Part shown: positions 1 to 64,000 of the stretch, piece after piece | How the letters are laid out: each line of letters starts with the position of its first letter | Position numbering within the stretch: the stretch's first letter is position 1 | From: Actinomadura hallensis | GTDB taxonomy: Bacteria; Actinomycetota; Actinomycetes; Streptosporangiales; Streptosporangiaceae | Direction: 5' to 3' | DNA length: 64,000 nt | Assembly: GCF_006716765.1 (NCBI RefSeq) | Contig: NZ_VFPO01000001.1 | Span: forward strand, 744,001-808,000 | The notes under the pieces: model-generated | The model's database searches: none | Told to the model about the DNA's origin: nothing | Seen by the model: only the letters and a program-made list of their open reading frames with translations | Made by a program: the position numbers and the translations under genes

Positions 1-687
1 TTCGCCTGCCTGGCATGGGTGTGGGCCCTTTGGGCCACGCGGAACGCGCAGATCGGCCGACGGCGTCGAGCGCGGGTCGTCGCGAGTTCGGTCTTCGCCG
101 CCGGATGTGCGGCCGCGTTGGTCGTGGTGGTGCTGCGGATGCCGGCTCCGGGCCCGTCCGGCGGTGTGGACATGAGCCTGCCGCTGATGCTGCTGGCTCT
201 TGCCCTGGCGGCTGTCGGCGCCCTCGCGACAGCGACGAGCAGCTTGTGTCGGCCGGATGAGGACCCGTTGCTCGCCGCGGCCGGCACGGCGGTCTTCGCC
301 GAAAACGTCCGCACCGGGTCGGACGATGAAACGCGCTACTCGACGGCCTTGCACGCCTTCGACGTCCGGACCGGCGAAAAGTCGTGGTCCCACACCATCC
401 CCGACGCCGAGGTCCGCGACCTGAACGATGTTCCCGGCCCCCAGACCCTTCTCAGGGACGGCCAATTGTTCGTCGCATACCGCGAATCGACCGCCACAGG
501 CGAGTTCGACGGGTGTGCGATGGCTGCCTGGAACATCACCACCGGCGAACGCCACGACCCACTCCAACCGGACGCCGCTCCAGACGACGAATGGTGCCTG
601 ACCAGCTCCCTAGAGGCAGCGGAAATCCCCGGCGCCGTAGCCCTGCACCTGAAGGAAGGCACAGGAGCAATCTTCACCCTCGACTGA
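1..687 (+). CDS. Membrane-anchored PQQ-propeller-like protein (5' end cut off)
   Basis: The reading frame is already open at base 1, so the N-terminus lies outside the window; the first visible start is a GTG at 19. The protein has two hydrophobic segments (about residues 22-42 and 51-72 from that GTG) and then a soluble C-terminal part. That part contains 'ALHAFDVRTGEKSWSHTI', which is typical of one blade of a PQQ-like beta-propeller where a value is compared with a stored state. Only one to two blades are present, fewer than a full propeller. No catalytic residues are visible and no substrate can be named. The family assignment is inferred from the repeat signature. Confidence 0.55.
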   Translation, partial: FACLAWVWALWATRNAQIGRRRRARVVASSVFAAGCAAALVVVVLRMPAPGPSGGVDMSLPLMLLALALAAVGALATATSSLCRPDEDPLLAAAGTAVFAENVRTGSDDETRYSTALHAFDVRTGEKSWSHTIPDAEVRDLNDVPGPQTLLRDGQLFVAYRESTATGEFDGCAMAAWNITTGERHDPLQPDAAPDDEWCLTSSLEAAEIPGAVALHLKEGTGAIFTLD

Positions 688-700
688 GGCCCGAGTATCC

Positions 701-1585
701 GTGATCGCCAGTACTCGTCCGGACGACCTCGACAATGCAGTCAGCGCAGACCTGAACGCCCACGAACTGATGCAATGCACACTCTTGGCCATTGCCGCCG
801 GCTTCATCCGAGCCGCCATTCGACCAGCTCGCACGGTTCTTTCGGCGATCTTGGTAATGCGGAACATGCGAGACGCTGGAAAGGTCGTTTTCCTTCCGGG
901 CACGTTGTGGCAACTATGCTCTCCGCGACGGGCGGCCGATATGGAAGGGCGAATGCTCCGGTTGCAGGTCGGCCCCCCGGCGGCCGTGTGGGTCGTCTGG
1001 CTGGGGTGCCTCGCCCCGGTGGTCGCCCTGCTGAGCGTGGTGATAGGGGCGCTCGGCTGGATGCTCCTCGCGTCGGAGGACATGGCGCTGGGCGTCCTGG
1101 TCCTGCTGCCGATCGTGCTTCTTGACGCGTTCATCGGCCTGATGCGGGTCCAGCACTACCGCAGCACGTACTGGCTCGACGGCAGGGTCCTCGTCCGGCG
1201 GGTCATCCTGGGCCGGTGAAGGTACGACCTCACCGCCGCCTACGTCAGCGCGGACAGCGCACAACCGGTATGGAGCAGCTGGCGCGGCGGCGTCCTGCCC
1301 CGCCTGGTCGTGCAGGTGCCCGGACACGAGCCGGTCAAGATGTGGCTGCGCGACCCGGCCCGCGGTGGGGCTCTGCTCCCTCCGGGTCAGCTGGCCGTAC
1401 TAGCGCAAGCGTCGACCCGGGGTTGCGGCACCCGGTGGCCAGGAGGCTCTGGGAACTTTCCGCCAGCCTCCTCGGAGGCCCTGCGACCGCGGCGGGAAGA
1501 ACGGTCACCCCCGGTGGCTCGCGGGTTCGGCGCGTCCGGCGTGGCGGATCACCTCGGACGAATCCAGAGGAGTGGCCTTCTGTGA
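701..1585 (+). pseudogene. Broken membrane protein gene with in-frame stop
   Basis: The frame opens at GTG 701 and runs to a TGA at 1217-1219. It contains two adjacent hydrophobic segments (roughly 967-1131) followed by 'YWLDGRVLVRRVILGR', which looks like the start of a PH-like beta domain. Directly after the TGA the same frame continues for 60 residues with normal coding character (YDLTAAYVSADSA, then VVQVPGHEPVKMWLRDP). Past about 1405 coding character moves to another frame (LRHPVARRLWELSASL). One nonsense change and at least one later frameshift therefore seem to have broken a protein of about 280 residues. The true start could be ATG 942, just before the membrane segments. Function is unknown. 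Confidence 0.6.
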
Positions 1586-1595
1586 GTCGGTCGGT

Positions 1596-2084
1596 TCAGT
1601 GTCCGAAGCGGTTGGACTGCGCGGCGACCTCTCGGGCGAACTCGTTGAGGGCGCGCGTGGCCGACCAGAGCTGCGTGCGCGGCTGGATCAGGAACACCAG
1701 GCCCGTCAGGGTGCCGAGACCCGCCAGCACGCGCTGCGTCCCGTCGTAGGCGAACAGGGTCAGCACACCGGCGATGACGGTGATCCCGAGGCCCGCGAAC
1801 CAGAGCACGTGGAGCACCCTCAGCCGCTCACCGATCTCGGCGGAGCCCCAGGACCCCCGCCCCTCGACCCACAGGGCGCGCCGCAGTGACGACGTCTTCG
1901 TCCCCACCCCTAAGGACAGCACCGCCCCCGCGAGAAGGCCGGTCGACCACGGAACGAGGACGGCGCCCAGTCCTCCGCCCTGAAGCGCAGCCGCCACCAT
2001 GACCACCGCGAGCATCAGATACATGGCGGCGACGAACCAGCCACCGAAGATCAGTTTTCCCAGCTTGGCCACGCTCGTCGACAT
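1596..2084 (-). CDS. Small four-helix membrane protein, unknown function
   Basis: This gene encodes 162 residues. ATG 2084 is chosen because GAGGAG lies just upstream; a longer open frame exists but its extra residues look non-coding. Hydrophobic stretches at about residues 11-33, 40-60, 92-112 and 116-136 predict four membrane helices with the ends facing the cytoplasm. A charged loop containing SLRRALWVEGRG separates helices 2 and 3. The layout resembles the many unassigned small integral membrane proteins of actinomycetes. No motif points to transport or enzymatic function. It converges on the broken gene at 701-1585. Confidence 0.6.
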   Translation of the reverse strand: MSTSVAKLGKLIFGGWFVAAMYLMLAVVMVAAALQGGGLGAVLVPWSTGLLAGAVLSLGVGTKTSSLRRALWVEGRGSWGSAEIGERLRVLHVLWFAGLGITVIAGVLTLFAYDGTQRVLAGLGTLTGLVFLIQPRTQLWSATRALNEFAREVAAQSNRFGH

Positions 2085-2585
2085 GTGCTCCTCGCTTCGT
2101 TCTCGCTGCCGCCGGGCTCTCGCCGCGGCGGCCGGCCTACGTGGTGGTGGCGGTCGGCCACGCGTTTCGCCCCGGCGATCGCGTGGCGGCTGGCGTGTTC
2201 GCCGGGAAGGACGCCCATGCTGCCCGAGCCGGCCTCTCAGCGGCGCTCGGCGTGCCCGGCCGGAGGTCGGTCGGTGTGGAACGAAGGGGCAGCGGCAGTT
2301 GCTCTCGGGGGACTGGCCTGCAACGCGAGCAGCGAGCCAGTTCGTCGCCGGGGTGGCGCCGATCGCCGCTCCGGCGGCGTGGCTGTCCAGTGGAGCGGGT
2401 TGGGCGCTGGACGACGTTGCTGCGGGAGCACCGGTCCGGGCGCAGCGCTGGTCGGGTCGTCGAGGACACAGCCTCCGTGCGAGACGTTGGTGGCATGACA
2501 CACCCGGCCCGACTTGCTTAACTATGGACGATCTTGTCGTTACTGTCTTACCCCAGGGTCGGCGAAGCGGTCTCTGGAGGTAGCG
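2085..2585. other. Gap without recognisable gene
   Basis: Open frames on both strands here are rich in Arg, Pro and Gly with no domain or motif, as expected from GC-rich non-coding DNA. The region carries the upstream signals of the flanking genes: GAGGAG for the gene ending at 1596 and TGGAGG before the gene at 2586. Confidence 0.5.
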
Positions 2586-2783
2586 ATGACGTCCGGACGG
2601 TGGATGCTCGTCGCCTGGCTGATCGTAGGAGCGCTCGCGGCGGGACAGCGCAACTATTACGCCCAATTCGACGGCAGTTGCGCCAGAATCGCCACGATCG
2701 GAATCACCCTGGCCTCCGGTCCGCTCAACTACATCGGTCTCAACCCCACCGCCGACTGCAAGGTCCCCCAGCCGAGCAAGTGA
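2586..2783 (+). CDS. Conserved small membrane/exported protein
   Basis: This gene encodes 65 residues, with TGGAGG seven bases before ATG 2586. One hydrophobic segment (about residues 5-20) ends in AAGQRNYY. The rest carries two cysteines (DGSCARIA and TADCKVPQ) and an ASGPLNYIGLNP stretch. I recognise this pattern, one helix then GPLNY-GVNP and a Cys near the end, from small unannotated actinomycete proteins with no known role. The two cysteines would face the outside and could form a disulfide. It stands alone, with no operon partner. Confidence 0.65.
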   Translation: MTSGRWMLVAWLIVGALAAGQRNYYAQFDGSCARIATIGITLASGPLNYIGLNPTADCKVPQPSK

Positions 2784-2905
2784 CATGTCGGGCTCCCACG
2801 TTCGGTCTCCACGAACTCGGGGGAAGCGCAGCTGAGCCGGGCGGCCTTTGCGGGGCACGCCCGGCCCGGTGCGGTTAGGGGACTACTTGGTTGTTCTCCT
2901 TGTGG

Positions 2906-3574
2906 TCACCGTGATGTGGCTGGCGTCAGGTCAGCCGGCTTCTTACGAGTCGCGATGAGCGCGAGGATGTCGCTCACGTCCTCGATGGCCATCTCGATGC
3001 GGCCGTAGACGCGTGGGGTGAGGAGCGTGGTGCCGTCGAAGTCGCCGGAGGAGGCGAAGACGGCGACCGGCAGGGTCATCGACTGGAAGAACCCGAACAG
3101 CGGGCGAAGGGCGTGCTCCAGGACCAGCGCGTGGTGATCCCCGCCGCCGGTGGCGGCGAGGAAGACCGGCTTGTTCGCGAGTGCGTACTGGTCGACGAGG
3201 TCGAAGAAGTGCTTGAACAGGCCGGTGTAGGAGCCGCGGAACACCGGGGTGGCGGCGATGAGCAGGTCGGCCTCCTCGGCGCGGCGGAGCGCGTCCTCGA
3301 TCTCAGGGGCGATGCCCTCCCTCTCGACGGCTCCGGTGAAGGCGGGGCCGAGCCGGTAGACGTCGATGCGGGTGTGCTCGACCGCGACGTCGTGGACGGC
3401 GAGCGCGCTGGTGAGCGTTTGCAGCACGACGTCGACCAGTCCGACGGTCTTGGACTTCTCGCTCGGGCTGCCGTTGACGACCACCACCCGCAGTGTCCGA
3501 GCCTCCTCCTGGGAGGGGGCACGGCCGGTGCGGCCGCCGTTGAGAGCTCGCTGGTCGCTCACTGAGATGGTCAT
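2906..3574 (-). CDS. NAD(P)H-dependent FMN reductase (CE1759-type)
   Basis: This 222-residue flavodoxin-fold reductase has the phosphate-binding loop VVNGSPSEKSKT near residue 32, the segment TPVFRGSYTGLFKHFFD near residue 110, and the FLAATGGGDHHALVLEHALRPLF segment typical of the CE1759 family. It would supply reduced FMN to the monooxygenase encoded just upstream. The ATG overlaps the monooxygenase stop as ATGA (3571-3574), so the two are translationally coupled. The pairing of reductase and luciferase-like partner is well known in actinobacteria. The physiological substrate of the pair is unknown. Confidence 0.85.
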   Translation of the reverse strand: MTISVSDQRALNGGRTGRAPSQEEARTLRVVVVNGSPSEKSKTVGLVDVVLQTLTSALAVHDVAVEHTRIDVYRLGPAFTGAVEREGIAPEIEDALRRAEEADLLIAATPVFRGSYTGLFKHFFDLVDQYALANKPVFLAATGGGDHHALVLEHALRPLFGFFQSMTLPVAVFASSGDFDGTTLLTPRVYGRIEMAIEDVSDILALIATRKKPADLTPATSR

Positions 3575-4659
3575 GCCGCCTGCTCCTTCCGGGACCCGAC
3601 CTCGCGGCGCACGACGGGGGCGACCTCGGTGCCGAGCAGTTCGATCGCCTCGAGGACGTCCTTCTGCGGCATCCCGCCGAAGCCGATCTGGATCAGGGCG
3701 CGGTCCAGGCCGTACAGCTCGTTGTAGGCCAGCAGTTTCTCGATGACCTCCTGCGGGCTGCCGACGACGAGACCGGCGTTGGGGGAGGTCTGGGCGTCGA
3801 AGGCGGCCCGCGGCATCGCGAACCCGCGGCCACGCTGGTGGTTGTTGGCCATCATGCCCTCCGCGAAGTAGGGGTACATCGTGTCGCGGGCGCCCTGGCT
3901 GGTACGCCCGACGTAGCCGTGAAGGTTGATGCTGGTGCGCAGCGCGGCGGGGTCGTGCCCGGCCCGCCGTGCGGCCTCTCGGTACAGGTCGATGGTCTGC
4001 AGGTGAGATGTGATCGGCCCGAGCAGCAGCGCCATGGCCATGGGGAGGCCGAGGCGGCCGGTGCTGATGGCGGAGGCGGGGGTTCCTCCGACGCCGACCC
4101 AGATCGGCAGCTCCTCCTGCATCGCGCGGGGACCGATGTCGGCTTCGTCCAGTGCGGGGCGGAACCGTCCGTTCCAGGTGATCGGGTTCTGCGCGCGGAT
4201 CCGCAGCAGCAGGTCGAGCTTCTCGCGGTACAGGTCGGAGTAGTCGGCCAGGTCGTAGCCGAAGAGGGGGAAGGACTCGGTGTAGGAGCCGCGGCCGGCG
4301 ATGATCTCGGCCCGGCCTCCGGAGATCTGGTCGAGGGTGGCGAACTGTTCCCAGACCCGCACCGGGTCGTCGGAGCTGAGCACGGTGACCGCGCTGGTCA
4401 GCCTGATGTTCGTGGTGGCCTGGGCGGCCGCGGCCAGGACGACGGCGGGGGCCGAGCCGACGAAGTCGGTGCGGTGGTGCTCCCCGACGGCGAACAGGTC
4501 GAGCCCGGCCTCGTCGGCGAGCCGCGCCTGCTCGATGGTCTCCCGGGCGCGCTGGTGCGCGGAGGGAAGCGTGCCGGTGTGCGGGTCGGCGGTGATCTCG
4601 GCGAACGTCATGAAGCCGATCTCGAACGGGGATCGCTCGCCGGTGACGGTGGTGGACAA
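3571..4659 (-). CDS. LLM-class flavin-dependent oxidoreductase (CE1758-type)
   Basis: This 362-residue luciferase-like monooxygenase is recognised by EIGFMTFAEITADP at the start, ADEAGLDLFAVGEHHR near residue 55, and RIRAQNPITWNGRFR and ELPIWVGVGGTPASA in the middle. These are family features of the CE1758 subfamily, which uses FMNH2 from its partner reductase. I place the start at TTG 4659, which has AAGGAG seven bases upstream; a longer frame would run through the operator. It is the first gene of a two-gene operon and is divergent from a MarR regulator with an inverted repeat between them. Confidence 0.85.
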   Translation of the reverse strand: MSTTVTGERSPFEIGFMTFAEITADPHTGTLPSAHQRARETIEQARLADEAGLDLFAVGEHHRTDFVGSAPAVVLAAAAQATTNIRLTSAVTVLSSDDPVRVWEQFATLDQISGGRAEIIAGRGSYTESFPLFGYDLADYSDLYREKLDLLLRIRAQNPITWNGRFRPALDEADIGPRAMQEELPIWVGVGGTPASAISTGRLGLPMAMALLLGPITSHLQTIDLYREAARRAGHDPAALRTSINLHGYVGRTSQGARDTMYPYFAEGMMANNHQRGRGFAMPRAAFDAQTSPNAGLVVGSPQEVIEKLLAYNELYGLDRALIQIGFGGMPQKDVLEAIELLGTEVAPVVRREVGSRKEQAA

Positions 4660-4715
4660 CGTGCTCTCCTTACGGTCTCGTGCGGACGCCGTTCGGTGTC
4701 CCGCCCCCATAATTT

Positions 4716-4760
4716 GTCTGCGCAGGCAGATATTCCACCCGGTCTACTGCCTGCGCAGAC
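4716..4760. promoter_or_regulatory. Perfect 14-bp inverted repeat, likely MarR operator
   Basis: GTCTGCGCAGGCAG (4716-4729) is exactly complementary to CTGCCTGCGCAGAC (4747-4760). It lies between the divergent monooxygenase and MarR genes, with 17 bases between the arms. Each arm itself contains TCTGC...GCAGA-like symmetry, so two dimers could bind. The right arm touches ATG 4761, which leaves no room for a ribosome-binding site there and favours GTG 4788 as the MarR start. Confidence 0.75.
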
Positions 4761-4787
4761 ATGTACCCGCGGCGGTACACTCCGGAC

Positions 4788-5276
4788 GTGGCGACTCCGC
4801 GTCTGAGCGACCTTGAGAACGAGGCTTGGCAGGGCTTCCTGTACGCCCACGACCGCATCTGGCGTGAGATCGAGGCAGGGATCGCGCCGCTGGGCGTGAG
4901 CATGACCGAGTACAGCGTCTTGGCCCTGCTCGGCCGAGCCGGTCGCTCCGGCATGCGGATGTCCGAGCTGGCCAGGGATCGACTGATGTCGACCGGTGGT
5001 TTCACCCGGCTCGCCGACCGGCTGGAGCGCCGCGGGCTCATCGAGCGTCGGCGCGCGGCCGAGGACGGACGCGGCTACGTCGCCGTCCTGACACCCGAGG
5101 GGCGCAACCTCCTGCGCAAGGCATGGAAGCAGCAGCATGCCGACGTGCGCCGGCTCTTCCTCGACCGTCTCGACGACGACGACCTGCGCGCCCTCACCCG
5201 GATCTGGTCACGCCTCCGGCCGGAGAGCGACGAGGAGCGAACCGACGCCGACGGCGACCGCACCGGCCACAGGTGA
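4788..5276 (+). CDS. MarR-family transcriptional regulator
   Basis: This winged-helix regulator has about 162 residues from GTG 4788 (an ATG at 4761 is in frame but sits against the operator). The recognition region reads GMRMSELARDRLMSTGGFTRLADRLERRGLIERRRAAEDGR, followed by the wing and a C-terminal dimerisation helix. MarR proteins are usually repressors released by small phenolic or oxidising ligands. The divergent layout and the perfect inverted repeat suggest that it controls itself and the monooxygenase/reductase pair. No cysteine sits where thiol-sensing MarR proteins carry one. The charged tail after about residue 150 is probably disordered. Confidence 0.85.
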   Translation: MATPRLSDLENEAWQGFLYAHDRIWREIEAGIAPLGVSMTEYSVLALLGRAGRSGMRMSELARDRLMSTGGFTRLADRLERRGLIERRRAAEDGRGYVAVLTPEGRNLLRKAWKQQHADVRRLFLDRLDDDDLRALTRIWSRLRPESDEERTDADGDRTGHR

Positions 5277-5979
5277 ACCGCTTGCCGATCACCCCTGCCT
5301 GCCGGACACCGGCACGGCCTCCGGGTACAGCGATCTGGCAGGCCCATCAAAAGACTCGAAGCGGGCGGTGGAAATGTCGCGGGACGCCAGGATCTCCTCC
5401 GGCAGTGCCAAGCCGGCCCCGGCGGCCGCCCTGGCCAAAGCCGCCTCCGCCGAGGCCGGGTGGCGCCTCGGGCGGCACGACTAGAAGGAGGAGCGGCTCC
5501 GCGCGGCCGCAGGTGACCAGCGACCAAGTGGCCGAGGCGCGGGAGCCGGTCCACTTCGATCTCCCGACCCGGGACGGCGATGCGGCGGCGTCGCCGATGC
5601 TGAGACTCCGCCGTGGCCGGCGGAGGCGAGACCGCACGGCAACGCCGCGGTGACGTCCGGCATCCGGCAGCGCGGCGCGGGCGGTAGGCCGGTAGTGGTC
5701 GCGCCGCGTGCCCTTCGGTGAAGGCCAAGGGACAGGCAGTGAACGGTAATCAAGGTTTGCCGCACTCTGCCCGAAAATTCAGCAGATAGTGGGTATTATG
5801 CAGGTACCTGGTAGATAGCTGGGAATTATCGATATGGGACGGATCGAGTCGTCGATCGCCCTGAGGGATCACTTCTGCTGCATTTGTGGGGGGTAGCGAA
5901 GCGTCGAGCCGATCCCGTCCCGCCGGCAACGCACCCGGGGGGCGGCTGTCCGCGCCTCTGAGGAAAGGGGCGCAGACCT
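5277..5979. other. Long gap with an AT-richer promoter-like core
   Basis: No convincing gene is visible on either strand. Most of the stretch is GC-rich, but about 5740-5840 is clearly richer in A and T and holds two tandem copies of a motif listed separately. That core lies about 150 bases before the DUF5994 gene and is the likeliest promoter region for it. Confidence 0.45.
5784..5829 (+). repeat. Two direct repeats in an AT-rich promoter region
   Basis: AGATAGTGGGTATTAT (5784-5799) is followed by AGATAGCTGGGAATTAT (5813-5829). The start-to-start distance is 29 bases, close to three helical turns, so two proteins could bind on the same DNA face. GGGTAT in the first copy also resembles the -10 box of stress sigma factors of the SigB type. 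This is suggestive only, because no matching -35 is clear. Confidence 0.4.
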
Positions 5980-6504
5980 GTGCGGAACATATCCGGACGA
6001 AGGACGACCATCAGCTTCTCACCGTCCCTGACGCCGCGGCTGGCGATGCGGCCGCCGGCCCCGGCCGTCCGCGCCGGTCCGACCGAGGACGGTCCGACCG
6101 GGGACGGTTCGGGCCGCACATTGCCGGACGGTGTCTGGTGGCCCCGCTCGGCCGACCCGGCCGCGGAGCTGCCCGGGCTGGTCCTGGCACTGCAAGCACA
6201 AGGCCCGTCTGACGACCATCTCCCCATCGTGCACATCATGCTGCGCGCGGCCGACTGGGACGCCCATCCCCGCCGGCTGCGCGTCGAGGGCCCAGAGGAC
6301 ACCAGGGAGGTGCTGCTCAGCTGGTTCGGCGACCTTCCCGCCGGACTGCTCACCGCGATCCATGCCGACGGCCGGCGCGTCGAAGTGTTCACCGTCCCGT
6401 CCTCCACGTCTCGGGCTGAGGCCGAGAAGGCGATGGAACTGGCCGCCCATCCCCGCGACCACATTCGGTTCCCGTTGCCTCCGCCTTTTGAACCGGAACA
6501 GTGA
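5980..6504 (+). CDS. DUF5994 family protein
   Basis: This 174-residue protein carries the DUF5994 pattern: LPDGVWWPRSADPAAELPGL near residue 49, LRAADWDAHPRRLRVEG near 90, then VLLSWFGDLPAGLLTAI and ADGRRVEVFTVPSS. The family is common in actinomycetes and often sits near SpoIIE-type phosphatases and anti-sigma regulators, but its function is not known. The first 45 residues are low in structure and the start (GTG 5980) is uncertain. A decayed second copy of the same family lies at about 8200-8400, just past the phosphatase gene. Confidence 0.75.
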   Translation: MRNISGRRTTISFSPSLTPRLAMRPPAPAVRAGPTEDGPTGDGSGRTLPDGVWWPRSADPAAELPGLVLALQAQGPSDDHLPIVHIMLRAADWDAHPRRLRVEGPEDTREVLLSWFGDLPAGLLTAIHADGRRVEVFTVPSSTSRAEAEKAMELAAHPRDHIRFPLPPPFEPEQ

Positions 6505-6538
6505 GACCGGCCTGCAGGAGGCCGCACGCGGCATGCCC

Positions 6539-6844
6539 CTAGACGGGTTCGCTGGTCCAGCTCCAGACGCCTCCCTCATGCCGTGGGCGCACGAGCTGCG
6601 CGCCGCCGGAGTCGGCGAGCCGGGCGACGGTCTGGATCAACCGGCGGTGGAAGTCCTCCGGAGGGCGGGCGCCGGACGAGCCTTCCAGCAGGGTCACACT
6701 GACCTTGGCGTCGTCGCGCAGCTGCGCGGTCAGCCGTCCGGCCTCGTCCAGGCGGAGCATGACGATCGCGTCGGCGCGGACCACGTCATGACCCCCGCCG
6801 GCCTCGATCCAAATCTGGTGCGTCGTCCCGCTCACGGGCCCCAT
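6539..6844 (-). CDS. Conserved hypothetical protein, about 100 residues
   Basis: This 101-residue protein has a coherent alpha/beta composition: HQIWIEAGGGHDVVRADAIV, then MLRLDEAGRLTAQLRDDAKV, and a C-terminal WSWTSEPV. No signal peptide, membrane segment or catalytic motif is visible. Codon use has the strong third-position G/C expected of a real gene, and the opposite-strand frame looks like a shadow. It sits between DUF5994 and the phosphatase in opposite orientation. Internal start ATGs are possible, since the first in-frame codons (MGPVSG) have no clear ribosome-binding site. Confidence 0.55.
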   Translation of the reverse strand: MGPVSGTTHQIWIEAGGGHDVVRADAIVMLRLDEAGRLTAQLRDDAKVSVTLLEGSSGARPPEDFHRRLIQTVARLADSGGAQLVRPRHEGGVWSWTSEPV

Positions 6845-6962
6845 CCCCTCGGCTCAGGCTGACCGTCAGGCCCTTACCACTCAACATAAAGGGTTCGGCA
6901 GCACCTCGTCACGGGCGCGGTGACGATATTGACCGTTCACAAGTCGGCACGTTGTCAGGCAC

Positions 6963-8240
6963 TTGGAGTCATCGCCCTTGCCGGAGGGCACATACAGGGC
7001 CGTGGGGGAACCGGGCGGACCCGAGGACGCGGTCGACCGCGGCGAAGGCTTCGGCGAGCGACTGCTCGGCCGACTCCTGGACCGGGCCCATGAGACGCCG
7101 CCACAGCTCATCGCGCCACTGGTGGCCGAGGAGATACGCGCGATCGGCGGCCGGGACGTATCGATCCTGCTGCAGGACTACGCCCAGCTCTCCCTGGTGC
7201 CGCTGCTGGACGGGGACCTCGCCGACGGGGAACCGCTGCCGCTCGAAGGGTCGATCGCCGGGCGCGCGTTCCTTTCGGAGACCGTCGCCGAACAGCGGCG
7301 AGATGACGGTGTGCGCCTGTTCCTGCCGCTGCTGGACGGCGGGGACGAGATCGGCGTGATGGCCCTGACCATGGACAGCGTCGATGACGGCGACCGCCGG
7401 TGGCTGCGGCGGCTCGCCCGCCTGGTCGCCGGCATGCTGGTCGCCAAGAGCCCCTACACCGACCACTTCCTGCGGACGCGACGACGTGAGCCGATGAGCG
7501 TCCCCGCAGAGATCCAGTGGTCACTGCTGCCGCCGCTGTCGATGGCGACGCCGGAGGTCGCCGTCGCCGGGATCCTGGAACCCTCCTACAACGTCGCAGG
7601 CGACAGCCTCGACTACGCCCTCGACGACGACGTCCTCCACCTCCTCGTGATCGACGCGATGGGACACGGCCTGAACGCCGCGGTACTGGCCACCGTCGCG
7701 GTGGGCGCCTACCGCCACGCCAGGCGCGCCCAGGCGGGACTCGCCGAGCTCTACGCGTTCATGGACACAGCCATCGACGCCCAGTTCGGCCCCGACCACT
7801 TCGTCACCGCACAGATGTTGCGCCTCAACACCGGGACCGGTCACCTGGAATGGGTCAACGCCGGGCACCCCGCCCCGATGCTGATCCGTGACCACCGCGT
7901 CATCGGCGCGCTGGAAGGCCCCGGCACGCTGCCCGTCGGCTTCGGCGGCGCGAAGCCCCAGATCAACACCCGGCAACTGCGCCGCGGCGACCGTGTCCTG
8001 GCCTACACCGACGGCCTCGTCGAAGAGCACACCGCCGGGGGGACACTGTTCGGCGAGGACCGCCTGGTCGCCACCATCGAACGTGTCAGCCCCGCCAGCG
8101 CGACCGTCCGGCAGATGGTGCGCGACCTCTCCCACACGCTCATGCGGGAACGAGGCGGGATCACCAGTGACGACGCCACCCTCTTCCTCATCGAGTGGTG
8201 CGGCGCCACCGCCGGCCATCCCACGGGGTGGTGCGGCTGA
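6963..8240 (+). CDS. SpoIIE-family PP2C serine phosphatase with GAF-like domain
   Basis: This protein has about 425 residues. An N-terminal GAF-like sensory domain (about residues 25-170, including VSILLQDYAQLSLVPLL and GSIAGRAF) precedes a PP2C/SpoIIE domain (about 185-412). Visible phosphatase motifs are GDSLDY, DAMGHGLNAAVL, WVNAGHPAP, GDRVLAYTDGLVEE and SDDATLFL, which carry the metal-binding aspartates. Such enzymes dephosphorylate STAS anti-anti-sigma factors and activate stress sigma factors. TTG 6963 and GTG 7002 are both possible starts and neither has an ideal ribosome-binding site. The last residues (HPTGWCG) are encoded by the neighbouring DUF5994 remnant in another frame, so the native C-terminus has been replaced. 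Confidence 0.8.
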   Translation: MESSPLPEGTYRAVGEPGGPEDAVDRGEGFGERLLGRLLDRAHETPPQLIAPLVAEEIRAIGGRDVSILLQDYAQLSLVPLLDGDLADGEPLPLEGSIAGRAFLSETVAEQRRDDGVRLFLPLLDGGDEIGVMALTMDSVDDGDRRWLRRLARLVAGMLVAKSPYTDHFLRTRRREPMSVPAEIQWSLLPPLSMATPEVAVAGILEPSYNVAGDSLDYALDDDVLHLLVIDAMGHGLNAAVLATVAVGAYRHARRAQAGLAELYAFMDTAIDAQFGPDHFVTAQMLRLNTGTGHLEWVNAGHPAPMLIRDHRVIGALEGPGTLPVGFGGAKPQINTRQLRRGDRVLAYTDGLVEEHTAGGTLFGEDRLVATIERVSPASATVRQMVRDLSHTLMRERGGITSDDATLFLIEWCGATAGHPTGWCG

Positions 8241-9054
8241 GCTGTTCGACTCCCTGCCCTCCGGGCTGCTGACCGCGATCCACGCCGACGGCCGCCGCGT
8301 GGACCTGCTCACCGTCCCGGACGCCACTCCCCGAGACGAAGCCGAGGCGTCGATGGAACTGGCGTCCCACCCTCGCAACGTCCTGCGCATCCCCGACCTG
8401 CTCCTCGCGGTCCTCGGGGCCTTCGAGGTCGACCTTCCGGAAGCCGGCCCGCTCGACGCTGAACAGCACCGGCCCTTTGCGGCAGAAGACGAAACCGATC
8501 TGCGGCGCCTTCCCCGGCCCCGTGTCCAGATAGCAGTCGGCGCCGTCGACGTCGATCTCCCTGTCCCGGGAGGCCCCGAGGCTCGCCTTCCGGTGGGCGT
8601 GGACGCGGGCCGTCACGCTCGGGTCGCCGACGCCCTTGAGGGCGACACTGAACTTTCCCGTGCGGACAGTTTTCGCTTGGGTGCCGTGGCTTGAAAACTC
8701 CATCTCGTAGATGCATCGCCCCTTCCGCACCGGCTCCTGGTTCGCCGTTTTCCCGCCGGGAACGGGGGGCGAGTAGAACGGCTGCTCGGTCACGGGCCAG
8801 ATCTCGACGTTCTCCGCGGACGGGAGGATGGAGAGCAGTTCGTCCTCGGTGAGCAGCGAACACGCGTCCGGCCATAGCGTCGGCGGCGTGATCCGGCCGA
8901 TGGCGACCGTGACGGGAATTTCTCGGCCGTCCGGGCGAGGCGGACCGGTTCTGGCGTTCACCGCGCCGATGTCGCATCCCGTCGACAACGCGACCGCGGT
9001 CATCGCGGCGCCGATGCGAATTGCCGTGGACCTCGCTTTGCCCAAGCTCTCCAC
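8188..9054 (-). CDS. Lipoprotein (DUF3558-like) with scrambled C-terminus
   Basis: The signal peptide ends in the lipobox LSTGC at about residues 23-27, so the product is a lipoprotein. The exported part contains WPDACSLLTEDELLSILP, typical of DUF3558-like actinomycete lipoproteins, plus paired cysteines (KGRCIYEM, ADCYLDTG, FVFCRKG). True coding character ends near 8410. Beyond this the frame runs antisense through the DUF5994 remnant and the end of the phosphatase gene and stops only at 8188. About 70 residues at the C-terminus are therefore non-native. The start is GTG 9054. It may still make a stable lipoprotein, or may be a pseudogene. Confidence 0.6.
   Translation of the reverse strand: MESLGKARSTAIRIGAAMTAVALSTGCDIGAVNARTGPPRPDGREIPVTVAIGRITPPTLWPDACSLLTEDELLSILPSAENVEIWPVTEQPFYSPPVPGGKTANQEPVRKGRCIYEMEFSSHGTQAKTVRTGKFSVALKGVGDPSVTARVHAHRKASLGASRDREIDVDGADCYLDTGPGKAPQIGFVFCRKGPVLFSVERAGFRKVDLEGPEDREEQVGDAQDVARVGRQFHRRLGFVSGSGVRDGEQVHAAAVGVDRGQQPGGQGVEQLSRTTPWDGRRWRRTTR
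8200..8400 (+). pseudogene. DUF5994 remnant
   Basis: Translated with one base added near 8242, this stretch reads GVVRLSWFDSLPSGLL and then ADGRRVDLLTVPDATPRDEA and MELASHPRNVLRIP. It closely parallels residues 110-165 of the intact DUF5994 gene at 5980-6504 (SWFGDLPAGLLTAIHADGRR). The 5' half is absent and the 3' end stops near 8400. The remnant begins inside the phosphatase frame and ends inside the antisense lipoprotein frame, so it marks a deletion or recombination scar. It has no start codon and is not expected to be expressed as a protein. Confidence 0.7.
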
Positions 9055-9449
9055 CTGCCTGCATCACAAAGCGTAAATGAGTCCGGCCGGAGAGTCACGC
9101 GGGATTTCATGCGTTGACTAAATGCAGCGCGCACTGCGCCCCGGCGCTGTCGGCGCACGCGTTCTGCGCCGTCGAGCGGCTCCGCCACCTGGAGTACTTC
9201 CACGACCATGTCCGCGTCGAAAAACATCGTGTTCGACGGGACGCTCAGCCCGGCGGGCGGCGCACTGCGCCCCGCCCCCGACCGTCCGGGCTCCGGCCTG
9301 GAGGTGCGGGTGGGCGGACGCCGCGCGGTACCGGGTGCACGGCGCCCCGTCCGGACAGCCGCGATTCGAAGGGAGTGCGCGACTGGCCACAAAGATCCAG
9401 CAGGTGCCGGAGAAGAGCGCCCCCCTCGACTCCGGGGCCGCCGCGACGT
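9055..9449. other. Gap without intact gene
   Basis: No intact gene is seen. Minus-strand frames contain a short plausible piece (FFDADMVVEVLQVAEPLDGAERV, about 9160-9230) that I could not assign. It may be part of the decayed enoyl-CoA hydratase next to it or of another lost gene. Confidence 0.4.
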
Positions 9450-9696
9450 CGCCCGTGAGCAGCAGCTCTTTCGCGCGGCGCGCACCGAGCTCCCACGGAT
9501 GCATGAACAGCTCGACGGCGCTCGTCCCGAACGCCGTGACCGGGTCGGCGAAGCACGCGTCCTCACTGGCCACGATCAGGTCGGTGGGCCACGTGATCAT
9601 CAAACCGCCGGCGAACACGCGCCCCTGAACCGCGGCGATGCTCGGCTTGGGGAAGTTGCGCCAGCGCCAGTGCAGGGGTGAAAAGCAACCGCTCAT
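9450..9696 (-). pseudogene. Enoyl-CoA hydratase/isomerase remnant
   Basis: The stretch encodes WRNFPKPSIAAVQGRVFAGG, then LMITWPTDLIVASEDACFADPV and ELFMHPWELGARRAKELLLTGD. This is the central crotonase-fold segment: the oxyanion-hole glycine region AAVQG-AGG and the following DLIVASEDA strand. A normal enzyme has about 250-300 residues; here only about 80 are recognisable, without the N-terminal third or the C-terminal helices. Downstream the frame becomes Arg/Pro-rich and non-coding in character. It is a decayed copy and no pathway partners lie next to it. Confidence 0.7.
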
Positions 9697-10077
9697 GTTC
9701 GGCCGAGGCAGGACGGTGTGGGCGAACCGCCGTGGACGACCGGCCCGATCTAGGGGATGGCGGGTGTGCCCGTGGTGCTGACCGGCAGCGCGCTACGGTC
9801 CAGCCTCGGCCATGGGGCCGTGGGGCTTTTATCTGTCGATGGCCTGGCTCACCACGTCCACGGCCACGGCCGGTGGTGCGCTCGGATCGGGGCTGGAAGA
9901 CGAGTCGGCCGTGCGTGACTCCGCGTACGGAATCCGTCAACGCAGCCGCCTGGAACAGCAGAGGAAGCGCGACACCTCGTGATCGGGCCCCGCCCTGCGG
10001 GTTTTGGACGGGCGGAAGCGGAATTTCCCTGTTCATTGCAGTGGGCCGGAATGCCGCCGCCTCCTGGGCGGTAGGTC
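9697..10077. other. Gap without recognisable gene
   Basis: Neither strand shows a credible protein; the open frames are Arg/Pro/Gly-rich. The segment presumably includes lost 5' sequence of the enoyl-CoA hydratase remnant and the promoter of the DNA ligase gene. Confidence 0.4.
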
Positions 10078-10083
10078 GTGGTG

Positions 10084-11037
10084 ATGGAGACCCTGCCGAT
10101 GTACTCGCCGATGCTCGCCGTACTGGGGGATCTGCCGACCGGGGAAGGCTGGGCGGCCGAGTTGAAGTGGGACGGGGTCCGCGCCGTCGCCTATGTCCGC
10201 GACGAACGGTTGCGGTTGATGTCGCGCAACGACAAGGACATCACGGTCGCCTGGCCCGAACTCGCCCCGCTCGCCGCCGCGGTCGACGTGCCGGTGGTCC
10301 TGGACGGAGAGATCGTGGCGTTCGGCGCGGACGGCAGGCCGTCGTTCGAGGCGCTCGCCCCGCGGATGCACCTGCGTCAGCGGGACCGCATCCAGGCTCT
10401 GGCCCGGTCCAACCCCGTCTCTTACATGATCTTTGATGTGCTGCACCGCGGCGATGAGCCGCAGATCGCCCTGCCCTACGCCGAGCGGCGCCGGGTTCTC
10501 CAGGGGCTCGGGCTGAACGGGCCGCGCTGGAAGACGACCGACTCCCACGACGACGTCGCGAACGTCTTCGCCGAGTCGTCCCGCCTCGGCATGGAGGGCG
10601 TGGTCTCCAAGCGCGTCGACTCCCCGTACCGGCCGGGGAAACGGCATCGGGACTGGACCAAGACGAAGAACTTCCGGACGCAGGAGGTGGTCGTCGTCGG
10701 CTGGAAGCCGGGGGAGGGCCGCCGCGCCGACCGGATCGGCGCGCTCCTGCTGGCCGTCAACGATGAGCGTGGACGGCTGAGATACGCCGGCCATGTCGGT
10801 ACCGGCTTCACCGAGGCGACCCTGGACGACCTCGCCGAGCGTCTCGCGCCGCTGCGGAAGGACGACCCGCCGGTTTCCGACGTACCCCCTCAGCATGCGC
10901 GGGACGCCCGCTGGGTGCGGCCCGAGCTGGTCGGTGAGGTCGTCTTCGCGGAGTGGACCGGCGACGACCGGTTGCGGCACCCGAGCTGGCGTGGAGTCCG
11001 CACGGACAAGCGACCCGGCGAAGTCCGCCGCGAATAG
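10084..11037 (+). CDS. ATP-dependent DNA ligase (LigC/LigD ligase-domain type)
   Basis: This protein has 317 residues from ATG 10084 (GTG codons at 10078 and 10081 are in frame). The nucleotidyltransferase domain shows ligase motif I ELKWDGVRA with the adenylated Lys near residue 28, motif III-like YMIFDVLH, motif IV EGVVSKR and motif V DWTKTKN. A C-terminal OB-fold follows (EVVVVGWKPGEGRR, LRYAGHVGTGFTE, and the WVRPELVGEVVFAEWT stretch). No polymerase or nuclease domain is fused, so it is a stand-alone ligase of the kind used in non-homologous end joining or repair in actinomycetes. No ku gene is visible nearby. Confidence 0.9.
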   Translation: METLPMYSPMLAVLGDLPTGEGWAAELKWDGVRAVAYVRDERLRLMSRNDKDITVAWPELAPLAAAVDVPVVLDGEIVAFGADGRPSFEALAPRMHLRQRDRIQALARSNPVSYMIFDVLHRGDEPQIALPYAERRRVLQGLGLNGPRWKTTDSHDDVANVFAESSRLGMEGVVSKRVDSPYRPGKRHRDWTKTKNFRTQEVVVVGWKPGEGRRADRIGALLLAVNDERGRLRYAGHVGTGFTEATLDDLAERLAPLRKDDPPVSDVPPQHARDARWVRPELVGEVVFAEWTGDDRLRHPSWRGVRTDKRPGEVRRE

Positions 11038-11168
11038 GCCGCGCGGCCGGCCCGGCCCGGTCGTATGAGCCGGGCCTACAAGATCTGACGATGTGACGCC
11101 CCGCCCGGACGCAGAGGCTGTAGGAAAGCCCGTCCGCTTCGGCAGGAGATCACAGGGGAGGCGGTTCC

Positions 11169-11618
11169 ATGGCCGTGATGGGAGTCAGCAGGTTCGAGCG
11201 GTTCTTCAGGGCTGCCGCCGGGCTGGACGTCGACAAGAACGATCTGCGGCGCTACTACGAGTTCATTGACGCCAAGCTGTACGACCTCCTCCTCATCGGA
11301 CAGGCCAGGGCAGAGGCGAACGGGCGCGACATCATCGAGCCGCCCGACCTGCCGATCACGAAGGGGCTGCAAGAGAGCATCCACCAGTTCCGCGAGCTGA
11401 ACGAGGAGATCGAGGTCGAGCCGATCCTGGAGCTGCTGGCGAGACGGCCGCCACTGGACCTCGTCGTCCGCGAGGACACGGACGAGAAGCTTCCCGAGAT
11501 CGCGGGCGGCCTGTCCTTCGCGCTGGCTCAGGCCTTCCGGATCATGTTCCCGGAACGGCTCAACCCACAGACCGAGCACTGGGAGCGGGTGGAGCGCATC
11601 TTCGACCTGCTTCTGTGA
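11169..11618 (+). CDS. DUF1931 histone-fold protein
   Basis: This 149-residue, almost entirely helical protein matches the DUF1931 family: SRFERFFRAAAGLDVDKNDL at the start, then YYEFIDAKLYDLLLIGQARA and a DIIEPPDLPITKGLQESI stretch. Structures known for this family contain two histone-like folds in one chain, but DNA binding has not been firmly shown. The length is the usual one for the family. GGGGAGG upstream of ATG 11169 is a good ribosome-binding site. It stands alone between the ligase and a large regulator and may belong to a stress or dormancy gene set. Confidence 0.85.
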   Translation: MAVMGVSRFERFFRAAAGLDVDKNDLRRYYEFIDAKLYDLLLIGQARAEANGRDIIEPPDLPITKGLQESIHQFRELNEEIEVEPILELLARRPPLDLVVREDTDEKLPEIAGGLSFALAQAFRIMFPERLNPQTEHWERVERIFDLLL

Positions 11619-11757
11619 CCCGCGCCGCCGACCGGTGCGCGGCCGTGATCCGCAGATGATCCGCCTTTGTGCAACCTTGATGTGATCTGCCCGAGAACGG
11701 GACGGAGTCGGGTCGACGGCCGCGTATCCCTCGCGCGATCCGGGGCACGGTGCCTGC

Positions 11758-14602
11758 ATGGACGGCAGGCCACCGACGCGAGGCGCGATCTTCGGGCGCC
11801 AACGGGAACGAGCGTGCATCGATGAGTTGCTGACGCGCGGTGACGGGCCGAGGATCATCCTCGTCGAGGGGGAGCCGGGCATCGGGCGGACCCGTCTGCT
11901 CGAGGAGGCCGCGCGGAGGGCCGCTGACGAGGGCTTCGCGGTGGTCGCCGACACGGCCCCCGAACTGGGCGGGCCCGCGAACCTGGAGCTGTCGCCGTCG
12001 GCGCCGCACGAGACCGGCCTGCTCCCGCGGCCGGCCGGCGGACAGGACCGGCCGGCCGAGCGGCTGCGGGCCGCGCTGGAGCGGCGGGCCGGCGCCACCT
12101 CGTTGCTGGTCGTCCTGGACGATCTCCAATGGGCCGATCCTGCGGCGCTTCTCGCGCTGCAGACGCCGCCGAACCGGCTCGCCTCCTCCCGCGCGCGCTG
12201 GATCCTCGCGCGCCGTACCGGCTGCGGTGGAGCCGAACTCGATCGGCTGTTCCTCCACCTGCGGGCGGGTGGCGCCGTCCCGCTCCGCCTGCGCCCGCTG
12301 CCGGACGAGGCCGTCTCCGACCTGGTCACCGCCGCTTTGGGCGCGTCCCCCGACCGCGGCCTGCGCGCGCTCGCGGACGGGGCGGGCGGCAATCCGCTGC
12401 TGCTCGTCGAGCTGGTGAACGGGCTGCTGGACGAGGGCGGGGTGGAGATCTCCCAGGGGCACGCTCGCCTCGTCACCTCCCGGCTGCCGGAGCGCGTCCA
12501 TCTCGTCGTTCGAGGCCGCCTGGACGACCTTGATCCGGCGGCCCGGCGGCTGCTCGAGCTCGCGGCGATGCTGGGGACCGCGTTCCATCCCCTGGTCGCC
12601 GCCGACATGCTCGGCGTTCCCCCTTCCGAACTACTGCCCTCACTGGAGGCGTTACTGGCGACCGGGTTGATGGAGGCGCGCGACGAGGCCCTGGTGTTCC
12701 GCCACGACCTGGTGCGCGAATCAACGATCGCGAGCATTCCCGCTCCCGTCCGGCAGGCGCTGCACGTGCAGATCGGCAGGACCCTGCTGAAGCACGGCGG
12801 CCGGGTGAAGGCCGCGGCCGCCCACCTCATGGCCGGGGCGGTGCCAGGCGTCCCCGAGGTCCTCCAGAGCCTGGACCGGGCGGGCGCGGAGCTGCTGGGC
12901 ACCTCCCCGGAGGTCGCCGCCGAGCTGACCCGCCGGGCGCTGGACCTCACCGAACCCGCCGACCCGCGGTGGTTCGCGCGCACGATGACGGCCATGCGGA
13001 CGCTGGCCGACGCCGGTGACCCGGGGGGAGCCGCGGAGCTCGCGGAGGCCGCGCTCGGCCGGTGCGCTTCCGGCCCGTCCGCCGCCGAACTGCTGACCGA
13101 GCTGTCCTTCGTCCTGGTGCCGATGGGCCAGGCCGCCAGGGCGTCGGACACGGCCAGGGCCGTGCTCGACATGCCGGATCTGCCGGGCGAGATCCGCGAC
13201 CGCGCCGAACTCGCCCTCCTGCAGGCCGAGGCCGGACTGCAGAACGGAGGGGGGCATGCTCGACCGGGCGAAAGCGATCGTCAAGGCGGGCGACGAGCCC
13301 GGTCGCGGCCTGGTGACCGGGGCGCTCATCGTCCTCGCCGTGAACGCCTGGGACGAGGGCGACCTGATCGGCGCGATCGAGTTCGCGCGGACCGGTGTGC
13401 GGCAGACGTTCAACGACGGCGGGCACGAGTGCCGACTCCACCCCGGTCTGATCCTGGCCTCGTTTCTGGTGGACCTCAGGCTCATGGACGAGGCCCGGCG
13501 GACGATGTTGCTGGGGGCCGACGGGATCGGACGGGGCGGCTGGGTGGCCGGGCCGGCGATCGTGCGATCGCGCATCGACCTCGCGGAGGGGCGGCCGGAG
13601 AAGGCGATCCGCGAGGCGAGGGCGGCTCTGGAGGCGGCCGCCGCGGGCGGGGCGCACCCGCTGGGCGCCTCCGCCCGGTCCGCGCTGTCCCTCGCGGCGC
13701 TGCGCTCCGGCGATCTCGAGACGGCCATCGAGCACGGCCTCGGCGACGTGGGCGCGGGCGGACCGGCGCCCCCTCCGTTCGACCTGATCCGGAGCGAGCT
13801 GGTCCGGGCTCAGGTGACCGAGGCGTGCGACGGCCCGCGGGCCGCCCTGCCCGGACTGGGCCGCCTCCTCGACGGCCTGGTGGAGCACGACCAGGTGCTG
13901 ACCTGCGATCCGACGGCGGCGGCCTGGCTGGTCCGAACGGCGGTCGCGGCGGGTCGGCCCGGACCGGCGGAGGACGTCGTCGCGGCGGCCGACCGGCTCG
14001 CCGAGGCGAACCCGGGGCTGCCCGGCCTGGTCGCCGCCGAGCACGCCCGCGGGTTGCTGCACGGCGCTCCGGATCTCCTGCGAAACGCGGCCGCGGAGCA
14101 CGCCGACCCGTGGGCGCGCGCCTCCGCCTTCGAGGACCTCGACGTGCTGCTGGGCGCGGCGGACGGCTCGCGCGGCCGGACGGTCCGGTGTCTGGACGAG
14201 GCTCTGTCCTGCTACGCGGCGGCCGGCGCCGAGCGCGACGCCGCCCGCATCCGGAAGCGCCTGCGGCGGATCGGGGAACGCCGGCGGCACTGGAACCACC
14301 GCGAACGGACCGCGGACGGCTGGGGCAGCCTGACCGGAACCGAGCAGCGGATCTCCTGCCTCGTCGCCCAAGGGCTCACCAACCGGCGCATCGCCGATCA
14401 GTTGTTCATCAGCGTCCACACCGTGGCGTACCACCTGCGGCAAATCTTCCGCAAACTCAACGTCCGTTCGCGCGTCGAACTGGCACGGCACGTTCTGGAG
14501 CATTCCGACGACCTGCCAGACGCGCAGACCGAGAAGAGCTGCGACGGTACGGAGGGGGAGGCCGACTCCGCCTCCCCCCACAGGCGCCCTAGGCCGGAAT
14601 GA
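11758..14602 (+). CDS. Large LuxR-family ATPase regulator, frameshifted in a G6 run
   Basis: The N-terminal half (11758 to about 13250) carries a STAND-type ATPase: FGRQRERACIDELL, Walker A VEGEPGIGRTRLLEEA (the usual GKS Lys is replaced by Arg) and Walker B LLVVLDDLQWAD. Coding then moves to the next frame, where ATG 13256 starts a TPR-rich region ending in a LuxR helix-turn-helix (LTGTEQRISCLVAQGLTNRR, then FISVHTVAYHLRQIFRKLNV). The switch lies in six G's at 13249-13254; five would restore one protein of about 947 residues. The run plus ATG (GGAGGGGGGCATG) could also act as a ribosome-binding site for a separate C-terminal protein. It converges on the DUF2267 gene with a 14-base overlap. 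Confidence 0.75.
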
Positions 14603-15020
14603 GCGGACGCAGGTCCCGGGAGATGCTGGACTTGATGTCCTGCCACTCACCTTCCGTGACGTACTGGCGCAGCGCCTGCAGGACGGTGGACACCAGCCGT
14701 TCCATGTCACCCTCGATCTCGTGGGGGAACTCGCGCTGGACGGCCTGCAGGAACTCTTCCTTGTTCATTTTCACTGGTACCCGGCTGGGGTCCCAGCCCT
14801 CGTAGTACACGCCGCGGACCAGCAAGGGCAGCTGGGCGGCCAGGTCCGCACACTCGTCCACGGTCAACCTGTCGCGCAACGCGTGCAGGACGGCGCGCAG
14901 CGCGTCATAGGAGTGGTTTCGCCGTTCCTTCGGCCAGCCGTAGGCCTGCTCGATCTCCTTCAGCACGTGGTTCGTCTTGTCGACGGTCTTGTCGAAGGTC
15001 GAATGTCCTGTGGCGCCCAT
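14589..15020 (-). CDS. DUF2267 family protein
   Basis: This 143-residue helical protein shows the DUF2267 pattern HSYDALRAVLHALRDRLTVD, then ECADLAAQLPLLVRGVYYEGWDP and REFPHEIEGDMERLVSTVLQ. The family is widespread in soil actinobacteria and proteobacteria and is often linked to stress and dormancy genes; its function is unknown. ATG 15020 is preceded by GGAAGG. It is transcribed away from an MFS transporter, with a perfect palindrome in the shared upstream region. Its 3' end overlaps the end of the convergent LuxR gene. Confidence 0.85.
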   Translation of the reverse strand: MGATGHSTFDKTVDKTNHVLKEIEQAYGWPKERRNHSYDALRAVLHALRDRLTVDECADLAAQLPLLVRGVYYEGWDPSRVPVKMNKEEFLQAVQREFPHEIEGDMERLVSTVLQALRQYVTEGEWQDIKSSISRDLRPLIPA

Positions 15021-15085
15021 GTCAGCCCGCCTTCCAGATGAGGAGAACCTTCGCGAAGAGCGTTGCCCGGAATCGGGTGAACACA

Positions 15086-15106
15086 CATCACCCGGTCCGG
15101 GTGATG
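15086..15106. promoter_or_regulatory. Perfect palindrome between divergent genes
   Basis: CATCACCCGG and CCGGGTGATG flank a single T, a 21-base near-perfect dyad midway between the DUF2267 and MFS genes. Nearby sequence repeats the core (CTCACCCGGATGGGG). It could be an operator for a dimeric regulator serving both genes. As a one-base loop is too tight for a stable hairpin, a terminator is unlikely. Confidence 0.6.
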
Positions 15107-15206
15107 CCGGACCTCGGCCCGTCTCACCCGGATGGGGCGATGCCCGCTCACCCCTCCCACCGGATGCTCGCCGGTAGCGCCGATCCGCCTTCGAGGGGGT
15201 GAGGAA

Positions 15207-17108
15207 ATGACGACCACCGGAGAACCGGGCACGATCCGGACCCGCATTCCCGCTCGGCTGGACCGCCTGCCATGGTCGAGGTTCCACTGGAGGATCGTGA
15301 TCGGCCTCGGCACCGTCTGGATCCTGGACGGGCTGGAGGTCACCATCGTGGGTTCCGTCGCGGCCCGGATGACCGAGCCGGGCAGCGGCATCGACGTGTC
15401 GAGCGGCGACATCGGCACGGCCGCGGCCTTCTACGTCGCCGGCGCATGCCTCGGTGCGCTCTTCTTCGGCCAGCTCACCGACCGCTTCGGACGCAAGAAA
15501 CTGTTCTTGCTCACACTGGGGCTCTACCTGGTGGCGACCGTGGCGACCGCGTTCGCGACCGAGGCGTGGTACCTGTTCCTGTTCCGCTTCCTCACCGGGG
15601 CCGGCATCGGCGGTGAGTACGCGGCGATCAACTCGGCCATCGACGAGCTGATCCCCGCCCGCAACCGCGGCCGGGCGGACCTCGCCATCAACGGCAGTTA
15701 CTGGCTGGGCGCCGCCATCGGCAGCCTCGGCAGCGTGCTGCTCCTCAACGACGCCCTGCTGTCGGCCGATCTCGGCTGGCGGCTGGCCTTCGGCATCGGC
15801 GGCGTCCTCGGGCTGGGGATCATGCTGGTGCGCCGGACCGTCCCGGAGAGCCCGCGCTGGCTGTTCATCCACGGCCGCGCCGAGGAGGCGGAACGGATCG
15901 TCGACCGGATCGAGCGCGAGGTGCAGGCCGAGACGGGGGAGCCGCTGCCCCGTCCGGCGCAGAGCATCACCGTGCGGCAGCGCAAGTCGATCAGTTTCCG
16001 CGAGATCGCGCGCGTGACGGTCAGGCGCTACCCCAACCGCACCGTCCTCGGGCTGTCGCTGTTCGTCGGGCAGGCCTTCATGTACAACGCCGTCACGTTC
16101 GACCTGGGCACGATCCTCAGCGACTTCTTCGACGTCGCGTCCGGCACGGTGCCCTACTTCCTGGCCGCGTTCGCGCTCGGGAACCTGATGGGGCCGCTGC
16201 TGCTCGGACGGCTCTTCGACACCGTCGGCCGCAAGCCCATGATCGCCGGCACCTACTTCGGCTCCGCGGCGCTCATCGCGGTGACCGCCGCGCTGCTCAT
16301 GGCCGACGTGCTGACCTCGACGACGTTCATCATCCTGGTCGCGCTGAGCTTCTTCGTCGCGTCGGCCGGGGCCAGCTCCGCCTACCTGACGGTCAGCGAG
16401 ATCTTCCCGATGGAGACCCGCGCCCTCGCCATCGCCCTGTTCTTCGCGGTCGGCACCGCGGCGGGCGGAATCACCGGCCCGGCGCTCTTCGGCCAGTTCA
16501 TCGGCAGCGGCCGGCTGGACCTGGTCGCCCTCGGGTTCTTCATCGGGTGCGGGGCCATGCTGCTGGGCGGGTTCGCCGAGCTGATCTTCGGTGTCCGCGC
16601 CGAACGGCAGTCGCTGGAGAACATCGCGCGTCCGCTGACCGCGGAGGAGGCCGACGCCGCCACGCCGCAGGAGCAGGAGAGCTACCGGCAGGCCGAACTG
16701 GAGCGAGAGCTGTCGCCGGACGACAGGCGCCTGGTCGCCGAACGCGATCGCCGCGCCCGGGAGCGCAGGGCCCGGCGCCGTGAGCGGGAGACGAAGGGGC
16801 CACGGCGCTTCCGTCCCGGCCCTGGGGGCTCGCAGACGTACTCGCCGGGAATGATGGGGACCAGCGGCACTCCGAGCCGGTCGAAGGCGGCCGCCGAGCG
16901 GGACCTCGACCGTGAGATCGACGACCTCGCCCGGGCGACCGAGGAAGGCCCGGTGGAGCGTCGTGACCTGGCGGAGCGGGTCGGCGCCCGGGGCTGGGGT
17001 CCCGGCCGGTTCAGGCGCGCCCTGACCGAAGCGACCAAGGAGGGGCGCCTGGTGCGGCTGCCGCACAACAGGTACGGCTCCGGATCCTCCAGGAGGGACG
17101 GGGAATGA
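15207..17108 (+). CDS. MFS sugar/metabolite:H+ symporter with cytoplasmic C-terminal extension
   Basis: This protein has 633 residues from ATG 15207, preceded by GAGG. Residues about 25-465 form a 12-helix major-facilitator domain of the sugar-porter type. Signature loops are GQLTDRFGRKKLF after helix 2, GIGGEYAAINSAIDELIPARNRGR after helix 4, PESPRWLFIHGRAEEAERIV in the central loop and GRLFDTVGRKP after helix 8. The remaining 165 residues are unusual: a highly charged linker, then a compact helical part (EGPVERRDLAERVGARGWG and FRRALTEATKEGRLVRL) resembling a winged-helix module. The substrate is unknown. It is divergent from DUF2267. Confidence 0.85.
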   Translation: MTTTGEPGTIRTRIPARLDRLPWSRFHWRIVIGLGTVWILDGLEVTIVGSVAARMTEPGSGIDVSSGDIGTAAAFYVAGACLGALFFGQLTDRFGRKKLFLLTLGLYLVATVATAFATEAWYLFLFRFLTGAGIGGEYAAINSAIDELIPARNRGRADLAINGSYWLGAAIGSLGSVLLLNDALLSADLGWRLAFGIGGVLGLGIMLVRRTVPESPRWLFIHGRAEEAERIVDRIEREVQAETGEPLPRPAQSITVRQRKSISFREIARVTVRRYPNRTVLGLSLFVGQAFMYNAVTFDLGTILSDFFDVASGTVPYFLAAFALGNLMGPLLLGRLFDTVGRKPMIAGTYFGSAALIAVTAALLMADVLTSTTFIILVALSFFVASAGASSAYLTVSEIFPMETRALAIALFFAVGTAAGGITGPALFGQFIGSGRLDLVALGFFIGCGAMLLGGFAELIFGVRAERQSLENIARPLTAEEADAATPQEQESYRQAELERELSPDDRRLVAERDRRARERRARRRERETKGPRRFRPGPGGSQTYSPGMMGTSGTPSRSKAAAERDLDREIDDLARATEEGPVERRDLAERVGARGWGPGRFRRALTEATKEGRLVRLPHNRYGSGSSRRDGE

Positions 17109-17233
17109 CGCTCGCCCGCGTCTTCTCGCGCCCCGCCGACCGGGCTGTTCCCGCTTCCGCTGCTCCGGGTCGTCCGGAACCGCCGCCGCGGCGGCGGACC
17201 AGGGAGCGGCGGCGCTCAGAGAAGCCGAGGAGC

Positions 17234-19798
17234 TCAGAGAAGCCGGGCCTCCCGCGCCTTGCGCACCGCCTCCCGGCGCCGGGAGGCGGTGAGCTTCCGG
17301 TAGATGTGGCGCGTGTGCGTCTTCACGGTGTTGACGGAGAGGTGCATCTCGGCCGCTATCTCCTCGGTCGTCAGGACGCTCTGGAGATACCGCAGCACCG
17401 TCAGCTCCCGCTCGGTCAGCGGCGCGACGGGGCCGTCCACCGTCCGCTCGGCCGCGCATCCGACGACGTCCATGACGAACGGCCAGCAAGCCGTCCCCGA
17501 GTCGAGGTGGGAGCTCAGCAGCCTCCGCGCGGCCCGGCCCTCGCGGAGGAACACACCCCTGAACCGCTCACGATCGGCGAGTCGCAGAATTTTCTCCAGG
17601 GTGGCGGACGCGTGGCGGTCACGGCCGAGACGGTCGGCGGCCAATGCCTCCAGCAGACCCGCTTCCAAGCTGAGCCCCAGTTCCCCGTTCGGCGCGCCGG
17701 CGGCCGTCCGCAGGGCCGTCTCCGGATCGCCGTCCCTCAGCTGTACGCGCGCGAGCGCGACCGCCAGCGGCGCCGAGCCGCCCGGCGACGCCCCCGCCTG
17801 ATCGGCCAGGAGCCGGGCGGCCGTGCCGGTGTCCCCGAAGCTCGTCCGCAGCGCCGCCTCGGCGGCGGTGAACCGGTGGGCGATGTACGTCGGCACCGCC
17901 CAGCCGGTGAGTGCGCGGCGGGCCTCGCGCAGTGTCCCGTCCGCTCCGGCGGAGGATTCGCCCGCCTGGAGCGACCACAGCCGCACGATGCCGATCAGCG
18001 CGGTGAGCAGCCGGTCGCCGGGACTCTTCGCGAGATCCAGGTACCGTGCGGCCTCTTTCCCGTCGCCCCATTCGTGGTGCGTGATCGCCAACGCGAGGTA
18101 GGCGTACCCGCAGACCGCGGGCGCCGCCATGACGCTGAGCGAATCGTGAGCGGTCCGCCCCGCGAGATGGAGGTCGCCGAGCAGGGCACGGGCCACGGCG
18201 AGCCTGCTGAGGCACACGGCCCGCGCCCGGTCCAGGCCCGCGCGCTCGGCCGCGGCCACCCCGTCGTCGAGTGCCGTTTCGGCCGCGCGCAGGTCCCCGG
18301 TCGCCAGTCGGGCCGTGCCGAGTGCGGAAAGGGCGACGGAACGTGCGCCCTCGCCGCCCTCCCGGTGCGCGAGAAGCCGTGACGCCAGGGAGAACGTCGC
18401 GGCCACGTCGCCCGCCGTCACCGACCGGATCAGGCGGATCGCCGTGGCCTTCTCGTCGCCGGCCTTGCCGTCGCCTGCCTCGGCGGCGCGGTCTTCGGCG
18501 AGGCGCAGGTAGCGATCGGTTCCCTGCCGATCACCGAGAATCCGCTGATGCAGTGCACAGGCCAGCGCAAGATCTGGGTTGTCGCGGAGCGCCGCTTCCG
18601 GCGGCGCCGGGTCCGGCGCCCCGAAGGGCGGGGCCGAATCCGACAGCACGATATCGGGCCAGTGGCCGGCCAGCAGATCCGTCGCCATCCGCCAGTCCCC
18701 GGACAGGAGGGCATGCTGCAGCGCTTCCGGGGACGAGCCCCGTGCCGCGTACCAGGCGGCCGCGCGCCGATGCAGGTCGGGGACCCGCCGCGGCGCCCGC
18801 CTGGCCAGCTCACGGCGAAGGAACTCACCGAGAAGACGGTGGCAGCGATACGACGAGCGCCGGTCGCCGACCGGGTCGAGGAAGGTGCCCGCCTTCCACA
18901 GTTCGGCCAGGACCCGTTCACCGTCCGACCGGCCGGTGAGGGCGTCGGCCAGGCTGCCGGTGAGCTGGTCCAGCACAGAGCCGCACAGCAGGACCTCCAG
19001 ATGCCCGTCGTCAAGACCGTCCAGCACTTCGGAGACGAAGTAGCCCGCGATGGCCTCGTGGTCGCCGGTCAGCCCGTCGACGAAGCGCAGCGGATCACAG
19101 TGTCCTCGCATGGACAGCCCCGCCAGCCGTAGGCCCGCCGGCCAGCCCTCCGTGCGCTGGAGCAGCATGCGGGTGTACCGGTCGGGCAGCTCCAGGCCCA
19201 GTGCGGCCAGCAGTTCGGCGGTCTCCGCCATGGTGAACGAAAGCTCTGCGGCCTCCAGTACGGTGACCGCACCGGCGAGCCGCAGGCGCGCCAGCGGAGG
19301 TCCCGGACCACCGCGCGTCACGATGATCATCCGTAGTGACCGCCCGGCGTGCCGGACCAGATACTCCAGGCCCTTGAGGACCCGCGGATCACGTATCCGA
19401 TGAAAATCGTCGAGGACGACGGACACGGGTTCGCGCAGATCGGCCAGCACGGCCGCCAGCCGGGCCAGGAACACTTCATGGGGCGCCTCGTCCGGCGACG
19501 GCAGGGCGTCGCCGGCGAATCCGCCCGCCGAGCTCAGCGCCGCCCGCAGATGGGACCAGAACCGGGGGTCGTCCCCGTCTTCGACGCCGAGCCAGCCGAC
19601 CCGGAGGTCCGTCGCCCTCGTCCACCAGCTCAGCAGCACGGACTTCCCCCAGCCGGGCGGAGCGTTCACCAGCGTCAACGGGCGTTGCAGCCCGGCGTCG
19701 AGAACGCGGCCGAGGCGTGGGCGCTCCACCAGCCCCGGTGGAGGGGCCGGCGCCTCCAGCTTCGACCCCAGCAGCGGAACCTCAGTCACGTCCACCAC
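17234..19798 (-). CDS. MalT-like LuxR-family transcriptional regulator
   Basis: This 854-residue regulator starts with a MalT-type NTPase: LVERPRLGRVLDAGLQRPLT, Walker A NAPPGWGKSVLLSWW near residue 45, and Walker B PVSVVLDDFHRIRDPRVL near 125. A long TPR-like superhelix follows. The C-terminus holds a LuxR helix-turn-helix (LTERELTVLRYLQSVLTTEE and MHLSVNTVKTHTRHIYRKL, about residues 790-845). MalT-type proteins bind ATP and an inducer and then activate promoters. The frame is intact, unlike the LuxR gene at 11758. It converges on the MFS gene with a 125-base gap. The target genes are not evident. Confidence 0.9.
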   Translation of the reverse strand: MVDVTEVPLLGSKLEAPAPPPGLVERPRLGRVLDAGLQRPLTLVNAPPGWGKSVLLSWWTRATDLRVGWLGVEDGDDPRFWSHLRAALSSAGGFAGDALPSPDEAPHEVFLARLAAVLADLREPVSVVLDDFHRIRDPRVLKGLEYLVRHAGRSLRMIIVTRGGPGPPLARLRLAGAVTVLEAAELSFTMAETAELLAALGLELPDRYTRMLLQRTEGWPAGLRLAGLSMRGHCDPLRFVDGLTGDHEAIAGYFVSEVLDGLDDGHLEVLLCGSVLDQLTGSLADALTGRSDGERVLAELWKAGTFLDPVGDRRSSYRCHRLLGEFLRRELARRAPRRVPDLHRRAAAWYAARGSSPEALQHALLSGDWRMATDLLAGHWPDIVLSDSAPPFGAPDPAPPEAALRDNPDLALACALHQRILGDRQGTDRYLRLAEDRAAEAGDGKAGDEKATAIRLIRSVTAGDVAATFSLASRLLAHREGGEGARSVALSALGTARLATGDLRAAETALDDGVAAAERAGLDRARAVCLSRLAVARALLGDLHLAGRTAHDSLSVMAAPAVCGYAYLALAITHHEWGDGKEAARYLDLAKSPGDRLLTALIGIVRLWSLQAGESSAGADGTLREARRALTGWAVPTYIAHRFTAAEAALRTSFGDTGTAARLLADQAGASPGGSAPLAVALARVQLRDGDPETALRTAAGAPNGELGLSLEAGLLEALAADRLGRDRHASATLEKILRLADRERFRGVFLREGRAARRLLSSHLDSGTACWPFVMDVVGCAAERTVDGPVAPLTERELTVLRYLQSVLTTEEIAAEMHLSVNTVKTHTRHIYRKLTASRRREAVRKAREARLL

Positions 19799-20132
19799 CC
19801 TGCGCCTACCGCCCCGCGGCTCGTATCCCTAGTACGGGTAGCGGCCCGATGCACCGGATCAGACGGGCTCCGACGAGGAGGTCACCGGCCCCTCGGCCTC
19901 CGCCGCGAACCGGAGCGGACGCAGCGCGAGAAGCCGCGCCGGCTCCAGAGGCGAGATCAGCGCAAAGGTCCTGCGGGCAGTGGACCTACGGCTCGATCCC
20001 GGGGCCCCTGCGTCAGGGAAGCCGGTTGACCGGGCGCCGCCCTGTCCAGACCTGTCAACTCTGAGGATGTGCCCGACCGGCGGGACGGGCAACGTCCTAT
20101 GCAGGACACGTCCCCAACGAAAGGATCAAGAG
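19799..20132. other. Gap: shared upstream region of LuxR regulator and Hsp20
   Basis: No gene is seen. The stretch holds the divergent promoters of the MalT-like regulator and Hsp20. I find no HAIR (HspR) inverted repeat and no CIRCE element. GGGACG (20086-20091) and CGTCCC (20108-20113) form a weak imperfect dyad close to the Hsp20 start. Confidence 0.4.
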
Positions 20133-20576
20133 ATGGCACTGCCCAGCATCCGCCGCCCTGGAGACACGATGCTCACCCCGCGGGCGTTCGAACCCCTCTA
20201 CGAGCAGATGGAGCAGCTGGTGAACGCGGCCTTCTCCGGCATCACCACGGAGATGCCCTGGGCGCCGGCGACGGACGTGAGCGAGACCGACGACGCCTAC
20301 GTGGTCGAGGCAGAGCTCCCCGGTCTGAAGAAGGACGAGATCGACGTGTCACTGCACGACCGGGAGCTGGCCATCACGGGAGAGGTCAAGGAGCGGGAGC
20401 GCCGTGGGCTGCGGCATCGCAAGCAGCGGCGCAGCGGCCGGTTCGAGTGCCGCGTGTACCTGCCCGGCGACATCGACGCCGATCGGATCGACGCGAGCCT
20501 CAGTGACGGCGTGCTCACCGTGACGGTCCCCAAGGCCAAGACCGAGAAGGACCGCCACATCGAGATCAAGGGCTGA
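20133..20576 (+). CDS. Hsp20/alpha-crystallin small heat-shock protein
   Basis: This 147-residue chaperone has the typical order: a short N-terminal arm (MALPSIRRPGDTMLTPRAFE), then an alpha-crystallin domain from about residue 45. Domain markers are PATDVSETDDAYVVEAELPG, LKKDEIDVSLHDRELAITGE, ERRGLRHRKQRRSGRFECRV and GDIDADRIDASLSDGVLTVT. The C-terminus ends soon after VPKAK without a clear I-x-I anchor, which may limit oligomer size. It holds unfolded proteins without using ATP. ATG 20133 follows AAGGA. The neighbours (DUF1931, DUF2267, large regulators) suggest a stress gene island. Confidence 0.92.
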   Translation: MALPSIRRPGDTMLTPRAFEPLYEQMEQLVNAAFSGITTEMPWAPATDVSETDDAYVVEAELPGLKKDEIDVSLHDRELAITGEVKERERRGLRHRKQRRSGRFECRVYLPGDIDADRIDASLSDGVLTVTVPKAKTEKDRHIEIKG

Positions 20577-20877
20577 CCCTCACGGGGCGCTCCGCCCACA
20601 CCCGCGAGAGGGGCCGGTGATCCCGGCACTGCGGCAAGAACCGCGTGCCGACAGCCGCCGACGTCACGCTGGTCCGCGGCACCTGTCACCGGCCGCTCCC
20701 GTGGCCGCAGAAGCCGGAAACGCGCTCCTCGCCCCGGCCCCCCGTCAACCTGATAGGCCTCCCTGATCAGGAGCGTTTACTGGGAAGGTCGGTCTCACCA
20801 GCTTCAGGCGAAGGGCGCGGCGGGTGCGCAGCACATCACCGCAACGACCCCGGCGCGTCACCGATCGCAGCCTGCCC
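20577..20877. other. Gap without recognisable gene
   Basis: No protein-like frame, hairpin or repeat stands out. If the histidine-kinase remnant downstream was once complete, its N-terminal part should have lain here, but nothing of it can be read. Confidence 0.4.
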
Positions 20878-21225
20878 GAACCCATCGTGGCCCTCGCCGA
20901 CGTCGTCGCCCACGCCGTCGTGCTGGACGAAGACACGTCCACGAGGCGGGCGTCGAGATTCGCGCAGCCGTCGTACCCGCCCCAGTCTCCGGGGACGCAC
21001 TGCTACTGGAACGCGCACAACCTCCTCGACATCGCCGTTCGCTACAACCTCGCCGAGGACCTTGGGTCTCGATCAACGCCGAAATGACGGGCGACGGCGA
21101 CGCCTGCCTCATCGTGGACAATCCCGGCTCACCATCCCCGGTCACGACATCGCCGGCCGGTTCGAGCCGTTCCGAAGACTGGCTCCGGACGACCGGATCA
21201 GCGACCACGGTCGCTCGTCATCCGG
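20878..21225 (+). pseudogene. Sensor histidine kinase remnant, multiple frameshifts
   Basis: Pieces in three frames line up as a kinase ATPase domain. EPIVALADVVAHAVVLDED (frame 1) is followed by EAGVEIRAAVVPAPVSGD and ALLLERA (frame 3), then HNLLDIAVRYNLAED (the N box, frame 1), then VSINAEMTGDGDACLIVDNPG shortened around the G1 box (frame 3), and finally IPGHDIAGRFEPFRRLAPDD with the F box (frame 2). At least four indels are needed. No sensor or HisKA part remains upstream, and the 3' end runs towards the IS30 element. It once belonged to a two-component system with no surviving response regulator here. Confidence 0.7.
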
Positions 21226-21461
21226 CCGCAGCACGGGCTATCCGCTCCACCGCTCCAGCCACCGCGATCGAGGGCCGTCAGCCTGTGGTCGGGCGAGGAC
21301 AGAACTCTCGATCGATGCGAGCCGAGCCGCTTGCCTTGAACGCCCCGACTACGCGGCCTGCTCCATCTTTGGCGCTTGCCGATCGTGCTCGCTTTGAGAT
21401 GCGAATAGATATCGCTGAGACTCTAGTTTTCCGAGTGGCAGATGTTGCGGAACGCTTGCCC

Positions 21462-22541
21462 GCCCTCAACCGGTCGTAGCAATTGATCTTGCAATGGTGT
21501 AGTTCTGCTCGGCGAGTTGATCGCTGGGGGGAGCTGCCGTGGGGGCGGTACGTCAAATGCTGACATTGGTCGATCGGGAGGAGATTTCCCGGGGGGTCGC
21601 CGAGGGACTTGAGGGCAGGGCCATCGCGGAACGGATCGGACGGTGCCCGAGCATCGTGTCGCGCGAGATCGCCCGGCACGGCGGGCGGGAAACCTACCGG
21701 GCCGCGCGGGCCGACCGGACGGCGCAGCGGGCGCGGCAGCGGCCCAAGACCCGCAAGATCGACGCCGACGCCTACCTGCGGCTGGTGGTGGTCGAACTGC
21801 TCAAGCAGGGCTGGTCACCGCAGCAGGTGGCCGGGCGGTTGCCGATCGACCATCCCGGCGACCAGCATGTGAGAGTGTCTCACGAGGCGATCTACGGCTG
21901 GATCTACGCACTGCCCAAGGGCGAACTCGCCCGCCAGTGCCTGGTGCTGCGGTCAGGCCGCACCCGCCGCCGGCCCGCGCACGGCCGCGCGCCGCGGGCA
22001 CCGCGGATCCGCGGGATCCGGTGGATCGACGACCGTCCCGCCGACGCCGTCGACCGGCAGGTCCCCGGACACTGGGAGGGTGATCTCGTCGTCGGCAAGG
22101 ACGGCAAGACCGCTGTGGCCACGCTGGTGGAGCGGGTGTCGCGGTTCGTGGTCCTGGTGCCCCTGGCCGGACGGGACGCCACCACCGTGTCCGAGGCCGT
22201 CATCGACCAGGTCCAGGGCTTGCCGGACGTGATGCGCCGGTCGCTGACCTGGGACTGCGGGCCGGAGATGGCCGAACACGCCGCGATCACACTCAAAGCC
22301 CGCCTGCCGGTGTACTTCGCCCACCCGCACTCCCCGTGGGAACGCGGCACCAACGAGAACACCAACCGCTGGCTACGGGAATATTTCCCCAAAGGCACCA
22401 CCATCACCAACGACCCGGACTACCTGCAGGCCGTCGCCGACGAGCTCAACAACCGTCCCCGCGCTATCTTCGGCTTCAAGAAGCCCAAAGAAGTCTTCGC
22501 CGAGCTACTGACCAGCGGAATTGCTTCCACCGGTTGAGGGC
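21462..22541 (+). mobile_element. IS30-family insertion sequence
   Basis: A transposase gene is bounded by 23-base terminal inverted repeats. The left is at 21462-21484 (GCCCTCAACCGGTCGTAGCA...) and the right at 22519-22541; they match at 21 of 23 positions. The element is about 1080 bp. The right repeat overlaps the end of the transposase gene. No clear target duplication is visible (CG on the left, AG on the right). It sits between a histidine-kinase remnant and an IS3-type fragment, so it probably inserted into already decaying DNA. Confidence 0.85.
21539..22537 (+). CDS. IS30-family DDE transposase
   Basis: This 332-residue transposase has an N-terminal helix-turn-helix (ISRGVAEGLEGRAIAERIGR, then CPSIVSREIARHGG) as in IS30 proteins. 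The catalytic core carries DDE-triad motifs HWEGDLVVGKDGKTAVATLV (first D), LTWDCGPEMAEH (second D) and SPWERGTNENTNRWLREYFP (E). The frame is intact and GGGGGGAG precedes GTG 21539, so the enzyme is probably active. IS30 enzymes cut at the inverted repeats and can use circular intermediates. The last codons lie within the right inverted repeat. Confidence 0.92.
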   Translation: MGAVRQMLTLVDREEISRGVAEGLEGRAIAERIGRCPSIVSREIARHGGRETYRAARADRTAQRARQRPKTRKIDADAYLRLVVVELLKQGWSPQQVAGRLPIDHPGDQHVRVSHEAIYGWIYALPKGELARQCLVLRSGRTRRRPAHGRAPRAPRIRGIRWIDDRPADAVDRQVPGHWEGDLVVGKDGKTAVATLVERVSRFVVLVPLAGRDATTVSEAVIDQVQGLPDVMRRSLTWDCGPEMAEHAAITLKARLPVYFAHPHSPWERGTNENTNRWLREYFPKGTTITNDPDYLQAVADELNNRPRAIFGFKKPKEVFAELLTSGIASTG

Positions 22542-22784
22542 AGGGGCAGCAAGGGCGATTCCTTCGACAATGCCGCGGCCGAGTCGCTGAACAGCCTGTA
22601 CAAGAAGGAACTCATCGACTTCCGTGGCGGCTGGGAGAATGTGATGGACGTGACAATCGCCACGATGGAATGGGTGGCGTGGTACAACACCGAAAGGATA
22701 CATTCCTACTGCGGGAACATTCCCCCGCGCGAGTACGAGGAAGCGTTCCACAGGTCACGCGGCACAGCGACCCGGGCCGGCTGA
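22542..22784 (+). pseudogene. IS3-family transposase OrfB fragment
   Basis: The fragment encodes GSKGDSFDNAAAESLNSLYK and then ENVMDVTIATMEWVAWYNTERIHS shortened at both sides, ending PREYEEAFHRSRGTATRAG. This is the C-terminal end of an IS3-type integrase core: the D-N-A-E-S segment holding the catalytic Glu and the W-YN-R-H-LG-PP-E tail. The upstream catalytic domain is missing and sequence begins exactly at the right end of IS30, so IS30 (or a deletion with it) removed the rest. The stop at 22782-22784 is followed in the same frame by the truncated binding-protein gene. Confidence 0.85.
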
Positions 22785-23531
22785 GAACCAAGCGATCTGG
22801 CCTCCAACATCGCCGGGGCGGTCCACGCCGCGGTCAACAAGGTCCCCTCCCTCACCGACCGGCTCGGCTCCGACGGGCACTTGAAGATCTCCACCGAGTC
22901 GATCATCGCCGAGGAACCCGACGTGGTGCTCGGCCTGCCCGACGGCGTCTCGCGGGAGGCCCTGTCCGCCGTCGGCATCCCGGTGCTGAACGAGCCCAGC
23001 TTCTGCCCCGAGGGGATCGAGAACCCCGGCTACGAGACGATCTACGAGCAGATGCGGCTGTACGGGAAGGTCTTCGACCGGCGGGACAAGGCCGAGCAGG
23101 CCGTCCGGGATCTCCAGAAGCGCATCCAGACCGTCCAGGCCGGACTGCCCGACCAGAAGGGCCGCAAGGTCGCGGTCCTGTGGCCCTACCGGGGCGAGGG
23201 GACCGTCGGGGCCTACGGCGGCCAGAGCATGGCCACGCCGCAGCTCAAGACGCTCGGTGCCCGGAACGTGTTCGCCGACACCGACAAGCGCGTCTTCGAA
23301 GTCTCGATGGAGGAACTGCTGGGGCGCGACCCCGACACCATCATCCTGCTGCACACCGACGGCACCCAGCAGGAGATCAAGCAGGCGCTGCTGGACATCC
23401 CCGGCGCCAAGGACCTGCGCGCGGTCAAGGACGACGCGATTCACGTGCAGCTGTTCAACTTCACCGAACCGCCCACGCTCCTGGTCCTGGACGGCCTGGA
23501 GCGCCTGGCGACCTACTTCAAGGGAGAGTGA
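22785..23531 (+). pseudogene. Iron-siderophore ABC substrate-binding protein, 5'-truncated
   Basis: The C-terminal two thirds of a FecB/FepB-type binding protein is readable: DLASNIAGAVHAAVNKVPSL, ESIIAEEPDVVLGLPDGVSR, NEPSFCPEGIENPGYETI and VAVLWPYRGEGTVGAYGGQS, ending LVLDGLERLATYFKGE. The signal peptide, lipobox and first domain strand are missing; the frame starts right after the stop of the IS3 fragment. The first usable start, TTG 22881, would give a cytoplasmic product of 216 residues that cannot work as a binding protein. No permease or ATPase gene follows. It is distantly similar to the binding protein at 30810-31802. Confidence 0.8.
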
Positions 23532-23536
23532 CCGCC

Positions 23537-24259
23537 ATGTCTCCGGACTCACCGGTCCAGGACCGCATCACCTGGTACTGGGACCAGCACGCACCCGCCT
23601 ACCAGCAATTCCAGGAACAGCGGCTCGCACACCCCGACTACGACGCCGCATGGACCCGCGTCTGGCGGGACGCCCTGCCCGGCGACACCGAAACCGTTCT
23701 CGACGTGGGCACCGGCACCGGCCACGCCGCGCTGACCATCGCCGCCCTCGGCCGCCGGGTGACGGGCATCGACATCGCGCCCGCCATGATCGCCTTCGCC
23801 CGCGACAACGCGCGGCGCCGCGGACACGACATCACCTTCGTCCAGGGCGACGCGGTCGAGCCCGAAGCGCCGGGCGCCCCGTACGACGCGCTCGTCAGCC
23901 GCTACCTCCTCTGGACACTGCCCGACGTCGACGTCGCACTGCGCAACTGGCGCCGCCTGCTCCGGCCGGGCGGCCGCCTCGCCGTCGTGGACGCCCCCTG
24001 GCACGTCGGCGGAATGCGGCACTCCGACACCGACCCCCGAGCCCGCGCCTACGACGCCGAGGCCCGCCGCGCGCTGGCGCTCGCCGAAGCAGACGACATC
24101 ACCGCCTGGAAGGAGAGGATCATCGCCGCAGGCTTCGCGGACGTCGAGGTCACGCCCCTGACCGAACTGTTCGAACTCGACGGCGTTCATGGCGTCGCGA
24201 CCGACCACCACCGCACCCTGCAGCACCTGATCACCGCCCGGAACCCCAGCACTCGATGA
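23537..24259 (+). CDS. Class I SAM-dependent methyltransferase
   Basis: This 240-residue enzyme has a Rossmann-type SAM fold: motif I VLDVGTGTGHAALTIAALG near residue 54, an acidic end of strand 2 (VTGIDIAPAMIAFA), GDAVEPEAPGAPYDALVSRY and the post-motif RLLRPGGRLAVVDAPW. It resembles small-molecule O- or N-methyltransferases often found beside siderophore ABC genes in actinomycetes. It lies six bases after the truncated binding-protein gene, so it probably was cotranscribed with it and may now depend on a promoter near or inside IS30. The substrate is unknown. ATG 23537 is the start, with GGGAGAG upstream. Confidence 0.88.
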   Translation: MSPDSPVQDRITWYWDQHAPAYQQFQEQRLAHPDYDAAWTRVWRDALPGDTETVLDVGTGTGHAALTIAALGRRVTGIDIAPAMIAFARDNARRRGHDITFVQGDAVEPEAPGAPYDALVSRYLLWTLPDVDVALRNWRRLLRPGGRLAVVDAPWHVGGMRHSDTDPRARAYDAEARRALALAEADDITAWKERIIAAGFADVEVTPLTELFELDGVHGVATDHHRTLQHLITARNPSTR

Positions 24260-24368
24260 CCGGCCGCCGGGGCACGGGCCAGCCGGGCGGAGCCGATCCG
24301 TCACACGCCCCGGCCGCCTCGCCCCGGAGGTGATGAGGCAGGCTTGACCCGATGCCGGAGCTGAGGAC

Positions 24369-25148
24369 ATGACGGCGCAGGCGGAGCTGGTGGGCTTCGC
24401 CGCCGGTGCGCTGATTGCGGTGGTGACCGCTCCGGTCGGGGTGTCGGGGGCGGTTTTCCTGCTTCCGGTGCAGCTCAGCGTGCTGGGCGTCCCCAGCCCC
24501 GCCGTCACCCCGACCAACCTGCTGTTCAACGTTGTCGCCGGCCCGGGCGCCCTGGTCCGCCATCACCGCCAGGGGAACCTCACGGGGTCGCTGACCCGGC
24601 TGCTGGCGGCGGGGACGCTGCCCGGTGTCGTGATCGGGGCGGTCATCCGGGTGTTCGCCGTCCCGGGCGCCTCTGTCTTCCGGGTCCTGGTGGGCCTGTT
24701 CCTGCTGCCGCTGGGGTTGTGGCTGTGCGTCCGTGTCCTGCGTCCGCGTCGGCGCCGCTCCGGGCGGCCTTCGCCGCGGTTCATCACTGCGCTGGCCTTG
24801 GCCGTCGGCACCGTCGGAGGGGTCTACGGGATCGGTGGGGGCTCCATCGTCGGTCCCGTCCTGGTCGGACGGGGCATGCCGGTCGCCCAGGTCGCGCCAG
24901 CCGCGCTGGCCTCCACTTTCCTCACCTCACTGGTGGGGGCGGCGGCCTACGCGGTGCTCTCGTTCACCGTCGACGGTGATATCGCGCCCGACTGGTCCTT
25001 GGGCCTGGCCTGCGGCTTGGGCGGGCTGGTCGGCGGCTACCTGGGCGCCCGGCTGCAGCCCCGGCTCCCCGAGGACGCGTTGCGGTTCGGCCTCGGGCTG
25101 CTGGCGAGCGCGCTGGCCGTCCTCTACCTCCTGCAGGTGATCGGCTGA
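24369..25148 (+). CDS. TauE/SafE family sulfite/organosulfonate exporter-like permease
   Basis: This 259-residue membrane protein has about eight hydrophobic helices and the two repeated TauE/SafE motifs: APVGVSGAVFLLPVQLSVLG followed by NLLFNVVAGPGALVRH near the start, and GTVGGVYGIGGGSIVGPVLV near residue 145. The family (formerly DUF81) exports sulfite, sulfonates or related anions; the specific substrate cannot be read. ATG 24369 has GGAGCTGAGG upstream. It runs in the same direction as the methyltransferase before it and the S51-like gene after it, with short gaps, so it may be part of one transcription unit. Confidence 0.88.
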   Translation: MTAQAELVGFAAGALIAVVTAPVGVSGAVFLLPVQLSVLGVPSPAVTPTNLLFNVVAGPGALVRHHRQGNLTGSLTRLLAAGTLPGVVIGAVIRVFAVPGASVFRVLVGLFLLPLGLWLCVRVLRPRRRRSGRPSPRFITALALAVGTVGGVYGIGGGSIVGPVLVGRGMPVAQVAPAALASTFLTSLVGAAAYAVLSFTVDGDIAPDWSLGLACGLGGLVGGYLGARLQPRLPEDALRFGLGLLASALAVLYLLQVIG

Positions 25149-25293
25149 CCGCCGTTGCGCGAAGGGGCGGGGACGCTGTGCGGTTCAGGGTCCCGTGCCG
25201 GATCCGGCCGTGGACGCGCAGGTGGGGCGGTGCGATGCTCGTTGGCATGGGCGTGTTCGCCGGGCAGGCGGGGCTGCGGGGTCGGGGGCCGGT

Positions 25294-26577
25294 TTGAGCG
25301 GTGGGGTGCGGGCGCCGGTACTGGTGCTGATGGGATCGGGTGAGACGAGCCCGACGATGGTGGGCGTGCACCGGGACCTGGTCGCCCGGCTGCGGCCGGC
25401 TTCGGCGGTGCTGCTGGACACGCCGTACGGGTTCCAGGAGAACGTCGCGGAGATCTCGGCCCGCGCGCAGGCGTACTTCGAGCGCAGTGTGGGGCTGCGG
25501 GTGGAGGTGCCGCGCGGGCTGCGCGGGTCGGGAGAGATCGATGCGGATGCGCAGGCGGCCGGGACCGGGGGCGATGCGGGCCTGGCCGCGGTGCGCGGTG
25601 CGGACTGGGTGTTCGCCGGGCCTGGGAGCCCGACCTACGCGCTGGCCCAGTGGCGGGGCGGGCCCGTCGGGGAGGCGCTGGCCGATCATGCCCGGACGGG
25701 GCGGGCGGCGCTGGTGTTCGCGTCGGCGGCGGCGTGCACGCTGGGCGTTTTCGCGCTGCCGGTCTATGAGATCTACAAGTCGGGTGCGTGGCCGGGGTGG
25801 GTGGAGGGCCTCGATGTGCTGGGGCATCTGGGGTTGAAGGTCGCGGTGATCCCGCATTACGACAACGCCGAGGGCGGCACGCACGACACCCGTTACTGCT
25901 ATCTGGGGGAGCGGAGGCTGCGGGTCCTGGAGCGCGAGTTGCCCGGCGACGCGGCGGTCCTGGGCTTGGACGAGCACACGGCCGCGGTGGTCGATGAGGG
26001 CGGTGACCTGGTTCAGGTGCGCGGCCGGGGAGTCATGACCGTCCGGCGGCGCGGGGAGAGCGTGGTCGTCGCGTCCGGCGAGACGATGCGGCTGACCGAT
26101 CTGCGTGCGCTGGTGCGGGGCGAGGCGGCCGGGCATGCCTCCCGCCCGGCACGGGAGAGCGGTGCCCTGGAGGCGCCGCCGGTGTCGTTACGGGACATCG
26201 TCGTCGGCTGCGAGGAGCGCTTCGAAGCGGGGGTTCGCGAGGGCGACGCCGAGGCGCTGGTGCGGGCCGTGCTGGACATTGACGCCGCGGTGGCGCAATG
26301 GGCCGGGGACACCGAGGAGGATGAGGGCGGGACCGAGTGGGCCAGGGGCGTGCTGCGCAGCCTGGTCGTCCGGCTCGGCCAGGTGGCGGGCCGTGGCCTG
26401 GCCGATCCCCGCGACGCCCTGGGTCCCGCGGTGGAGCCGCTGGTCGAGGTGCGTGCGGAGCTGCGTCGCACGGGACGGTTCGAACTCGCCGATGCCGTTC
26501 GGGAGGCGCTGCAGGCGGCGGGGGTGGAGTTGCGCGACATGCCGGACGGCACCCGCTGGCGGCGGGACCGGTCATGA
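25294..26577 (+). CDS. Peptidase S51-like protein fused to a CysS/YqeB-type C-terminal domain
   Basis: This protein has about 427 residues from TTG 25294, or 423 from GTG 25306. The first 240 residues look like a peptidase-S51/cyanophycinase-type fold: PVLVLMGSGETSPTMVGVHR, LLDTPYGFQENVAEISARAQ, the nucleophile-elbow-like VFASAAACTLGVF (small residues instead of a clear GxSxG) and a VIPHYDNAEGGTHDTRYCYL stretch. The C-terminal 130 residues contain ELRRTGRFELADAVREALQA followed by AGVELRDMPDGTRWRRD, the pattern at the end of cysteinyl-tRNA synthetases (CysS/YqeB C-terminal domain). The catalytic Ser is not certain. It may be an inactive or altered member with a nucleotide- or tRNA-related role. 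Confidence 0.7.
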   Translation: MSGGVRAPVLVLMGSGETSPTMVGVHRDLVARLRPASAVLLDTPYGFQENVAEISARAQAYFERSVGLRVEVPRGLRGSGEIDADAQAAGTGGDAGLAAVRGADWVFAGPGSPTYALAQWRGGPVGEALADHARTGRAALVFASAAACTLGVFALPVYEIYKSGAWPGWVEGLDVLGHLGLKVAVIPHYDNAEGGTHDTRYCYLGERRLRVLERELPGDAAVLGLDEHTAAVVDEGGDLVQVRGRGVMTVRRRGESVVVASGETMRLTDLRALVRGEAAGHASRPARESGALEAPPVSLRDIVVGCEERFEAGVREGDAEALVRAVLDIDAAVAQWAGDTEEDEGGTEWARGVLRSLVVRLGQVAGRGLADPRDALGPAVEPLVEVRAELRRTGRFELADAVREALQAAGVELRDMPDGTRWRRDRS

Positions 26578-26584
26578 GGAGGCC

Positions 26585-27151
26585 ATGGCGCGGCGGCGGT
26601 ATCGCGCATGGGATGCTGTTGCGATGGATTCGCATCGGGGCGTCGCGGGGGGTGCCGCGGTCGTGGTGGAGGTGCTGGCTCTGCGGGTGACCGGCGAGGG
26701 CGGCCTGGCCTTCCGCGTGCTCGCGGGCGAACTGGGCGGTGGACGGCATCCGGACGCGGTCGCACGGGAGCTGCTGGGCCTGTCCCGCGACTCCGAGGAG
26801 CATCTGCTGCATTCGACGAGCTGGCGGCACGAGCCCGCCGGACGCGTACTGCTGACCTACGCCTGCTGCCCCGACCCGAGGCCGGAAACGGCGGCCGTAT
26901 CGCTGCACGGTGAGCCGCTGGCCCGGGGTGAGGGGCCGGCGAGCCCGTCTCCGCGCAGGCCGCGCATCGAGCAGGTCGCCGCGCACGCCGTCCGGCACCT
27001 GGCATTCCTCCGGAACACCGACACCACCGCCCGCCGGGTGATCGATTCCGTCCCGGGGCTGGCCGCCGTCCTCGCCTCCTGGTCCCCGGCCCCCGCCGGG
27101 CAACTGCCCGAGCCCGCCAGGGACGGCCAGGCGGTCTACGCGTCCCGCTGA
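26585..27151 (+). CDS. Conserved hypothetical protein after the S51-like gene
   Basis: This 188-residue protein starts at ATG 26585, only seven bases after the S51-like stop and right behind GAGGAGG; ATG 26624 is an alternative. Visible stretches are AVVVEVLALRVTGEGGLAFR, SWRHEPAGRVLLTYACCPDP and RIEQVAAHAVRHLAFLRNTD. The first half looks like a beta-rich domain and the second is helical. I do not recognise the family. The strong ribosome-binding site and tight spacing suggest that it works with the S51-like protein. No signal or membrane segment is present. Confidence 0.65.
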   Translation: MARRRYRAWDAVAMDSHRGVAGGAAVVVEVLALRVTGEGGLAFRVLAGELGGGRHPDAVARELLGLSRDSEEHLLHSTSWRHEPAGRVLLTYACCPDPRPETAAVSLHGEPLARGEGPASPSPRRPRIEQVAAHAVRHLAFLRNTDTTARRVIDSVPGLAAVLASWSPAPAGQLPEPARDGQAVYASR

Positions 27152-27153
27152 AG

Positions 27154-27741
27154 TCAGCGCGGATCGAGCTGCGCCTGCCTTTTCTCCGCCGTGGCCGGTG
27201 GCTCCGAGCGATCGAGGATGTAGACCGACATCGGCAACTGCGGGTAGAAGTCGGCGGGCAGCGCGACGTCCTGGCGCCAGCCCAGCCGCCGGTAGAGGCG
27301 CGCGGCGGGCGCGCCGGGATGGGTGATCAGCCAGGCGGATTCCCATCCCGCGACGGCCCTGGCGAGCAGCGTCTCTCCCAGGCCGCGCCTCCGATGGGCG
27401 GGGTGGACGAACAACTCGGCGAGTTCGAAGCTGTTCCGGGTGAGTGCGGCCGCGCGCTCGGCACCGGCCGCCCGGATGAGCGTCGTGTAGATCCGGCTGC
27501 CGGACAGGTCGGCCGGTGTGGGCCAGCCGTAGCAGACACCGGCCAGCCTGCCGCCGTCCCGCATGATCCACGCCGCGAACCCTTCGCGGCCTGTGGAGGC
27601 CGCCAGCTTCTCCGGGTAGGCCGCGAGCTCTTCAGGGGTCTCCGACCAGGGCGGGTGCGCGTAGCAGTCCCGGTAGAGGCCGGCGACCTCGGTGCTGATC
27701 TCCAGCGTCGCCCGTCCGTCCAGCGGGAGCACACCGTCCAC
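27154..27741 (-). CDS. GNAT-family N-acetyltransferase
   Basis: This 195-residue acetyltransferase shows acetyl-CoA-binding motif A FELAELFVHPAHRRRGLGET (V-H-P-x-x-R-R-x-G-x-G) near residue 105, motif B-like AWLITHPGAPAARLYRRLGW, and an N-terminal YRDCYAHPPWSETPEEL. The acceptor is unknown. The start is GTG 27741. A Nur-like box (27771-27787) lies 30 bases upstream, so the gene may respond to nickel together with the superoxide dismutase gene. It converges on the hypothetical gene ending at 27151 with only two bases between the stops. Confidence 0.85.
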   Translation of the reverse strand: MDGVLPLDGRATLEISTEVAGLYRDCYAHPPWSETPEELAAYPEKLAASTGREGFAAWIMRDGGRLAGVCYGWPTPADLSGSRIYTTLIRAAGAERAAALTRNSFELAELFVHPAHRRRGLGETLLARAVAGWESAWLITHPGAPAARLYRRLGWRQDVALPADFYPQLPMSVYILDRSEPPATAEKRQAQLDPR

Positions 27742-27770
27742 CGGAACCCCTTATCGCGAGATCTTCGTTA

Positions 27771-27787
27771 TTGCGACTATCTTGCAA
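27771..27787. promoter_or_regulatory. Nur-like box upstream of the GNAT gene
   Basis: TTGCGACTATCTTGCAA has the 6-5-6 layout of the Nur box known from Streptomyces (TTGCAA, five bases, TTGCAA), with one mismatch (G for A in the left arm). It lies 30 bases before GTG 27741, where a Fur-family repressor would block transcription. An exact copy of the motif is at 28627-28643. Confidence 0.55.
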
Positions 27788-27935
27788 CAAGAGTGACGAG
27801 TTGGCCAGGGACCGCGAGCGGCCGCACGGAGTCTTGGAACGGATCGCGCCCCAGTCCGTGAGGCGTCGAGCCGGGGCGCAGGGCCGGTGCCACCGGGGAC
27901 GATCCGGGCCGGGCGGTGGTGGAGAATGCGGAGCG

Positions 27936-27992
27936 GCGCCCGCCGGACCCGGGGAACGTGTTCTGAGCATGATCCGGGGTCCGGTGGGCGCC
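27936..27992 (-). terminator. Imperfect GC hairpin after superoxide dismutase
   Basis: GCGCCCGCCGGACCC and GGGTCCGGTGGGCGC form a long stem with one mismatch and a loop of about 20 bases, placed just past the stop of the superoxide dismutase gene. There is no U-run, as is usual in actinomycetes. Confidence 0.5.
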
Positions 27993-28015
27993 GCGGTCCG
28001 CGGGCCTGAGCGGGG

Positions 28016-28615
28016 TCAGGCGTTCTTGGCGGCGGTGAGGCGGGCGGCGACGTCGTTCCAGTTGACCAGGTCCCAGAGCTTCTGGACGTAGTCGGGGCGC
28101 ACGTTCTTGTACTGCAGGTAGTAGGCGTGCTCCCAGGCGTCGAAGACCAGCAGCGGAGTGGAGCCGATGCCGACGTTGCCGTGGTGGTCGTAGACCTGCT
28201 GGATGATCAGCCGCTGCCCGAGGGGCTCCCAGCCGAGCACGCCCCAGCCGGAGCCCTGGACGGTCGCGGTCGCCTGGGTGAGCTGCTTCTTGAACGCATC
28301 GAACGAGCCGAAGTGCTCGTCGATGGCCGAGCCGAGCTCGCCGTCGGGGCGGTCGCCGCCGTCGGGGGACAGGTTGTCCCAGAAGATCGTGTGCAGGACG
28401 TGCCCCGACAGGTTGAACGCCAGGGTCTTCTCCAGGCCGACCAGCCCGCCGAGCTGACCCTTGTCGCGGGCCTCCTCCAGCTTCTCCAGGGTGTCGTTGG
28501 CGCCCTTGACGTAGGCGGCGTGGTGCTTGGCGTGGTGCAACTCCAGGATCTCGCCGGTGATGGCGGGCTCCAGGGCGGCGTAGTCATAAGGAAGGTCCGG
28601 AAGTTCGTAGGCCAT
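28016..28615 (-). CDS. sodF: Fe/Mn superoxide dismutase, Nur-controlled
   Basis: This 199-residue protein from ATG 28615 starts [19 protein letters not shown]. Metal ligands are visible: His in [10 protein letters not shown] (about residue 27), His in [10 protein letters not shown], and Asp and His in [10 protein letters not shown]. It converts superoxide to hydrogen peroxide and oxygen in the cytoplasm. GTG 28624 is an alternative start; no ribosome-binding site is visible, so translation may be leaderless. An exact Nur-type palindrome ends 12 bases upstream. By analogy with Streptomyces sodF, this suggests an iron enzyme repressed when nickel is available. The Fe versus Mn preference is inferred, not seen. 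Confidence 0.88.
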
Positions 28616-28626
28616 GGGAGCCACTA

Positions 28627-28643
28627 TTGCAAGGATCTTGCAA
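28627..28643. promoter_or_regulatory. Exact Nur-type box (TTGCAA-N5-TTGCAA)
   Basis: TTGCAAGGATCTTGCAA is a perfect palindrome of two TTGCAA halves with five bases between. That is the consensus known for the nickel-responsive Fur-family repressor Nur. It sits directly at the 5' end of the superoxide dismutase gene, overlapping the place where a leaderless transcript would start, so binding should shut the gene off. Confidence 0.75.
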
Positions 28644-28814
28644 CTGCATCAAGCGCGCAGCTATGTGTCTCCGACCTTTTCCCAGGCAATCGGCGGAAGT
28701 GTCGGCCTGGTCGGCGGCTCCCACCCTGCGCCGACCGGGATGCGCGGCTGCCTCGCGCGGTGGTGTTCTCCGCCGCCGGTGCACTTCGTGAACCTGCCGC
28801 GCGGTGAGTGACCG

Positions 28815-28845
28815 GTGCCCGGCCCGGAGGTTGCGGGCCGGGCAC
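28815..28845 (-). terminator. Strong hairpin after the corrinoid ABC operon
   Basis: GTGCCCGGCCCG and CGGGCCGGGCAC are perfectly complementary over 12 bases with a 7-base loop. It lies about 70 bases past the stop of the ABC ATPase gene (28913) and likely ends the riboswitch-led operon. Confidence 0.75.
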
Positions 28846-28912
28846 GCGGAATCACCAGGGGCCCTAGATCAGGGAGCGAAGGTGCTTCCCCCGCTTCGAA
28901 CGGCCTGGCGAG

Positions 28913-29722
28913 TCACCGGCGGCCTTTCCTGCGGGGACCGTCTCTTTCGGGAAGGACGGTGATCTGGTGGATGCCGGTGCGGGGGTGTGCGCCCACTTCG
29001 GCTTGGACGCGGTAGACATCGGCCAGCAGGGCCGGTGTCAGCACCTGGGCGGGTGTTCCGGTGGCGACCAGGCGTCCGCAGTCCAGAACGCAGAGGCGGT
29101 CGCAGTAGGCGGCGGCGAGGTTGAGGTCGTGCAGCGCGATGACCGCGGTCGCGCCGATGCGGCGCACCAGTTGGAGCGCGTCGAGCTGGTGGCGCAGGTC
29201 GAGATGGTTGGTGGGTTCGTCCAGGACGAGGGTTCCTGCCTGCTGGGCGAGGGCGCGGGCGATCAGGACGCGTTGCTTCTCGCCGCCCGAGAGCCGGTCG
29301 AAGGGGGCGTCGGCGAGGTGCGCGGCCTCCAGTTCGGCCAGTGCTTCGGTGATGATGGCACGGTCGGTGGCGGCGTCGCCCTGGAAGGCGCGCTTGTGCG
29401 GGGTACGGCCCATCGCCACGACGTCGTAGGCGGTGAGCTCGAAGTCCCCGGTGGTGTCCTGGAGGACGGCGGCCAGCCGTCGCGCGAGGTGTCTGCCGGG
29501 CATGCGCCAGATGTCGTCGCCGTCCAGCAGGACGCGTCCGGAGGTGGGGCGCAGCGCGCGGTAGAAGGTGCGCAGCAGCGTGGACTTCCCGGCGCCGTTG
29601 GGCCCGACGAGCCCCACGACCTGCCCGGGGGCCGCTTCCAGTGAGACGTCCGCCACCAGAGCGCGGCCGTCGGCGACGACGGTCACTTTCTCGGCTCGCA
29701 AGGTGCCGGTGCCGCGGGTCAT
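28913..29722 (-). CDS. ABC transporter ATP-binding protein (FecE/BtuD type)
   Basis: This 269-residue ATPase has Walker A GLVGPNGAGKSTLLRTFY near residue 37, a Q-loop (AAVLQDTTGDFELTAYD), signature LSGGEKQRVLIARAL near 144, Walker B LVLDEPTNHLDL and the switch His in VIALHDLNLAAAYCDRL. The order and length match the FecE/BtuD group that powers import of siderophores, heme or corrinoids. The ATG overlaps the permease stop as ATGA. It is the last gene of an operon headed by a cobalamin riboswitch, so corrinoid import is the likeliest job. Confidence 0.9.
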   Translation of the reverse strand: MTRGTGTLRAEKVTVVADGRALVADVSLEAAPGQVVGLVGPNGAGKSTLLRTFYRALRPTSGRVLLDGDDIWRMPGRHLARRLAAVLQDTTGDFELTAYDVVAMGRTPHKRAFQGDAATDRAIITEALAELEAAHLADAPFDRLSGGEKQRVLIARALAQQAGTLVLDEPTNHLDLRHQLDALQLVRRIGATAVIALHDLNLAAAYCDRLCVLDCGRLVATGTPAQVLTPALLADVYRVQAEVGAHPRTGIHQITVLPERDGPRRKGRR

Positions 29723-30813
29723 CGTGGCGCCTTACGCTTCATGAGGTACAGGAAGAAGGGACCGCCGACCAGTGCGGTGAGGATCCCGACGGGGATCTCC
29801 TCGGGGCTGATCAGGATGCGGGCGGCCAGGTCGGCGGCGATGAGGAACGCCGCGCCGAGCAGTGCGACCGCGGGCAGCGCGCGGCGGTGGTCGGCGCCGA
29901 CCAGCAGCCGGACGACGTGCGGCATGATCAGGCCGACGAAACCGATCGAGCCGCTGACCGCCACGACCGTGCCGATCATCAGGGCGACCAGCACGAACAG
30001 TGCGGCGCGGAACCGGTGCACGTCCAGCCCGAGTGACGCGGCGGCCTCCTCCCCGGCCAGCAGCAGGTTGAGGCGGCGCGACAGCCCGAGCAGGACCGCG
30101 GTCCCGGCCAGCACGGCGGCCGCCGGGATCCACAGCACCGTCCAGGTGGTGCCGGCCAGGCCGCCCAGCATCCAGCGCATGGCGGACTCGGCGCTGTGCG
30201 GGTCCTTGGAGGTGATCACCAGGTAGCCGGCGACCGCCGAGAGCACCTCGGCGGTGGCGACGCCGGCCAGGACCAGCCGGACCGTGGTCATCCGCCCGCC
30301 GGATCGGGCAAGGAAGTAGACCAGGACCAGTGCGAGCAGTGCGCCGCCGAAGGCGGCGAGCGGCAGCGAGAACCTGCCGAACCAGGCCATGTGGAAGACC
30401 ACCACCAGCACCGCGCCGACGGTCGCGCCGGACGACACCCCCAGCAGCATCGGATCGGCCAGCGGGTTGCGCACCAGCGCCTGCAGCGCCATCCCGCACA
30501 CCGACAGGCCCGCTCCCACCACTGCGCACAGCAGCACCCGGGGGAGGCGGACGTCCAGCACGATCGTCTCGCGAACCGGGGGCCAGTCCGGGGCGGCCAG
30601 CGCCGGATGGGCGGAGTGCAGCAGGATGCCCCAGACCTGACCGGGCGGCAGGCTCACCGACCCGGCCGCGATCCCGGCCGTCGCCGCCACCAGCACCAGC
30701 CCCGCCAGCAGCGCCAGCACGAGCGGATACGGAATCCCGGGTCCGCGGGAACGCGCGCCTCCGGTGACCGGCGCGCGGTCACCGGAGACGCGGGGTTCGG
30801 CCAGGCCGGTCAC
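29719..30813 (-). CDS. FecCD/BtuC-type ABC permease
   Basis: This 364-residue membrane protein has about ten helices. Family marks are SLPPGQVWGILLH, RLPRVLLCAVVGAGLSVCGM followed by ALQALVRNPLADPMLLGVSSGA shortened at the end, and the cytoplasmic coupling region GSIGFVGLIMPHVVRLLVGA with DHRRALP. The start is GTG 30813, which overlaps the binding-protein stop in GTGA. Two such subunits would form the membrane pore with two copies of the ATPase. The operon and its riboswitch point to corrinoid uptake; a siderophore system cannot be ruled out from sequence alone. Confidence 0.88.
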   Translation of the reverse strand: MTGLAEPRVSGDRAPVTGGARSRGPGIPYPLVLALLAGLVLVAATAGIAAGSVSLPPGQVWGILLHSAHPALAAPDWPPVRETIVLDVRLPRVLLCAVVGAGLSVCGMALQALVRNPLADPMLLGVSSGATVGAVLVVVFHMAWFGRFSLPLAAFGGALLALVLVYFLARSGGRMTTVRLVLAGVATAEVLSAVAGYLVITSKDPHSAESAMRWMLGGLAGTTWTVLWIPAAAVLAGTAVLLGLSRRLNLLLAGEEAAASLGLDVHRFRAALFVLVALMIGTVVAVSGSIGFVGLIMPHVVRLLVGADHRRALPAVALLGAAFLIAADLAARILISPEEIPVGILTALVGGPFFLYLMKRKAPR

Positions 30814-31802
30814 GCGAAGCGGTCGGGATGCAGCTGCCGGGCCAGCGACTCCACCGCGTCCGCCACCCGCACACCGGTCACCGTCGACGACAGCGGCAGC
30901 ACCGCGAACCGCTGGTTCCTGATCGCCGGGACGTCCTTGAGCGCCGGATGCCCCAGCAGGAACTTCTTCTTGTCCTCGGCGGACTGCGCACCGTAGTCGT
31001 AGATCACGATGACCTCGGGGGCGCGTTCGGCGAACTGCTCGAACGAGACGTCCCCGTAGGGTTTGTCGACGTCGGCGAACAGGTTGTCGCCACCGGCCAG
31101 CCGGATCATCTCGTTTCCGATTCCCGCGCCGCCCGCGGTGAAGACGGTCTTGTCGCCGCTGTCGTAGACGGCGACCTTGAGCGGCGTGATGCCGGCCAGT
31201 TCGCCCTTGACGCCGTCCAGGACGGCGCGCATCGAGGCGATCCGCTTCTCCGCCCGGTCGGGCACTCCGAAGATCTTGGCGACGGTGCGGATCTCCTCCT
31301 CGACCGTGGCCATCGTCACCGGCCCCTCGGGGCACTCCTCGATGTTGAGGTGGCTGTCGATCCCGGCTTTCTTCAGTGCCGCGCGGCTGCGGCCGTCCTT
31401 CTCCTCGAAGGCGCTCTTCCAGCCGCCGTAGACCAGGTCCGGCTCGGCCGCCAGCAGCGTCTCGAAGGACGGGTACTCCTTGGAGATCACCTTCACCCGG
31501 TCGTAGGCGGCCTGGAACTCCGGCAGCACCTCGTCGTCGAGGTAGCCGGTACCGACCATCGACTCCTCCAGGCCGAGCGCCAGCATCACCTCGGTCGCGT
31601 GCTGGTTCAGCGACACCGCGCGCTGCGGCGGCCGCTGGTAGGTCGTCGTCACCCCGCAGTTGGACACCGTCACCGGAAACCCGGCAGGCGCCGCACCCGC
31701 CCGGCCTTCGGCGGCACGCTCGGAACCGCCGCCGCATCCGGACACCAGCAGCAGCGCCGCCGCCAGCCAGGCCAGCGCCGCCCCACCACGAATGCGGATC
31801 AT
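30810..31802 (-). CDS. Corrinoid/siderophore-type ABC substrate-binding lipoprotein (BtuF/FecB fold)
   Basis: This 330-residue protein has a lipoprotein signal peptide ending in the lipobox LVSGC (about residues 19-23) and a Gly-rich linker. Mature-domain marks are VTVSNCGVTTTYQRPPQRAV, NQHATEVMLALGLEESMVGT, ISKEYPSFETLLAAEPDLVY and a C-terminal VADAVESLARQLHPDRF. Two lobes joined by a long helix are expected. Control by a cobalamin riboswitch suggests a vitamin B12 or cobinamide ligand. The ATG overlaps the stop of the [2Fe-2S] gene as ATGA. Confidence 0.88.
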   Translation of the reverse strand: MIRIRGGAALAWLAAALLLVSGCGGGSERAAEGRAGAAPAGFPVTVSNCGVTTTYQRPPQRAVSLNQHATEVMLALGLEESMVGTGYLDDEVLPEFQAAYDRVKVISKEYPSFETLLAAEPDLVYGGWKSAFEEKDGRSRAALKKAGIDSHLNIEECPEGPVTMATVEEEIRTVAKIFGVPDRAEKRIASMRAVLDGVKGELAGITPLKVAVYDSGDKTVFTAGGAGIGNEMIRLAGGDNLFADVDKPYGDVSFEQFAERAPEVIVIYDYGAQSAEDKKKFLLGHPALKDVPAIRNQRFAVLPLSSTVTGVRVADAVESLARQLHPDRFA

Positions 31803-32185
31803 GACATCACCTCCCGGGACGAGCCGGCCGCCGGCCGCCGCGGCGGCCGGATGGAGTACAGCTCCAGAACGGCGGGAGGATCGGCCAGGCCCGGGCCGCC
31901 TGCGCGGACCCAGGCGGCGATGTCATCGGTGGCCGCGGCGTCGTTCACCAGGCCCAGCCACACCGGGTGGGCGCCCTTCGCCCGCCCAGCGGCCGAAGGC
32001 TGCACGACGACGATGTTGGCCTGCTCGCACGCGTCCAGGCACCGCGACACCCGGACCGGCGCGGCTTGCCGGAGGCGTTCGAGTTGGCCGGCGTGATCGA
32101 TACCGGTCACCTTGGGACTGCCGCAGCAGCAGTCCCGGCACACGGTCACCCGGCACGGTGCCGGGCCCGACGAGCCCATGGGCAT
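31799..32185 (-). CDS. (2Fe-2S) thioredoxin-like ferredoxin domain protein
   Basis: This 128-residue protein from ATG 32185 has GGAGG seven bases upstream. The cysteines CRVTVCRDCCCGSPKVTG and RVSRCLDACEQANIVVVQPS fit a thioredoxin-fold [2Fe-2S] ferredoxin, where two Cys in the first loop and two in the second bind the cluster. The helix DDIAAWVRAGG closes the fold. It is the first gene behind a cobalamin riboswitch and is coupled to the importer genes, so it may reduce cobalt in imported or newly made corrinoids. That role is inferred from position only. Confidence 0.8.
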   Translation of the reverse strand: MPMGSSGPAPCRVTVCRDCCCGSPKVTGIDHAGQLERLRQAAPVRVSRCLDACEQANIVVVQPSAAGRAKGAHPVWLGLVNDAAATDDIAAWVRAGGPGLADPPAVLELYSIRPPRRPAAGSSREVMS

Positions 32186-32221
32186 ACCAGCCCTCCTCTC
32201 TGGGGAGATCCGCCCCAGTTC

Positions 32222-32395
32222 CATCGAGGAGGCGACCGCGTGAGTCTCCTGGCTCTCGGGTCAACGCTCGTCCCGGCCTTCCCACCCGCTCTCGCGGGCA
32301 GTGGCGTCGTTCGGGATCCGCTCGCCGATCACAGTGGCGGTACCGCGCCGGATTCGCACCGGCTTCCTCGTTCCGCCGTCGCCTACACCGCACAT
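32222..32395 (-). ncRNA. Cobalamin riboswitch before the ferredoxin/ABC importer operon
   Basis: Read on the minus strand, the element holds the conserved core GGAAGCCGGTGCGAATCCGG (32348-32367), then GCCACTGTGATCGG, GGGAAGGC and the B12 box GAGCCAGGAGACTC (about 32242-32255). These are the hallmark blocks of the adenosylcobalamin riboswitch. It lies about 40 bases before the ferredoxin start and should switch off the importer operon when cobalamin is plentiful. Confidence 0.93.
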
Positions 32396-32453
32396 CGTGA
32401 CACATGCGGAACTTGCGCAAAAGTCGGCCGGTGTCTTAGCGGAGGGCTGCGCG

Positions 32454-33200
32454 TCAGGAACCGGGGGAGGTGCGGCGCAGGAGGTAGGTGTCCATGATCC
32501 AGCCCTTGCGGGCACGGGCTTCGGCGCGGGCGCCGCGGATCCGGTCGGCGACCTCGTCGACCGGGCCGGAGATCAGGATCTCGTCGGGGGTGCCGAGGTA
32601 GGCGCCCCAGTAGATGTGGAAGCCGGCGCCGGCCTCGGTGAACGAGCAGGCCGCGTCCAGCATGACCAGGACGTCGTCGGCGGTGGCGCCTTCGGCGGCC
32701 AGGCGGCGGCCCGTGGTGATGTGGACGGGACGCCCCACCCGGGTGAGGGCGACGCGGTGGCGGGCGGTGAGCGCGGAGATGCTGCTGATACCGGGGACCA
32801 CCTCGTGAGCGAACTCCGCCTCGACCTCTTCCAAGGCGGCGAGGGTGCTGTCGTAGACCCCTGGGTCGCCCCAAACCAGAAGCGCGCCGGTCTGGCCGTC
32901 GGCGAGTTCGTCGGTGATGAAGGATTCGTAGATCCGTGCGCGGTGGGAGCGCCAGTCCTCGACGGCGGCCGTGTACGCCGGGGCGGTGCGGTCGCGTTCC
33001 GGGTCGCGGACCTCGACGACCCGGTAGGGGGGACGTCCGTGCGCTTCGATGAGGTCGTGGCGCAGCCGGGCCAGGTCGTGCTTGGCCTCGCCCTTGTCGA
33101 CGATGAGAAAGACGTCGGCGGCCGCGATGGCCTTGGCCGCCTGGAAGGTCAGATGGTCGGGGTCGCCCGTGCCGATCCCGATGATCAAAAGCCGCTTCAC
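32454..33200 (-). CDS. cobF: Precorrin-6A synthase (deacetylating), CobF
   Basis: This 248-residue SAM-dependent methyltransferase of the tetrapyrrole-methylase fold has the N-terminal GIGTGDPDHLTFQAAKAIAA, LLVWGDPGVYDSTLAALEEV and EVVPGISSISALTARH. It closes with SGPVDEVADRIRGARAEARA, typical of CobF. CobF methylates C1 and removes the acetyl group from precorrin-5, a step specific to the aerobic, cobalt-late pathway. The start is GTG 33200. It is divergent from cobL, with only about 60 bases between them, and stands outside the riboswitch-led units. Confidence 0.9.
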   Translation of the reverse strand: MKRLLIIGIGTGDPDHLTFQAAKAIAAADVFLIVDKGEAKHDLARLRHDLIEAHGRPPYRVVEVRDPERDRTAPAYTAAVEDWRSHRARIYESFITDELADGQTGALLVWGDPGVYDSTLAALEEVEAEFAHEVVPGISSISALTARHRVALTRVGRPVHITTGRRLAAEGATADDVLVMLDAACSFTEAGAGFHIYWGAYLGTPDEILISGPVDEVADRIRGARAEARARKGWIMDTYLLRRTSPGS

Positions 33201-33261
33201 CGGACCAAGTGTGCCAGAACGCCTGATATAGGCTTGGCGCCACATTCATCCGAGGAGGCCA

Positions 33262-34479
33262 GTGGACGCGCGTGTCATCACCGTCGTGGGGATCGGCGCC
33301 GATGGGTGGGACGGGCTTCCGGAGGCCTCCCGTGCGGCGCTGCGGGCGGCGGACGTGCTGCTCGGCGGGCGCCGGCAACTCGACCTCGTGCCGGTGGGCG
33401 AAGCCGAGCGGGTCGCCTGGCCGTCCCCCCTTCTCGCGGAGCTTCCCGGGCTGATCGAACGGTACGAGGGCCGCGCGGTCGCCGTCCTGGCCAGCGGTGA
33501 TCCGATGTTCTTCGGAATCGGCTCCACGCTCGCGGGGATGCTGGGCGCGCACCGGCTGCGGGTGCTGCCGCATCCGTCGTCGGTGTCGCTGGCGTGCGCG
33601 CGGCTCGGGTGGCCGCTGGAGCGGGTGGACGTCTGCAGCCTCGTCGGCCGCCCGGCGGAGACGCTGAACGCGCTGTTCGCGCCCGGCCGCCGCCTGCTGG
33701 TCCTCGGGGCGGGACGCGACGCCCCGCTCGTCGTCGCGGGGCTGCTCGCCGGGCGGGGCTTCGCCCCCAGCCGGATGACCGTCCTGTGCGACCTGGGAGC
33801 GGAGACCGAGACCGCGCGGCCCGGTACGGCGGGGGAGTGGGACGAGCCGGCCGGTTCCGCCCTGAACATCGTCGCCGTGGAGTGCGAGCCCGGCCCGGAC
33901 GCGGCCCCGCTGCCCCGCACGGCGGGGCTGCCCGACGACGTCTTCGAGCACGATGGGCAGCTCACCAAGAGCGAGATCCGCGCGATCACCCTGTCGCGGC
34001 TCGGGCCGCTGCCCGGCGAGCTGCTGTGGGACGTCGGCGCCGGGGCGGGCAGCGTCGCGATCGAGTGGGCGCGGGCGCACCCGTCGTGCGAGGCCGTCGC
34101 GATCGAGCGGGACCCGGAGCGGGCGGCGCGGATCGGCCGCAACGCGCGGTCGCTCGGCGTGCCCGGCGTGCAAGTCGTGGAGGGCCGGGCGCCGGGCGCG
34201 CTGGACGGCCTCCCGGCCCCCGACGCCGTCTTCGTCGGTGGCGGGCTCACCGTCCCCGGCCTGCTGGAACGCTGCCTGGACGCGCTGAAGCCGGGCGGGC
34301 GGCTCGTCGCCAACGCCGTCACGCTGGAATCGGAGGTCCGGGTCGCGGAGGCCCGCCGCGCTCATGGCGGCGAGCTGGTCCGCGTCGGCGTCGAGCGCGC
34401 CGCGCCGCTCGGCGGGTTCACCGGCTGGCGGCCGGCGATGCCCGTCACCCTCTGGACGACATGGAAGGACGACACATGA
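33262..34479 (+). CDS. cobL: Precorrin-6Y C5,15-methyltransferase (decarboxylating), CobL
   Basis: This 405-residue fusion has a CbiE-like methylase domain (about residues 1-205: VVGIGADGWDGLPEASRAAL, VLASGDPMFFGIGSTLAGML, SSVSLACARLGWPLERV) joined to a CbiT-like domain (about 225-400: LTKSEIRAITLSRLGPLPGE, LLWDVGAGAGSVAIEWARAH). Together they add methyl groups at C5 and C15 and remove the acetate carboxyl at C12, giving precorrin-8X. GTG 33262 is the start. The stop overlaps the cobM ATG as ATGA, so cobL, cobM and cobK form one operon. Confidence 0.93.
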   Translation: MDARVITVVGIGADGWDGLPEASRAALRAADVLLGGRRQLDLVPVGEAERVAWPSPLLAELPGLIERYEGRAVAVLASGDPMFFGIGSTLAGMLGAHRLRVLPHPSSVSLACARLGWPLERVDVCSLVGRPAETLNALFAPGRRLLVLGAGRDAPLVVAGLLAGRGFAPSRMTVLCDLGAETETARPGTAGEWDEPAGSALNIVAVECEPGPDAAPLPRTAGLPDDVFEHDGQLTKSEIRAITLSRLGPLPGELLWDVGAGAGSVAIEWARAHPSCEAVAIERDPERAARIGRNARSLGVPGVQVVEGRAPGALDGLPAPDAVFVGGGLTVPGLLERCLDALKPGGRLVANAVTLESEVRVAEARRAHGGELVRVGVERAAPLGGFTGWRPAMPVTLWTTWKDDT

Positions 34480-35231
34480 CCGTCTACTTCATCGGAGCCG
34501 GCCCGGGTGCCGCAGACCTGATCACTGTGCGCGGGCTGCGGACGCTGGAGTCGGTCCCGGTGTGCCTGTACGCGGGGTCGCTGGTGCCGCGCGAGCTGCT
34601 GGAGGCGTGCCCGCCCGGCGCGCGGCTCGTCGACACCGCGAACTTGACCCTGGACGAGATCATCGCCGAGCTGACCGCCGCCCACCGCGAGGGCCACGAC
34701 GTGGCGCGCCTGCACTCGGGCGACCCGTCGCTGCTCAGCGCGGTCGCCGAGCAGATGCGCCGGCTGGACGCGGAGGGCGTCCCCTACGAGGTCGTTCCAG
34801 GTGTACCGGCGTTCGCCGCCGCGGCGGCGTCGCTGAAGCGGGAACTGACGGTCCCCGGGGTCGGGCAGACGGTGATCCTCACCCGCACGGCGGCGCGCGC
34901 CACGGCGATGCCGGACGGCGAGGACCTCGCCACGCTCGGCGCGAGCGGCGCCACGATGGTGCTGCACCTGGCCGTCCAGCGCGTCGAGCAGGTGGTGGCG
35001 GAGCTGCTGCCGAACTACGGCGCGGACTGCCCGGTCGCGGTCGTCGCCCGTGCGAGCCGTCCCGACGAGGTGATCCTGCGCGGCACGCTCGCCGACATCG
35101 CCGACCTGGTGGCCGAGGCCGGGGTCAAGCGCACGGCGGTGATCGTCGTCGGGCGGGTGCTGGCGGCGTCGGCATTCCCCGGCAGCCACCTGTACTCCGC
35201 CGAGCGGGACCGGGGATGCGCCGCGTCCTGA
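34476..35231 (+). CDS. cobM: Precorrin-4 C11-methyltransferase, CobM
   Basis: This 251-residue enzyme begins TVYFIGAGPGAADLITVRGL, the SAM-binding start of CobM/CbiF. It continues with CLYAGSLVPRELLEACPPGA, DVARLHSGDPSLLSAVAEQM and YEVVPGVPAFAAAAASLKRE. It methylates C11 of precorrin-4 to give precorrin-5, the substrate of CobF encoded on the other strand. The start codon overlaps the cobL stop by four bases, and its own end overlaps cobK by 16 bases. Confidence 0.93.
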   Translation: MTVYFIGAGPGAADLITVRGLRTLESVPVCLYAGSLVPRELLEACPPGARLVDTANLTLDEIIAELTAAHREGHDVARLHSGDPSLLSAVAEQMRRLDAEGVPYEVVPGVPAFAAAAASLKRELTVPGVGQTVILTRTAARATAMPDGEDLATLGASGATMVLHLAVQRVEQVVAELLPNYGADCPVAVVARASRPDEVILRGTLADIADLVAEAGVKRTAVIVVGRVLAASAFPGSHLYSAERDRGCAAS

Positions 35232-35947
35232 TCCTCGGCGGGACCGCGGAGGCGCGGGCGCTCGCGGCGCGGCTCGCCGGCGAACCCGGCTTGTACGTCG
35301 TGTCGTCGCTGGCCGGGCGGGTCAGCGATCCGCGGCTGCCCGCAGGGGAGGTGCACGTCGGCGGGTTCGGCGGCCCGGAGGGGCTGGCCGCGTGGCTGCG
35401 CGAGCACCGGATCGACCGCCTGGTGGACGCAACGCACCCGTTCGCGGAGCGGATGAGCGCCTCCGCCGCGCGGGCGTCGCGGGAGGCCGGCGTCCCGCTG
35501 ATCGCGCTGCTGCGCCCCGGCTGGGAGGAGGGGGACGGCGACGACTGGCTTCGCGTCCCGTCCCTGGCCGACGCCGCCGCCCGGATACCGGCGGGCGCCC
35601 GAGTGTTCCTGACCACCGGGCGGCGCAGCATCCCGGTTTTCGCCGGCAGGGCGGACGCGTGGTTCCTCGCGCGGTCGGTCGACCCGCCGGACCCGCCCGT
35701 CCCGCCGAACGTGCGGGTGCTGCTGGCGCGCGGCCCCTACACGGTGGACGGGGAGCGGACGCTGATCCGCGACCACCGGCTCGGCGTGCTCGTCACCAAG
35801 GACAGCGGCGGCGCGATGACCCGGGCGAAGCTCACCGCCGCCCGCGACGCCCGGATTCCGGTGATCATGGTCGACCGTCCCCGCCCGCCGGACGGCGTCC
35901 CCGCGGTGCACGACGCCGCGGAGGCTGCGGCCTGGGTTCAGGGGTAG
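35216..35947 (+). CDS. cobK: Precorrin-6A reductase, CobK
   Basis: This 243-residue NADPH-dependent reductase opens with MRRVLILGGTAEARALAARL, a Rossmann-like nucleotide loop. Marks of the CobK/CbiJ family are DATHPFAERMSASAARASRE, VFLTTGRRSIPVF and LGVLVTKDSGGAMTRAKLTA. It reduces precorrin-6A to 6B before CobL acts. ATG 35216 lies inside the end of cobM (16-base overlap). The 3' end overlaps the convergent cobIJ gene by ten bases. Confidence 0.9.
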   Translation: MRRVLILGGTAEARALAARLAGEPGLYVVSSLAGRVSDPRLPAGEVHVGGFGGPEGLAAWLREHRIDRLVDATHPFAERMSASAARASREAGVPLIALLRPGWEEGDGDDWLRVPSLADAAARIPAGARVFLTTGRRSIPVFAGRADAWFLARSVDPPDPPVPPNVRVLLARGPYTVDGERTLIRDHRLGVLVTKDSGGAMTRAKLTAARDARIPVIMVDRPRPPDGVPAVHDAAEAAAWVQG

Positions 35948-37452
35948 CGGCGCGGCGTGTAGACCGCGCCCCGGCCGGTCACCCGGGTCGTGGACGACCC
36001 GACGATCACCAGGCACCGCATGTCGACCTGCTCGGGGTCCAGCTTGCCGAGCGTGGTCACGGTGACGCTCTCGGCCTCGCCGCCGACATCGCGCCCGATC
36101 ACCACCGGTGTCTCCGGTGAGCGGTGTTCCAGCAGCAGGTCGCGCGCCGCCGGAAGCTGGTGCCTGCGGCGGCTCGACGACGGGTTGTACAGGGCCACCA
36201 CCAGATCGGCCTCGGCCGCGGCGGTGAGCCGCCGCGCGATCACGTCCCACGGCTTGAGCAGGTCAGACAGCGACAGGACGCAGAAGTCATGGCCGAGCGG
36301 CGCACCGACCCGGCTCGCCACGGCCTGCGCGGCGGTCAGCCCGGGGACGATCCGCACCGGTACGTCCGCGAACTCGTCCTCGGCCGCGACCTCCAGCACC
36401 GCCGCGGCCATGGCGAACACGCCCGGGTCCCCGGAGGAGACGACGGCGACGCGGGCGCCGTCCCGCGCGAGCCGCAGCGCGTGCCGGGCCCGGTCCGCCT
36501 CCACCCGGTTGCCCGACGCGTGCCGCCGCTGCCGCGCGTTCGCCGGGACGCGGTCGAGGTAGGGGCCGTAGCCGACGAGGTCGGTGGCCGACGCGAGGAC
36601 GTCCTGCGCCTCGGGGGTGAGCCATGGGCGGCCGGCCGGGCCGAGCCCGACGACGCTGACGCCGCCCGCGTCCCGGGGGCGGGCCGGGGCGGGCGCCGTG
36701 AAGGACCGGTCCGCCGGGCTGGTCAGCAGGGCCAGCGACATGTACGGGACGTCCGCCGGGTCGACGCCGGCGAGCGGCGCGACCCGCTGCCGGTCGGTGG
36801 AGGCGCGCTCCACGTAGCTGGCGTCCGCGAGCCGGCCCGCGTCCTCGAACGCCCGCCTGACCTTGGTGAACGTCCGCCCCAGCTTGAGGACCGCTGCCGC
36901 GTCCGCGTCGCGCAGCCGCTCGGCCAGTTCGTCGCCGGGCAGCGTGCCGGGCAGCACGGTGAGCGTCTCCTCCCCTTCCACGAGCGGGAGTCCCGCCGCC
37001 GCCGAGGCCGCGCTCAGCGACGTGACGCCGGGCACCACCTCGGCCGGGTAGTACGGCGCGAGCCGTTTGTGCAGGTGCATGTAGGAGCCGTAGAAGAACG
37101 GGTCGCCCTCGCTGAGCACGACGACGGTGCGTCCCGCGTCCAGATGCTCGGCGAGCCGGCCGGCGCAGTCGGCGTAGAACTCGTCGAGCGCGCCCCGGTA
37201 GCCGCCGGGGTGGTCGGTCGCCTCGGTGGTCACCGGGTACAGCAGCGGCTCCTCGATCTGCCCCTCGCGCAGATGGGGCGCCGCGATCGAGCGGGCGATG
37301 CTGCGGCCGTGGCGGGCGGAGTGGTAGGCGACCACGTCCGCCGCGCCGATCAGCCGCGCCGCCTTCACCGTGACCAGTTCGGGGTCGCCGGGCCCGACGC
37401 CCACGCCGTACAGCCGTCCGGTTGCGGGTCCGGTGCCGGGTCTGGTCATCAC
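35938..37452 (-). CDS. cobIJ: Fused precorrin-2 C20- / precorrin-3B C17-methyltransferase, CobIJ
   Basis: This 504-residue protein carries two tetrapyrrole-methylase domains. The CobI part (about 1-240) shows [40 protein letters not shown] and [20 protein letters not shown]. The CobJ part (about 260-500) shows [40 protein letters not shown] and [20 protein letters not shown]. The fusion covers methylation at C20 and, with ring contraction, at C17. Such CobIJ fusions are usual in actinobacteria. The ATG overlaps the cobH stop as ATGA. Confidence 0.93.
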
Positions 37453-38069
37453 TCCGCCTCACTGGCGACGGCGTTGACCGCCGCCGCCGTCATCGCGCTG
37501 CCGCCGCGCCGCCCGCGCACGGTCAGGTGTTCCAGGCCACTGGCGGTGAGCGCGTCCTTGGACTCGGCCGCGCCGATGAAGCCGACCGGGATCCCGATGA
37601 CGGCCGCGGGGCGTCCCGCGCCCTCCGCCACCAGTTCCAGCAGCCGGAACAGCGCGGTCGGCGCGTTGCCGATCGCCACCACCGCCCCGTCCAGCCGGCC
37701 GCGCCACAGCTCCAGCGCCGCCGCGCTGCGCGTGGTGGCGAGGCGCCCGGCCAGTTCCTGGACGCCGGGGTCGCCCAGTGTGCACACGACCTCGTTGCCG
37801 GCCGGCAGCCGCGCCATCGTGATCCCGGACGCGACCATCCGCGCGTCGCACAGGATCGGCGCGCCGTCCAGCAGCGCCGCCCGTGCCCGTTCCGCGACCT
37901 TCGGCGACCACGCCAGGTCGTCCACGAGGTCGGTCATGCCGCAGGCGTGGATCATCCGGACCGCGGCCCGCGCCACGTCGTCCGGCAGACCCGACAAGTC
38001 GGCCTCCGCGCGGATGGTCGCGAAGGACCGCCGGTAGATCTCGGCACCGTCCCGGATGTAGTCGATCAC
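37449..38069 (-). CDS. cobH: Precorrin-8X methylmutase, CobH
   Basis: This 206-residue enzyme moves a methyl group from C11 to C12 to form hydrogenobyrinic acid. Family marks are [35 protein letters not shown] with the catalytic His, [31 protein letters not shown] and [17 protein letters not shown] choose GTG 38069, the second of two adjacent GTGs, because it overlaps the cobG stop as GTGA and lies seven bases from GGAGG. It is the middle gene of cobG-cobH-cobIJ. Confidence 0.92.
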
Positions 38070-39211
38070 CACTGTTCCTCCCTCGGTCCCGCCATCTTCA
38101 GCACGACCGGGCCGCGGGGCGTCCCGCAGCGCCGTTCGCATCCCGCCCAGTGGACGGGCGTCTCGGGGGCGCGCTCCAGGCCGGCGACCCAGCGCCGTGC
38201 GTCGCCCTGGACGTCGCCGCGCGACTTCGCGCAGCCGGGGCTCCCGGTGCAGGCCGTGACGCCGACCCAGGGCGAGGCGGCGTCGACCGCGAAGCCGGCC
38301 TCCGCGAGTTTCGCGGCGCTCACCCTCGCCTCGCCCGGGTCCAGATCGCGCAGGACGACGCTCCGCCGCGGCGTGATCCGCACCTCGCCGGGGTCGCCCG
38401 CCGTCTCGCCGAGCGCTCCGACCTGGGCCCCGGACAGCCGCCCCAGCGGCGGGACGATCTCCAGCGCGACCCTCCCGTCCCGCTGCTCGATGAAACCCGC
38501 GTACGCGGGTCCCGGCACCGAAACTTTCGGGTCGTCCAGGGGCGTCCCACCCAGTTTCGCGGCGACCAGCCGCACCCCGTCCGGCACCTCCGCCAGCCGC
38601 CAGGCGTCCTCCCGGACGTCGAGGAACGCCCCCGCGGCCGCGAGCATCGCCGCGACCGGATCCCCGCCGAGGTCCAGGTCGAGCGGCGTCCCGGCCAGCC
38701 GGAGAGCGGCGGGCCCGAACGCGACGTCGGCGTCCAGGGCCGCGATGTCGCCGCTGCCGTCGTCGAACCCGAACAGGAACCGGCCCGGCAGCCCCGCCAG
38801 CCGCGGGACACCGCACAGCGCCCGGTCGAGCGCCGTGACCAGCGTGTCCGTCGCCAGGACGCCGTGCGGCCCGCGCCCGCCGAGCGGGGACGCGACGATG
38901 TTGCGCACCCGCTCGTGCGACGGCGAGGGCAGCAGCCCGGCGCCCGCCAGCCGGTCCGCGAGCCGCGCCGGGTCCCGGACGCCGCGCAGCTGGAGGTTGC
39001 CGCGGGAGGTCAGCTCGATCACGTCGCCGCCCAGCTCGCGGGCGGCTGCGCCGAGCACGGCGAGCTGCGCGGATGACACCGCGCCGCCCGGCGTACGGAC
39101 CCGCGCCAGCGGGCCGTCGGCCGCCTCGTGGGTCTGCAGGGCGCCCGGGCAGGCGTCGGGGCCGGGCCGTCTCGCCTTATGGACATTCGGCACGTGCAGG
39201 ATGTTAACCAC
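38066..39211 (-). CDS. cobG: Precorrin-3B synthase, CobG
   Basis: The protein is 381 residues if GTG 39211 is the start; no ribosome-binding site is clear, so a few residues may differ. It belongs to the sulfite/nitrite-reductase-like fold: [37 protein letters not shown], and cluster-binding cysteines in [19 protein letters not shown] and [11 protein letters not shown], which hold a [4Fe-4S] centre. CobG uses oxygen to make the hydroxylactone of precorrin-3B, so the organism follows the aerobic route. It heads a three-gene operon and is divergent from cobN across a cobalamin riboswitch. Confidence 0.9.
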
Positions 39212-39239
39212 AGTTTGCAGGCGGCCCGTGCTGCCGTAC

Positions 39240-39425
39240 TCTTCTCCCCAGGTGATGGCAATGGGAGGAAGCCGGTGCGAATCCGGCGCGGTCCCGCCAC
39301 TGTGACCGGGGAGCGAACCCCGCTCAAGGCCACTGCCCGACCCCTCCGGGGGCCGGGTGGGAAGGCCGGGGCGAGCTGTGATCCGGGAGCCAGGACACTC
39401 CTGCCGTCGCGACACCCGCGACCGG
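39240..39425 (+). ncRNA. Cobalamin riboswitch before cobN
   Basis: The plus strand shows the conserved core GGAAGCCGGTGCGAATCCGG (39267-39286), CCGCCACTGTGACCGG, the peripheral GGCCACTGCC hairpin, GGGAAGGC and the B12 box GAGCCAGGACACTC (about 39387-39400). The element ends about 30 bases before the GTG start of cobN, close to GGGGGAGGATCC, so it probably blocks the ribosome-binding site when cobalamin is bound. Confidence 0.95.
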
Positions 39426-39453
39426 GGCGAGGACCCCAGGGGGAGGATCCGCC

Positions 39454-42400
39454 GTGTCCGCTGACACGTCCGGGCAGGACCGCGTCGTCCTGCTCTTGTC
39501 GACTTCCGACACCGACCTGCTGAGCGCCCGCGGGTCCGGCGCCGCCTACCGGCTCGGCAACCCCGCGCGGCTGGCCGCCGACGACCTCCCGGAACTGGTG
39601 GAGGGCACCGACCTCGTCGTCGTCCGGCTGCTCGGCGGGCGCCGCGCCTGGGAGGACGGGCTCGACGCCCTGCTCGCCGGACCGCGCCCGGTCGTCGTCC
39701 TCGGCGGTGAGCAGGCCCCCGACGCCGAGCTCATGGAGCTGTCCACCGTGAGCGGCGGCGTGTGCGCGGACGCACACGCCTACCTCGCGCACGGCGGCCC
39801 GGCCAACCTGGCCGAACTGCACGCCTTCCTGTCGGACACGGTGCTGCTGACCGGCCGCGGCTTCGAGCCGCCGCGCCCCACTCCGACCTGGGGCCTGCTG
39901 GAACGCGAGACCCGCGCGGAAGAGGGGCCGGTCGTCGCGGTCCTGTACTACCGCGCCCACCACATGGCCGGGAACACCGCGTTCGTCGAGGCGCTCTGCA
40001 CTGCGATCGAGGACGCGGGCGGACGCCCGCTCCCGGTGTTCTGCTCGTCGCTGCGCACCGCTGAGCCCGAACTGCTCGCCACGCTCCGCCGGGCGGACGC
40101 GCTGGTGGTGACGGTCCTCGCGGCGGGCGGGGCGCGGCCCGCGACGGCCGGCGCGGGCGGCGACGATGAAGCGTGGGACGTCGGCGCCCTCGCCGACCTG
40201 GACGTCCCGATCCTCCAGGGCCTCTGCCTCACCACCGGCCGGGACGCCTGGGCGGACAGCGACGACGGGCTGTCCCCGCTGGACGCCGCGTCGCAGGTCG
40301 CGATCCCCGAGTTCGACGGGCGGATCATCACCGTCCCGTTCTCGTTCAAGGAGACCGGCGAGGACGGCCTGACGTTCTACGCCGCCGACCCGGAGCGCGC
40401 CGCGCGGGTCGCGGGGATCGCCGTACGGCACGCCCGGCTGCGGCACACCCCGCCGCGCGACCGCCGCGTCGTGGTGATGCTGTCGGCGTACCCGACGAAG
40501 CACGCGCGGGTCGGCAACGCCGTCGGTCTCGACACCCCGGCGAGCACCGTCCGGCTCCTCGCCCGGCTCGCCGAAGAGGGCTACGACCTGGGCGGGGGTT
40601 TTCCCGGTGTCGCCGAGCAGGACGGTGACGCGCTCGTCCACGCGCTGATCGCGGCGGGCGGGCAGGACGAGGACTGGCTCACCGAGGAGCAGCTCGCGGG
40701 CAACCCCGTCCGCATCTCCGGCGCGGCCTACGAGCGCTGGTACCGGACGCTCCCCGCGGACCTGCGCGCGGAGATGGAGCGGCACTGGGGCCCGCCGCCC
40801 GGCGAGCTGTTCGTCCAGGACGGCGACATCGTCCTGGCCGCCCTGCGCGCCGGCAACGTCGTGGTGATGGTGCAGCCGCCGCGCGGCTTCGGGCAGAACC
40901 CGATCGCCATCTACCACGACCCCGACCTGCCGCCCAGCCACCACTACCTGGCCGCCTACCGGTGGCTGTCGGACGAGTTCGGCGCGCACGCGATCGTGCA
41001 CGTCGGCAAGCACGGCAACCTGGAGTGGCTGCCCGGCAAGGCGGCGGGGATGTCGGCGTCGTGCGGCCCCGACGCCGCCCTCGGCGATGTTCCGCTGATC
41101 TACCCGTTCCTCGTGAACGACCCCGGCGAGGGCACGCAGGCCAAGCGCCGCGCGCACGCCGTCCTGGTGGACCACATGGTCCCGCCGATGGCCCGTGCGG
41201 AGACCTACGGCGACATCGCGCGGCTGGAGCAGCTCCTCGACGAGCACGCCACGATCGCCGCGATGGATCCGGCGAAGCTGCCCGCGATCCGCGCGCAGAT
41301 CTGGACGCTGATCCAGGCCGCGAAGCTCGACCACGACCTCGGCCTTGACGACCGTCCCCACGACACCGAGTTCGACGACTTCCTGCTGCATGTGGACGGC
41401 TGGCTGTGCGAGGTGAAGGACGCGCAGATCCGCGACGGCCTGCACGTCCTCGGGCAGGCGCCGACCGGCTCCACGCGAGTGGACCTGGTGCTCGCCATGC
41501 TGCGCGCCCGGCAGATGTGGTCGGGCCGAGAGACGCTGCCCGGCCTGCGCGAAGCGCTCGGCCTCACCGAGGACGGCACCGCCGGACTCACCGACGTGGA
41601 CGCCGCCGAGGCCACCGCGCGCGCCCTCGTCCATGCCATGGAGGACGCCGGCTGGGCGGTGGACGCCGTCCCCCAGGTCGTGCAGCGTGTTCCGGCCGAG
41701 CGGCGCGCTCTCGTGGCCCGCGTGCTGGAGTTCGCCGCCACCGAGGTCGTCCCGCGCCTGGCGCGCACACCGGACGAGCTCGACCACGTCCTGCACGCCC
41801 TGGACGGCGGGTACGTCCCCGCGGGCCCGAGCGGGTCGCCGCTGCGCGGGCTCATCAACGTCCTGCCGACCGGCCGCAACTTCTACTCCGTGGACCCGCG
41901 CGCCGTGCCCAGCCGCCTCGCCTGGGAGACCGGGCAGGCGATGGCGGACTCGCTGCTGGAGCGCTACCGCGCCGACCACGGCGAATGGCCGCGCTCGGTC
42001 GGCCTGTCGGTGTGGGGGACGAGCGCGATGCGCACCGCGGGCGACGACATCGCCGAGGTGCTCGCGCTGCTCGGCGTCCGCCCCCGCTGGGACGAGGCAT
42101 CCCGCCGCATCACCGACCTGGAGCCCGTCCCCCTGGACGAGCTGGGACGGCCGCGCATCGACGTGACCGTCCGCATCAGCGGCTTCTTCCGCGACGCGTT
42201 CCCGCACGTCGTGGCCATGCTGGACGACGCCGTCCGCCTCGTCGCGGGCCTGGACGAACCCGAGGACGCCAACTACGTCCGCGCCCACGTCCAGTCCGAC
42301 GCGCGCGAGCACGGCGACGAGCGCCGCGCCACCCTGCGCGTGTTCGGGTCGGCGCCGGGAGCGTACGGGGCGGGGCTGCTCCCGCTCATCGACAGCCGCA

Positions 42401-43062
42401 ACTGGCGCGACGACGCCGACCTCGCCGAGGTGTACGCGGTGTGGGGCGGCCACGCCTACGGCCGCGACCTCGACGGCGTCCCCGCCCGCGCCGACATGGA
42501 GAACGCCTACCGGCGGATCGCGGTCGCCGCCAAGAACGTCGACACCCGCGAGCACGACATCGCCGACTCCGACGACTACTTCCAGTACCACGGCGGCATG
42601 ATCGCGACCGTGCGGGCGCTGACCGGCAAGGCGCCCGAAGCCTACGTCGGCGACAGCACCCGCCCCGACGCCGTCCGCACCCGCACGCTGTCGGAGGAGA
42701 CCGCGCGCGTCTTCCGCGCCCGCGTCGTCAACCCGCAGTGGCTCGCGGCGATGCGGCGGCACGGCTACAAGGGCGCGTTCGAGCTGGCCGCGACCGTCGA
42801 CTACCTGTTCGGCTACGACGCCACCACCGGCGTCATGGCCGACTGGATGTACGACAGGCTCACCGCCGCCTACGTCCTGGACGAGGAGAACCGCGCGTTC
42901 ATGGAGGAGTCGAACCCGTGGGCGCTGCACGGCATCGCCGAACGGCTCCTGGAGGCGGCCGAGCGCGGCATGTGGGAACACCCGGACCCGGAGATCCTCC
43001 AAGGGCTCCAGGAGGTCTACCTCAAGGCTGAGGGCGACCTGGAGGACGACACCAGCCGCTGA
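39454..43062 (+). CDS. cobN: Cobaltochelatase subunit CobN
   Basis: This 1202-residue subunit of the ATP-dependent cobaltochelatase inserts Co(II) into hydrogenobyrinic acid a,c-diamide. Characteristic stretches are VVAVLYYRAHHMAGNTAFVE, SAYPTKHARVGNAVGLDTPA, HVGKHGNLEWLPGKAAGMSA, NDPGEGTQAKRRAHAVLVDH and YFQYHGGMIATVRALTGKAP. The length fits the usual CobN size of 1200-1300. GTG 39454 has GGGAGG upstream and follows the riboswitch. It works with the ChlI/ChlD-type ATPase encoded at 44991-47000. Its end overlaps the convergent cobB gene by 46 bases. Confidence 0.95.
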   Translation: MSADTSGQDRVVLLLSTSDTDLLSARGSGAAYRLGNPARLAADDLPELVEGTDLVVVRLLGGRRAWEDGLDALLAGPRPVVVLGGEQAPDAELMELSTVSGGVCADAHAYLAHGGPANLAELHAFLSDTVLLTGRGFEPPRPTPTWGLLERETRAEEGPVVAVLYYRAHHMAGNTAFVEALCTAIEDAGGRPLPVFCSSLRTAEPELLATLRRADALVVTVLAAGGARPATAGAGGDDEAWDVGALADLDVPILQGLCLTTGRDAWADSDDGLSPLDAASQVAIPEFDGRIITVPFSFKETGEDGLTFYAADPERAARVAGIAVRHARLRHTPPRDRRVVVMLSAYPTKHARVGNAVGLDTPASTVRLLARLAEEGYDLGGGFPGVAEQDGDALVHALIAAGGQDEDWLTEEQLAGNPVRISGAAYERWYRTLPADLRAEMERHWGPPPGELFVQDGDIVLAALRAGNVVVMVQPPRGFGQNPIAIYHDPDLPPSHHYLAAYRWLSDEFGAHAIVHVGKHGNLEWLPGKAAGMSASCGPDAALGDVPLIYPFLVNDPGEGTQAKRRAHAVLVDHMVPPMARAETYGDIARLEQLLDEHATIAAMDPAKLPAIRAQIWTLIQAAKLDHDLGLDDRPHDTEFDDFLLHVDGWLCEVKDAQIRDGLHVLGQAPTGSTRVDLVLAMLRARQMWSGRETLPGLREALGLTEDGTAGLTDVDAAEATARALVHAMEDAGWAVDAVPQVVQRVPAERRALVARVLEFAATEVVPRLARTPDELDHVLHALDGGYVPAGPSGSPLRGLINVLPTGRNFYSVDPRAVPSRLAWETGQAMADSLLERYRADHGEWPRSVGLSVWGTSAMRTAGDDIAEVLALLGVRPRWDEASRRITDLEPVPLDELGRPRIDVTVRISGFFRDAFPHVVAMLDDAVRLVAGLDEPEDANYVRAHVQSDAREHGDERRATLRVFGSAPGAYGAGLLPLIDSRNWRDDADLAEVYAVWGGHAYGRDLDGVPARADMENAYRRIAVAAKNVDTREHDIADSDDYFQYHGGMIATVRALTGKAPEAYVGDSTRPDAVRTRTLSEETARVFRARVVNPQWLAAMRRHGYKGAFELAATVDYLFGYDATTGVMADWMYDRLTAAYVLDEENRAFMEESNPWALHGIAERLLEAAERGMWEHPDPEILQGLQEVYLKAEGDLEDDTSR

Positions 43063-44390
43063 GCCGCCTCCGGATACCCGGCCCAGTGCAGGTGCAGGTA
43101 GGACGCGGTGATCCGCTCATCTCCGAACCCGTCTCCGAACTTTCCGCCGGCGCCGCTCCACCGGAACAGCGGTTCGGCGGCCCCGCCGGTCAAGGCGGTG
43201 CGGTGGAACTCGTGGCCGCGGAACCGCTCGCCCGGCCGCGTCAGCGGCGACTCCACCATCGCGACCGCCTCCCGGTAGCCGAGCGTCAGCCGGGACGTCA
43301 TCGCGGCCCGGCCGGGGATACGCCCGCACATCGCCCGCCCGTCGAGCTCCTCGCACAGGTACAGCAGCCCGGCGCACTCCGCGGCGACCGGGCCGCCGAA
43401 CGCCGCCACGGCCGCGAGCATCGGCGCGTTGGCCGCGAGCTCGTGCGCGTGCACCTCGGGGAACCCGCCGCCGATGACGAGCGCGGCCGTCCCGTCCGGG
43501 AGGGCCTCGTCGCGCAGCGGGTCGAACACCGCCACGTCCGCACCCGCCGCGCGCAGCAGCTCCACGTGCTCGGCATAGGAGAAGGTGAACGCCGGCCCGC
43601 CCGCCACCGCGACGACCGGCCGGCCCGGCACCGGGGTCACCTGCTCCGCCGGGTCCCACGGCCGCCCCGCCGGCGGGGGAGCGGTGGCGGCGAGCCGCAG
43701 CAGCGCGTCCAGGTCGCAGGATTCGGCGACGAGCGCGCCGAGCCGCTCCACCGCGCGCACGGCGTCGCCTCCGCGCTCGGCCGCCGGGATCAGCCCGAGA
43801 TGCCGGGACGGCGTGACGACCCCGCCGTCCCGCCGGATCGCCCCGAGGACCGGCACCCCCGACGCCTCCAGCGCCTCCCGGCACAGCTCCTCGTGCCGGT
43901 CCGACCCCACCCGGTTCAGGATGACCCCGCCGATCCGGACCCCCGGCTCGAACACCGCGAAGCCCTGCACGAGCGCCGCGACCGACCGGCTCTGCCGCGC
44001 CACGTCCACCACCAGGACCACCGGGGCCCCGAGCAGCCGCGCCACATGCGCCGTGGACGCGAAACCGCTCGCGCGGAACTCCTCACCGCCGTGCCCGTCG
44101 AACAGGCCCATTACGCCTTCGACCACCGCGACGTCCGCGCCGGCGGCGCCGTGCAGGAACAGCGGCGCGATCCGGTCCTCGCCCACCAGCCACGGGTCGA
44201 GGTTGCGGCCCGGCCGGCCCGCCGCGAGCGAGTGGTACCCCGGGTCGATGTAGTCGGGGCCGACCTTGTGCGGCGACACCCGCAGGCCGCGCGCCCGCAG
44301 CGCCGCGATCAGGCCGGTCGCGACGGTCGTCTTCCCGCTGCCCGACGACGGCGCCGCGACGACGAGCCGCGGCACTGCATGGGAGGTCAC
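43017..44390 (-). CDS. cobB: Hydrogenobyrinic acid a,c-diamide synthase, CobB
   Basis: This 457-residue glutamine amidotransferase amidates the a and c side chains with ATP. The N-terminal ATPase domain shows the P-loop APSSGSGKTTVATGLIAALR and PDYIDPGYHSLAAGRPGRNL. The C-terminal triad-type amidotransferase domain shows GGGFPEVHAHELAAN, the nucleophile Cys in PVAAECAGLLYLCEEL, and GHEFHRTALTGG. GTG 44390 overlaps the cobO stop as GTGA. The gene faces cobN, with which it shares 46 antisense bases. The product is the substrate of the cobaltochelatase. Confidence 0.93.
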   Translation of the reverse strand: MTSHAVPRLVVAAPSSGSGKTTVATGLIAALRARGLRVSPHKVGPDYIDPGYHSLAAGRPGRNLDPWLVGEDRIAPLFLHGAAGADVAVVEGVMGLFDGHGGEEFRASGFASTAHVARLLGAPVVLVVDVARQSRSVAALVQGFAVFEPGVRIGGVILNRVGSDRHEELCREALEASGVPVLGAIRRDGGVVTPSRHLGLIPAAERGGDAVRAVERLGALVAESCDLDALLRLAATAPPPAGRPWDPAEQVTPVPGRPVVAVAGGPAFTFSYAEHVELLRAAGADVAVFDPLRDEALPDGTAALVIGGGFPEVHAHELAANAPMLAAVAAFGGPVAAECAGLLYLCEELDGRAMCGRIPGRAAMTSRLTLGYREAVAMVESPLTRPGERFRGHEFHRTALTGGAAEPLFRWSGAGGKFGDGFGDERITASYLHLHWAGYPEAAQRLVSSSRSPSALR

Positions 44391-44989
44391 CACTCGATGC
44401 CCCGCTGGCCCTTCTGCCCCGCGTCCATCGGATGCTTGACCTTGCCCATCTCCGTCACCAGGTCCGCGACCTCGACGAGCCGGTCCGGCGCGTCCCGTCC
44501 GGTGATGACGACGTGCTGGTCCCCGGGACGACCGGTGAGGGTCTCGACGACTTCGGCCAGGTCCAGCCAGCCCCACTTGAGCGGGTAGGTGAACTCGTCC
44601 AGGACGTAGAAGCGGTACGTCTCGGCGGCCAGGTCGCGCTTGATCTGCGCCCAGCCCTCCCGCGCGTTCTCCGCGTGGTCGTCCTCGGCGCCCGGCCGCC
44701 GGATCCACGACCAGCCCTCACCCATCTTGTGCCAGGCGACGGACCCGCCCTCGCCGCTCTCGCCCAGCACCCGCAGGGCGCGCTCCTCGCCGATCCGCCA
44801 CTTCGCCGACTTCACGAACTGGAACACCCCGATCGGCCAGCCCTGGTTCCACGCCCGCAGCGCCATCCCGAACGCGGCGGTGGACTTGCCCTTGCCGGGC
44901 CCGGTGTGGACGATCAGCAGCGGCCGGTTGCGGCGCTGCCGCGTGGTGAGACCGTCGTCGGGGACGGACACCGGCTTCCCCTGGGGCAT
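44387..44989 (-). CDS. cobO: Cob(I)yrinic acid a,c-diamide adenosyltransferase, CobO
   Basis: This 200-residue CobA/CobO-type ATP:corrinoid adenosyltransferase has the P-loop IVHTGPGKGKSTAAFGMALR near residue 27, VFQFVKSAKWRIGEERALRV, YVLDEFTYPLKWGWLDLAEV and VVITGRDAPDRLVEVADLVT with the family Arg. It transfers the adenosyl group of ATP to the cobalt of the corrinoid, which must first be reduced to Co(I). ATG 44989 lies one base after the stop of the chelatase ATPase gene. It is in an operon with that gene and cobB. Confidence 0.93.
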   Translation of the reverse strand: MPQGKPVSVPDDGLTTRQRRNRPLLIVHTGPGKGKSTAAFGMALRAWNQGWPIGVFQFVKSAKWRIGEERALRVLGESGEGGSVAWHKMGEGWSWIRRPGAEDDHAENAREGWAQIKRDLAAETYRFYVLDEFTYPLKWGWLDLAEVVETLTGRPGDQHVVITGRDAPDRLVEVADLVTEMGKVKHPMDAGQKGQRGIEW

Positions 44990-44990
44990 G

Positions 44991-47000
44991 TCAGGCCGCC
45001 TTCCTGTGCTCCTGCTTGCGATGACTCCGGACGATCCCGTCGAGGTCGCCCAGCGGGACGAGCCGCGCATCCAGCCGCACCGCCAGCTTCCCCGCCAGCC
45101 CGAGCCGCACCGGGCCGTCCTCGCAGTCCACGACGATCCCCGCCGTGCCCGCGAGCAGACCCGCCGCCCGCTCCACGTCGCCTGCCGCGGTGGCGCGGCC
45201 GTCGGTGACGACCACCAGCAGCGGACGGCGCGCCGGATCGCGCAGCCGCTCCACGCGCAGCACCTCCGCGGCCTTCACCAGCCCGGCGGCCAGCGGCGTG
45301 CGGCCCCCGGTCGGCAGCGCGCGCAGCCGCGCCGCCCCCGCCTCCACCGACGAGGTCGGCGGCAGCACCAGGTCGGCGTCCCGCCCCCGGAAGGTGATCA
45401 TGCCGATCTTGTCGCGGCGCTGGTAGGCGTCCAGCAGCAGGCTCAGCACGGCCGTCTTCACCGTGGTCATGCGGCGCCGCGCGGCCATCGACCCGCTGGC
45501 GTCCACGACGAACAGCACCAGGTTGCCCTCGCGCCCCTCGCGGACCGACTCGCGCAGGTCGTCCGGCCGCAGCACCAGGCCGGGACCGGACCGCCCGCGC
45601 GCCCGCTGATGCGGCGCCGCGGCCAGCAGCGTCGCGATCACGTGCGGGTCGCGAATCCGCCCCGCCGGGCGGCGCGTACCCGTCACCTTGCCCAGCGCCG
45701 TCCGCGACCGCGACCGGCGGCCCGCCGCGCCCTCGCCGACGCCCGGGACCTTCAGCAGCGGCACCGCGTGCGGCGCGGCGGCCGCCGCGACCTTCCCGGC
45801 CTCCGCCTCTCCCGCACCGCCGGGCGCTTCGCTCTCCGTCGCCTCCCCATCCCCGCTCGGTGCGTCGCCGGGCCGTGCGGCGTCTGGTGCGTCGGAATGC
45901 TCCGCCCCGTCACCGGAGGGCGGCGACGGACCGTCCCCGCCCTCCGGTGGCGCGCCGCCGGGCGGTGTGTCGTCGGGCCCGTCATCGGGGGACGTACTGT
46001 TCAGCAGCTCATCCAGGAGGGACTCGTCCAGGCCGGGCGCGTCGAACGGGTCGCGGCGGCGGCGATGGGGCAGCGCCAGGCGCGCGGCCGCCCGGACGTC
46101 CTCGGCCGTCACCTCGGCCCGCCCCCGCCACGCCGCGTGCGCCAGGGCGGCGTTCGCCGTGACCAGGTCGGCGCGCAGGCCGTCCACCTCGAACCCGGCG
46201 CACACCGCCGCGATCTGCTCCAGCCGCTCGTCCGGCAGTCGCACTCCGTCCAGCCGCTCCCGCGCGGCGGAGATCCGCCCGGCGAGTTCGGCCTCGGCGT
46301 CCGCCCAGCGCGCCGCGAACGCCTCAGGGCCGGCCTCGAACGCCAGCCGCCGCCGTACCACCTCCGCCCGCTCCTTCGGGTCCCGCGACGCCCGCACCTC
46401 GACCGTCAGCCCGAACCGGTCCAGGAGCTGCGGGCGCAACTCGCCCTCCTCGGGGTTCATCGTCCCGACGAGCAGGAACCGCGCCGCGTGCCGGACCGAC
46501 ACCGACTCCCGCTCGACGTAGCAGGTGCCGAGGGCGGCGGCGTCCAGCAGCAGGTCTACCAGGTGGTCGTGCAGCAGGTTCACCTCGTCCACGTAAAGGA
46601 CGCCGCGGTGCGCCGCCGCCAGCAGCCCCGGCTCGAACGCCTTCACGCCCTCGGTGAGGGCCCGCTCGACGTCGAGGGACCCGGCGAGCCGGTCCTCGGA
46701 CGCGCCGACCGGCAGCTCCACCAGCGCCGCCGGGCGCCGCGCGGACGGGCCGCCCGGATCGTGCGGCCCGTCCGGGCACGCCGGGTCCGGCGCGGCCGGG
46801 TCGCAGGCGAACCGGCACGCCGGCACGACGTCCACGGCGGGCAGCTGCGCGGCCAGCGCGCGGACGATCGTGGACTTCGCGGTGCCCTTCTCACCGCGCA
46901 CCAGCACGCCCCCGACCCGGGGGGAGACCGCGTTCAGCAGCAGCGCCAGTTTCAGATCGTCCATGCCGACGACGGCGCTGAAGGGATAGTGGGTGTTCAA
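44991..47000 (-). CDS. Fused ChlI/ChlD-type cobaltochelatase ATPase subunit
   Basis: This 669-residue protein has an N-terminal AAA+ domain: [19 protein letters not shown], Walker [19 protein letters not shown] near residue 35, Walker [21 protein letters not shown] and sensor 1 [20 protein letters not shown] long acidic Pro/Gly-rich linker (about 335-420) follows, then a von Willebrand A domain with the MIDAS motif [13 protein letters not shown] near residue 525. The domains match magnesium-chelatase BchI plus BchD. In actinobacteria this fusion replaces CobS and CobT as partner of CobN. The TTG start at 47000 overlaps the preceding stop as TTGA. Confidence 0.9.
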
Positions 47001-47542
47001 TCAGTGACCTTCCGGTTGATATGGGCGATCCGCCAGCCGTTTCCGGTGGAGACGAGAGCAGTCGTCGACAAGGGCGTGATGTCGATGCGGTCCGCGGCTG
47101 TGACGTCCACCCCGAGAGCGTGGGCGAGCGCCGCCCGGATGACGCCCGAATCGCAAACGGCGATACCGGACACGCCGGTGTCGAGCCAGGCCGCGACGCG
47201 GGCCGCGAGGTCGGCCCGGCTCTCGCCGCCGTGCGGCACGGCGTGCGGGTCGGACAGCCAGCGAGCCAGCGCGTCCGGCTCCCGCGCCGCCACCCGCGTG
47301 TACGGGAGACCGGCCCAGCGGCCGTGGTCCGCCTCGGCCAGCGCCGCGACCGGCCGGGCGGCGAGTTCGAGCGCCTCACACGTCTCCAGTGCCGCCCGCG
47401 CCGGCGACGACCATGCCTCGGCGCCGGACAGCGTCCCGGCCAGGCGCCGCGCCCTGGCCAGGCCGCCCGCGTCGGCCGCGCCGCCGGCCGGGAAGCGGGC
47501 CTCCCGCATCCCGGCCGACGTCGCGTGCCGGACGAACAGCAC
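46997..47542 (-). CDS. Histidine phosphatase (CobC/GpmB-like)
   Basis: This 181-residue phosphatase from GTG 47542 has the catalytic [11 protein letters not shown] (R-H-x-x) at the start, [38 protein letters not shown] and the second catalytic His in [39 protein letters not shown] carries an Asp-Ser where HG is usual, so activity may be altered. In cobalamin clusters this family dephosphorylates alpha-ribazole phosphate or adenosylcobalamin 5'-phosphate. The stop overlaps the TTG start of the chelatase gene, and the start lies five bases after cbtA. Confidence 0.8.
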
Positions 47543-47547
47543 TCCGA

Positions 47548-48306
47548 TCAGGCTGGCGCCGCGACGGGCGCGGGACGCCGCGCCCGGTCGGACGCCCATC
47601 CGAACAGGGCTCCGAACGCCGCCCAGAACACCAGCTGGGTACCGAGCGACGCGACCCGGAACTCCCACAGCAGGGCGGCGGGGAACCCGTCCGGCACCTC
47701 GTTCACCCCGGGCAGCGCCAGCCACGCCGCCACGACCGGCACCAGGAAGGCGAGCACCGCCGCCGCCCAGCGCGCCCACGGCCCGCCGGTGACGCGCCTG
47801 GCCGTGGTCACCGCGATGGCCACGGCGAGCAGCCCGATGACGACCATCGCCAGATACAGCAGGGTCCGGCTGGTGATCGTCTCGGGGTCGCCGACCGCCG
47901 GGGGATTGGCGGGGTACTTCAGGAACGGGACGACGATGACCGCGGCGAAGGCCGTCCCGGCGGCGGCGAGGGCGAGGCCCCCGTCCGACCGCGGGCCGAC
48001 CCGCCCGCGCAGCGCCGCGAAGACCAGCGCGAACACGCCGCCCACCGCGAGCCCGTACAGGCCCGTGGCGAGGAAGAGCCCGAACTTCTGCGTCCCGCGG
48101 CTCACCTCCGCGCCGTGGTCGTGCCCGCCGCCGGCGGCCTCGTGTTCATGCTCGTGGCCGTGTGCGGGCTCGGCCGCCGCGGCGGCCTCCTCCAGTGCGA
48201 TCGCGTCATCGATGCGGGGCTCGCCCACGGCGAACGCGAACGCGCCCGCGACGAGCCCGGCCAGCAGGCCGAGAAGAAGGCCCCTGACCAGCAGGGTCCG
48301 GATCAT
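47548..48306 (-). CDS. cbtA: CbtA-family cobalt transporter subunit
   Basis: This 252-residue protein has six hydrophobic segments. Family marks are LVRGLLLGLLAGLVAGAFAF at the start, RGTQKFGLFLATGLYGLAVG, VPFLKYPANPPAVGDPETIT and FWAAFGALFGWASDR. A histidine-rich loop HGHEHEHEAAGGGHDHG (about residues 49-65) between helices 1 and 2 should face outside and could collect metal. CbtA is a predicted cobalt transporter found behind cobalamin riboswitches. cbtB lies nine bases upstream in the same operon. Confidence 0.92.
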   Translation of the reverse strand: MIRTLLVRGLLLGLLAGLVAGAFAFAVGEPRIDDAIALEEAAAAAEPAHGHEHEHEAAGGGHDHGAEVSRGTQKFGLFLATGLYGLAVGGVFALVFAALRGRVGPRSDGGLALAAAGTAFAAVIVVPFLKYPANPPAVGDPETITSRTLLYLAMVVIGLLAVAIAVTTARRVTGGPWARWAAAVLAFLVPVVAAWLALPGVNEVPDGFPAALLWEFRVASLGTQLVFWAAFGALFGWASDRARRPAPVAAPA

Positions 48307-48315
48307 GGGGCGGCC

Positions 48316-48504
48316 TCAGTGGCACGGCACGCCGAGCAGGTGCCGCCCGTCGTGCATCAGCTCGTGGAGGTAGCCGCCCGTCTGCGACACGGCGCCGTTG
48401 TCCATCAGGACGAGGTAGCCGATGAGCAGCAGCACGGGAACCGCGAGCAGCCAAGGAACGAGGCGTGGAAGGGGGATGTTGCCTGGAGCCGACAGCGTGC
48501 TCAC
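48316..48504 (-). CDS. cbtB: CbtB-family cobalt transporter subunit
   Basis: This 62-residue protein has one membrane helix (LVPWLLAVPVLLLIGYLVLM) and the C-terminal metal-binding pattern GGYLHELMHDGRHLLGVPCH, with four His and one Cys. This is the usual size and ending for CbtB, the small partner of CbtA. GTG 48504 has GGAGG four to five bases upstream. It is the first gene after a cobalamin riboswitch, so cobalt uptake is reduced when cobalamin is abundant. Confidence 0.92.
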   Translation of the reverse strand: MSTLSAPGNIPLPRLVPWLLAVPVLLLIGYLVLMDNGAVSQTGGYLHELMHDGRHLLGVPCH

Positions 48505-48524
48505 GGTACCTCCGAAGGGAAATC

Positions 48525-48662
48525 TTGCGCGTCCCGGACTATGAGGTCGCGGCCGCCCGAGCGACCTGGCTCCCGGGCTCGTCGTCCCGGATACAGTGGC
48601 GCGTCCGCACCGGCCTCTCACCGGATTTCCCTCGGGCAACCGTGAATCAGGCGAAACATACG
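48525..48662 (-). ncRNA. Cobalamin riboswitch before cbtB-cbtA
   Basis: On the minus strand the blocks are GGGAAATCCGGTGAGAGGCC with GGTGCGGACGCGCCACTGTA (about 48592-48632) and the B12 box GGGAGCCAGGTCGC (about 48562-48575). It is a shorter variant than the other two, with fewer peripheral hairpins. The ribosome-binding site of cbtB follows about 60 bases later. Confidence 0.9.
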
Positions 48663-49077
48663 ACCTGGCAGGATGCTTGTCAACCCGCCGGGCGCGGCAG
48701 TCCGGCATCGGCCTTGCCGACGGTCAGAATCTGCACGGCGCGATCGCCGCCGTGAGATTCGCGCCCATGCTGGCAGGGTCCATGTCCTCGAGTACCTCTC
48801 CCAGGCCGGCGACGGAACCCCAACGTGATGGAACTGCGGACCCTTGGCGCTGTCACGGATCTTCGTGCGGAGCGCGCGGTGTGCTGCTTCTGGTTCGTGA
48901 CATCTCCAGACATTCCGGGAACTGTTGCGACGTGGGGGCCGGGCGATCGTAGGGATGGGAGGCAAGCCAGGAGGAGCTTGTGTCGTCCTGGCCCGAGGCT
49001 GTGCTGTCGTGCTCGGTAGGCCAGTCTGTCGCCGTCCGTGATGGTCGATGCATCCACCGCAGACCCACCCTGCCCTT
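48663..49077. other. Gap between cobalt operon and integrase
   Basis: No credible gene is visible. Short frames on both strands lack motifs. The GC content dips slightly compared with the cobalamin genes. The stretch may contain the left end or control region of an integrated element. Confidence 0.4.
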
Positions 49078-50526
49078 ATGAGAAGAGCGAGGAGTGCCGG
49101 TGGTGTGTACCGGCGATGTGGCTGCGAGGAGCCAGACACCGGCCGCACCCTGGGTAGTAGGTGTCCGCGACTGGCGGCCGAGCGCAGCCATGGCAGTTGG
49201 TACCTGCGCCTCGAACTGGACACCGGAACGGACGGTCGCCGTCGACGGGTCCGCCGGGGCGGGTTCCCGACCCGCAAGGCCGCGCTGGAGGCGTTGGTAC
49301 GGCTGCGTGGCCCGGCTGGGAGTCCGCTGACGGTCGCCTCGTGGCTGGAGCGGTGGCTGGAGAACCATCCGGGTGCGCCGTCCACGGTGACCGGGTACGC
49401 CGATCACGTGCGGCGGTATCTGAACCCGCTGTTGGGTCACCTGCTGCTGGCGGAAATGTCGGTCCTGCGCGTGGAGGAGATGTTCGCGGTCATCACCCGC
49501 GAGCATCAGGGCGCGGGCCGGCGGCTGTCGGCCGCGACGCTGGATCGGATCCGCGCGACGCTGCGGGCGGCGTTGAACGCGGCGCTCCGCCAGGGGCTGG
49601 TGGAGGAGAACCCGGCGTCGCTGGTGGCGTTGCCTCCGACGCGGCGGCCGCGTGCGGTGGTGTGGACCGCCGCCCGTGTCCAGCACTGGCGCAAGACCGG
49701 GGAGCGGCCCGCCGTGGCTGTATGGACCGCTGCTCAGACGGCCCAGTTCCTGGACGCGATCGCCGCGCACCGTCTGTATGCGGCCTACCATCTGATCGCG
49801 TTGCGTGGACTGCGGCGCGGTGAGGCGGCCGGGCTGCGGTGGTGCGATGTCGACTTGGACGAGGGCACCGCGGTGATCTGCCGGCAGTTGCAGCGACGGG
49901 ACGGGCGGCTGATGGTATGCCCGCCCAAGACCGCGCACAGTACCCGGGTGATCGCGCTGGACCGCACCACGATCGCGGCGCTGCGCGCCCATCGATCAAA
50001 GCAGCAGGCCGAAGCGGCCGCCTACGGCGAGGGGTACCGCGACAGCGGGTATGTCTTCACCAACCTCAACGGTGACCCGGTTGCCCCGGGCCGGCTCACC
50101 CACGTGTTCCAGAAACTGATCGCCGAGCACGACCTGGCGCCGATCCGGCTGCACGACCTACGCCATGGTGCCGCGACGCTGGCGCTGGCCGCCGGCGTGG
50201 AACTGAAGGTGGTGCAGGAGATGCTCGGCCATTCCAGCATCGTGCTGACCGCCGACACCTACACCTCCGTCCTACCCGAAGTCGCGCACCGCGCAGCCGA
50301 GCAGACCGCAACGCACCTGCTGCGCGCCGCGGGCATGGTGCCCGGCACCACCCGACGTCGCGGCCGTGCCCTGGCCCGGCATCGGCGCCCTACTGGGGGT
50401 CACACCCGGACCGGTCTGGTGCGGCGCCGGGGGGCGAACAGTAGGCGTCCCGCATCGGCAGGTCCCCGCCCACGGGCTCGGCCGCTTGGACGCCTCCGCT
50501 CGGATCCTGCGGTATCGGCTGCGTAA
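49078..50526 (+). CDS. Tyrosine recombinase / phage-type integrase
   Basis: This protein has about 482 residues from ATG 49078 (GTG 49048 is in frame). It has an N-terminal arm-binding part (GSWYLRLELDTGTDGRRRRV), a core-binding SAM-like domain (SWLERWLENHPGAPSTVTGY) and the catalytic domain with Arg in LRGLRRGEAAGLRWCDVD, H-x-x-R in RLHDLRHGAATLALAAG, His in EMLGHSSIVLTADTY and the nucleophile Tyr in TADTYTSVLPE. All catalytic residues are present. The last 55 residues are basic and probably disordered. It reads towards the 3' end of tRNA-Lys, the classic arrangement for an integrase and its attachment site. Confidence 0.9.
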   Translation: MRRARSAGGVYRRCGCEEPDTGRTLGSRCPRLAAERSHGSWYLRLELDTGTDGRRRRVRRGGFPTRKAALEALVRLRGPAGSPLTVASWLERWLENHPGAPSTVTGYADHVRRYLNPLLGHLLLAEMSVLRVEEMFAVITREHQGAGRRLSAATLDRIRATLRAALNAALRQGLVEENPASLVALPPTRRPRAVVWTAARVQHWRKTGERPAVAVWTAAQTAQFLDAIAAHRLYAAYHLIALRGLRRGEAAGLRWCDVDLDEGTAVICRQLQRRDGRLMVCPPKTAHSTRVIALDRTTIAALRAHRSKQQAEAAAYGEGYRDSGYVFTNLNGDPVAPGRLTHVFQKLIAEHDLAPIRLHDLRHGAATLALAAGVELKVVQEMLGHSSIVLTADTYTSVLPEVAHRAAEQTATHLLRAAGMVPGTTRRRGRALARHRRPTGGHTRTGLVRRRGANSRRPASAGPRPRARPLGRLRSDPAVSAA

Positions 50527-50764
50527 TCGAGAGCCTGTGCTCCCTGCCCCACCTGGCGACCTGCGAAAGGACTAACCGCATACCGGTGACGCGCCACCGC
50601 TGAAGAGGTGGGTGCGGAGATACGGCCTTGCCCCCACAGGGACGGCAAGACAGAAAGCGACCGTGGCTCGGCTTGTGCGCCGTCTAGGCCCCAGGGTGGC
50701 CTCATCCCGGCCCAAGGCATGATCACCGACACACCCGGCAGAGGGTGTTTGCCCTGGTCAGGGG

Positions 50765-50840
50765 TGGTGGGTCGCGTGGGACTCGAACCCACAGCCTACG
50801 GATTAAAAGTCCGGAGCTCTGCCAATTGAGCTAGCGACCC
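50765..50840 (-). tRNA. tRNA-Lys(TTT)
   Basis: The minus strand folds as a tRNA: acceptor GGGTCGC/GCGACCC, D-arm TAGCTCAATTGGCAGAGC, anticodon loop CTTTTAA giving anticodon TTT, T-arm GTGGGTTCGAGTCCCAC, discriminator A (50768) and an encoded CCA (50765-50767). Its 3' end faces the integrase gene 240 bases away and could be an integration site. Confidence 0.95.
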
Positions 50841-51236
50841 GTCGTGCAAGGGTACCGAGATCGCCGGGGGGTTCGCGACGGGGTTACGGGGTGGCGGCCA
50901 GGTGGACGGGGAGGTGCTTCAGGCCGTTCTGGAAGTTGGAGGTCAGGCGGACGGGCGGGCCGGTGCGGGTGATGCGGAGGGGGAGGAGTTCGCGGAAGAC
51001 GGCGCGCATCTGGGTGCGGGCCAGGTGGGCGCCGAGGCAGAAGTGGGGGCCGAAGCCGAAGCTGACGTGGTCGTTGGGGTGCGGGCGATGTCGAAGCGGT
51101 CGGGGGAGGGGAAGACCGTTTCGTCGCGGTTGGCGGAGGCGTGGTAGACGACGACCTTGTCGCCCGCCCGGATGTCCTGGCCGGAGAGCCGCAGGGACGT
51201 GGTGGCGGTGCGGCGGAAGTCCATCACCGGGGGCCA

Positions 51237-51400
51237 TTGACGCGCTCCCCGGCCTGAAGGCCGGGGATTCAGCCCGTGCCGCGGGTGCGGCACCTCTGTG
51301 GCTTCCTGTTTCACCGGGTCCTGCCCTCCGCTAGGCGGCGGGTCTTACGGTCCCTCCGCAGGCGTTTAGCCTCTCCGCCCGTCCGGCGGCGAGGATGTTC
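51237..51400 (-). ncRNA. Probable omega RNA (guide scaffold) at the tnpB right end
   Basis: In TnpB elements the right end, including the last part of tnpB, is transcribed as the guide scaffold. Here a strong stem CCCCGGCC/GGCCGGGG (51247-51266) lies next to the TCAA terminus. The guide would start at 51236 and read TGGCCCCCGGTGATGGACTT from the P450 gene. The 5' limit is a guess, and expression is inferred from known systems only. Confidence 0.45.
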
Positions 51401-52482
51401 TTGGCGGCGTTGACGTCCCGGTCGTGGACCGCCCCGCACGGGCAGGCCCACGACCGGACGTTCAGCGGCATGGACTCGGCGACCGCCCCGCACGCCGAGC
51501 ACAGTTTCGAGCTGGGGAACCAGCGGTCCACCTTGACCAGGGTCCGGCCATGCCGGGCGGCCTTGTAGGTGAGCATCTGCGTGAACTGGCCCCATCCGGC
51601 GTCGTGCACGCTCTTGGCCAGGCGCGTGCGGGCCAGGCCCTTCACCGCCAGGTCCTCCACCATCACCGCTTGGTTCTCGCGGACGATCCGGGTGGAGAGC
51701 TGGTGAGCGAAGTCCCGGCGCGCATCGGCCACCCGAGCATGGGCACGGGCGACCTTGACCACGGCCTTGGCGCGGTTGTTCGATCCCTTCGCCTTGCGGG
51801 ACAGGGCCTGCTGAGCCTTGCGCAACCGCCGTTCGGCGCGGCGGAGGAACCGCCGATTGCCGATCTTCCGGCCGTCCGAGAGCACCGCGAAGTGCGTCAG
51901 GCCCAGGTCGATCCCGATCTCGGCGGCCGTCTGCGGCAGCGGCTCGCCGGCGGCCTCGACCACGAACGAGGCGAAGTACCGCCCGGCCGCGTCTTTGATC
52001 ACGGTCACGCTGGACGGTTCGGACGGCAGGCGGCGGGACCAGCGCACTTTGACATCGCCGATCTTCGGCAGGCGCAGTTTCCCTCCCGCCGTGACCTGGA
52101 AGCGGGCATTGCGGGTGAAGCGGATCACCTGCCGGTTGTCCTTGCGGGACCGGAACCGGGGCGGGGCGGCCTTCGGCCCCTTGCGCTTGCCCGACAGCGA
52201 AGCGAAGAAGTTGCGGTAGGCGGTGTTCAGGTCGGCCAGCGCCTGCTGGAGCACCACGGCGGACACCTCGCCCAGCCAGGAACGCTGCGGGGTCTTCTTG
52301 GCCTCGGTGATGACCCGCTTGGACAGCTCGCCGTCGGAGATGTACGGCAGACCGGCCGCGTGGGCGTCCTGCCTGGCGCGCAGCCCGTCGTTGAACACCA
52401 CCCGGGAGCACCCGAACGCGCGGGCCAGAACGGCGCACTGGCCCGGGGTCGGGTAGAGGCGGAAGGTGTACCGGAGCTGCAC
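51331..52482 (-). CDS. tnpB: TnpB RNA-guided nuclease of an IS605-type element
   Basis: This protein has 383 residues from GTG 52482. The N-terminal helix-turn-helix/wedge part starts LRYTFRLYPTPGQCAVLARA. RuvC-type catalytic residues are present: Asp192 in EIGIDLGLTHFAVLSDG, Glu276 in AVMVEDLAVKGLARTRL and Asp356 in AVHDRDVNAAKNILAAG. A zinc finger lies between (Cys328, Cys331, Cys347, Cys349 in KLCSACGAV and RSWACPCG). TnpB proteins cut DNA guided by an RNA made from the element's right end and keep the element from being lost. The gene ends 91 bases from the right end, as is typical. Confidence 0.92.
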   Translation of the reverse strand: MQLRYTFRLYPTPGQCAVLARAFGCSRVVFNDGLRARQDAHAAGLPYISDGELSKRVITEAKKTPQRSWLGEVSAVVLQQALADLNTAYRNFFASLSGKRKGPKAAPPRFRSRKDNRQVIRFTRNARFQVTAGGKLRLPKIGDVKVRWSRRLPSEPSSVTVIKDAAGRYFASFVVEAAGEPLPQTAAEIGIDLGLTHFAVLSDGRKIGNRRFLRRAERRLRKAQQALSRKAKGSNNRAKAVVKVARAHARVADARRDFAHQLSTRIVRENQAVMVEDLAVKGLARTRLAKSVHDAGWGQFTQMLTYKAARHGRTLVKVDRWFPSSKLCSACGAVAESMPLNVRSWACPCGAVHDRDVNAAKNILAAGRAERLNACGGTVRPAA

Positions 52483-52504
52483 GCCATGATTTTGGCATTG
52501 GTGT

Positions 52505-52603
52505 ATGACCGAGTACGAAGACATCAGAACAGGTAGACACTGTGTTCTCGCCCTGCACGCCCACTTGGTTTTCGTCACCAAGTTCCGGCATCCGGTGTTC
52601 ACC
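52505..52603 (+). pseudogene. Truncated TnpA (Y1/HUH transposase) start
   Basis: The first 33 codons encode MTEYEDIRTGRHCVLALHAH and LVFVTKFRHPVFT, the N-terminus of IS200/IS605 Y1 transposases, including the start of the LVFVTKYR strand. The HUH motif and catalytic Tyr are lost; after residue 33 the sequence passes into the left end of the element. It diverges from tnpB across 22 bases, as in complete IS605 elements. The element therefore cannot move on its own. Confidence 0.8.
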
Positions 52604-53621
52604 TTTCCCTGCCCCGCTACGCGGGAGGGTCCGCTTCACCCCCGGCCTGAAGGACCGAGCACTGCGGACGAGCCGGTAGCGGAGCATCTCCTCGACCGCT
52701 GAGGGGAGCAGGGACGGGTCGGCGCGGAGGCGGGCCAGTTCGGAGGGGTGGTCGAGGAGGGTGTGGAGGCCGCCCGGGATGCCGTTGCGGAGGGTCTCGT
52801 TCCCGGCGACGGCGAAGAGGAAGAACATGTTCTCGAACTCTTGGGTGGTGAGGCCGCCTTCGAGCATGCGGGACATGACGTCGTCGGACGGCTTCTTGCG
52901 CTTCTCGGCGGCCAGGGCGTGGGCGTAGGCGAACATGTCGGCCAGGGCCGCGTACGAGCGGGGGTTGAGGGGACGGCCGTCGGGGCGGACGGTGGCGGGA
53001 CGGTACTTCATGGCCTCGCGGGCCATGGGGGTCATCGTGGTGGCGTCGGCGGTGGAGAGGCCGGCGTAGTCGTCGTCCTGGTAGCCGATGACGCGGGACG
53101 CCCAGTCGTACAGGAGGCGGCGGTCGGATTCGGGGACGCCCATGATGTGGGCGAGGGTCCAGACGGGGAGGTCGGACGTGAGTTCGACGAAGTCGGTGTC
53201 CTCGTTCAGGGCCGAGGTGATGAGGGTGCGGGCCCGGGCGTTGATCGTGTCTTCCAGGGCGCGGACGGCGCGGGGGGTGAACGCGGCGGCGACGATGCGG
53301 CGGAGGCGGGAGTGGCCGGGCGGGTCCTGGTTGAGCATCATCGCGCGGACGAAGGCGAGGTCCTCGGGCGTGTCGGGGTCGCGGATCTGGGTGGCGCCGA
53401 GGTGGGAGGAGAACAGGTCCGGGGAGCGCAGGACCTGCTTCACGTCGGCGTGCCGGAAGACCGCCCAGTATCCGGGGCCGGCGGGCCAGGGGCCGACGGC
53501 CGGTTCCGGGATCCACGCGACGGGGGATTCGGCGCGCAGGCGTTCGAACGTCTCGTACGGGACGCCGGTCGCGTAGGTGGACGGCAGGAAGATCTCCTCG
53601 CGCATGCCCCAAGCGTGCATC

Positions 53622-54029
53622 ATGTCGGGTGTGACGGTGAAGGCTGAGGAGATCCTGCGTGACAACTTCGCCCCCTGGGTGCTGGACCTCGGGCTCGTCG
53701 TGGAGGAGGTGGGGAAGGGGACCGCGGTGCTGCGGCTGCCGTGGTCGGACCGGCTCGCCAGGGAGGGCGGGGCGCTGTCCGGGCAGGCGTTGATGGCCGC
53801 CGCCGACACGGCGGTGGTCATCGCCGTTTCCGGGGCGAAGGGCGGGTTCGTCCCGATGACGACCGTGCAGCTGAACACGTCGTTCCAGCGGCCCGTCATG
53901 GGGACCGACGTGCTGGTGGACGTCGAGGTGACGAAGCTGGGGCGGACGCTGGCCTTCGCGGAGATCGACATGACGGCGGATTCGGCGACCGTCGCGCACG
54001 CGAGCGCCGTCTACGCGATCATTGGGTGA
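53622..54029 (+). CDS. PaaI-family acyl-CoA thioesterase (hotdog fold)
   Basis: This protein has about 135 residues from ATG 53622 (GTG 53631 also possible). Marks of the hotdog fold are FAPWVLDLGLVVEEVGKGTA, the central helix GGALSGQALMAAADTAVVIA and FVPMTTVQLNTSFQRPVMGT. Enzymes of this group cleave acyl- or aryl-CoA thioesters. No ribosome-binding site is visible and the P450 gene starts 17 bases away on the other strand, so translation may be leaderless. It is followed at once by dienelactone hydrolase, which suggests a catabolic operon. Confidence 0.85.
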   Translation: MSGVTVKAEEILRDNFAPWVLDLGLVVEEVGKGTAVLRLPWSDRLAREGGALSGQALMAAADTAVVIAVSGAKGGFVPMTTVQLNTSFQRPVMGTDVLVDVEVTKLGRTLAFAEIDMTADSATVAHASAVYAIIG

Positions 54030-54713
54030 ATGAGGCGTACTGAGAGGGTCGCCGTTCCCGACGGTGAGTTCAGCCTGCACGTGTGGGGTTCGGAAGGTCC
54101 CGGGGTCCTGCTGCTGCAGGAGATCTTCGGGGTCGGTGAGTACATGGAGGCCGTCGCCGAGGACCTGGTGGCGCTCGGGTACGTGGTGGCGGCGCCCGAC
54201 ATGTTCTGGCGTCTCGAACCGGACTGGGCGGTCCGCCATGACGAGGAGGCCCTGCCGAAGGGGATGTCGATGGTCTCCCGGTTCGACTGGGAGAAGGGCG
54301 TCGAGGACGCGGCGGCCGCGCTGGCGGCCCTGAAGGGGCTGCCGGGGGTCGGGAAGGTCGGGGTGCTGGGGTTCTGCTTCGGCGGGACGCTCGCGTACCT
54401 GCTGGCCGCCAGGGCGGAGGCCGACTCCGTGGTGTCGTTCTACGGGTCGGGTGTGCCGGGCGCTCTGGGCGAGATCGACGCGATTCGGGCGCCAGTGCAG
54501 TTTCATTTCGGGGGAGACGACCCGTACATCCCGCGGGAGGACGTCGCCAAGGTGGAGTGTGCGGTGGCCGGTCGGGACGGCATGGAGATCCACGTCCAGG
54601 AGGACGGCGGGCACGCGTTCCACAACAGGAAGGCGCCGATGTTCTACCAGCCCGAGCCCGCGGAACGGGCGTGGCGGCTCACCGTGGACTTCCTGGCCCG
54701 CACCCTCTCCTAG
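54030..54713 (+). CDS. Dienelactone hydrolase family protein
   Basis: This 227-residue alpha/beta hydrolase has a catalytic Cys116 in VGVLGFCFGGTLAYL, Asp in HFGGDDPYIPRE (about 163) and His195 in EDGGHAFHN, the Cys-Asp-His triad of dienelactone hydrolases. An oxyanion-related Glu is in LLLQEIFGVGEYM. The family opens lactones from aromatic degradation, though many members have other ester substrates. The ATG starts right after the thioesterase stop. The 3' end abuts the stop of the convergent LuxR gene with no spacer. Confidence 0.9.
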   Translation: MRRTERVAVPDGEFSLHVWGSEGPGVLLLQEIFGVGEYMEAVAEDLVALGYVVAAPDMFWRLEPDWAVRHDEEALPKGMSMVSRFDWEKGVEDAAAALAALKGLPGVGKVGVLGFCFGGTLAYLLAARAEADSVVSFYGSGVPGALGEIDAIRAPVQFHFGGDDPYIPREDVAKVECAVAGRDGMEIHVQEDGGHAFHNRKAPMFYQPEPAERAWRLTVDFLARTLS

Positions 54714-57410
54714 TCACGCGGGCTCCAGGACGAGCTGGGCGAGCTCCTTGCGGGACGAGACGCCGAGCTTCGGATAAGCCTTGTAGAGGTGGTACTCGAC
54801 CGTCCGGGGGCTGAGGAAGAGCTGGGCGGCGATCTCGCGGCTGCTGGTCCCGGCGGCGGCGAGCCGGACGACCTGCAGTTCCTGCGGGGTGAGGCGGTCC
54901 AGGAGGTCCGGGGCCGTGGGGGCGGACTGCCCGGATTCGCCGGTGGCCCGGAGCTCGGCGCGGGCGCGGTCCAGCCACGGGGCGGCGTGGAGGCGCTCGA
55001 AGATCTCCGCGGCCGAACGGAGCGGAACGCGCGCGTCGGAACGGCGGCGTGCCCGTCGCAGCCATTCGCCGTAGAGCAGTTCCGTGCGGGCTCGCTCGAA
55101 CGGTCGCGTCGACCGTTCGTGCAGCTGGACGGCGCGTGCGTACGGTTCTTCCCTGTCCGTCAGGAGGGCCTCGCAGCGCAGGGAGACCGCCAGGGCCCAT
55201 GTCTGTCCTCCGGCTTCGGCCCAGCCGCGGAAACGGTCGAAGGCCGTGCGGGCGAGGCCGGGGTCGCCGGAGCGCACGGCCGCCTCGACCAGGTCGGCGG
55301 CGGAGGCCACGGTGCTGTGCCGGTGGGGGCCGTGCGCCAGCCGTTCGAGGCGGCGCAGCGCGTCGTCGTGGCGGCCGAGGCCGAGGTCGAGGAGGGCGGG
55401 CGCGGCGTCGATGAGCCCGCTGTACGGCGGAGCTTCGGCGATCAGCTCGCGCAGCCGCTCCTCGTCGCCCTGGATCGCCGCGACGAGGGACAGGACGGCG
55501 CTGAGCCGTCCTTCGCGGTGGGGGCGGCCGGTGTCGCGGGCCAGCTTCACGGCCTCGGCGACGGTCGCCTCGGCGTCCGCGTGCCGGCCGGTGGCGATCT
55601 GCGCCCGCGCCAGCGTCTCCAGGACGTCCGGGAGCGTGCCGACCAGCCCGTGGCGGCGGGCTTGGGCGACCTCGGCGGACGCCAGCTCCAGCGCCGCCTC
55701 GTCGGCGCCGATGATCAGGGCGAGGTGGGCGGCCCGGACCCGGTCCCCGGCGCCGGGGTCTCCGGTGCGGGGGACGTCGGCGGCGGGTCCCGGTCCGGCG
55801 GAGCCGCGGGCCTCGTCGACCAGCCGCCCGAGGAGCGGGAGGCCGTCGGCGTGGACGCCGTCCGCCAGGAGGGCGAGGCCGCGGACGGTGGGGTCGCCGG
55901 GGAGCAGCTCGGCCGCCCGCAGCACCGCGGGCAGCTCACCGGACGTCCACCCGTAGACGGCGCCGGTCCGCAGCATCGCGGCGCGCTCGTCCGGCGCCGC
56001 CTCGGCCGCGGCGTCGACCATCATGCGGGACGCGGCGCGCGGGTCGCCGCGCTCGTACTCGACGGCGGCGTGGACGCGGGCGAGCCGCGCCAGCTTCGCG
56101 GGCTCGGCGGTGAGCTTCTCCGCCTGGACGGCGAGGTCCCCGGCGTCGTCGAGCAGGCCCGCCTGGAGGGTCAGGGACGCGGCGGCGCCGAGGCGGGCGG
56201 CGCGTTCCTCCGGCGCGGGCGTCAGGTCCGCCGCCTGCCGGTACAGCGCGGCCGCCGTCGCGTAGGCCGTGCGGCGGTGGGCGCGCTCCGCCGCGTCCTC
56301 GACCTCGGCGGCGACCTCCTCGTCCGGGGCCAGCGCCGCGGACGCGCGGTGCCGGGCGCGGCAGTCGGGTTCGGTGGCGGTGTCGGCGAGCGCCCGGTGG
56401 ACCGCGACGCGGCGCGCGGTGACGGCGCCGTGGTAGGAGGCCGCCCTGATCAGCGGGTGCCGGAACGCGATGCTGCGCCCGGTGACGTTCACCAGCCGGA
56501 CGTGCTCGGCGTCCTCCAGGTCGGCCAGGCCGACGCCCATGCTCTGCGCCGCGTTGAGGATCGACGGCATGTGCCCGCGGCCCTCCGCCGCCGCGATCAG
56601 CAGCATCAGCCGGGTGCTCTCGGGCAGGCTTCCGATCTGCGCGCGGAACGAGGCGAGGACCCGGTCGGCGACCGGCAGCGGGTCCGCGCCGTGCGCGGTG
56701 CCCGTCCCGGCGGCGCCCAGCTCCTGCAGGGCGAGGGGGTTCCCGGCCGCCTCCCACATCACGCGGGTGCGGACGGCGGGCGGGAGGCCGCGCTCCGCGA
56801 GCAGCAGCTCGGCGTCCTCGCGCTTCAGCCGGGCGAGGCGCAGCTCGGGCAGGCCGGTGCCGGTGAACGCGTCGTCCCGCGCGGCGAACAGCATCACCAC
56901 CCCTTCGGCGGCCAGCCTTCGCGCCGCGAACAGCAGCGCGTCGGCGGTGGCGGAGTCGAGCCACTGCGCGTCGTCGACCAGGACCAGCACCGGCCCGTGC
57001 TCGCCGGGAAGGTCGGCCAGCAGGGTCAGCACGGCGAGGCCGATGGTGAAGCGGTCCCGCGCGGGGTCGGCGGACCCGGCCGCGGGCGACGCCGCGAGGC
57101 CCGGGTCGCCGAGCGCGGAGCGCAGCGCGGCGGCCTGCGGCTCCGGGAGGGCGTCCAGCCGGTCGCGGACGGGCCACAGCAGCTGGATCAGGCCCGCGTA
57201 CGCGATGCCGGACTCCGCCTCGATGCCGGTCACCCGCAGCACGTGCGGGGGCCCGTCCGCCGGGAGGAGCGCGGCGGCCTCGGCGAGCAGCGCCGACTTG
57301 CCGATCCCCGCCTCGCCGCGCAGGAGGAGCGCGCCGCTGCGCCGGTGGTCGCGCGCCTCCGCGACCAGTGAGGTGATCCGTGCCTTCTCGTCGTTCCGCC
57401 CGTAGAGCAC
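54714..57410 (-). CDS. Large LuxR-family ATPase transcriptional regulator
   Basis: This 898-residue regulator has an N-terminal STAND ATPase: MLYGRNDEKARITSLVAEAR, Walker A LLLRGEAGIGKSALLAEAAA near residue 31 and Walker B VLVLVDDAQWLDSATADALL near 140. TPR-like helices fill the middle. A LuxR helix-turn-helix closes the protein (LTPQELQVVRLAAAGTSSRE and LFLSPRTVEYHLYKAYPKLG, about residues 835-890). The frame is intact and the GKS of the P-loop is complete. GTG 57410 is the start. It is divergent from the Old Yellow Enzyme gene, which is its likely target. Confidence 0.9.
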   Translation of the reverse strand: MLYGRNDEKARITSLVAEARDHRRSGALLLRGEAGIGKSALLAEAAALLPADGPPHVLRVTGIEAESGIAYAGLIQLLWPVRDRLDALPEPQAAALRSALGDPGLAASPAAGSADPARDRFTIGLAVLTLLADLPGEHGPVLVLVDDAQWLDSATADALLFAARRLAAEGVVMLFAARDDAFTGTGLPELRLARLKREDAELLLAERGLPPAVRTRVMWEAAGNPLALQELGAAGTGTAHGADPLPVADRVLASFRAQIGSLPESTRLMLLIAAAEGRGHMPSILNAAQSMGVGLADLEDAEHVRLVNVTGRSIAFRHPLIRAASYHGAVTARRVAVHRALADTATEPDCRARHRASAALAPDEEVAAEVEDAAERAHRRTAYATAAALYRQAADLTPAPEERAARLGAAASLTLQAGLLDDAGDLAVQAEKLTAEPAKLARLARVHAAVEYERGDPRAASRMMVDAAAEAAPDERAAMLRTGAVYGWTSGELPAVLRAAELLPGDPTVRGLALLADGVHADGLPLLGRLVDEARGSAGPGPAADVPRTGDPGAGDRVRAAHLALIIGADEAALELASAEVAQARRHGLVGTLPDVLETLARAQIATGRHADAEATVAEAVKLARDTGRPHREGRLSAVLSLVAAIQGDEERLRELIAEAPPYSGLIDAAPALLDLGLGRHDDALRRLERLAHGPHRHSTVASAADLVEAAVRSGDPGLARTAFDRFRGWAEAGGQTWALAVSLRCEALLTDREEPYARAVQLHERSTRPFERARTELLYGEWLRRARRRSDARVPLRSAAEIFERLHAAPWLDRARAELRATGESGQSAPTAPDLLDRLTPQELQVVRLAAAGTSSREIAAQLFLSPRTVEYHLYKAYPKLGVSSRKELAQLVLEPA

Positions 57411-57427
57411 GCATCCAAAGTACGGGG

Positions 57428-57465
57428 CCGACTACCGAAACCGTACGGATTCGCCCCGTAGTCGG
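57428..57465. promoter_or_regulatory. Inverted repeat between LuxR and Old Yellow Enzyme genes
   Basis: CCGACTAC (57428-57435) and GTAGTCGG (57458-57465) are perfectly complementary arms 22 bases apart in the 100-base divergent region. The spacing puts both arms on about the same face. It could be the site for the adjacent LuxR regulator. Confidence 0.5.
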
Positions 57466-57510
57466 TGGCTCGTACGTTCGTGACCAGGTGCAACGCACGA
57501 GGAGGACGTA

Positions 57511-58584
57511 ATGCGAACGTTGTTCGAGCCGCTGTCCGAGGGGAAGCTGGAGCTCCCGAACCGACTGGTGATGGCGCCGATGACCCGGAGCCGGGCCGTG
57601 GAGGGCGGGCTGGTGACCGAGCTGACGGCCGAGTACTACCGGCAGCGCGCCGGCGCCGGGCTGATCATCACCGAGGGCACGCAGCCGAGCGTCCGCGGCC
57701 AGGGGTACATCTCCACACCGGGCCTCCACTCCGCCGAGCAGGTGAAGGCGTGGCGGACGGTGACCGACGCGGTGCACGCCGAGGGCGGACGGATCTTCGC
57801 TCAGCTGATGCACGCGGGCCGTGTGGGCCACCCCGTCCTGTACCCGGACGGGGGACTGCCGCTCGGGCCGTCCCCCATCGCGTCCGGTGAGCAGCTGTTC
57901 ACCCCGGACGGCATGCTCGACCACCCCGCGCCCCGCGAGATGACGCCGGACGACATCGCGCAGGCCGTCGAGGAGTTCGCCGCCGCGGCCTCCAACGCGA
58001 TCGACGCCGGGTTCGACGGGGTGGAGTTGCACGGGGCGAACGGCTACCTGATCCAGCAGTTCCTCGCCGACGGCAGCAACAGGCGGACCGACGCGTACGG
58101 CGGGACGGCCGAGAACCGCGTCAGGTTCGCCGCCGAGGTCGTGGCGGCGGTGTCCGGCGCGATCGGCGCCGACCGCGTGGGGCTGCGCGTGTCGCCGGGC
58201 GGTAACGCGAACGGCGTCAGCGAGAGCGACACTCCCGAGCTCTACTCGGCGCTCATCGCGGCCATCGCGCCTCACGGGCTCGCGTACCTGCACGTCATGG
58301 AGGTGGGCGACCGCGGCATGACCGAGCGGATCCGCGCCGAATGGCCGGGCGTGCTGATCCTCAACCCGCACCCGACGCCGGAGTCGTTCCCGTCGAAGCC
58401 GGAGTACGGCGCCGAGGCACTCCGGGCCGGTGTGGCCGACGCGGTCGCGTTCGGCGAGCTGTGGCTGGCCAACCCCGACCTGCCCGCCCGCATCAAGGCC
58501 GGCGGCCCCTACAACCAGGCGGACCCGGCGACGTTCTACGGCGGCGACCACCAGGGCTACACCGACTACCCGGCCCTCGACTGA
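57511..58584 (+). CDS. Alkene reductase, Old Yellow Enzyme family
   Basis: This 357-residue FMN-dependent TIM-barrel enzyme has LPNRLVMAPMTRSRAVEGGL at the FMN site, YYRQRAGAGLIITEGTQPSV, AQLMHAGRVGHPVL, and the substrate-binding pair in DGVELHGANGYLIQQFLADG (H-x-x-N). The catalytic region NRRTDAYGGTAENRVRFAAE is typical. It reduces activated C=C bonds such as those of enones or nitro compounds with NADPH. AGGAGG lies seven bases before ATG 57511. It is divergent from a LuxR regulator. Confidence 0.93.
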   Translation: MRTLFEPLSEGKLELPNRLVMAPMTRSRAVEGGLVTELTAEYYRQRAGAGLIITEGTQPSVRGQGYISTPGLHSAEQVKAWRTVTDAVHAEGGRIFAQLMHAGRVGHPVLYPDGGLPLGPSPIASGEQLFTPDGMLDHPAPREMTPDDIAQAVEEFAAAASNAIDAGFDGVELHGANGYLIQQFLADGSNRRTDAYGGTAENRVRFAAEVVAAVSGAIGADRVGLRVSPGGNANGVSESDTPELYSALIAAIAPHGLAYLHVMEVGDRGMTERIRAEWPGVLILNPHPTPESFPSKPEYGAEALRAGVADAVAFGELWLANPDLPARIKAGGPYNQADPATFYGGDHQGYTDYPALD

Positions 58585-58620
58585 CCCCCGACGAGCCGCG
58601 GTCGGGCCGTGGAGTGGAGG

Positions 58621-58653
58621 CGGGGCCCCGCGCGGGGTTGACGCGGGGCCCCG
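58621..58653. terminator. Bidirectional GC hairpin terminator
   Basis: CGGGGCCCCGCG (58621-58632) and CGCGGGGCCCCG (58642-58653) are fully complementary with a 9-base loop, placed between the converging Old Yellow Enzyme and NlpC/P60 genes. It can serve both strands. Confidence 0.75.
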
Positions 58654-58673
58654 GGTGCGTGCGTGCGGGCGGG

Positions 58674-59225
58674 TCAGAGACCGGGGCGGACGCCGCCGCT
58701 GAAGTTCCGCTTGTAGTAGGAGTTCAGCTTGATCTTCTTGACCTTCTTGCCGGAGCTGGGCGCGTGGATCATGTAGCCGTGACCGGCGTAGACGCCCACG
58801 TGCGTTCGCCCGCTGTAGAAGAACAGGAGGTCGCCCTTGACGGCCCCCTTCCAGGAGACCTTCTTCTTGACCGAGCGGTAGATCTGCTGGCTGGTGCGGG
58901 GGAGCTTCACCCCGGCCTTGCGCCAGGCGCCTCCCGCCAGGCCGGAGCAGTCCCATGAGCCCGGACCCGTCCCGCCGTAGCGGTAGGGGTCGCCGATCTG
59001 CTTCGAGGCGTACTTCACGGCCTTCGCCGCGCGCTTCTTCTGCTCGGCGGCGCGGGACTGCTTCTTCGAGGAGGTCTTGACGACCGTCAGGGTCTGGACG
59101 GCCGCGACGGGCTTCGCGGCCGGGGCGGCGGCGAGCGTGGCCTCCCGGGGCTGCGCCGCCGCCGCGGGGCCCGCGGCGAGGAGGGAGGTCCCCGTGATCG
59201 TGACGGCCAGGCCGCCGGTGGTCAT
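58674..59225 (-). CDS. Secreted NlpC/P60 cell-wall peptidase
   Basis: This protein has 183 residues from ATG 59225. A signal peptide (LAVTITGTSLLAAGPAAAAQ) is followed by a lysine/alanine-rich linker and the NlpC/P60 domain: catalytic Cys93 in GSWDCSGLAGGAWRKAG, His142 in SGRTHVGVYAGHGYM and His154 in MIHAPSSGKKVKKIKL. It should cut peptide bonds in peptidoglycan stem peptides. The frame continues upstream to TAG without ATG, GTG or TTG, yet reads LHTPRKPLKTV, a perfect positive n-region; CTG 59258 with GGAG nearby may be the real start. A ydaO-like riboswitch candidate lies upstream. Confidence 0.88.
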   Translation of the reverse strand: MTTGGLAVTITGTSLLAAGPAAAAQPREATLAAAPAAKPVAAVQTLTVVKTSSKKQSRAAEQKKRAAKAVKYASKQIGDPYRYGGTGPGSWDCSGLAGGAWRKAGVKLPRTSQQIYRSVKKKVSWKGAVKGDLLFFYSGRTHVGVYAGHGYMIHAPSSGKKVKKIKLNSYYKRNFSGGVRPGL

Positions 59226-59918
59226 TACGGTCTTCAGGGGCTTTCGAGGGGTATGCAGAATGACTCCAGACGTCGCGCTCGATGCCTACCGGGCAGCCGT
59301 CGTCCACGAGGTGTTCGTCGGGGATTCGGGATGCCGCGGCCGTGCGGCTCCACAACGCCGTCAAAGGGGACGCAGGGAAAACACGGCCGCTTCCGGTTCC
59401 GCGCCTCTCGGCTGCGCGGATTCGGCGTCCGACGGCGGCTTTCCGGGCGGGGTCCAGAAGGACGACCTCGGGGGTCCGTGCCGGCCGTTCGCAGGTGGCC
59501 GGGCGTGCCGCGGCCGCTCGTCGGAATGCGTGTTCTGTTATCTGGGCGGCCTTCCGTGCCGCATGAACCAAGCAGGAACGTAGACATATTCCAGCGAACA
59601 TGGCAAATCCCCCAGGCCGTTTCCGGGGCGCGGGCCAATGCGGCGGGACCGGTCGCCCCCGCCGTAACCTGCGCCGATTCCGAGCCCGATTCGCGAAATG
59701 TGAACCGAGTCACGAAAGCCATGCTCGCGTCGCCGCCCGACGTCCGGCAGAGAAAATCGCAACTGTGGATAACTGTCAGATCACGACGCGCCCGCCGGAG
59801 AAACGGGTGTTTTGGACGGGTCCAAATGGTGGATCCGGTCGGGGTCAGGGGTTGACGGAACCGTCTGCGCGACCTGTAGTCCGAAGGAGATTCATGTTCG
59901 GTCTCCGGAAGGAGTCCC
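59226..59918. other. Gap between NlpC/P60 and GH1 genes
   Basis: No gene is supported; frames on both strands look random. The first 220 bases hold the possible ydaO element of the NlpC/P60 gene. Around 59750-59830 the sequence is AT-richer (AAAATCGCAACTGTGGATAA) and may contain the promoter of the GH1 gene. Confidence 0.45.
59275..59440 (-). ncRNA. Possible ydaO (c-di-AMP) riboswitch before NlpC/P60
   Basis: On the minus strand the leader reads GGACGCCGAATCC, a GCGC stem, GCGGAACCGGAAGC, then TCCCGAATCCCCGACGAACA with CCTCGT and finally GTAGGCATCG. This order resembles ydaO elements, which end in CCCGAACCCG, a CAGCTCACCTCG-like block and GCAGGCGTCG. Actinomycete NlpC/P60 and Rpf genes are classic targets of this riboswitch. 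The 3' part carries extra bases and the match is by eye, so this is a candidate only. Confidence 0.45.
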
Positions 59919-61307
59919 GTGTTCGGCAGGCCCGGCGGAGTACGTCCCGCCCCTCTCACTCCGGCCCGCGCCGTCCGGGCCCGCATCGCCACTGCCCTCG
60001 CCGTGTCGGTCGTGCTCGTGCTGACCGCCGCGTCGCCGGCGTTCGCCGACCGCAAGCCCGTGACCGCCAAGTTCCCGCCCGGCTTCCTCTGGGGCGTGTC
60101 CACGTCGGGCTTCCAGAGCGAAGGGTCCTTCCCTGACAGCAACTGGACGAGGTACGCGGAGCGCGGCGCGTACGGCGTGGAGCACCCGTACGGCGACTCC
60201 GTCGACTTCCGGAACCGCTACCCCGGCGACCTAAGGCTCGCCAAGGGGCTCGGCGTCAATGTCTTCCGGACGTCCATCGAGTGGGCGCGAGTCGAGCCGC
60301 GCCGAGGCCAACGCGACCCGGAGGCCCTCGCCTACTACGACGACCTCATCCGCCAGATCAAGGCGAACGGGATGAGGCCCATGCTCACCCTCGACCATTG
60401 GGTGTACCCGGGATGGGTGGCCGACCAGGGCGCCTGGGACAACCCGCAGACCCAGAAGGACTGGCTCCGCAACGCGGAGTTCATCGTCAACCGGTACAAG
60501 GGGCAGGGCGTCCTCTGGATCACGTTCAATGAGGCGAGCGCCTACATCTACAAGGAGCTCACCACCCGCCCGATGAACCTCGGGCAGATGCTCAAGATGC
60601 GGGACGCCCTCATCAAGACGCACCGCGCCGCCTACGACATGATCCACAGGATCGACACGGGCGCGATGGTGTCGAGCAACGTCGCGTACGGGTCGGTCAT
60701 CAACGGCATCTTCGACGCGGCCCTGTTCAACGACGTCACCGACAAGCTCGACTTCATCGGCATCGACTACTACTACGGCGCGAACCTGGAGAACCTCACC
60801 GCCGTGCACGCCCTCACCGGGGAGTTCTGGAAGATCGACCCCGAGCCGGAGGGCCTGTACTACGTCCTCAAGAACTACCAGCGGAGGCTGCCGCACCTGC
60901 CGGTCTACATCGTCGAGCACGGCATGCCCACCGACGACGGCAAGCCCCGCCCCGACGGCTACACGCGCAGCGACCATCTCCGCGACCACATCTACTGGAT
61001 CCAGCGCGCCATGGCCGAGGGCGTGAAGATGATGGGCTACAACTACTGGAGCCTCACGGACAACTACGAGTGGGGCAGCTACCGCGCGCGCTTCGGCCTG
61101 TACACGGTGGACGTCCGGACCGACCCGTCGCTGAAGCGCCGTCCCACCGACGCCGTCCCGACCTACCGCTCGATCATCTCGAACCGGGGCGTCCCGTCCG
61201 GGTACGTGCCGGTGCGCCGTCCGGGCTGGTGCTCCATCGAGGACCCCATCGCCACCTGCTTCGGCACGACCCCGACACCACCCGCCGAGTACGCCGTCCC
61301 GCGCTGA
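59919..61307 (+). CDS. Secreted glycoside hydrolase family 1 protein
   Basis: This 462-residue protein from GTG 59919 has GGAAGGAG six bases upstream. A signal peptide (VRARIATALAVSVVLVLTAA, cut after about residue 43, SPAFAD) precedes a GH1 barrel: FPPGFLWGVSTSGFQSEGSF at the start, acid/base Glu205 in LWITFNEASAY, nucleophile Glu332 in PVYIVEHGMPTDDG (usual form TENG), and GYNYWSLTDNYEWGSYRARF near the end. It should release sugars from beta-glycosides outside the cell. A Cys pair near the C-terminus (RPGWCSIEDPIATCFGT) may form a disulfide. The altered VEHG motif points to a divergent subgroup. Confidence 0.9.
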   Translation: MFGRPGGVRPAPLTPARAVRARIATALAVSVVLVLTAASPAFADRKPVTAKFPPGFLWGVSTSGFQSEGSFPDSNWTRYAERGAYGVEHPYGDSVDFRNRYPGDLRLAKGLGVNVFRTSIEWARVEPRRGQRDPEALAYYDDLIRQIKANGMRPMLTLDHWVYPGWVADQGAWDNPQTQKDWLRNAEFIVNRYKGQGVLWITFNEASAYIYKELTTRPMNLGQMLKMRDALIKTHRAAYDMIHRIDTGAMVSSNVAYGSVINGIFDAALFNDVTDKLDFIGIDYYYGANLENLTAVHALTGEFWKIDPEPEGLYYVLKNYQRRLPHLPVYIVEHGMPTDDGKPRPDGYTRSDHLRDHIYWIQRAMAEGVKMMGYNYWSLTDNYEWGSYRARFGLYTVDVRTDPSLKRRPTDAVPTYRSIISNRGVPSGYVPVRRPGWCSIEDPIATCFGTTPTPPAEYAVPR

Positions 61308-61361
61308 CCCTCGACGCCCGCCGAGGCCCGCCTCCCGGGAGGCATGAGCTTCGCGGGCATG

Positions 61362-61379
61362 GGTATCGGCGTCGATACC
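61362..61379. promoter_or_regulatory. Short inverted repeat upstream of the nucleotidyltransferase-like gene
   Basis: GGTATCG and CGATACC flank four bases. The dyad lies 23 bases before GTG 61403. It may be an operator, or a small hairpin ending GH1 transcription. Confidence 0.4.
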
Positions 61380-61402
61380 TACCAGGGGAAACGCGGAGTG
61401 CA

Positions 61403-62026
61403 GTGCGGACGGAACCCAAGCTCAGGAGCCGCGGGTCAGGAACCGTCGTGGCGGGGCCGACCTCGGTGGAGGCCGCGGAAGGGCTGATGCTGAGCCTGAA
61501 GCGGGCCGCCGCCGCGATGAGGGACGCCGGGGTCGAGTACGCGCTCGCCGGCGGGTTCGCCGCGTACGCGCACGGCGCGGCCATGTCCACGCACGACGTC
61601 GATTTCGTCGTGCGGGAGCGGGACGTCCAGGCGGCGTTGGACGCGCTGTGCGCCGTGGGCATGAGGCACCTGGAGAGCCCGGAGAACTGGCTGGAGAAGG
61701 CGTACGACGGCGAGAACCTCATCGACCTGATGCACACGCCGTCGGGGTGTCCCGTGGACGGGGAGCTGTTGGGGCGGGCGCAGGAGATGGCCGTGGGGGC
61801 GGTGTTCATGCCGGTCCTGCCCGCCACCGACCTGATGATCATGAGGCTGCTGGCGTTCACCGAGACGGCCTGCGACTTCAGCGGGTTCCTGCATGTGAGC
61901 CGGGCGCTGCGGGAGCAGGTGGACTGGGGGCGGGTCGCCGCCGAGACGGCCGGGTCCCCGTACGCGTACGCCTTCCTGACGCTGCTCGCCCGGCTCGGGG
62001 TGATCGAGGAGGGGGACGTGCCGTGA
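61403..62026 (+). CDS. Nucleotidyltransferase-fold protein (AbiEii/MNT-like)
   Basis: This protein has 207 residues from GTG 61403 (GGAG just upstream); GTG 61448 is an alternative. The nucleotidyltransferase fold shows DAGVEYALAGGFAAYAHGAA, then the metal-binding D-x-D in STHDVDFVVRERDVQAALDA and ENLIDLMHTPSGCPVDGELL. The C-terminal half is helical. Proteins with this build include AbiEii-type toxins and minimal nucleotidyltransferases, but no antitoxin-like partner lies next to it. It heads a tight group with a BON protein and a metallophosphoesterase. The substrate is unknown. Confidence 0.75.
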   Translation: MRTEPKLRSRGSGTVVAGPTSVEAAEGLMLSLKRAAAAMRDAGVEYALAGGFAAYAHGAAMSTHDVDFVVRERDVQAALDALCAVGMRHLESPENWLEKAYDGENLIDLMHTPSGCPVDGELLGRAQEMAVGAVFMPVLPATDLMIMRLLAFTETACDFSGFLHVSRALREQVDWGRVAAETAGSPYAYAFLTLLARLGVIEEGDVP

Positions 62027-62042
62027 CCGAGAGGAGGGGGCG

Positions 62043-62312
62043 GTGACTCACAGGTGCGGCCGGGATGTGGCCGATCTGCCGGGATACGTGTCCGCGCGGA
62101 TCCAGGAGAGGCTCGCGGGAGAGGCGTACGAACTGGGCATCCGCGTCGACGTCCGCGGCAACACCGTGCACCTGCGGGGCGAGGTGGTGAGCGAGGAGCG
62201 GCGCCTGGACGTCGAGGAGGCCGCCCGCGCCGCCGCCAAGGGCTGGGAGATCTGCAACGAGGTGCACGTCGTCGCGGTGGGCGAGCCGGAGGGGGAGGAG
62301 ACGATCTCATGA
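62043..62312 (+). CDS. Small BON-domain protein
   Basis: This 89-residue protein is made almost entirely of one BON domain: DVADLPGYVSARIQERLAGE, ELGIRVDVRGNTVHLRGEVV and EERRLDVEEAARAAAKGWEI with a final NEVHVV. BON domains bind lipids or other proteins and are frequent in osmotic-stress proteins. There is no signal peptide, so it probably stays in the cytoplasm. The stop overlaps the start of the metallophosphoesterase gene as ATGA, which suggests that the two act together. The start is GTG 62043. Confidence 0.8.
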   Translation: MTHRCGRDVADLPGYVSARIQERLAGEAYELGIRVDVRGNTVHLRGEVVSEERRLDVEEAARAAAKGWEICNEVHVVAVGEPEGEETIS

Positions 62313-63064
62313 TCCGGGTGGCTGCGGTGGGTGACCTGCACGTCGGGCCGGAGGTGGCCGGGACGTACCGGGGGCACCTGACCGGGCTGGCGGACCAGGC
62401 GGACGTGTTCCTGGTCGCCGGGGACCTGACCAGGCACGGGACGGTCGAGGAGGGGCGGGTCGCGGCGGGGGAGCTGCGCGACCTCGGGGTGCCGGTGGTC
62501 GCCGTCCTCGGCAACCACGACTACCACTCCGACGCCGAGGAGGAGATCGCGGACGTGCTCCGCGACGCCGGAGTGACCGTCCTGGAGGGCGACGGGACGG
62601 TCCTGGACTGCGGCGGGACCCGGCTCGGCGTCGCGGGCGGCAAGGGGTTCGGCGGCGGGTTCGAGGGCAAGTGCGCCAGCGACTTCGGCGAGCCGGAGAT
62701 GAAGGCGTTCATCCGGCACACCAGGGACTTCGCCGCGAGGCTGAACAAGGCGCTGACGGACCTGGACGCCGACGTCGTCATCAGCCTGACGCACTACTCC
62801 CCCGCTGAGGACACTCTGGCGGGGGAGCCGCCGGAGATCTATCCGTTCCTCGGCAGCTACCTGCTGGGGGAGGCGATCGACTCGGCCGGGGCGGACCTCG
62901 CCGTGCACGGTCACGCGCATAAGGGCACGGAGAAGGGCCTTACATCCGGCGGGGTCCGGGTACGGAACGTCGCTCTGCCCGTGCTCCAGCACGCGTACGC
63001 GATGTACTGCCTGGACGAACGCGGGATCGCCGCCCGCGCCCGGGAGGCCGTCTCCGTGTGGTGA
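62309..63064 (+). CDS. Metallophosphoesterase
   Basis: This 251-residue calcineurin-like phosphoesterase shows the metal-binding motifs in order: VAAVGDLHVG (D-x-H), FLVAGDLTRHG (G-D), VAVLGNHDYHS (G-N-H-D), SLTHYSP and VHGHAHKGTE (G-H-x-H). All ligands for the two-metal site are present. The family includes phosphatases and cyclic-nucleotide phosphodiesterases; the substrate cannot be told. It is translationally coupled to the BON gene. It ends about 50 bases from the convergent dehydrogenase gene. Confidence 0.9.
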   Translation: MIRVAAVGDLHVGPEVAGTYRGHLTGLADQADVFLVAGDLTRHGTVEEGRVAAGELRDLGVPVVAVLGNHDYHSDAEEEIADVLRDAGVTVLEGDGTVLDCGGTRLGVAGGKGFGGGFEGKCASDFGEPEMKAFIRHTRDFAARLNKALTDLDADVVISLTHYSPAEDTLAGEPPEIYPFLGSYLLGEAIDSAGADLAVHGHAHKGTEKGLTSGGVRVRNVALPVLQHAYAMYCLDERGIAARAREAVSVW

Positions 63065-63114
63065 TGGGCTCGTAGGCGGTGACCTCCCGGACGTTGATGC
63101 CGGTGGTGTCGTCG

Positions 63115-63963
63115 TCAGCCCGGGTGGATCTCGCCGCCCGCGGGCACCAGGGTCTGCCCGGTGTAGTAGGACGACAGGCGGTTGGAGGCGAAGAACACGT
63201 AGGACGGCGCGATCTCGTCGGGGTCGGCGGCGCGTCCCATCGGTGCCTGCTGCCCGAAGCCCTCGACGCGTTCCTCGTCGAACGTGGCGGGGATGAGGGG
63301 CGTCCAGACCGGCCCCGGGGCGACGCAGTTGACGCGGATCTCGCGGTCCATGAGGTTCTGGGCGAGGCACTCTGCCAGCGACATCGCGGCGGCCTTGCTG
63401 GCGGAGTAGTCGATGAGGGTCTTGTTGCCGCGCAGGCCGTTGATGGAGCCGGTGATGACGATGGACGATCCCGGCCCCATGTGGTCGAGGGCCTGCTGCA
63501 CGGTCCAGAAGAGCGCGAAGACGTTGACGGCGAACGTCCTGCGGAGCTGCTCGACGCCGATCTCGCGGAGGTCCTTGACCGGGGTCTGGGTGCCGTGGTG
63601 GAGGACGAGCACGTCCAGCCCGCCGAGGTCGCGGACGGTGTGCTCGACGACCTCGCGGCAGTGCCGCTCCTCGGCCATGTCGCCGCCGAACGTGACGCAG
63701 CGGCGCCCGGCGGCCTCGACCAGGCCGGCGGTGTGCCGGGCGTCGTCGTCCTCCTCCAGGTAGGTGATCGCGACGTCGGCGCCCTCCTTGGCGAACGCGA
63801 CGGCGGTGGCGCGCCCGATGCCGGAGTCGCCGCCGGTGACGAGGGCGCGGCGGCCCTCCAGGAGACCGCTGCCGGTGTAGTCGCGCATCTCGTCGCGCGG
63901 TTCGGGGGACATGTCGCCGGTGCGGCCGGGGTACCGCTGGCTCTGTGCGGGTCGCTCGCTCAT
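63115..63963 (-). CDS. Short-chain dehydrogenase/reductase (YdaD/YhdF-like)
   Basis: This 282-residue SDR from ATG 63963 has an N-terminal extension (SQRYPGRTGDMSPEPRDEM) typical of the long stress-related subgroup. The Rossmann fold follows: ALVTGGDSGIGRATAVAFAK (TGxxxGIG), LDVLVLHHGTQTP in place of the usual NNAG, catalytic Ser in IVITGSINGLRGN and Y-x-x-x-K in LIDYSASKAAAMSLAECLAQ. The HHGTQ variant at the NNAG site is family-specific. It probably uses NADP to reduce a carbonyl substrate. It lies at the window end, so further partners may be outside. Confidence 0.9.
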   Translation of the reverse strand: MSERPAQSQRYPGRTGDMSPEPRDEMRDYTGSGLLEGRRALVTGGDSGIGRATAVAFAKEGADVAITYLEEDDDARHTAGLVEAAGRRCVTFGGDMAEERHCREVVEHTVRDLGGLDVLVLHHGTQTPVKDLREIGVEQLRRTFAVNVFALFWTVQQALDHMGPGSSIVITGSINGLRGNKTLIDYSASKAAAMSLAECLAQNLMDREIRVNCVAPGPVWTPLIPATFDEERVEGFGQQAPMGRAADPDEIAPSYVFFASNRLSSYYTGQTLVPAGGEIHPG

Positions 63964-64000
63964 GGGAACGCGGGTGCCCCCCGCAGGCCGGAACAAACGT

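Follow-up and report, generated by a model that had tools for sequence, protein, structure and literature searches.

A 64,000-nucleotide stretch of the Actinomadura hallensis genome (the window) holds a gene, here called FUS, whose product joins a domain with the fold of peptidase family S51 to the C-terminal part of a cysteinyl-tRNA synthetase (CysRS), and beside it lies a small gene of an unnamed family, here called P2. The locus raises the question of what a hydrolase of this fold would do with the anticodon-binding part of a synthetase, and what its neighbour contributes. Our results point to a possible new tRNA-directed hydrolase that would be switched on at metal shortage. The features on which the argument draws are collected in Table 1.

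Table 1. Features of the FUS-P2 locus, in positions of the window
Feature	Position	Strand	Basis or remark
FUS, S51-like hydrolase with CysS C-terminus	25306..26577	+	423 aa from GTG 25306; alternative start TTG 25294; coding-score gene call, profile and fold matches
S51/cyanophycinase-fold domain, FUS residues about 1-272	25306..26121	+	fold and profile matches
Ser140 codon, presumed nucleophile (ASAAA replacing GxSAGA)	25723..25725	+	invariant 50/50; aligned with SAGA serine of 6nqc
His184 codon, presumed catalytic histidine	25855..25857	+	invariant 50/50; aligned with PH motif of 6nqc
Asp222-Glu223 codons, presumed third triad residue (GxDEHT motif)	25969..25974	+	invariant 50/50; aligned with GIDE of cyanophycinase
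CysS anticodon-binding domain, FUS residues 370-419	26413..26562	+	Pfam CysS_C; 8qhp, 1li5 and others; G34-contact residues kept
-10-like hexamer GATGCT, 6 nt before P2 start	26612..26617	+	equivalents CATGCT/AATGCT in close relatives
Nur-type palindrome TTGCGATGGATTCGCAT over P2 start	26619..26635		one mismatch to TTGC-N9-GCAA
P2, unnamed family, degenerate Nudix-like fold	26624..27151	+	175 aa from ATG 26624; alignment of relatives, predicted model
GNAT acetyltransferase gene	27154..27741	-	Pfam Acetyltransf_7/1; no conserved neighbour of the pair in other loci
Perfect Nur box TTGCGACTATCTTGCAA upstream of GNAT gene	27771..27787		motif scan
Fe/Mn-type superoxide dismutase (SOD) gene, sodF-like	28016..28615	-	sodF is a classical Nur target
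Perfect Nur box TTGCAAGGATCTTGCAA upstream of SOD gene	28627..28643		11 bp before SOD start

The two halves of the fusion protein

The start of FUS is ambiguous between the two codons given in Table 1. Scans with the single sequence found the CysS tail only, and Pfam Peptidase_S51 gave no match in the window protein itself; profiles built from its relatives found both halves. With the profile of relatives, the cyanophycinase-like exopeptidase 6nqc was matched at E=7e-9, and Pfam Peptidase_S51 matches 11 of 50 family members. A Foldseek search with the AlphaFold model of FUS (pLDDT 88, pTM 0.72, relative placement of the domains uncertain) returned 6nqc first (E=6e-12), then cyanophycinase 3en0 and PepE 1fy2/6a4r, with S51 structures matched at E 6e-12 to 3e-4 and a weaker match to CysRS bound to tRNA-Cys (1u0b, E 0.019).

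The catalytic triad of family S51, as described for PepE and MccG, consists of Ser, His and a last residue that is either Glu or Asp (PMC9239234). FUS carries S140, H184 and D222/E223 at the aligned positions. Its fold is that of the family members PepE, CphB and MccG, with 6nqc as the nearest structure (TM 0.7-0.77, target-normalised), but it departs from them in having SAAA rather than SAGA at the nucleophile, in sharing only 16-20% identity, in its permanent C-terminal CysRS-type extension, and in that most members escape the Pfam S51 model. FUS is, as predicted from these matches, an S51/cyanophycinase-fold hydrolase with a complete and invariant Ser-His-Asp/Glu set.

The second half begins with a CysRS-type helical bundle, from about residue 295, which is followed by the anticodon-binding domain. 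Both are covered by the profile match to the cysteinyl-tRNA synthetase 8qhp (E=5e-10 over about 122 residues), and Pfam CysS_C was found in 41 of the 50 members, being the sole CysS domain that Pfam finds among them; no class I synthetase catalytic domain is recognised. Compared with cysteinyl-tRNA synthetase and its domain PF23493, FUS thus has the homologous helical bundle and anticodon domain with all reported G34-contact residues, but lacks a recognised synthetase catalytic domain and has the tail joined to a hydrolase instead.

In E. coli CysRS, R427, D436 and W432 contact G34 of the anticodon and R423 takes part in a water network (PMC12684709). The FUS equivalents of R423, R427, W432 and D436 are R, R, an aromatic residue and D in 50/50 relatives, and the positions corresponding to R439, D451 and W458 are likewise invariant, while many other tail positions deviate from actinobacterial CysS, as at 450, where E is replaced by R in 38/50. 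From these residues we infer that the tail may still read the anticodon of tRNA-Cys; by its conservation it looks functional.

Matches to FUS were found in hundreds of stretches of the genome collection, labelled 'hypothetical protein' where annotated. In the surveys of relatives, class, order and genome collection, the strong matches extend into the CysS tail, fragments and split alignments aside. Judged from these alignments, the fusion is old and stable, and since it is kept full-length across the Actinomycetota, the CysS homology lies far beyond chance. The sequence-only reading had seen both an S51-like N-terminal half and a CysS-type C-terminus in this gene and had left the presence of the S51 triad open; the two halves are confirmed by the profile, fold and domain matches, and the triad residues are in place.

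The partner gene and its pairing with FUS

The second gene had at first been read from an ATG at 26585, seven bases behind FUS, with a very strong ribosome-binding site and translational coupling of the two genes. The GGAGG lies only 2 nt from this ATG, and the start at 26585 is made improbable by Actinomadura chibensis, in which an in-frame stop stands just 5' of the conserved P2 start, together with the homology of P2, which begins near ATG 26624. The true start is probably the latter, and the hexamer ahead of it suggests a leaderless transcript. With this start, an apparent promoter of its own for P2 and a gene order that varies among genomes, the coupling model is not supported.

P2 has no match in NCBIfam, in Pfam (above chance level) or in the PDB. 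Its predicted model (pLDDT 87.5) weakly resembles Nudix-fold proteins, which make up most of the top Foldseek matches; AraR comes first, followed by NadQ and NudC (best E=3e-3, TM up to 0.54). The Nudix box GX5EX7REUXEEXGU is present in 0/25 members, which speaks against P2 as an active Nudix enzyme, and P2 differs from the Nudix-fold regulatory domains of AraR and NadQ also in that no DNA-binding domain was recognised. Among the motifs invariant in the family are HSTSWR and, in a helix, AHxxRHL with its two unchanging histidines.

Among 347 genomes of the order Streptosporangiales, FUS was found in 101, P2 in 92 and both in 84 (odds ratio 147, Fisher p=3e-53, with kinship among genomes ignored), so that 17 of the 101 FUS genomes have no detected P2. 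Nearly all mapped pairs (78/82) lie within 1.5 kb of each other, 63 of them divergent, 10 with FUS then P2 and 5 with P2 then FUS. In a first survey, five Actinomadura genomes besides this one had a substantial FUS gene, and each of them had P2 alongside it, three times downstream of FUS and twice upstream; adjacency was also seen in loci from Actinoplanes, Winogradskya, Pseudonocardiales and Streptomyces. Within a genus the distribution of FUS is patchy. That adjacency is kept despite varied order indicates a functional link and argues against simple translational coupling; the two-gene pairing itself, as the earlier reading had supposed, is conserved.

A second locus type, in Acidimicrobiia and others, has FUS behind the gene of an alpha/beta hydrolase, and the two often overlap by 4 bases. 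An ABC-3/ZnuA operon runs convergently to FUS in roughly 25 of 80 loci, and LarE-like and CDF genes recur in subsets. Several of them (L049, L057, L068, L087, L093 and similar) carry a LarE-like gene divergent from the alpha/beta hydrolase-FUS unit, then convergent genes for an ABC-3 permease, an ATPase and a ZnuA-type protein.

No other gene accompanies the pair consistently. The TauE/SafE permease upstream, which had been proposed to export a product, has no homologue beside the pair in the other loci compared, many of them with flanks of only 1.5 kb, and neither an exporter gene nor any additional biosynthetic gene recurs beside FUS throughout. The GNAT gene was considered as a conserved third member and ruled out, being beside the pair only in this genome among the loci compared. 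A phage origin was likewise rejected, with no match in phage records, and the plasmid collection gave only four matching records, one of them a whole chromosome-sized replicon.

Elsewhere in the window, 21557-23531 holds an IS30-type transposase gene (21557-22537, our own reading) and a transposase fragment (22521-22784), which abut an N-terminally truncated B12/F420-0-type substrate-binding protein (22881-23531). Another genome (locus L041) has no FUS but keeps, near a SOD gene 96% identical to that of the window, 31-33 residues left over from the C-terminus of P2, which suggests that the module was lost there at the same site.

A Nur-type palindrome at the P2 promoter

A palindrome common to P2 promoters agrees with the Nur box as published, tTGCaa-N5-ttGCAA (PMC3919588). 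Its six-base core, TGC-N9-GCA, occurs in 25 of 28 P2 promoters, the same ones in which the motif was first noticed and relatives that are not independent of each other. The background in randomly drawn windows is 5.5%, and a control motif occurs in none of the 28 promoters. With each genus- or order-level group represented only once, the core is present in 9/11. Another 29 P2 loci were fetched later, largely from related or the same genera, and 19 of these have a site with at most one mismatch, against a background of 6.5%. In most Nonomuraea (L052, L053, L061, L064, L067, L092), the -30 box upstream of P2 is overlapped by a second palindromic repeat, ATGC..GCA at -47, which is built on the same core and is possibly part of a double operator.

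The genome, a single contig of 6.7 Mb, encodes a Nur orthologue (E 7e-54 to 3eyy) and a Ni-SOD, and contains 17 perfect Nur-type sites, two of which, those of the GNAT and Fe/Mn-SOD genes, lie within 2.1 kb of P2. Other perfect boxes immediately precede the genes for a CbiM-type Ni/Co ECF transporter (contig position 1738882) and for a FecCD permease (contig position 484810); these are probable nickel-uptake operons. Nur is encoded in 100 of the 101 FUS genomes of the order, a co-occurrence confounded by phylogeny, the exception being a genome 63% complete. The locus resembles the Streptomyces Nur regulon (sodF, nikABCDE) in its box type, in the Fe/Mn-SOD gene with its box just ahead of the start, and in the presence of Nur and Ni-SOD, but the literature that we found does not list FUS or P2 as Nur targets, and their control here is predicted. 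The GNAT gene carries a perfect box yet was not found beside the pair elsewhere.

It is a real possibility, though one we would bet against, that the palindrome is the site of another repressor unrelated to nickel. Besides the mismatch in the window site, the outer bases in relatives are often C/G rather than T/A, the left half-site overlaps the -10 element, and the exact core is missing from P2 promoters of Pseudonocardiales and Actinocorallia. The window-wide count of Nur-type sites is moreover not in excess of shuffles, so the argument for Nur is carried by position and conservation rather than by number. Against another repressor stand the match to the published consensus, the presence in the same genome of a Nur orthologue and of boxes with the full consensus at genes for SOD and Ni/Co-type transporters, and the closeness to P2 of two of the 17 perfect sites. 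This question of regulation is independent of the alternatives for the chemistry weighed below, and our confidences in them are not meant to sum to one.

Control by Zur, suggested by ZnuBCA neighbours in Acidimicrobiia, was dropped: the palindrome agrees with the Nur box and does not appear to fit that of the zinc repressor, and the Znu genes are in convergent orientation to FUS instead of sharing an operon with it. A FecCD-type transporter (28913-31802) was rejected as a Nur target, its operon following a cobalamin riboswitch that the near-match at 32404 overlaps. This FecCD/BtuCDF-type ABC transporter operon (28913-32412, riboswitch 32222-32412 on the minus strand) leads into a cluster of genes for cobalamin biosynthesis, where another cobalamin riboswitch is located (39205-39422).

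In the window, the Nur-type box lies at P2 rather than FUS, so Nur control need not extend to FUS at this locus. No such box was found before FUS in the alpha/beta-hydrolase-type loci, and because these lineages do without it, nickel control cannot be essential to what FUS does at its core.

Proposed function and its alternatives

PepE-type S51 enzymes take an amino acid with a free amino group at P1 and release what follows, and MccG cleaves an aminoacyl group from a nucleotide leaving group (PMC9239234). The substrate of MccG, an aminoacyl-nucleotide, is by analogy chemically close to aminoacyl-A76, and MccG resembles FUS in being an S51 fold that acts in a tRNA-synthetase context; it differs in that no tRNA-synthetase domain is described for it (PMC9239234), and FUS lies in no recognisable mcc cluster, no mcc genes being recognised among its recurrent neighbours in our general neighbour comparison. 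S51 chemistry, the nucleotide leaving group of MccG and a reader of tRNA-Cys together make FUS most simply an acyl-tRNA-Cys hydrolase. Of the peptide or tRNA-linked substrate imagined by the sequence-only reading, the tRNA-linked alternative is strengthened by the retained G34-contact residues.

In our model, FUS would be brought to tRNA-Cys by the captured CysRS anticodon-binding module and would most likely hydrolyse an acyl group at the aminoacyl end. P2, with its apparently non-catalytic Nudix-like fold, would work with FUS in Streptosporangiales and some relatives. Nickel-loaded Nur would repress P2, and probably also FUS where the genes are divergent, and the pair would be made when nickel is scarce. 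We give a probability of roughly one in three to this reading of FUS as a tRNA-Cys-directed S51 hydrolase with P2 as its nickel-limitation partner, in which tRNA binding, the reaction, Nur control and contact between FUS and P2 are each predicted. Its chief doubt is that the anticodon is far from the CCA end, and the reach of the S51 site is uncertain.

The present evidence does not separate deacylation from inhibitor detoxification or cysteine transfer, and FUS might also be an ordinary S51 peptidase for small peptides (Asp-X or similar), its CysS tail serving folding, oligomerisation or partner binding without any tRNA. The closest characterised fold relatives (6nqc, PepE, cyanophycinase) are indeed peptidases, and Orf2 of Streptomyces, likewise of family S51, is a genuine dipeptidase E (PMC11078827). 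Such a peptidase is nevertheless doubtful: every full-length family member retains the CysS tail, the residues that contact G34 stay invariant amid drifting neighbours, which a simple scaffold would not require, and the nucleophile elbow differs.

We regard it as unlikely that FUS detoxifies an aminoacyl-nucleotide inhibitor of CysRS, with the tail as an aid in competing for the CysRS-tRNA site. Destroying a small inhibitor needs no anticodon reader, no toxin-biosynthesis genes recur beside FUS, and the Nur-type operators and Ni/Zn-type neighbours would be left unexplained. The precedent is real, since MccG cleaves processed microcin C, an AspRS inhibitor, and standalone homologues protect cells (PMC9239234), and the patchiness of FUS within a genus is what resistance genes often show. 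Least credible to us is a Cys-tRNA-dependent acyltransferase, in which the serine would move cysteine to an acceptor to make a metabolite or metallophore that aids metal uptake, with P2 as an accessory. A serine nucleophile does act on aminoacyl-tRNA in cyclodipeptide synthases, and the metal-starvation setting would be accounted for, given the Nur-type boxes of P2 promoters and, in Acidimicrobiia, the adjacent ABC-3/ZnuA genes; but there is no known product and no constant exporter or biosynthetic neighbour, and an S51 site would more simply carry out hydrolysis.

More broadly, we tentatively suggest FUS as the first of a class of S51 serine hydrolases or acyltransferases that a captured CysRS anticodon reader directs to acyl-tRNA-Cys and that are deployed with P2 in starvation for nickel, or in other lineages perhaps zinc. 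Both domains are known. What appears new is that they are combined, that the fusion is stable, that P2 accompanies it and that there is a link to Nur; no description of any of these was found in the literature searched, a scope that excluded most subscription journals.

If the hydrolase reading is true, metal-starvation regulation would be linked directly to tRNA-Cys chemistry, and a serine-peptidase fold would be found working on acyl-tRNA. FUS and P2 genes are widespread in Actinomycetota, as their occurrence within the single order surveyed illustrates, and their products are called hypothetical where annotated, so that a single biochemical experiment would provide many proteins with their first function.

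Follow-up and report, generated by a model that had tools for sequence, protein, structure and literature searches.

What interrupts a P450 gene of Actinomadura hallensis, and does the inserted DNA still act on its site? The window (the whole stretch of 64,000 nucleotides that was analysed) belongs to a complete 6.70 Mb genome, and the same-genus relatives with which it was compared are Actinomadura. Our preferred reading, to which we give a probability of roughly 0.8, is that the intruder is an internally deleted, TnpB-only element of the IS608 type, mobilised in trans into the P450 after a GCTAC motif and encoding TnpB together with a predicted omega-RNA guided by P450 sequence. The features on which this reading draws are collected in Table 1.

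Table 1. Features of the interrupted P450 locus, with positions in the window.
Feature	Position	Strand	Basis
IS200/IS605 (IS608-type) element, tnpA-deleted, 1439 bp	51237..52675	minus	sequence; three-copy alignment; siblings; empty alleles
Right cleavage tetranucleotide TCAA (CR)	51237..51240	minus	37/38 right ends listed; identical to IS608 CR (PMC5934647)
Right-end GAAT (GR, 51267-51270) and hairpin CCCCGGCC-TTCA-GGCCGGGG (IPR)	51247..51270	minus	sequence; 83 right ends with hairpin; compensatory changes
Left-end AGTG (GL, 52660-52663) and hairpin (IPL, 52640-52659)	52640..52663	minus	sequence; PMC5934647 pairing rule
Target / transposon-associated motif (TAM) GCTAC, kept at left flank	52676..52680	minus	present in 16/16 siblings mapped at both ends; also in 3/3 own copies
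tnpB, GTG start, 383 aa; RuvC D192/E276/D356; zinc ribbon CSAC...CPC	51331..52482	minus	PF01385, PF07282, PF12323; NF040570; 8bf8/8h1j
tnpA remnant: codons 1-33 of a Y1 transposase gene running divergently from tnpB, remainder deleted	52505..52603	plus	91% to full-length TnpA of sibling G017, residues 1-33
Predicted omega-RNA core, covarying stems over tnpB 3′ end and right end	51305..51362	minus	RNAalifold, 38 sequences
Predicted 16-nt guide TGGCCCCCGGTGATGG (P450 sequence)	51221..51236	minus	position as in ISDra2 reRNA (PMC8612924); conserved in relatives
P450 5′ part, 310 codons, up to ExxR-Y of K helix	52676..53605	minus	orthologues
P450 3′ part with haem Cys motif FGFGPHFCLG and private -1 frameshift at 51076-51079	50887..51236	minus	orthologues

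Ends of the element and the interrupted gene

When the element is left out, ...GAGATGCTCCGCTAC joins TGGCCCCCGGTGATGG in frame: the P450 reading passes from ...EEMLRY, ending in GCTAC, to WPPVMDF (TGGCCCCCGG), the joint EEMLRY/WPPVMDF falling right after the K-helix ExxR motif. An earlier note, made from the letters of the window, had claimed that the boundaries at 51237 and 52675 are exact, that no copy of the target was made, that the right end is TCAA as in IS608 and that the motif next to the target is C(G)CTAC; it had proposed a search of related genomes for the intact P450 and an alignment of the left flanks of sibling elements. Both comparisons bear these claims out. In 46 of the 64 other genomes of the genus an orthologue passes over the joint without interruption (the closest is 93% identical), and against such orthologues the element lies directly 3′ of GCTAC, with no target duplication. 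GCTAC occupies the left flank in every sibling from another genome for which both ends were mapped (16/16) and in all three copies of this genome. These 16 siblings and the two further in-genome copies also share the ends of the window copy, rather than showing the same element with different ends.

In all three own copies the termini read GCTAC/CGGCTCG ... GCGTCAA/. A T follows TCAA in each of them and was considered as part of the element, a candidate rejected on the evidence of the siblings, in which any base is found at this position. Because this next base varies, TCAA is the true end of the element. The right end as a whole has GAAT immediately 5′ of a strong hairpin, followed by TCAA, which is the GR-IPR-CR order of IS608. 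For the left end, the published pairing rule (PMC5934647) assigns target positions -3 and -4 to the first two bases of the guide; applied to a CTAC target it predicts a guide starting with AG, and AGTG are the bases directly 5′ of the left hairpin. Family, target and ends are mutually consistent, because both AGTG/CTAC and GAAT-hairpin-TCAA fit the IS608 rules. Two characters of the IS608 group are present: insertion at a fixed motif without duplication, and subterminal hairpins with GL/GR pairing. All three own insertions sit in sense at TAC (Tyr) codons. In GC-rich genes GCTAC would be expected from codon usage to fall mainly at Tyr codons, and a special mechanism is not needed.

The 3′ half of the P450 carries a lesion of its own: one nucleotide fewer in the C run at 51076-51079 than in 29 orthologues among the matches listed, which shifts the frame just 5′ of the haem-binding motif. 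The loss may date from after the insertion, when selection had relaxed, may be older than the insertion, or may be an assembly error. Since the gene carries this second frameshift, it would stay broken even if the element were excised precisely. Both the lost nucleotide and the tnpA remnant had been overlooked in the earlier note. Beside the P450, at 49048-50840 in the window, a phage-type integrase gene (PF00589) adjoins a tRNA-Lys (TTT), an arrangement that suggests the end of an integrated element.

Loss of tnpA and the other copies

A further character of the IS608 group, the Y1 HUH TnpA, survives in each of the three copies only as a deleted remnant. In other Actinomadura, siblings that have identical ends possess an intact tnpA, 138 codons long and divergently oriented; the element is therefore a non-autonomous derivative and not a separate family. 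The other two own copies retain codons 1-39 and 116-138, and the window copy, with codons 1-33, has lost a further 127 bp. One tnpA deletion is thus common to the three copies, which must therefore have moved after it arose. Neither PF01797 nor a search with the sibling protein revealed a Y1 transposase anywhere else in the complete genome; such an enzyme is present in 19 of the 65 genomes of the genus. With its tnpA deleted, in a genome devoid of Y1 transposase, the element is unable to excise from a site or insert again without help. We infer that the copies were mobilised in trans by a transposase that has since been lost or was present only for a time. That enzyme would have moved the element as a single-stranded circle, which would have entered the P450 coding strand directly 3′ of GCTAC, the site being picked by pairing of the left-end guide AGTG.

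The three copies, in the window, at 6236.6 kb and at 5122.5 kb, are near-identical. That at 6236.6 kb is a clean insertion relative to 28 relatives, in an acyl-CoA synthetase-like gene identified by translation. Copies so alike could in principle have been spread by recombination or gene conversion instead of transposition, but this is highly improbable: GCTAC is the sole feature common to the three flanks, the window and 6236.6 kb sites are both clean insertions against 28-46 relatives, and exact IS608-type junctions at unrelated genes disfavour such an origin.

The copy at 5122.5 kb is not a clean insertion. It replaces a GCTAC-to-GCTAC interval of about 0.8 kb and truncates two genes, one with DUF7064/DUF7065 domains, in which its left flank lies, and one for an APH-type phosphotransferase, in which its right flank lies. 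In eight relatives 794-839 bp separate the two flanks; the left junction reads GCTAC/GAGATC in all eight, and the right junction falls after GCTAC in five and after GCCAC in three. The DNA between the flanks is absent from this genome. Either two copies, one at each motif, underwent recombination, or the transposase, instead of using the proper left site, linked the right end with the downstream GCTAC, an event that would delete exactly this interval. It is possible, if doubtful, that this represents an exact adjacent deletion of IS608 type: during excision the left guide would pair with a second GCTAC on the far side of the right end, the intervening DNA would be lost, and the element would remain with a new guide. 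Homing by TnpB could in turn propagate element and deletion together.

The left hairpin of the window copy has two stem mismatches, and the copy at 5122 kb has the same two, as would fit descent of one from the lineage of the other. The two copies with these mismatches (52640-52659 in the window) occupy different sites. Elsewhere, most informative siblings (L014, L044, L042, L026, L036 and probably L048) match contiguous empty sites. In another sibling, L055 (G051 contig 11), the flanks map to distant loci in relatives and the left-flank match ends 27 nt before the element; this is possibly a rearrangement through the element. A recent arrival via plasmid or phage was also considered, and rejected on the grounds that relatives there are only 60-80% identical.

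TnpB, the predicted omega-RNA and the question of drive

TnpB is apparently complete and intact. It scores 359 bits against the NF040570 guided_TnpB profile, above the cut-off, and its residues 6-383 align with ISDra2 TnpB (8bf8/8h1j) at an E value of about 1e-76. The RuvC residues and zinc finger, which the earlier note had taken to be whole, are indeed present: the D/E/D triad aligns to D191/E278/D361 of ISDra2 TnpB, and the zinc ribbon has CxC rather than CxxC as its second knuckle. That CxC might signify damage was rejected, since most siblings have it as a widespread variant of the clade. Across the sibling family tnpB is under purifying selection, with pairwise dN/dS of about 0.21-0.31 (computed from dN and dS). 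Six substitutions separate the three own copies of the gene; five of them alter the protein, and no constraint is therefore visible since the copies spread.

A conserved predicted fold covers about 51237-51426, the last 190 nt of the element. In the RNAalifold alignment of 38 sequences its covariation score is 0.574, against 0.166 ± 0.015 when shuffled; stems outside the terminal hairpin contain 132 cells with two-sided compensatory change versus 44 ± 5 in shuffles, which ignore relatedness. Sliding the stem partners abolishes the signal. The covarying region differs from the TnpA-bound hairpin, which argues for an RNA. No Rfam family matched the region, and identity with a named Rfam omega-RNA was rejected. 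The predicted omega-RNA likely carries P450 sequence as its guide, in keeping with what had been proposed from the sequence beside the right end: its 3′ end would run past the right end into the P450, and by analogy with the ISDra2 reRNA (PMC8612924) the guide would be roughly the 16 nt 3′ of TCAA, TGGCCCCCGGTGATGG.

GCTAC is kept in 25 of 30 aligned orthologous empty alleles. All 25 match the 16-nt guide with 0-3 mismatches, 12 of them with 0-1 and two exactly. The claim that the guide "would cut any empty allele" is over-stated, the motif being absent from the other five. Conservation of guide and target tracks the protein motif ExxR-Y-WPP, and selection by TnpB is therefore not needed to account for it. 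Within this genome there is no unoccupied exact or near-exact target; the nearest with a CTAC motif has 3 mismatches.

If expressed, TnpB with its RNA would cleave P450 alleles free of TnpB where GCTAC adjoins the guide sequence; the break would then be repaired with the occupied copy as template, which would put the element back in place. Homing by TnpB has been proposed (PMC8612924), and gene drive of IS200/IS605 elements has been demonstrated in plasmids (PMC11870625). The description of the insertion as drive-like is to this extent plausible, and published for the family; it is not new, and with tnpA lost the homing half is all that could operate. Given this loss, TnpB could only copy the element into TnpB-less alleles arriving by gene transfer. 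That it does so at present, fixing the insertion and spreading it to incoming P450 alleles, is in our view unlikely. The complete TnpB, the RNA fold, the conserved target in 25 of 30 alleles and the known activity of family members (PMC8612924, PMC11870625) are what such a process would call for; but across 65 genomes no spread is seen at this P450 site, where the element is present in only one, the chromosome is effectively haploid, and without a transposase there are no empty sisters to refill.

The converse possibility is that the three copies are inert, left from a past burst, with TnpB now unneeded or unexpressed and the relation of guide to gene a by-product of insertion. We consider this a serious contender, if somewhat short of an even chance. 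The genome-wide absence of tnpA, the five protein-altering substitutions among six, the second lesion in the P450 and the damaged left hairpin all accord with it, whereas none of the three tnpB frames is interrupted, each keeps its RuvC triad, and copies so nearly identical have had too little time for decay. The substitutions among the three tnpB copies and the two left-hairpin mismatches of the window copy also weigh against the preferred reading.

Relation to known elements

The mechanism is already known, and the element is an ordinary, well-preserved example. Its value is as a clean natural case, in which the occupied site, many conserved empty alleles, the ends of siblings and the RNA fold are all legible in the sequence; for this reason both the GCTAC TAM and the guide of an actinobacterial TnpB can be predicted without experiment. 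The locus also indicates that TnpB elements can persist after the transposase has vanished from a genome. The points of specialist interest are the loss of tnpA and the exact deletion copy, the latter being the freshest.

Compared with ISDra2 of Deinococcus radiodurans and its reRNA, the element is alike in the alignment of TnpB, in the guide beside the right end and in the left-flank motif serving as target; it is unlike in its motif (GCTAC rather than TTGAT), its deleted tnpA and its CxC zinc ribbon. With IS608 of Helicobacter pylori it shares an identical CR (TCAA) and GR (GAAT), insertion 3′ of a tetranucleotide and a GL that pairs with the target at -3 and -4 (PMC5934647); IS608, however, combines TTAC with AAAG, whereas the present element combines CTAC with a GL of AGTG, is actinobacterial and lacks a transposase. 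The plasmid gene drive of IS200/IS605 elements (PMC11870625) offers a parallel to the proposed cutting of IS-less copies and spread of the IS by repair, although here the putative drive would involve a chromosomal, transposase-less element.
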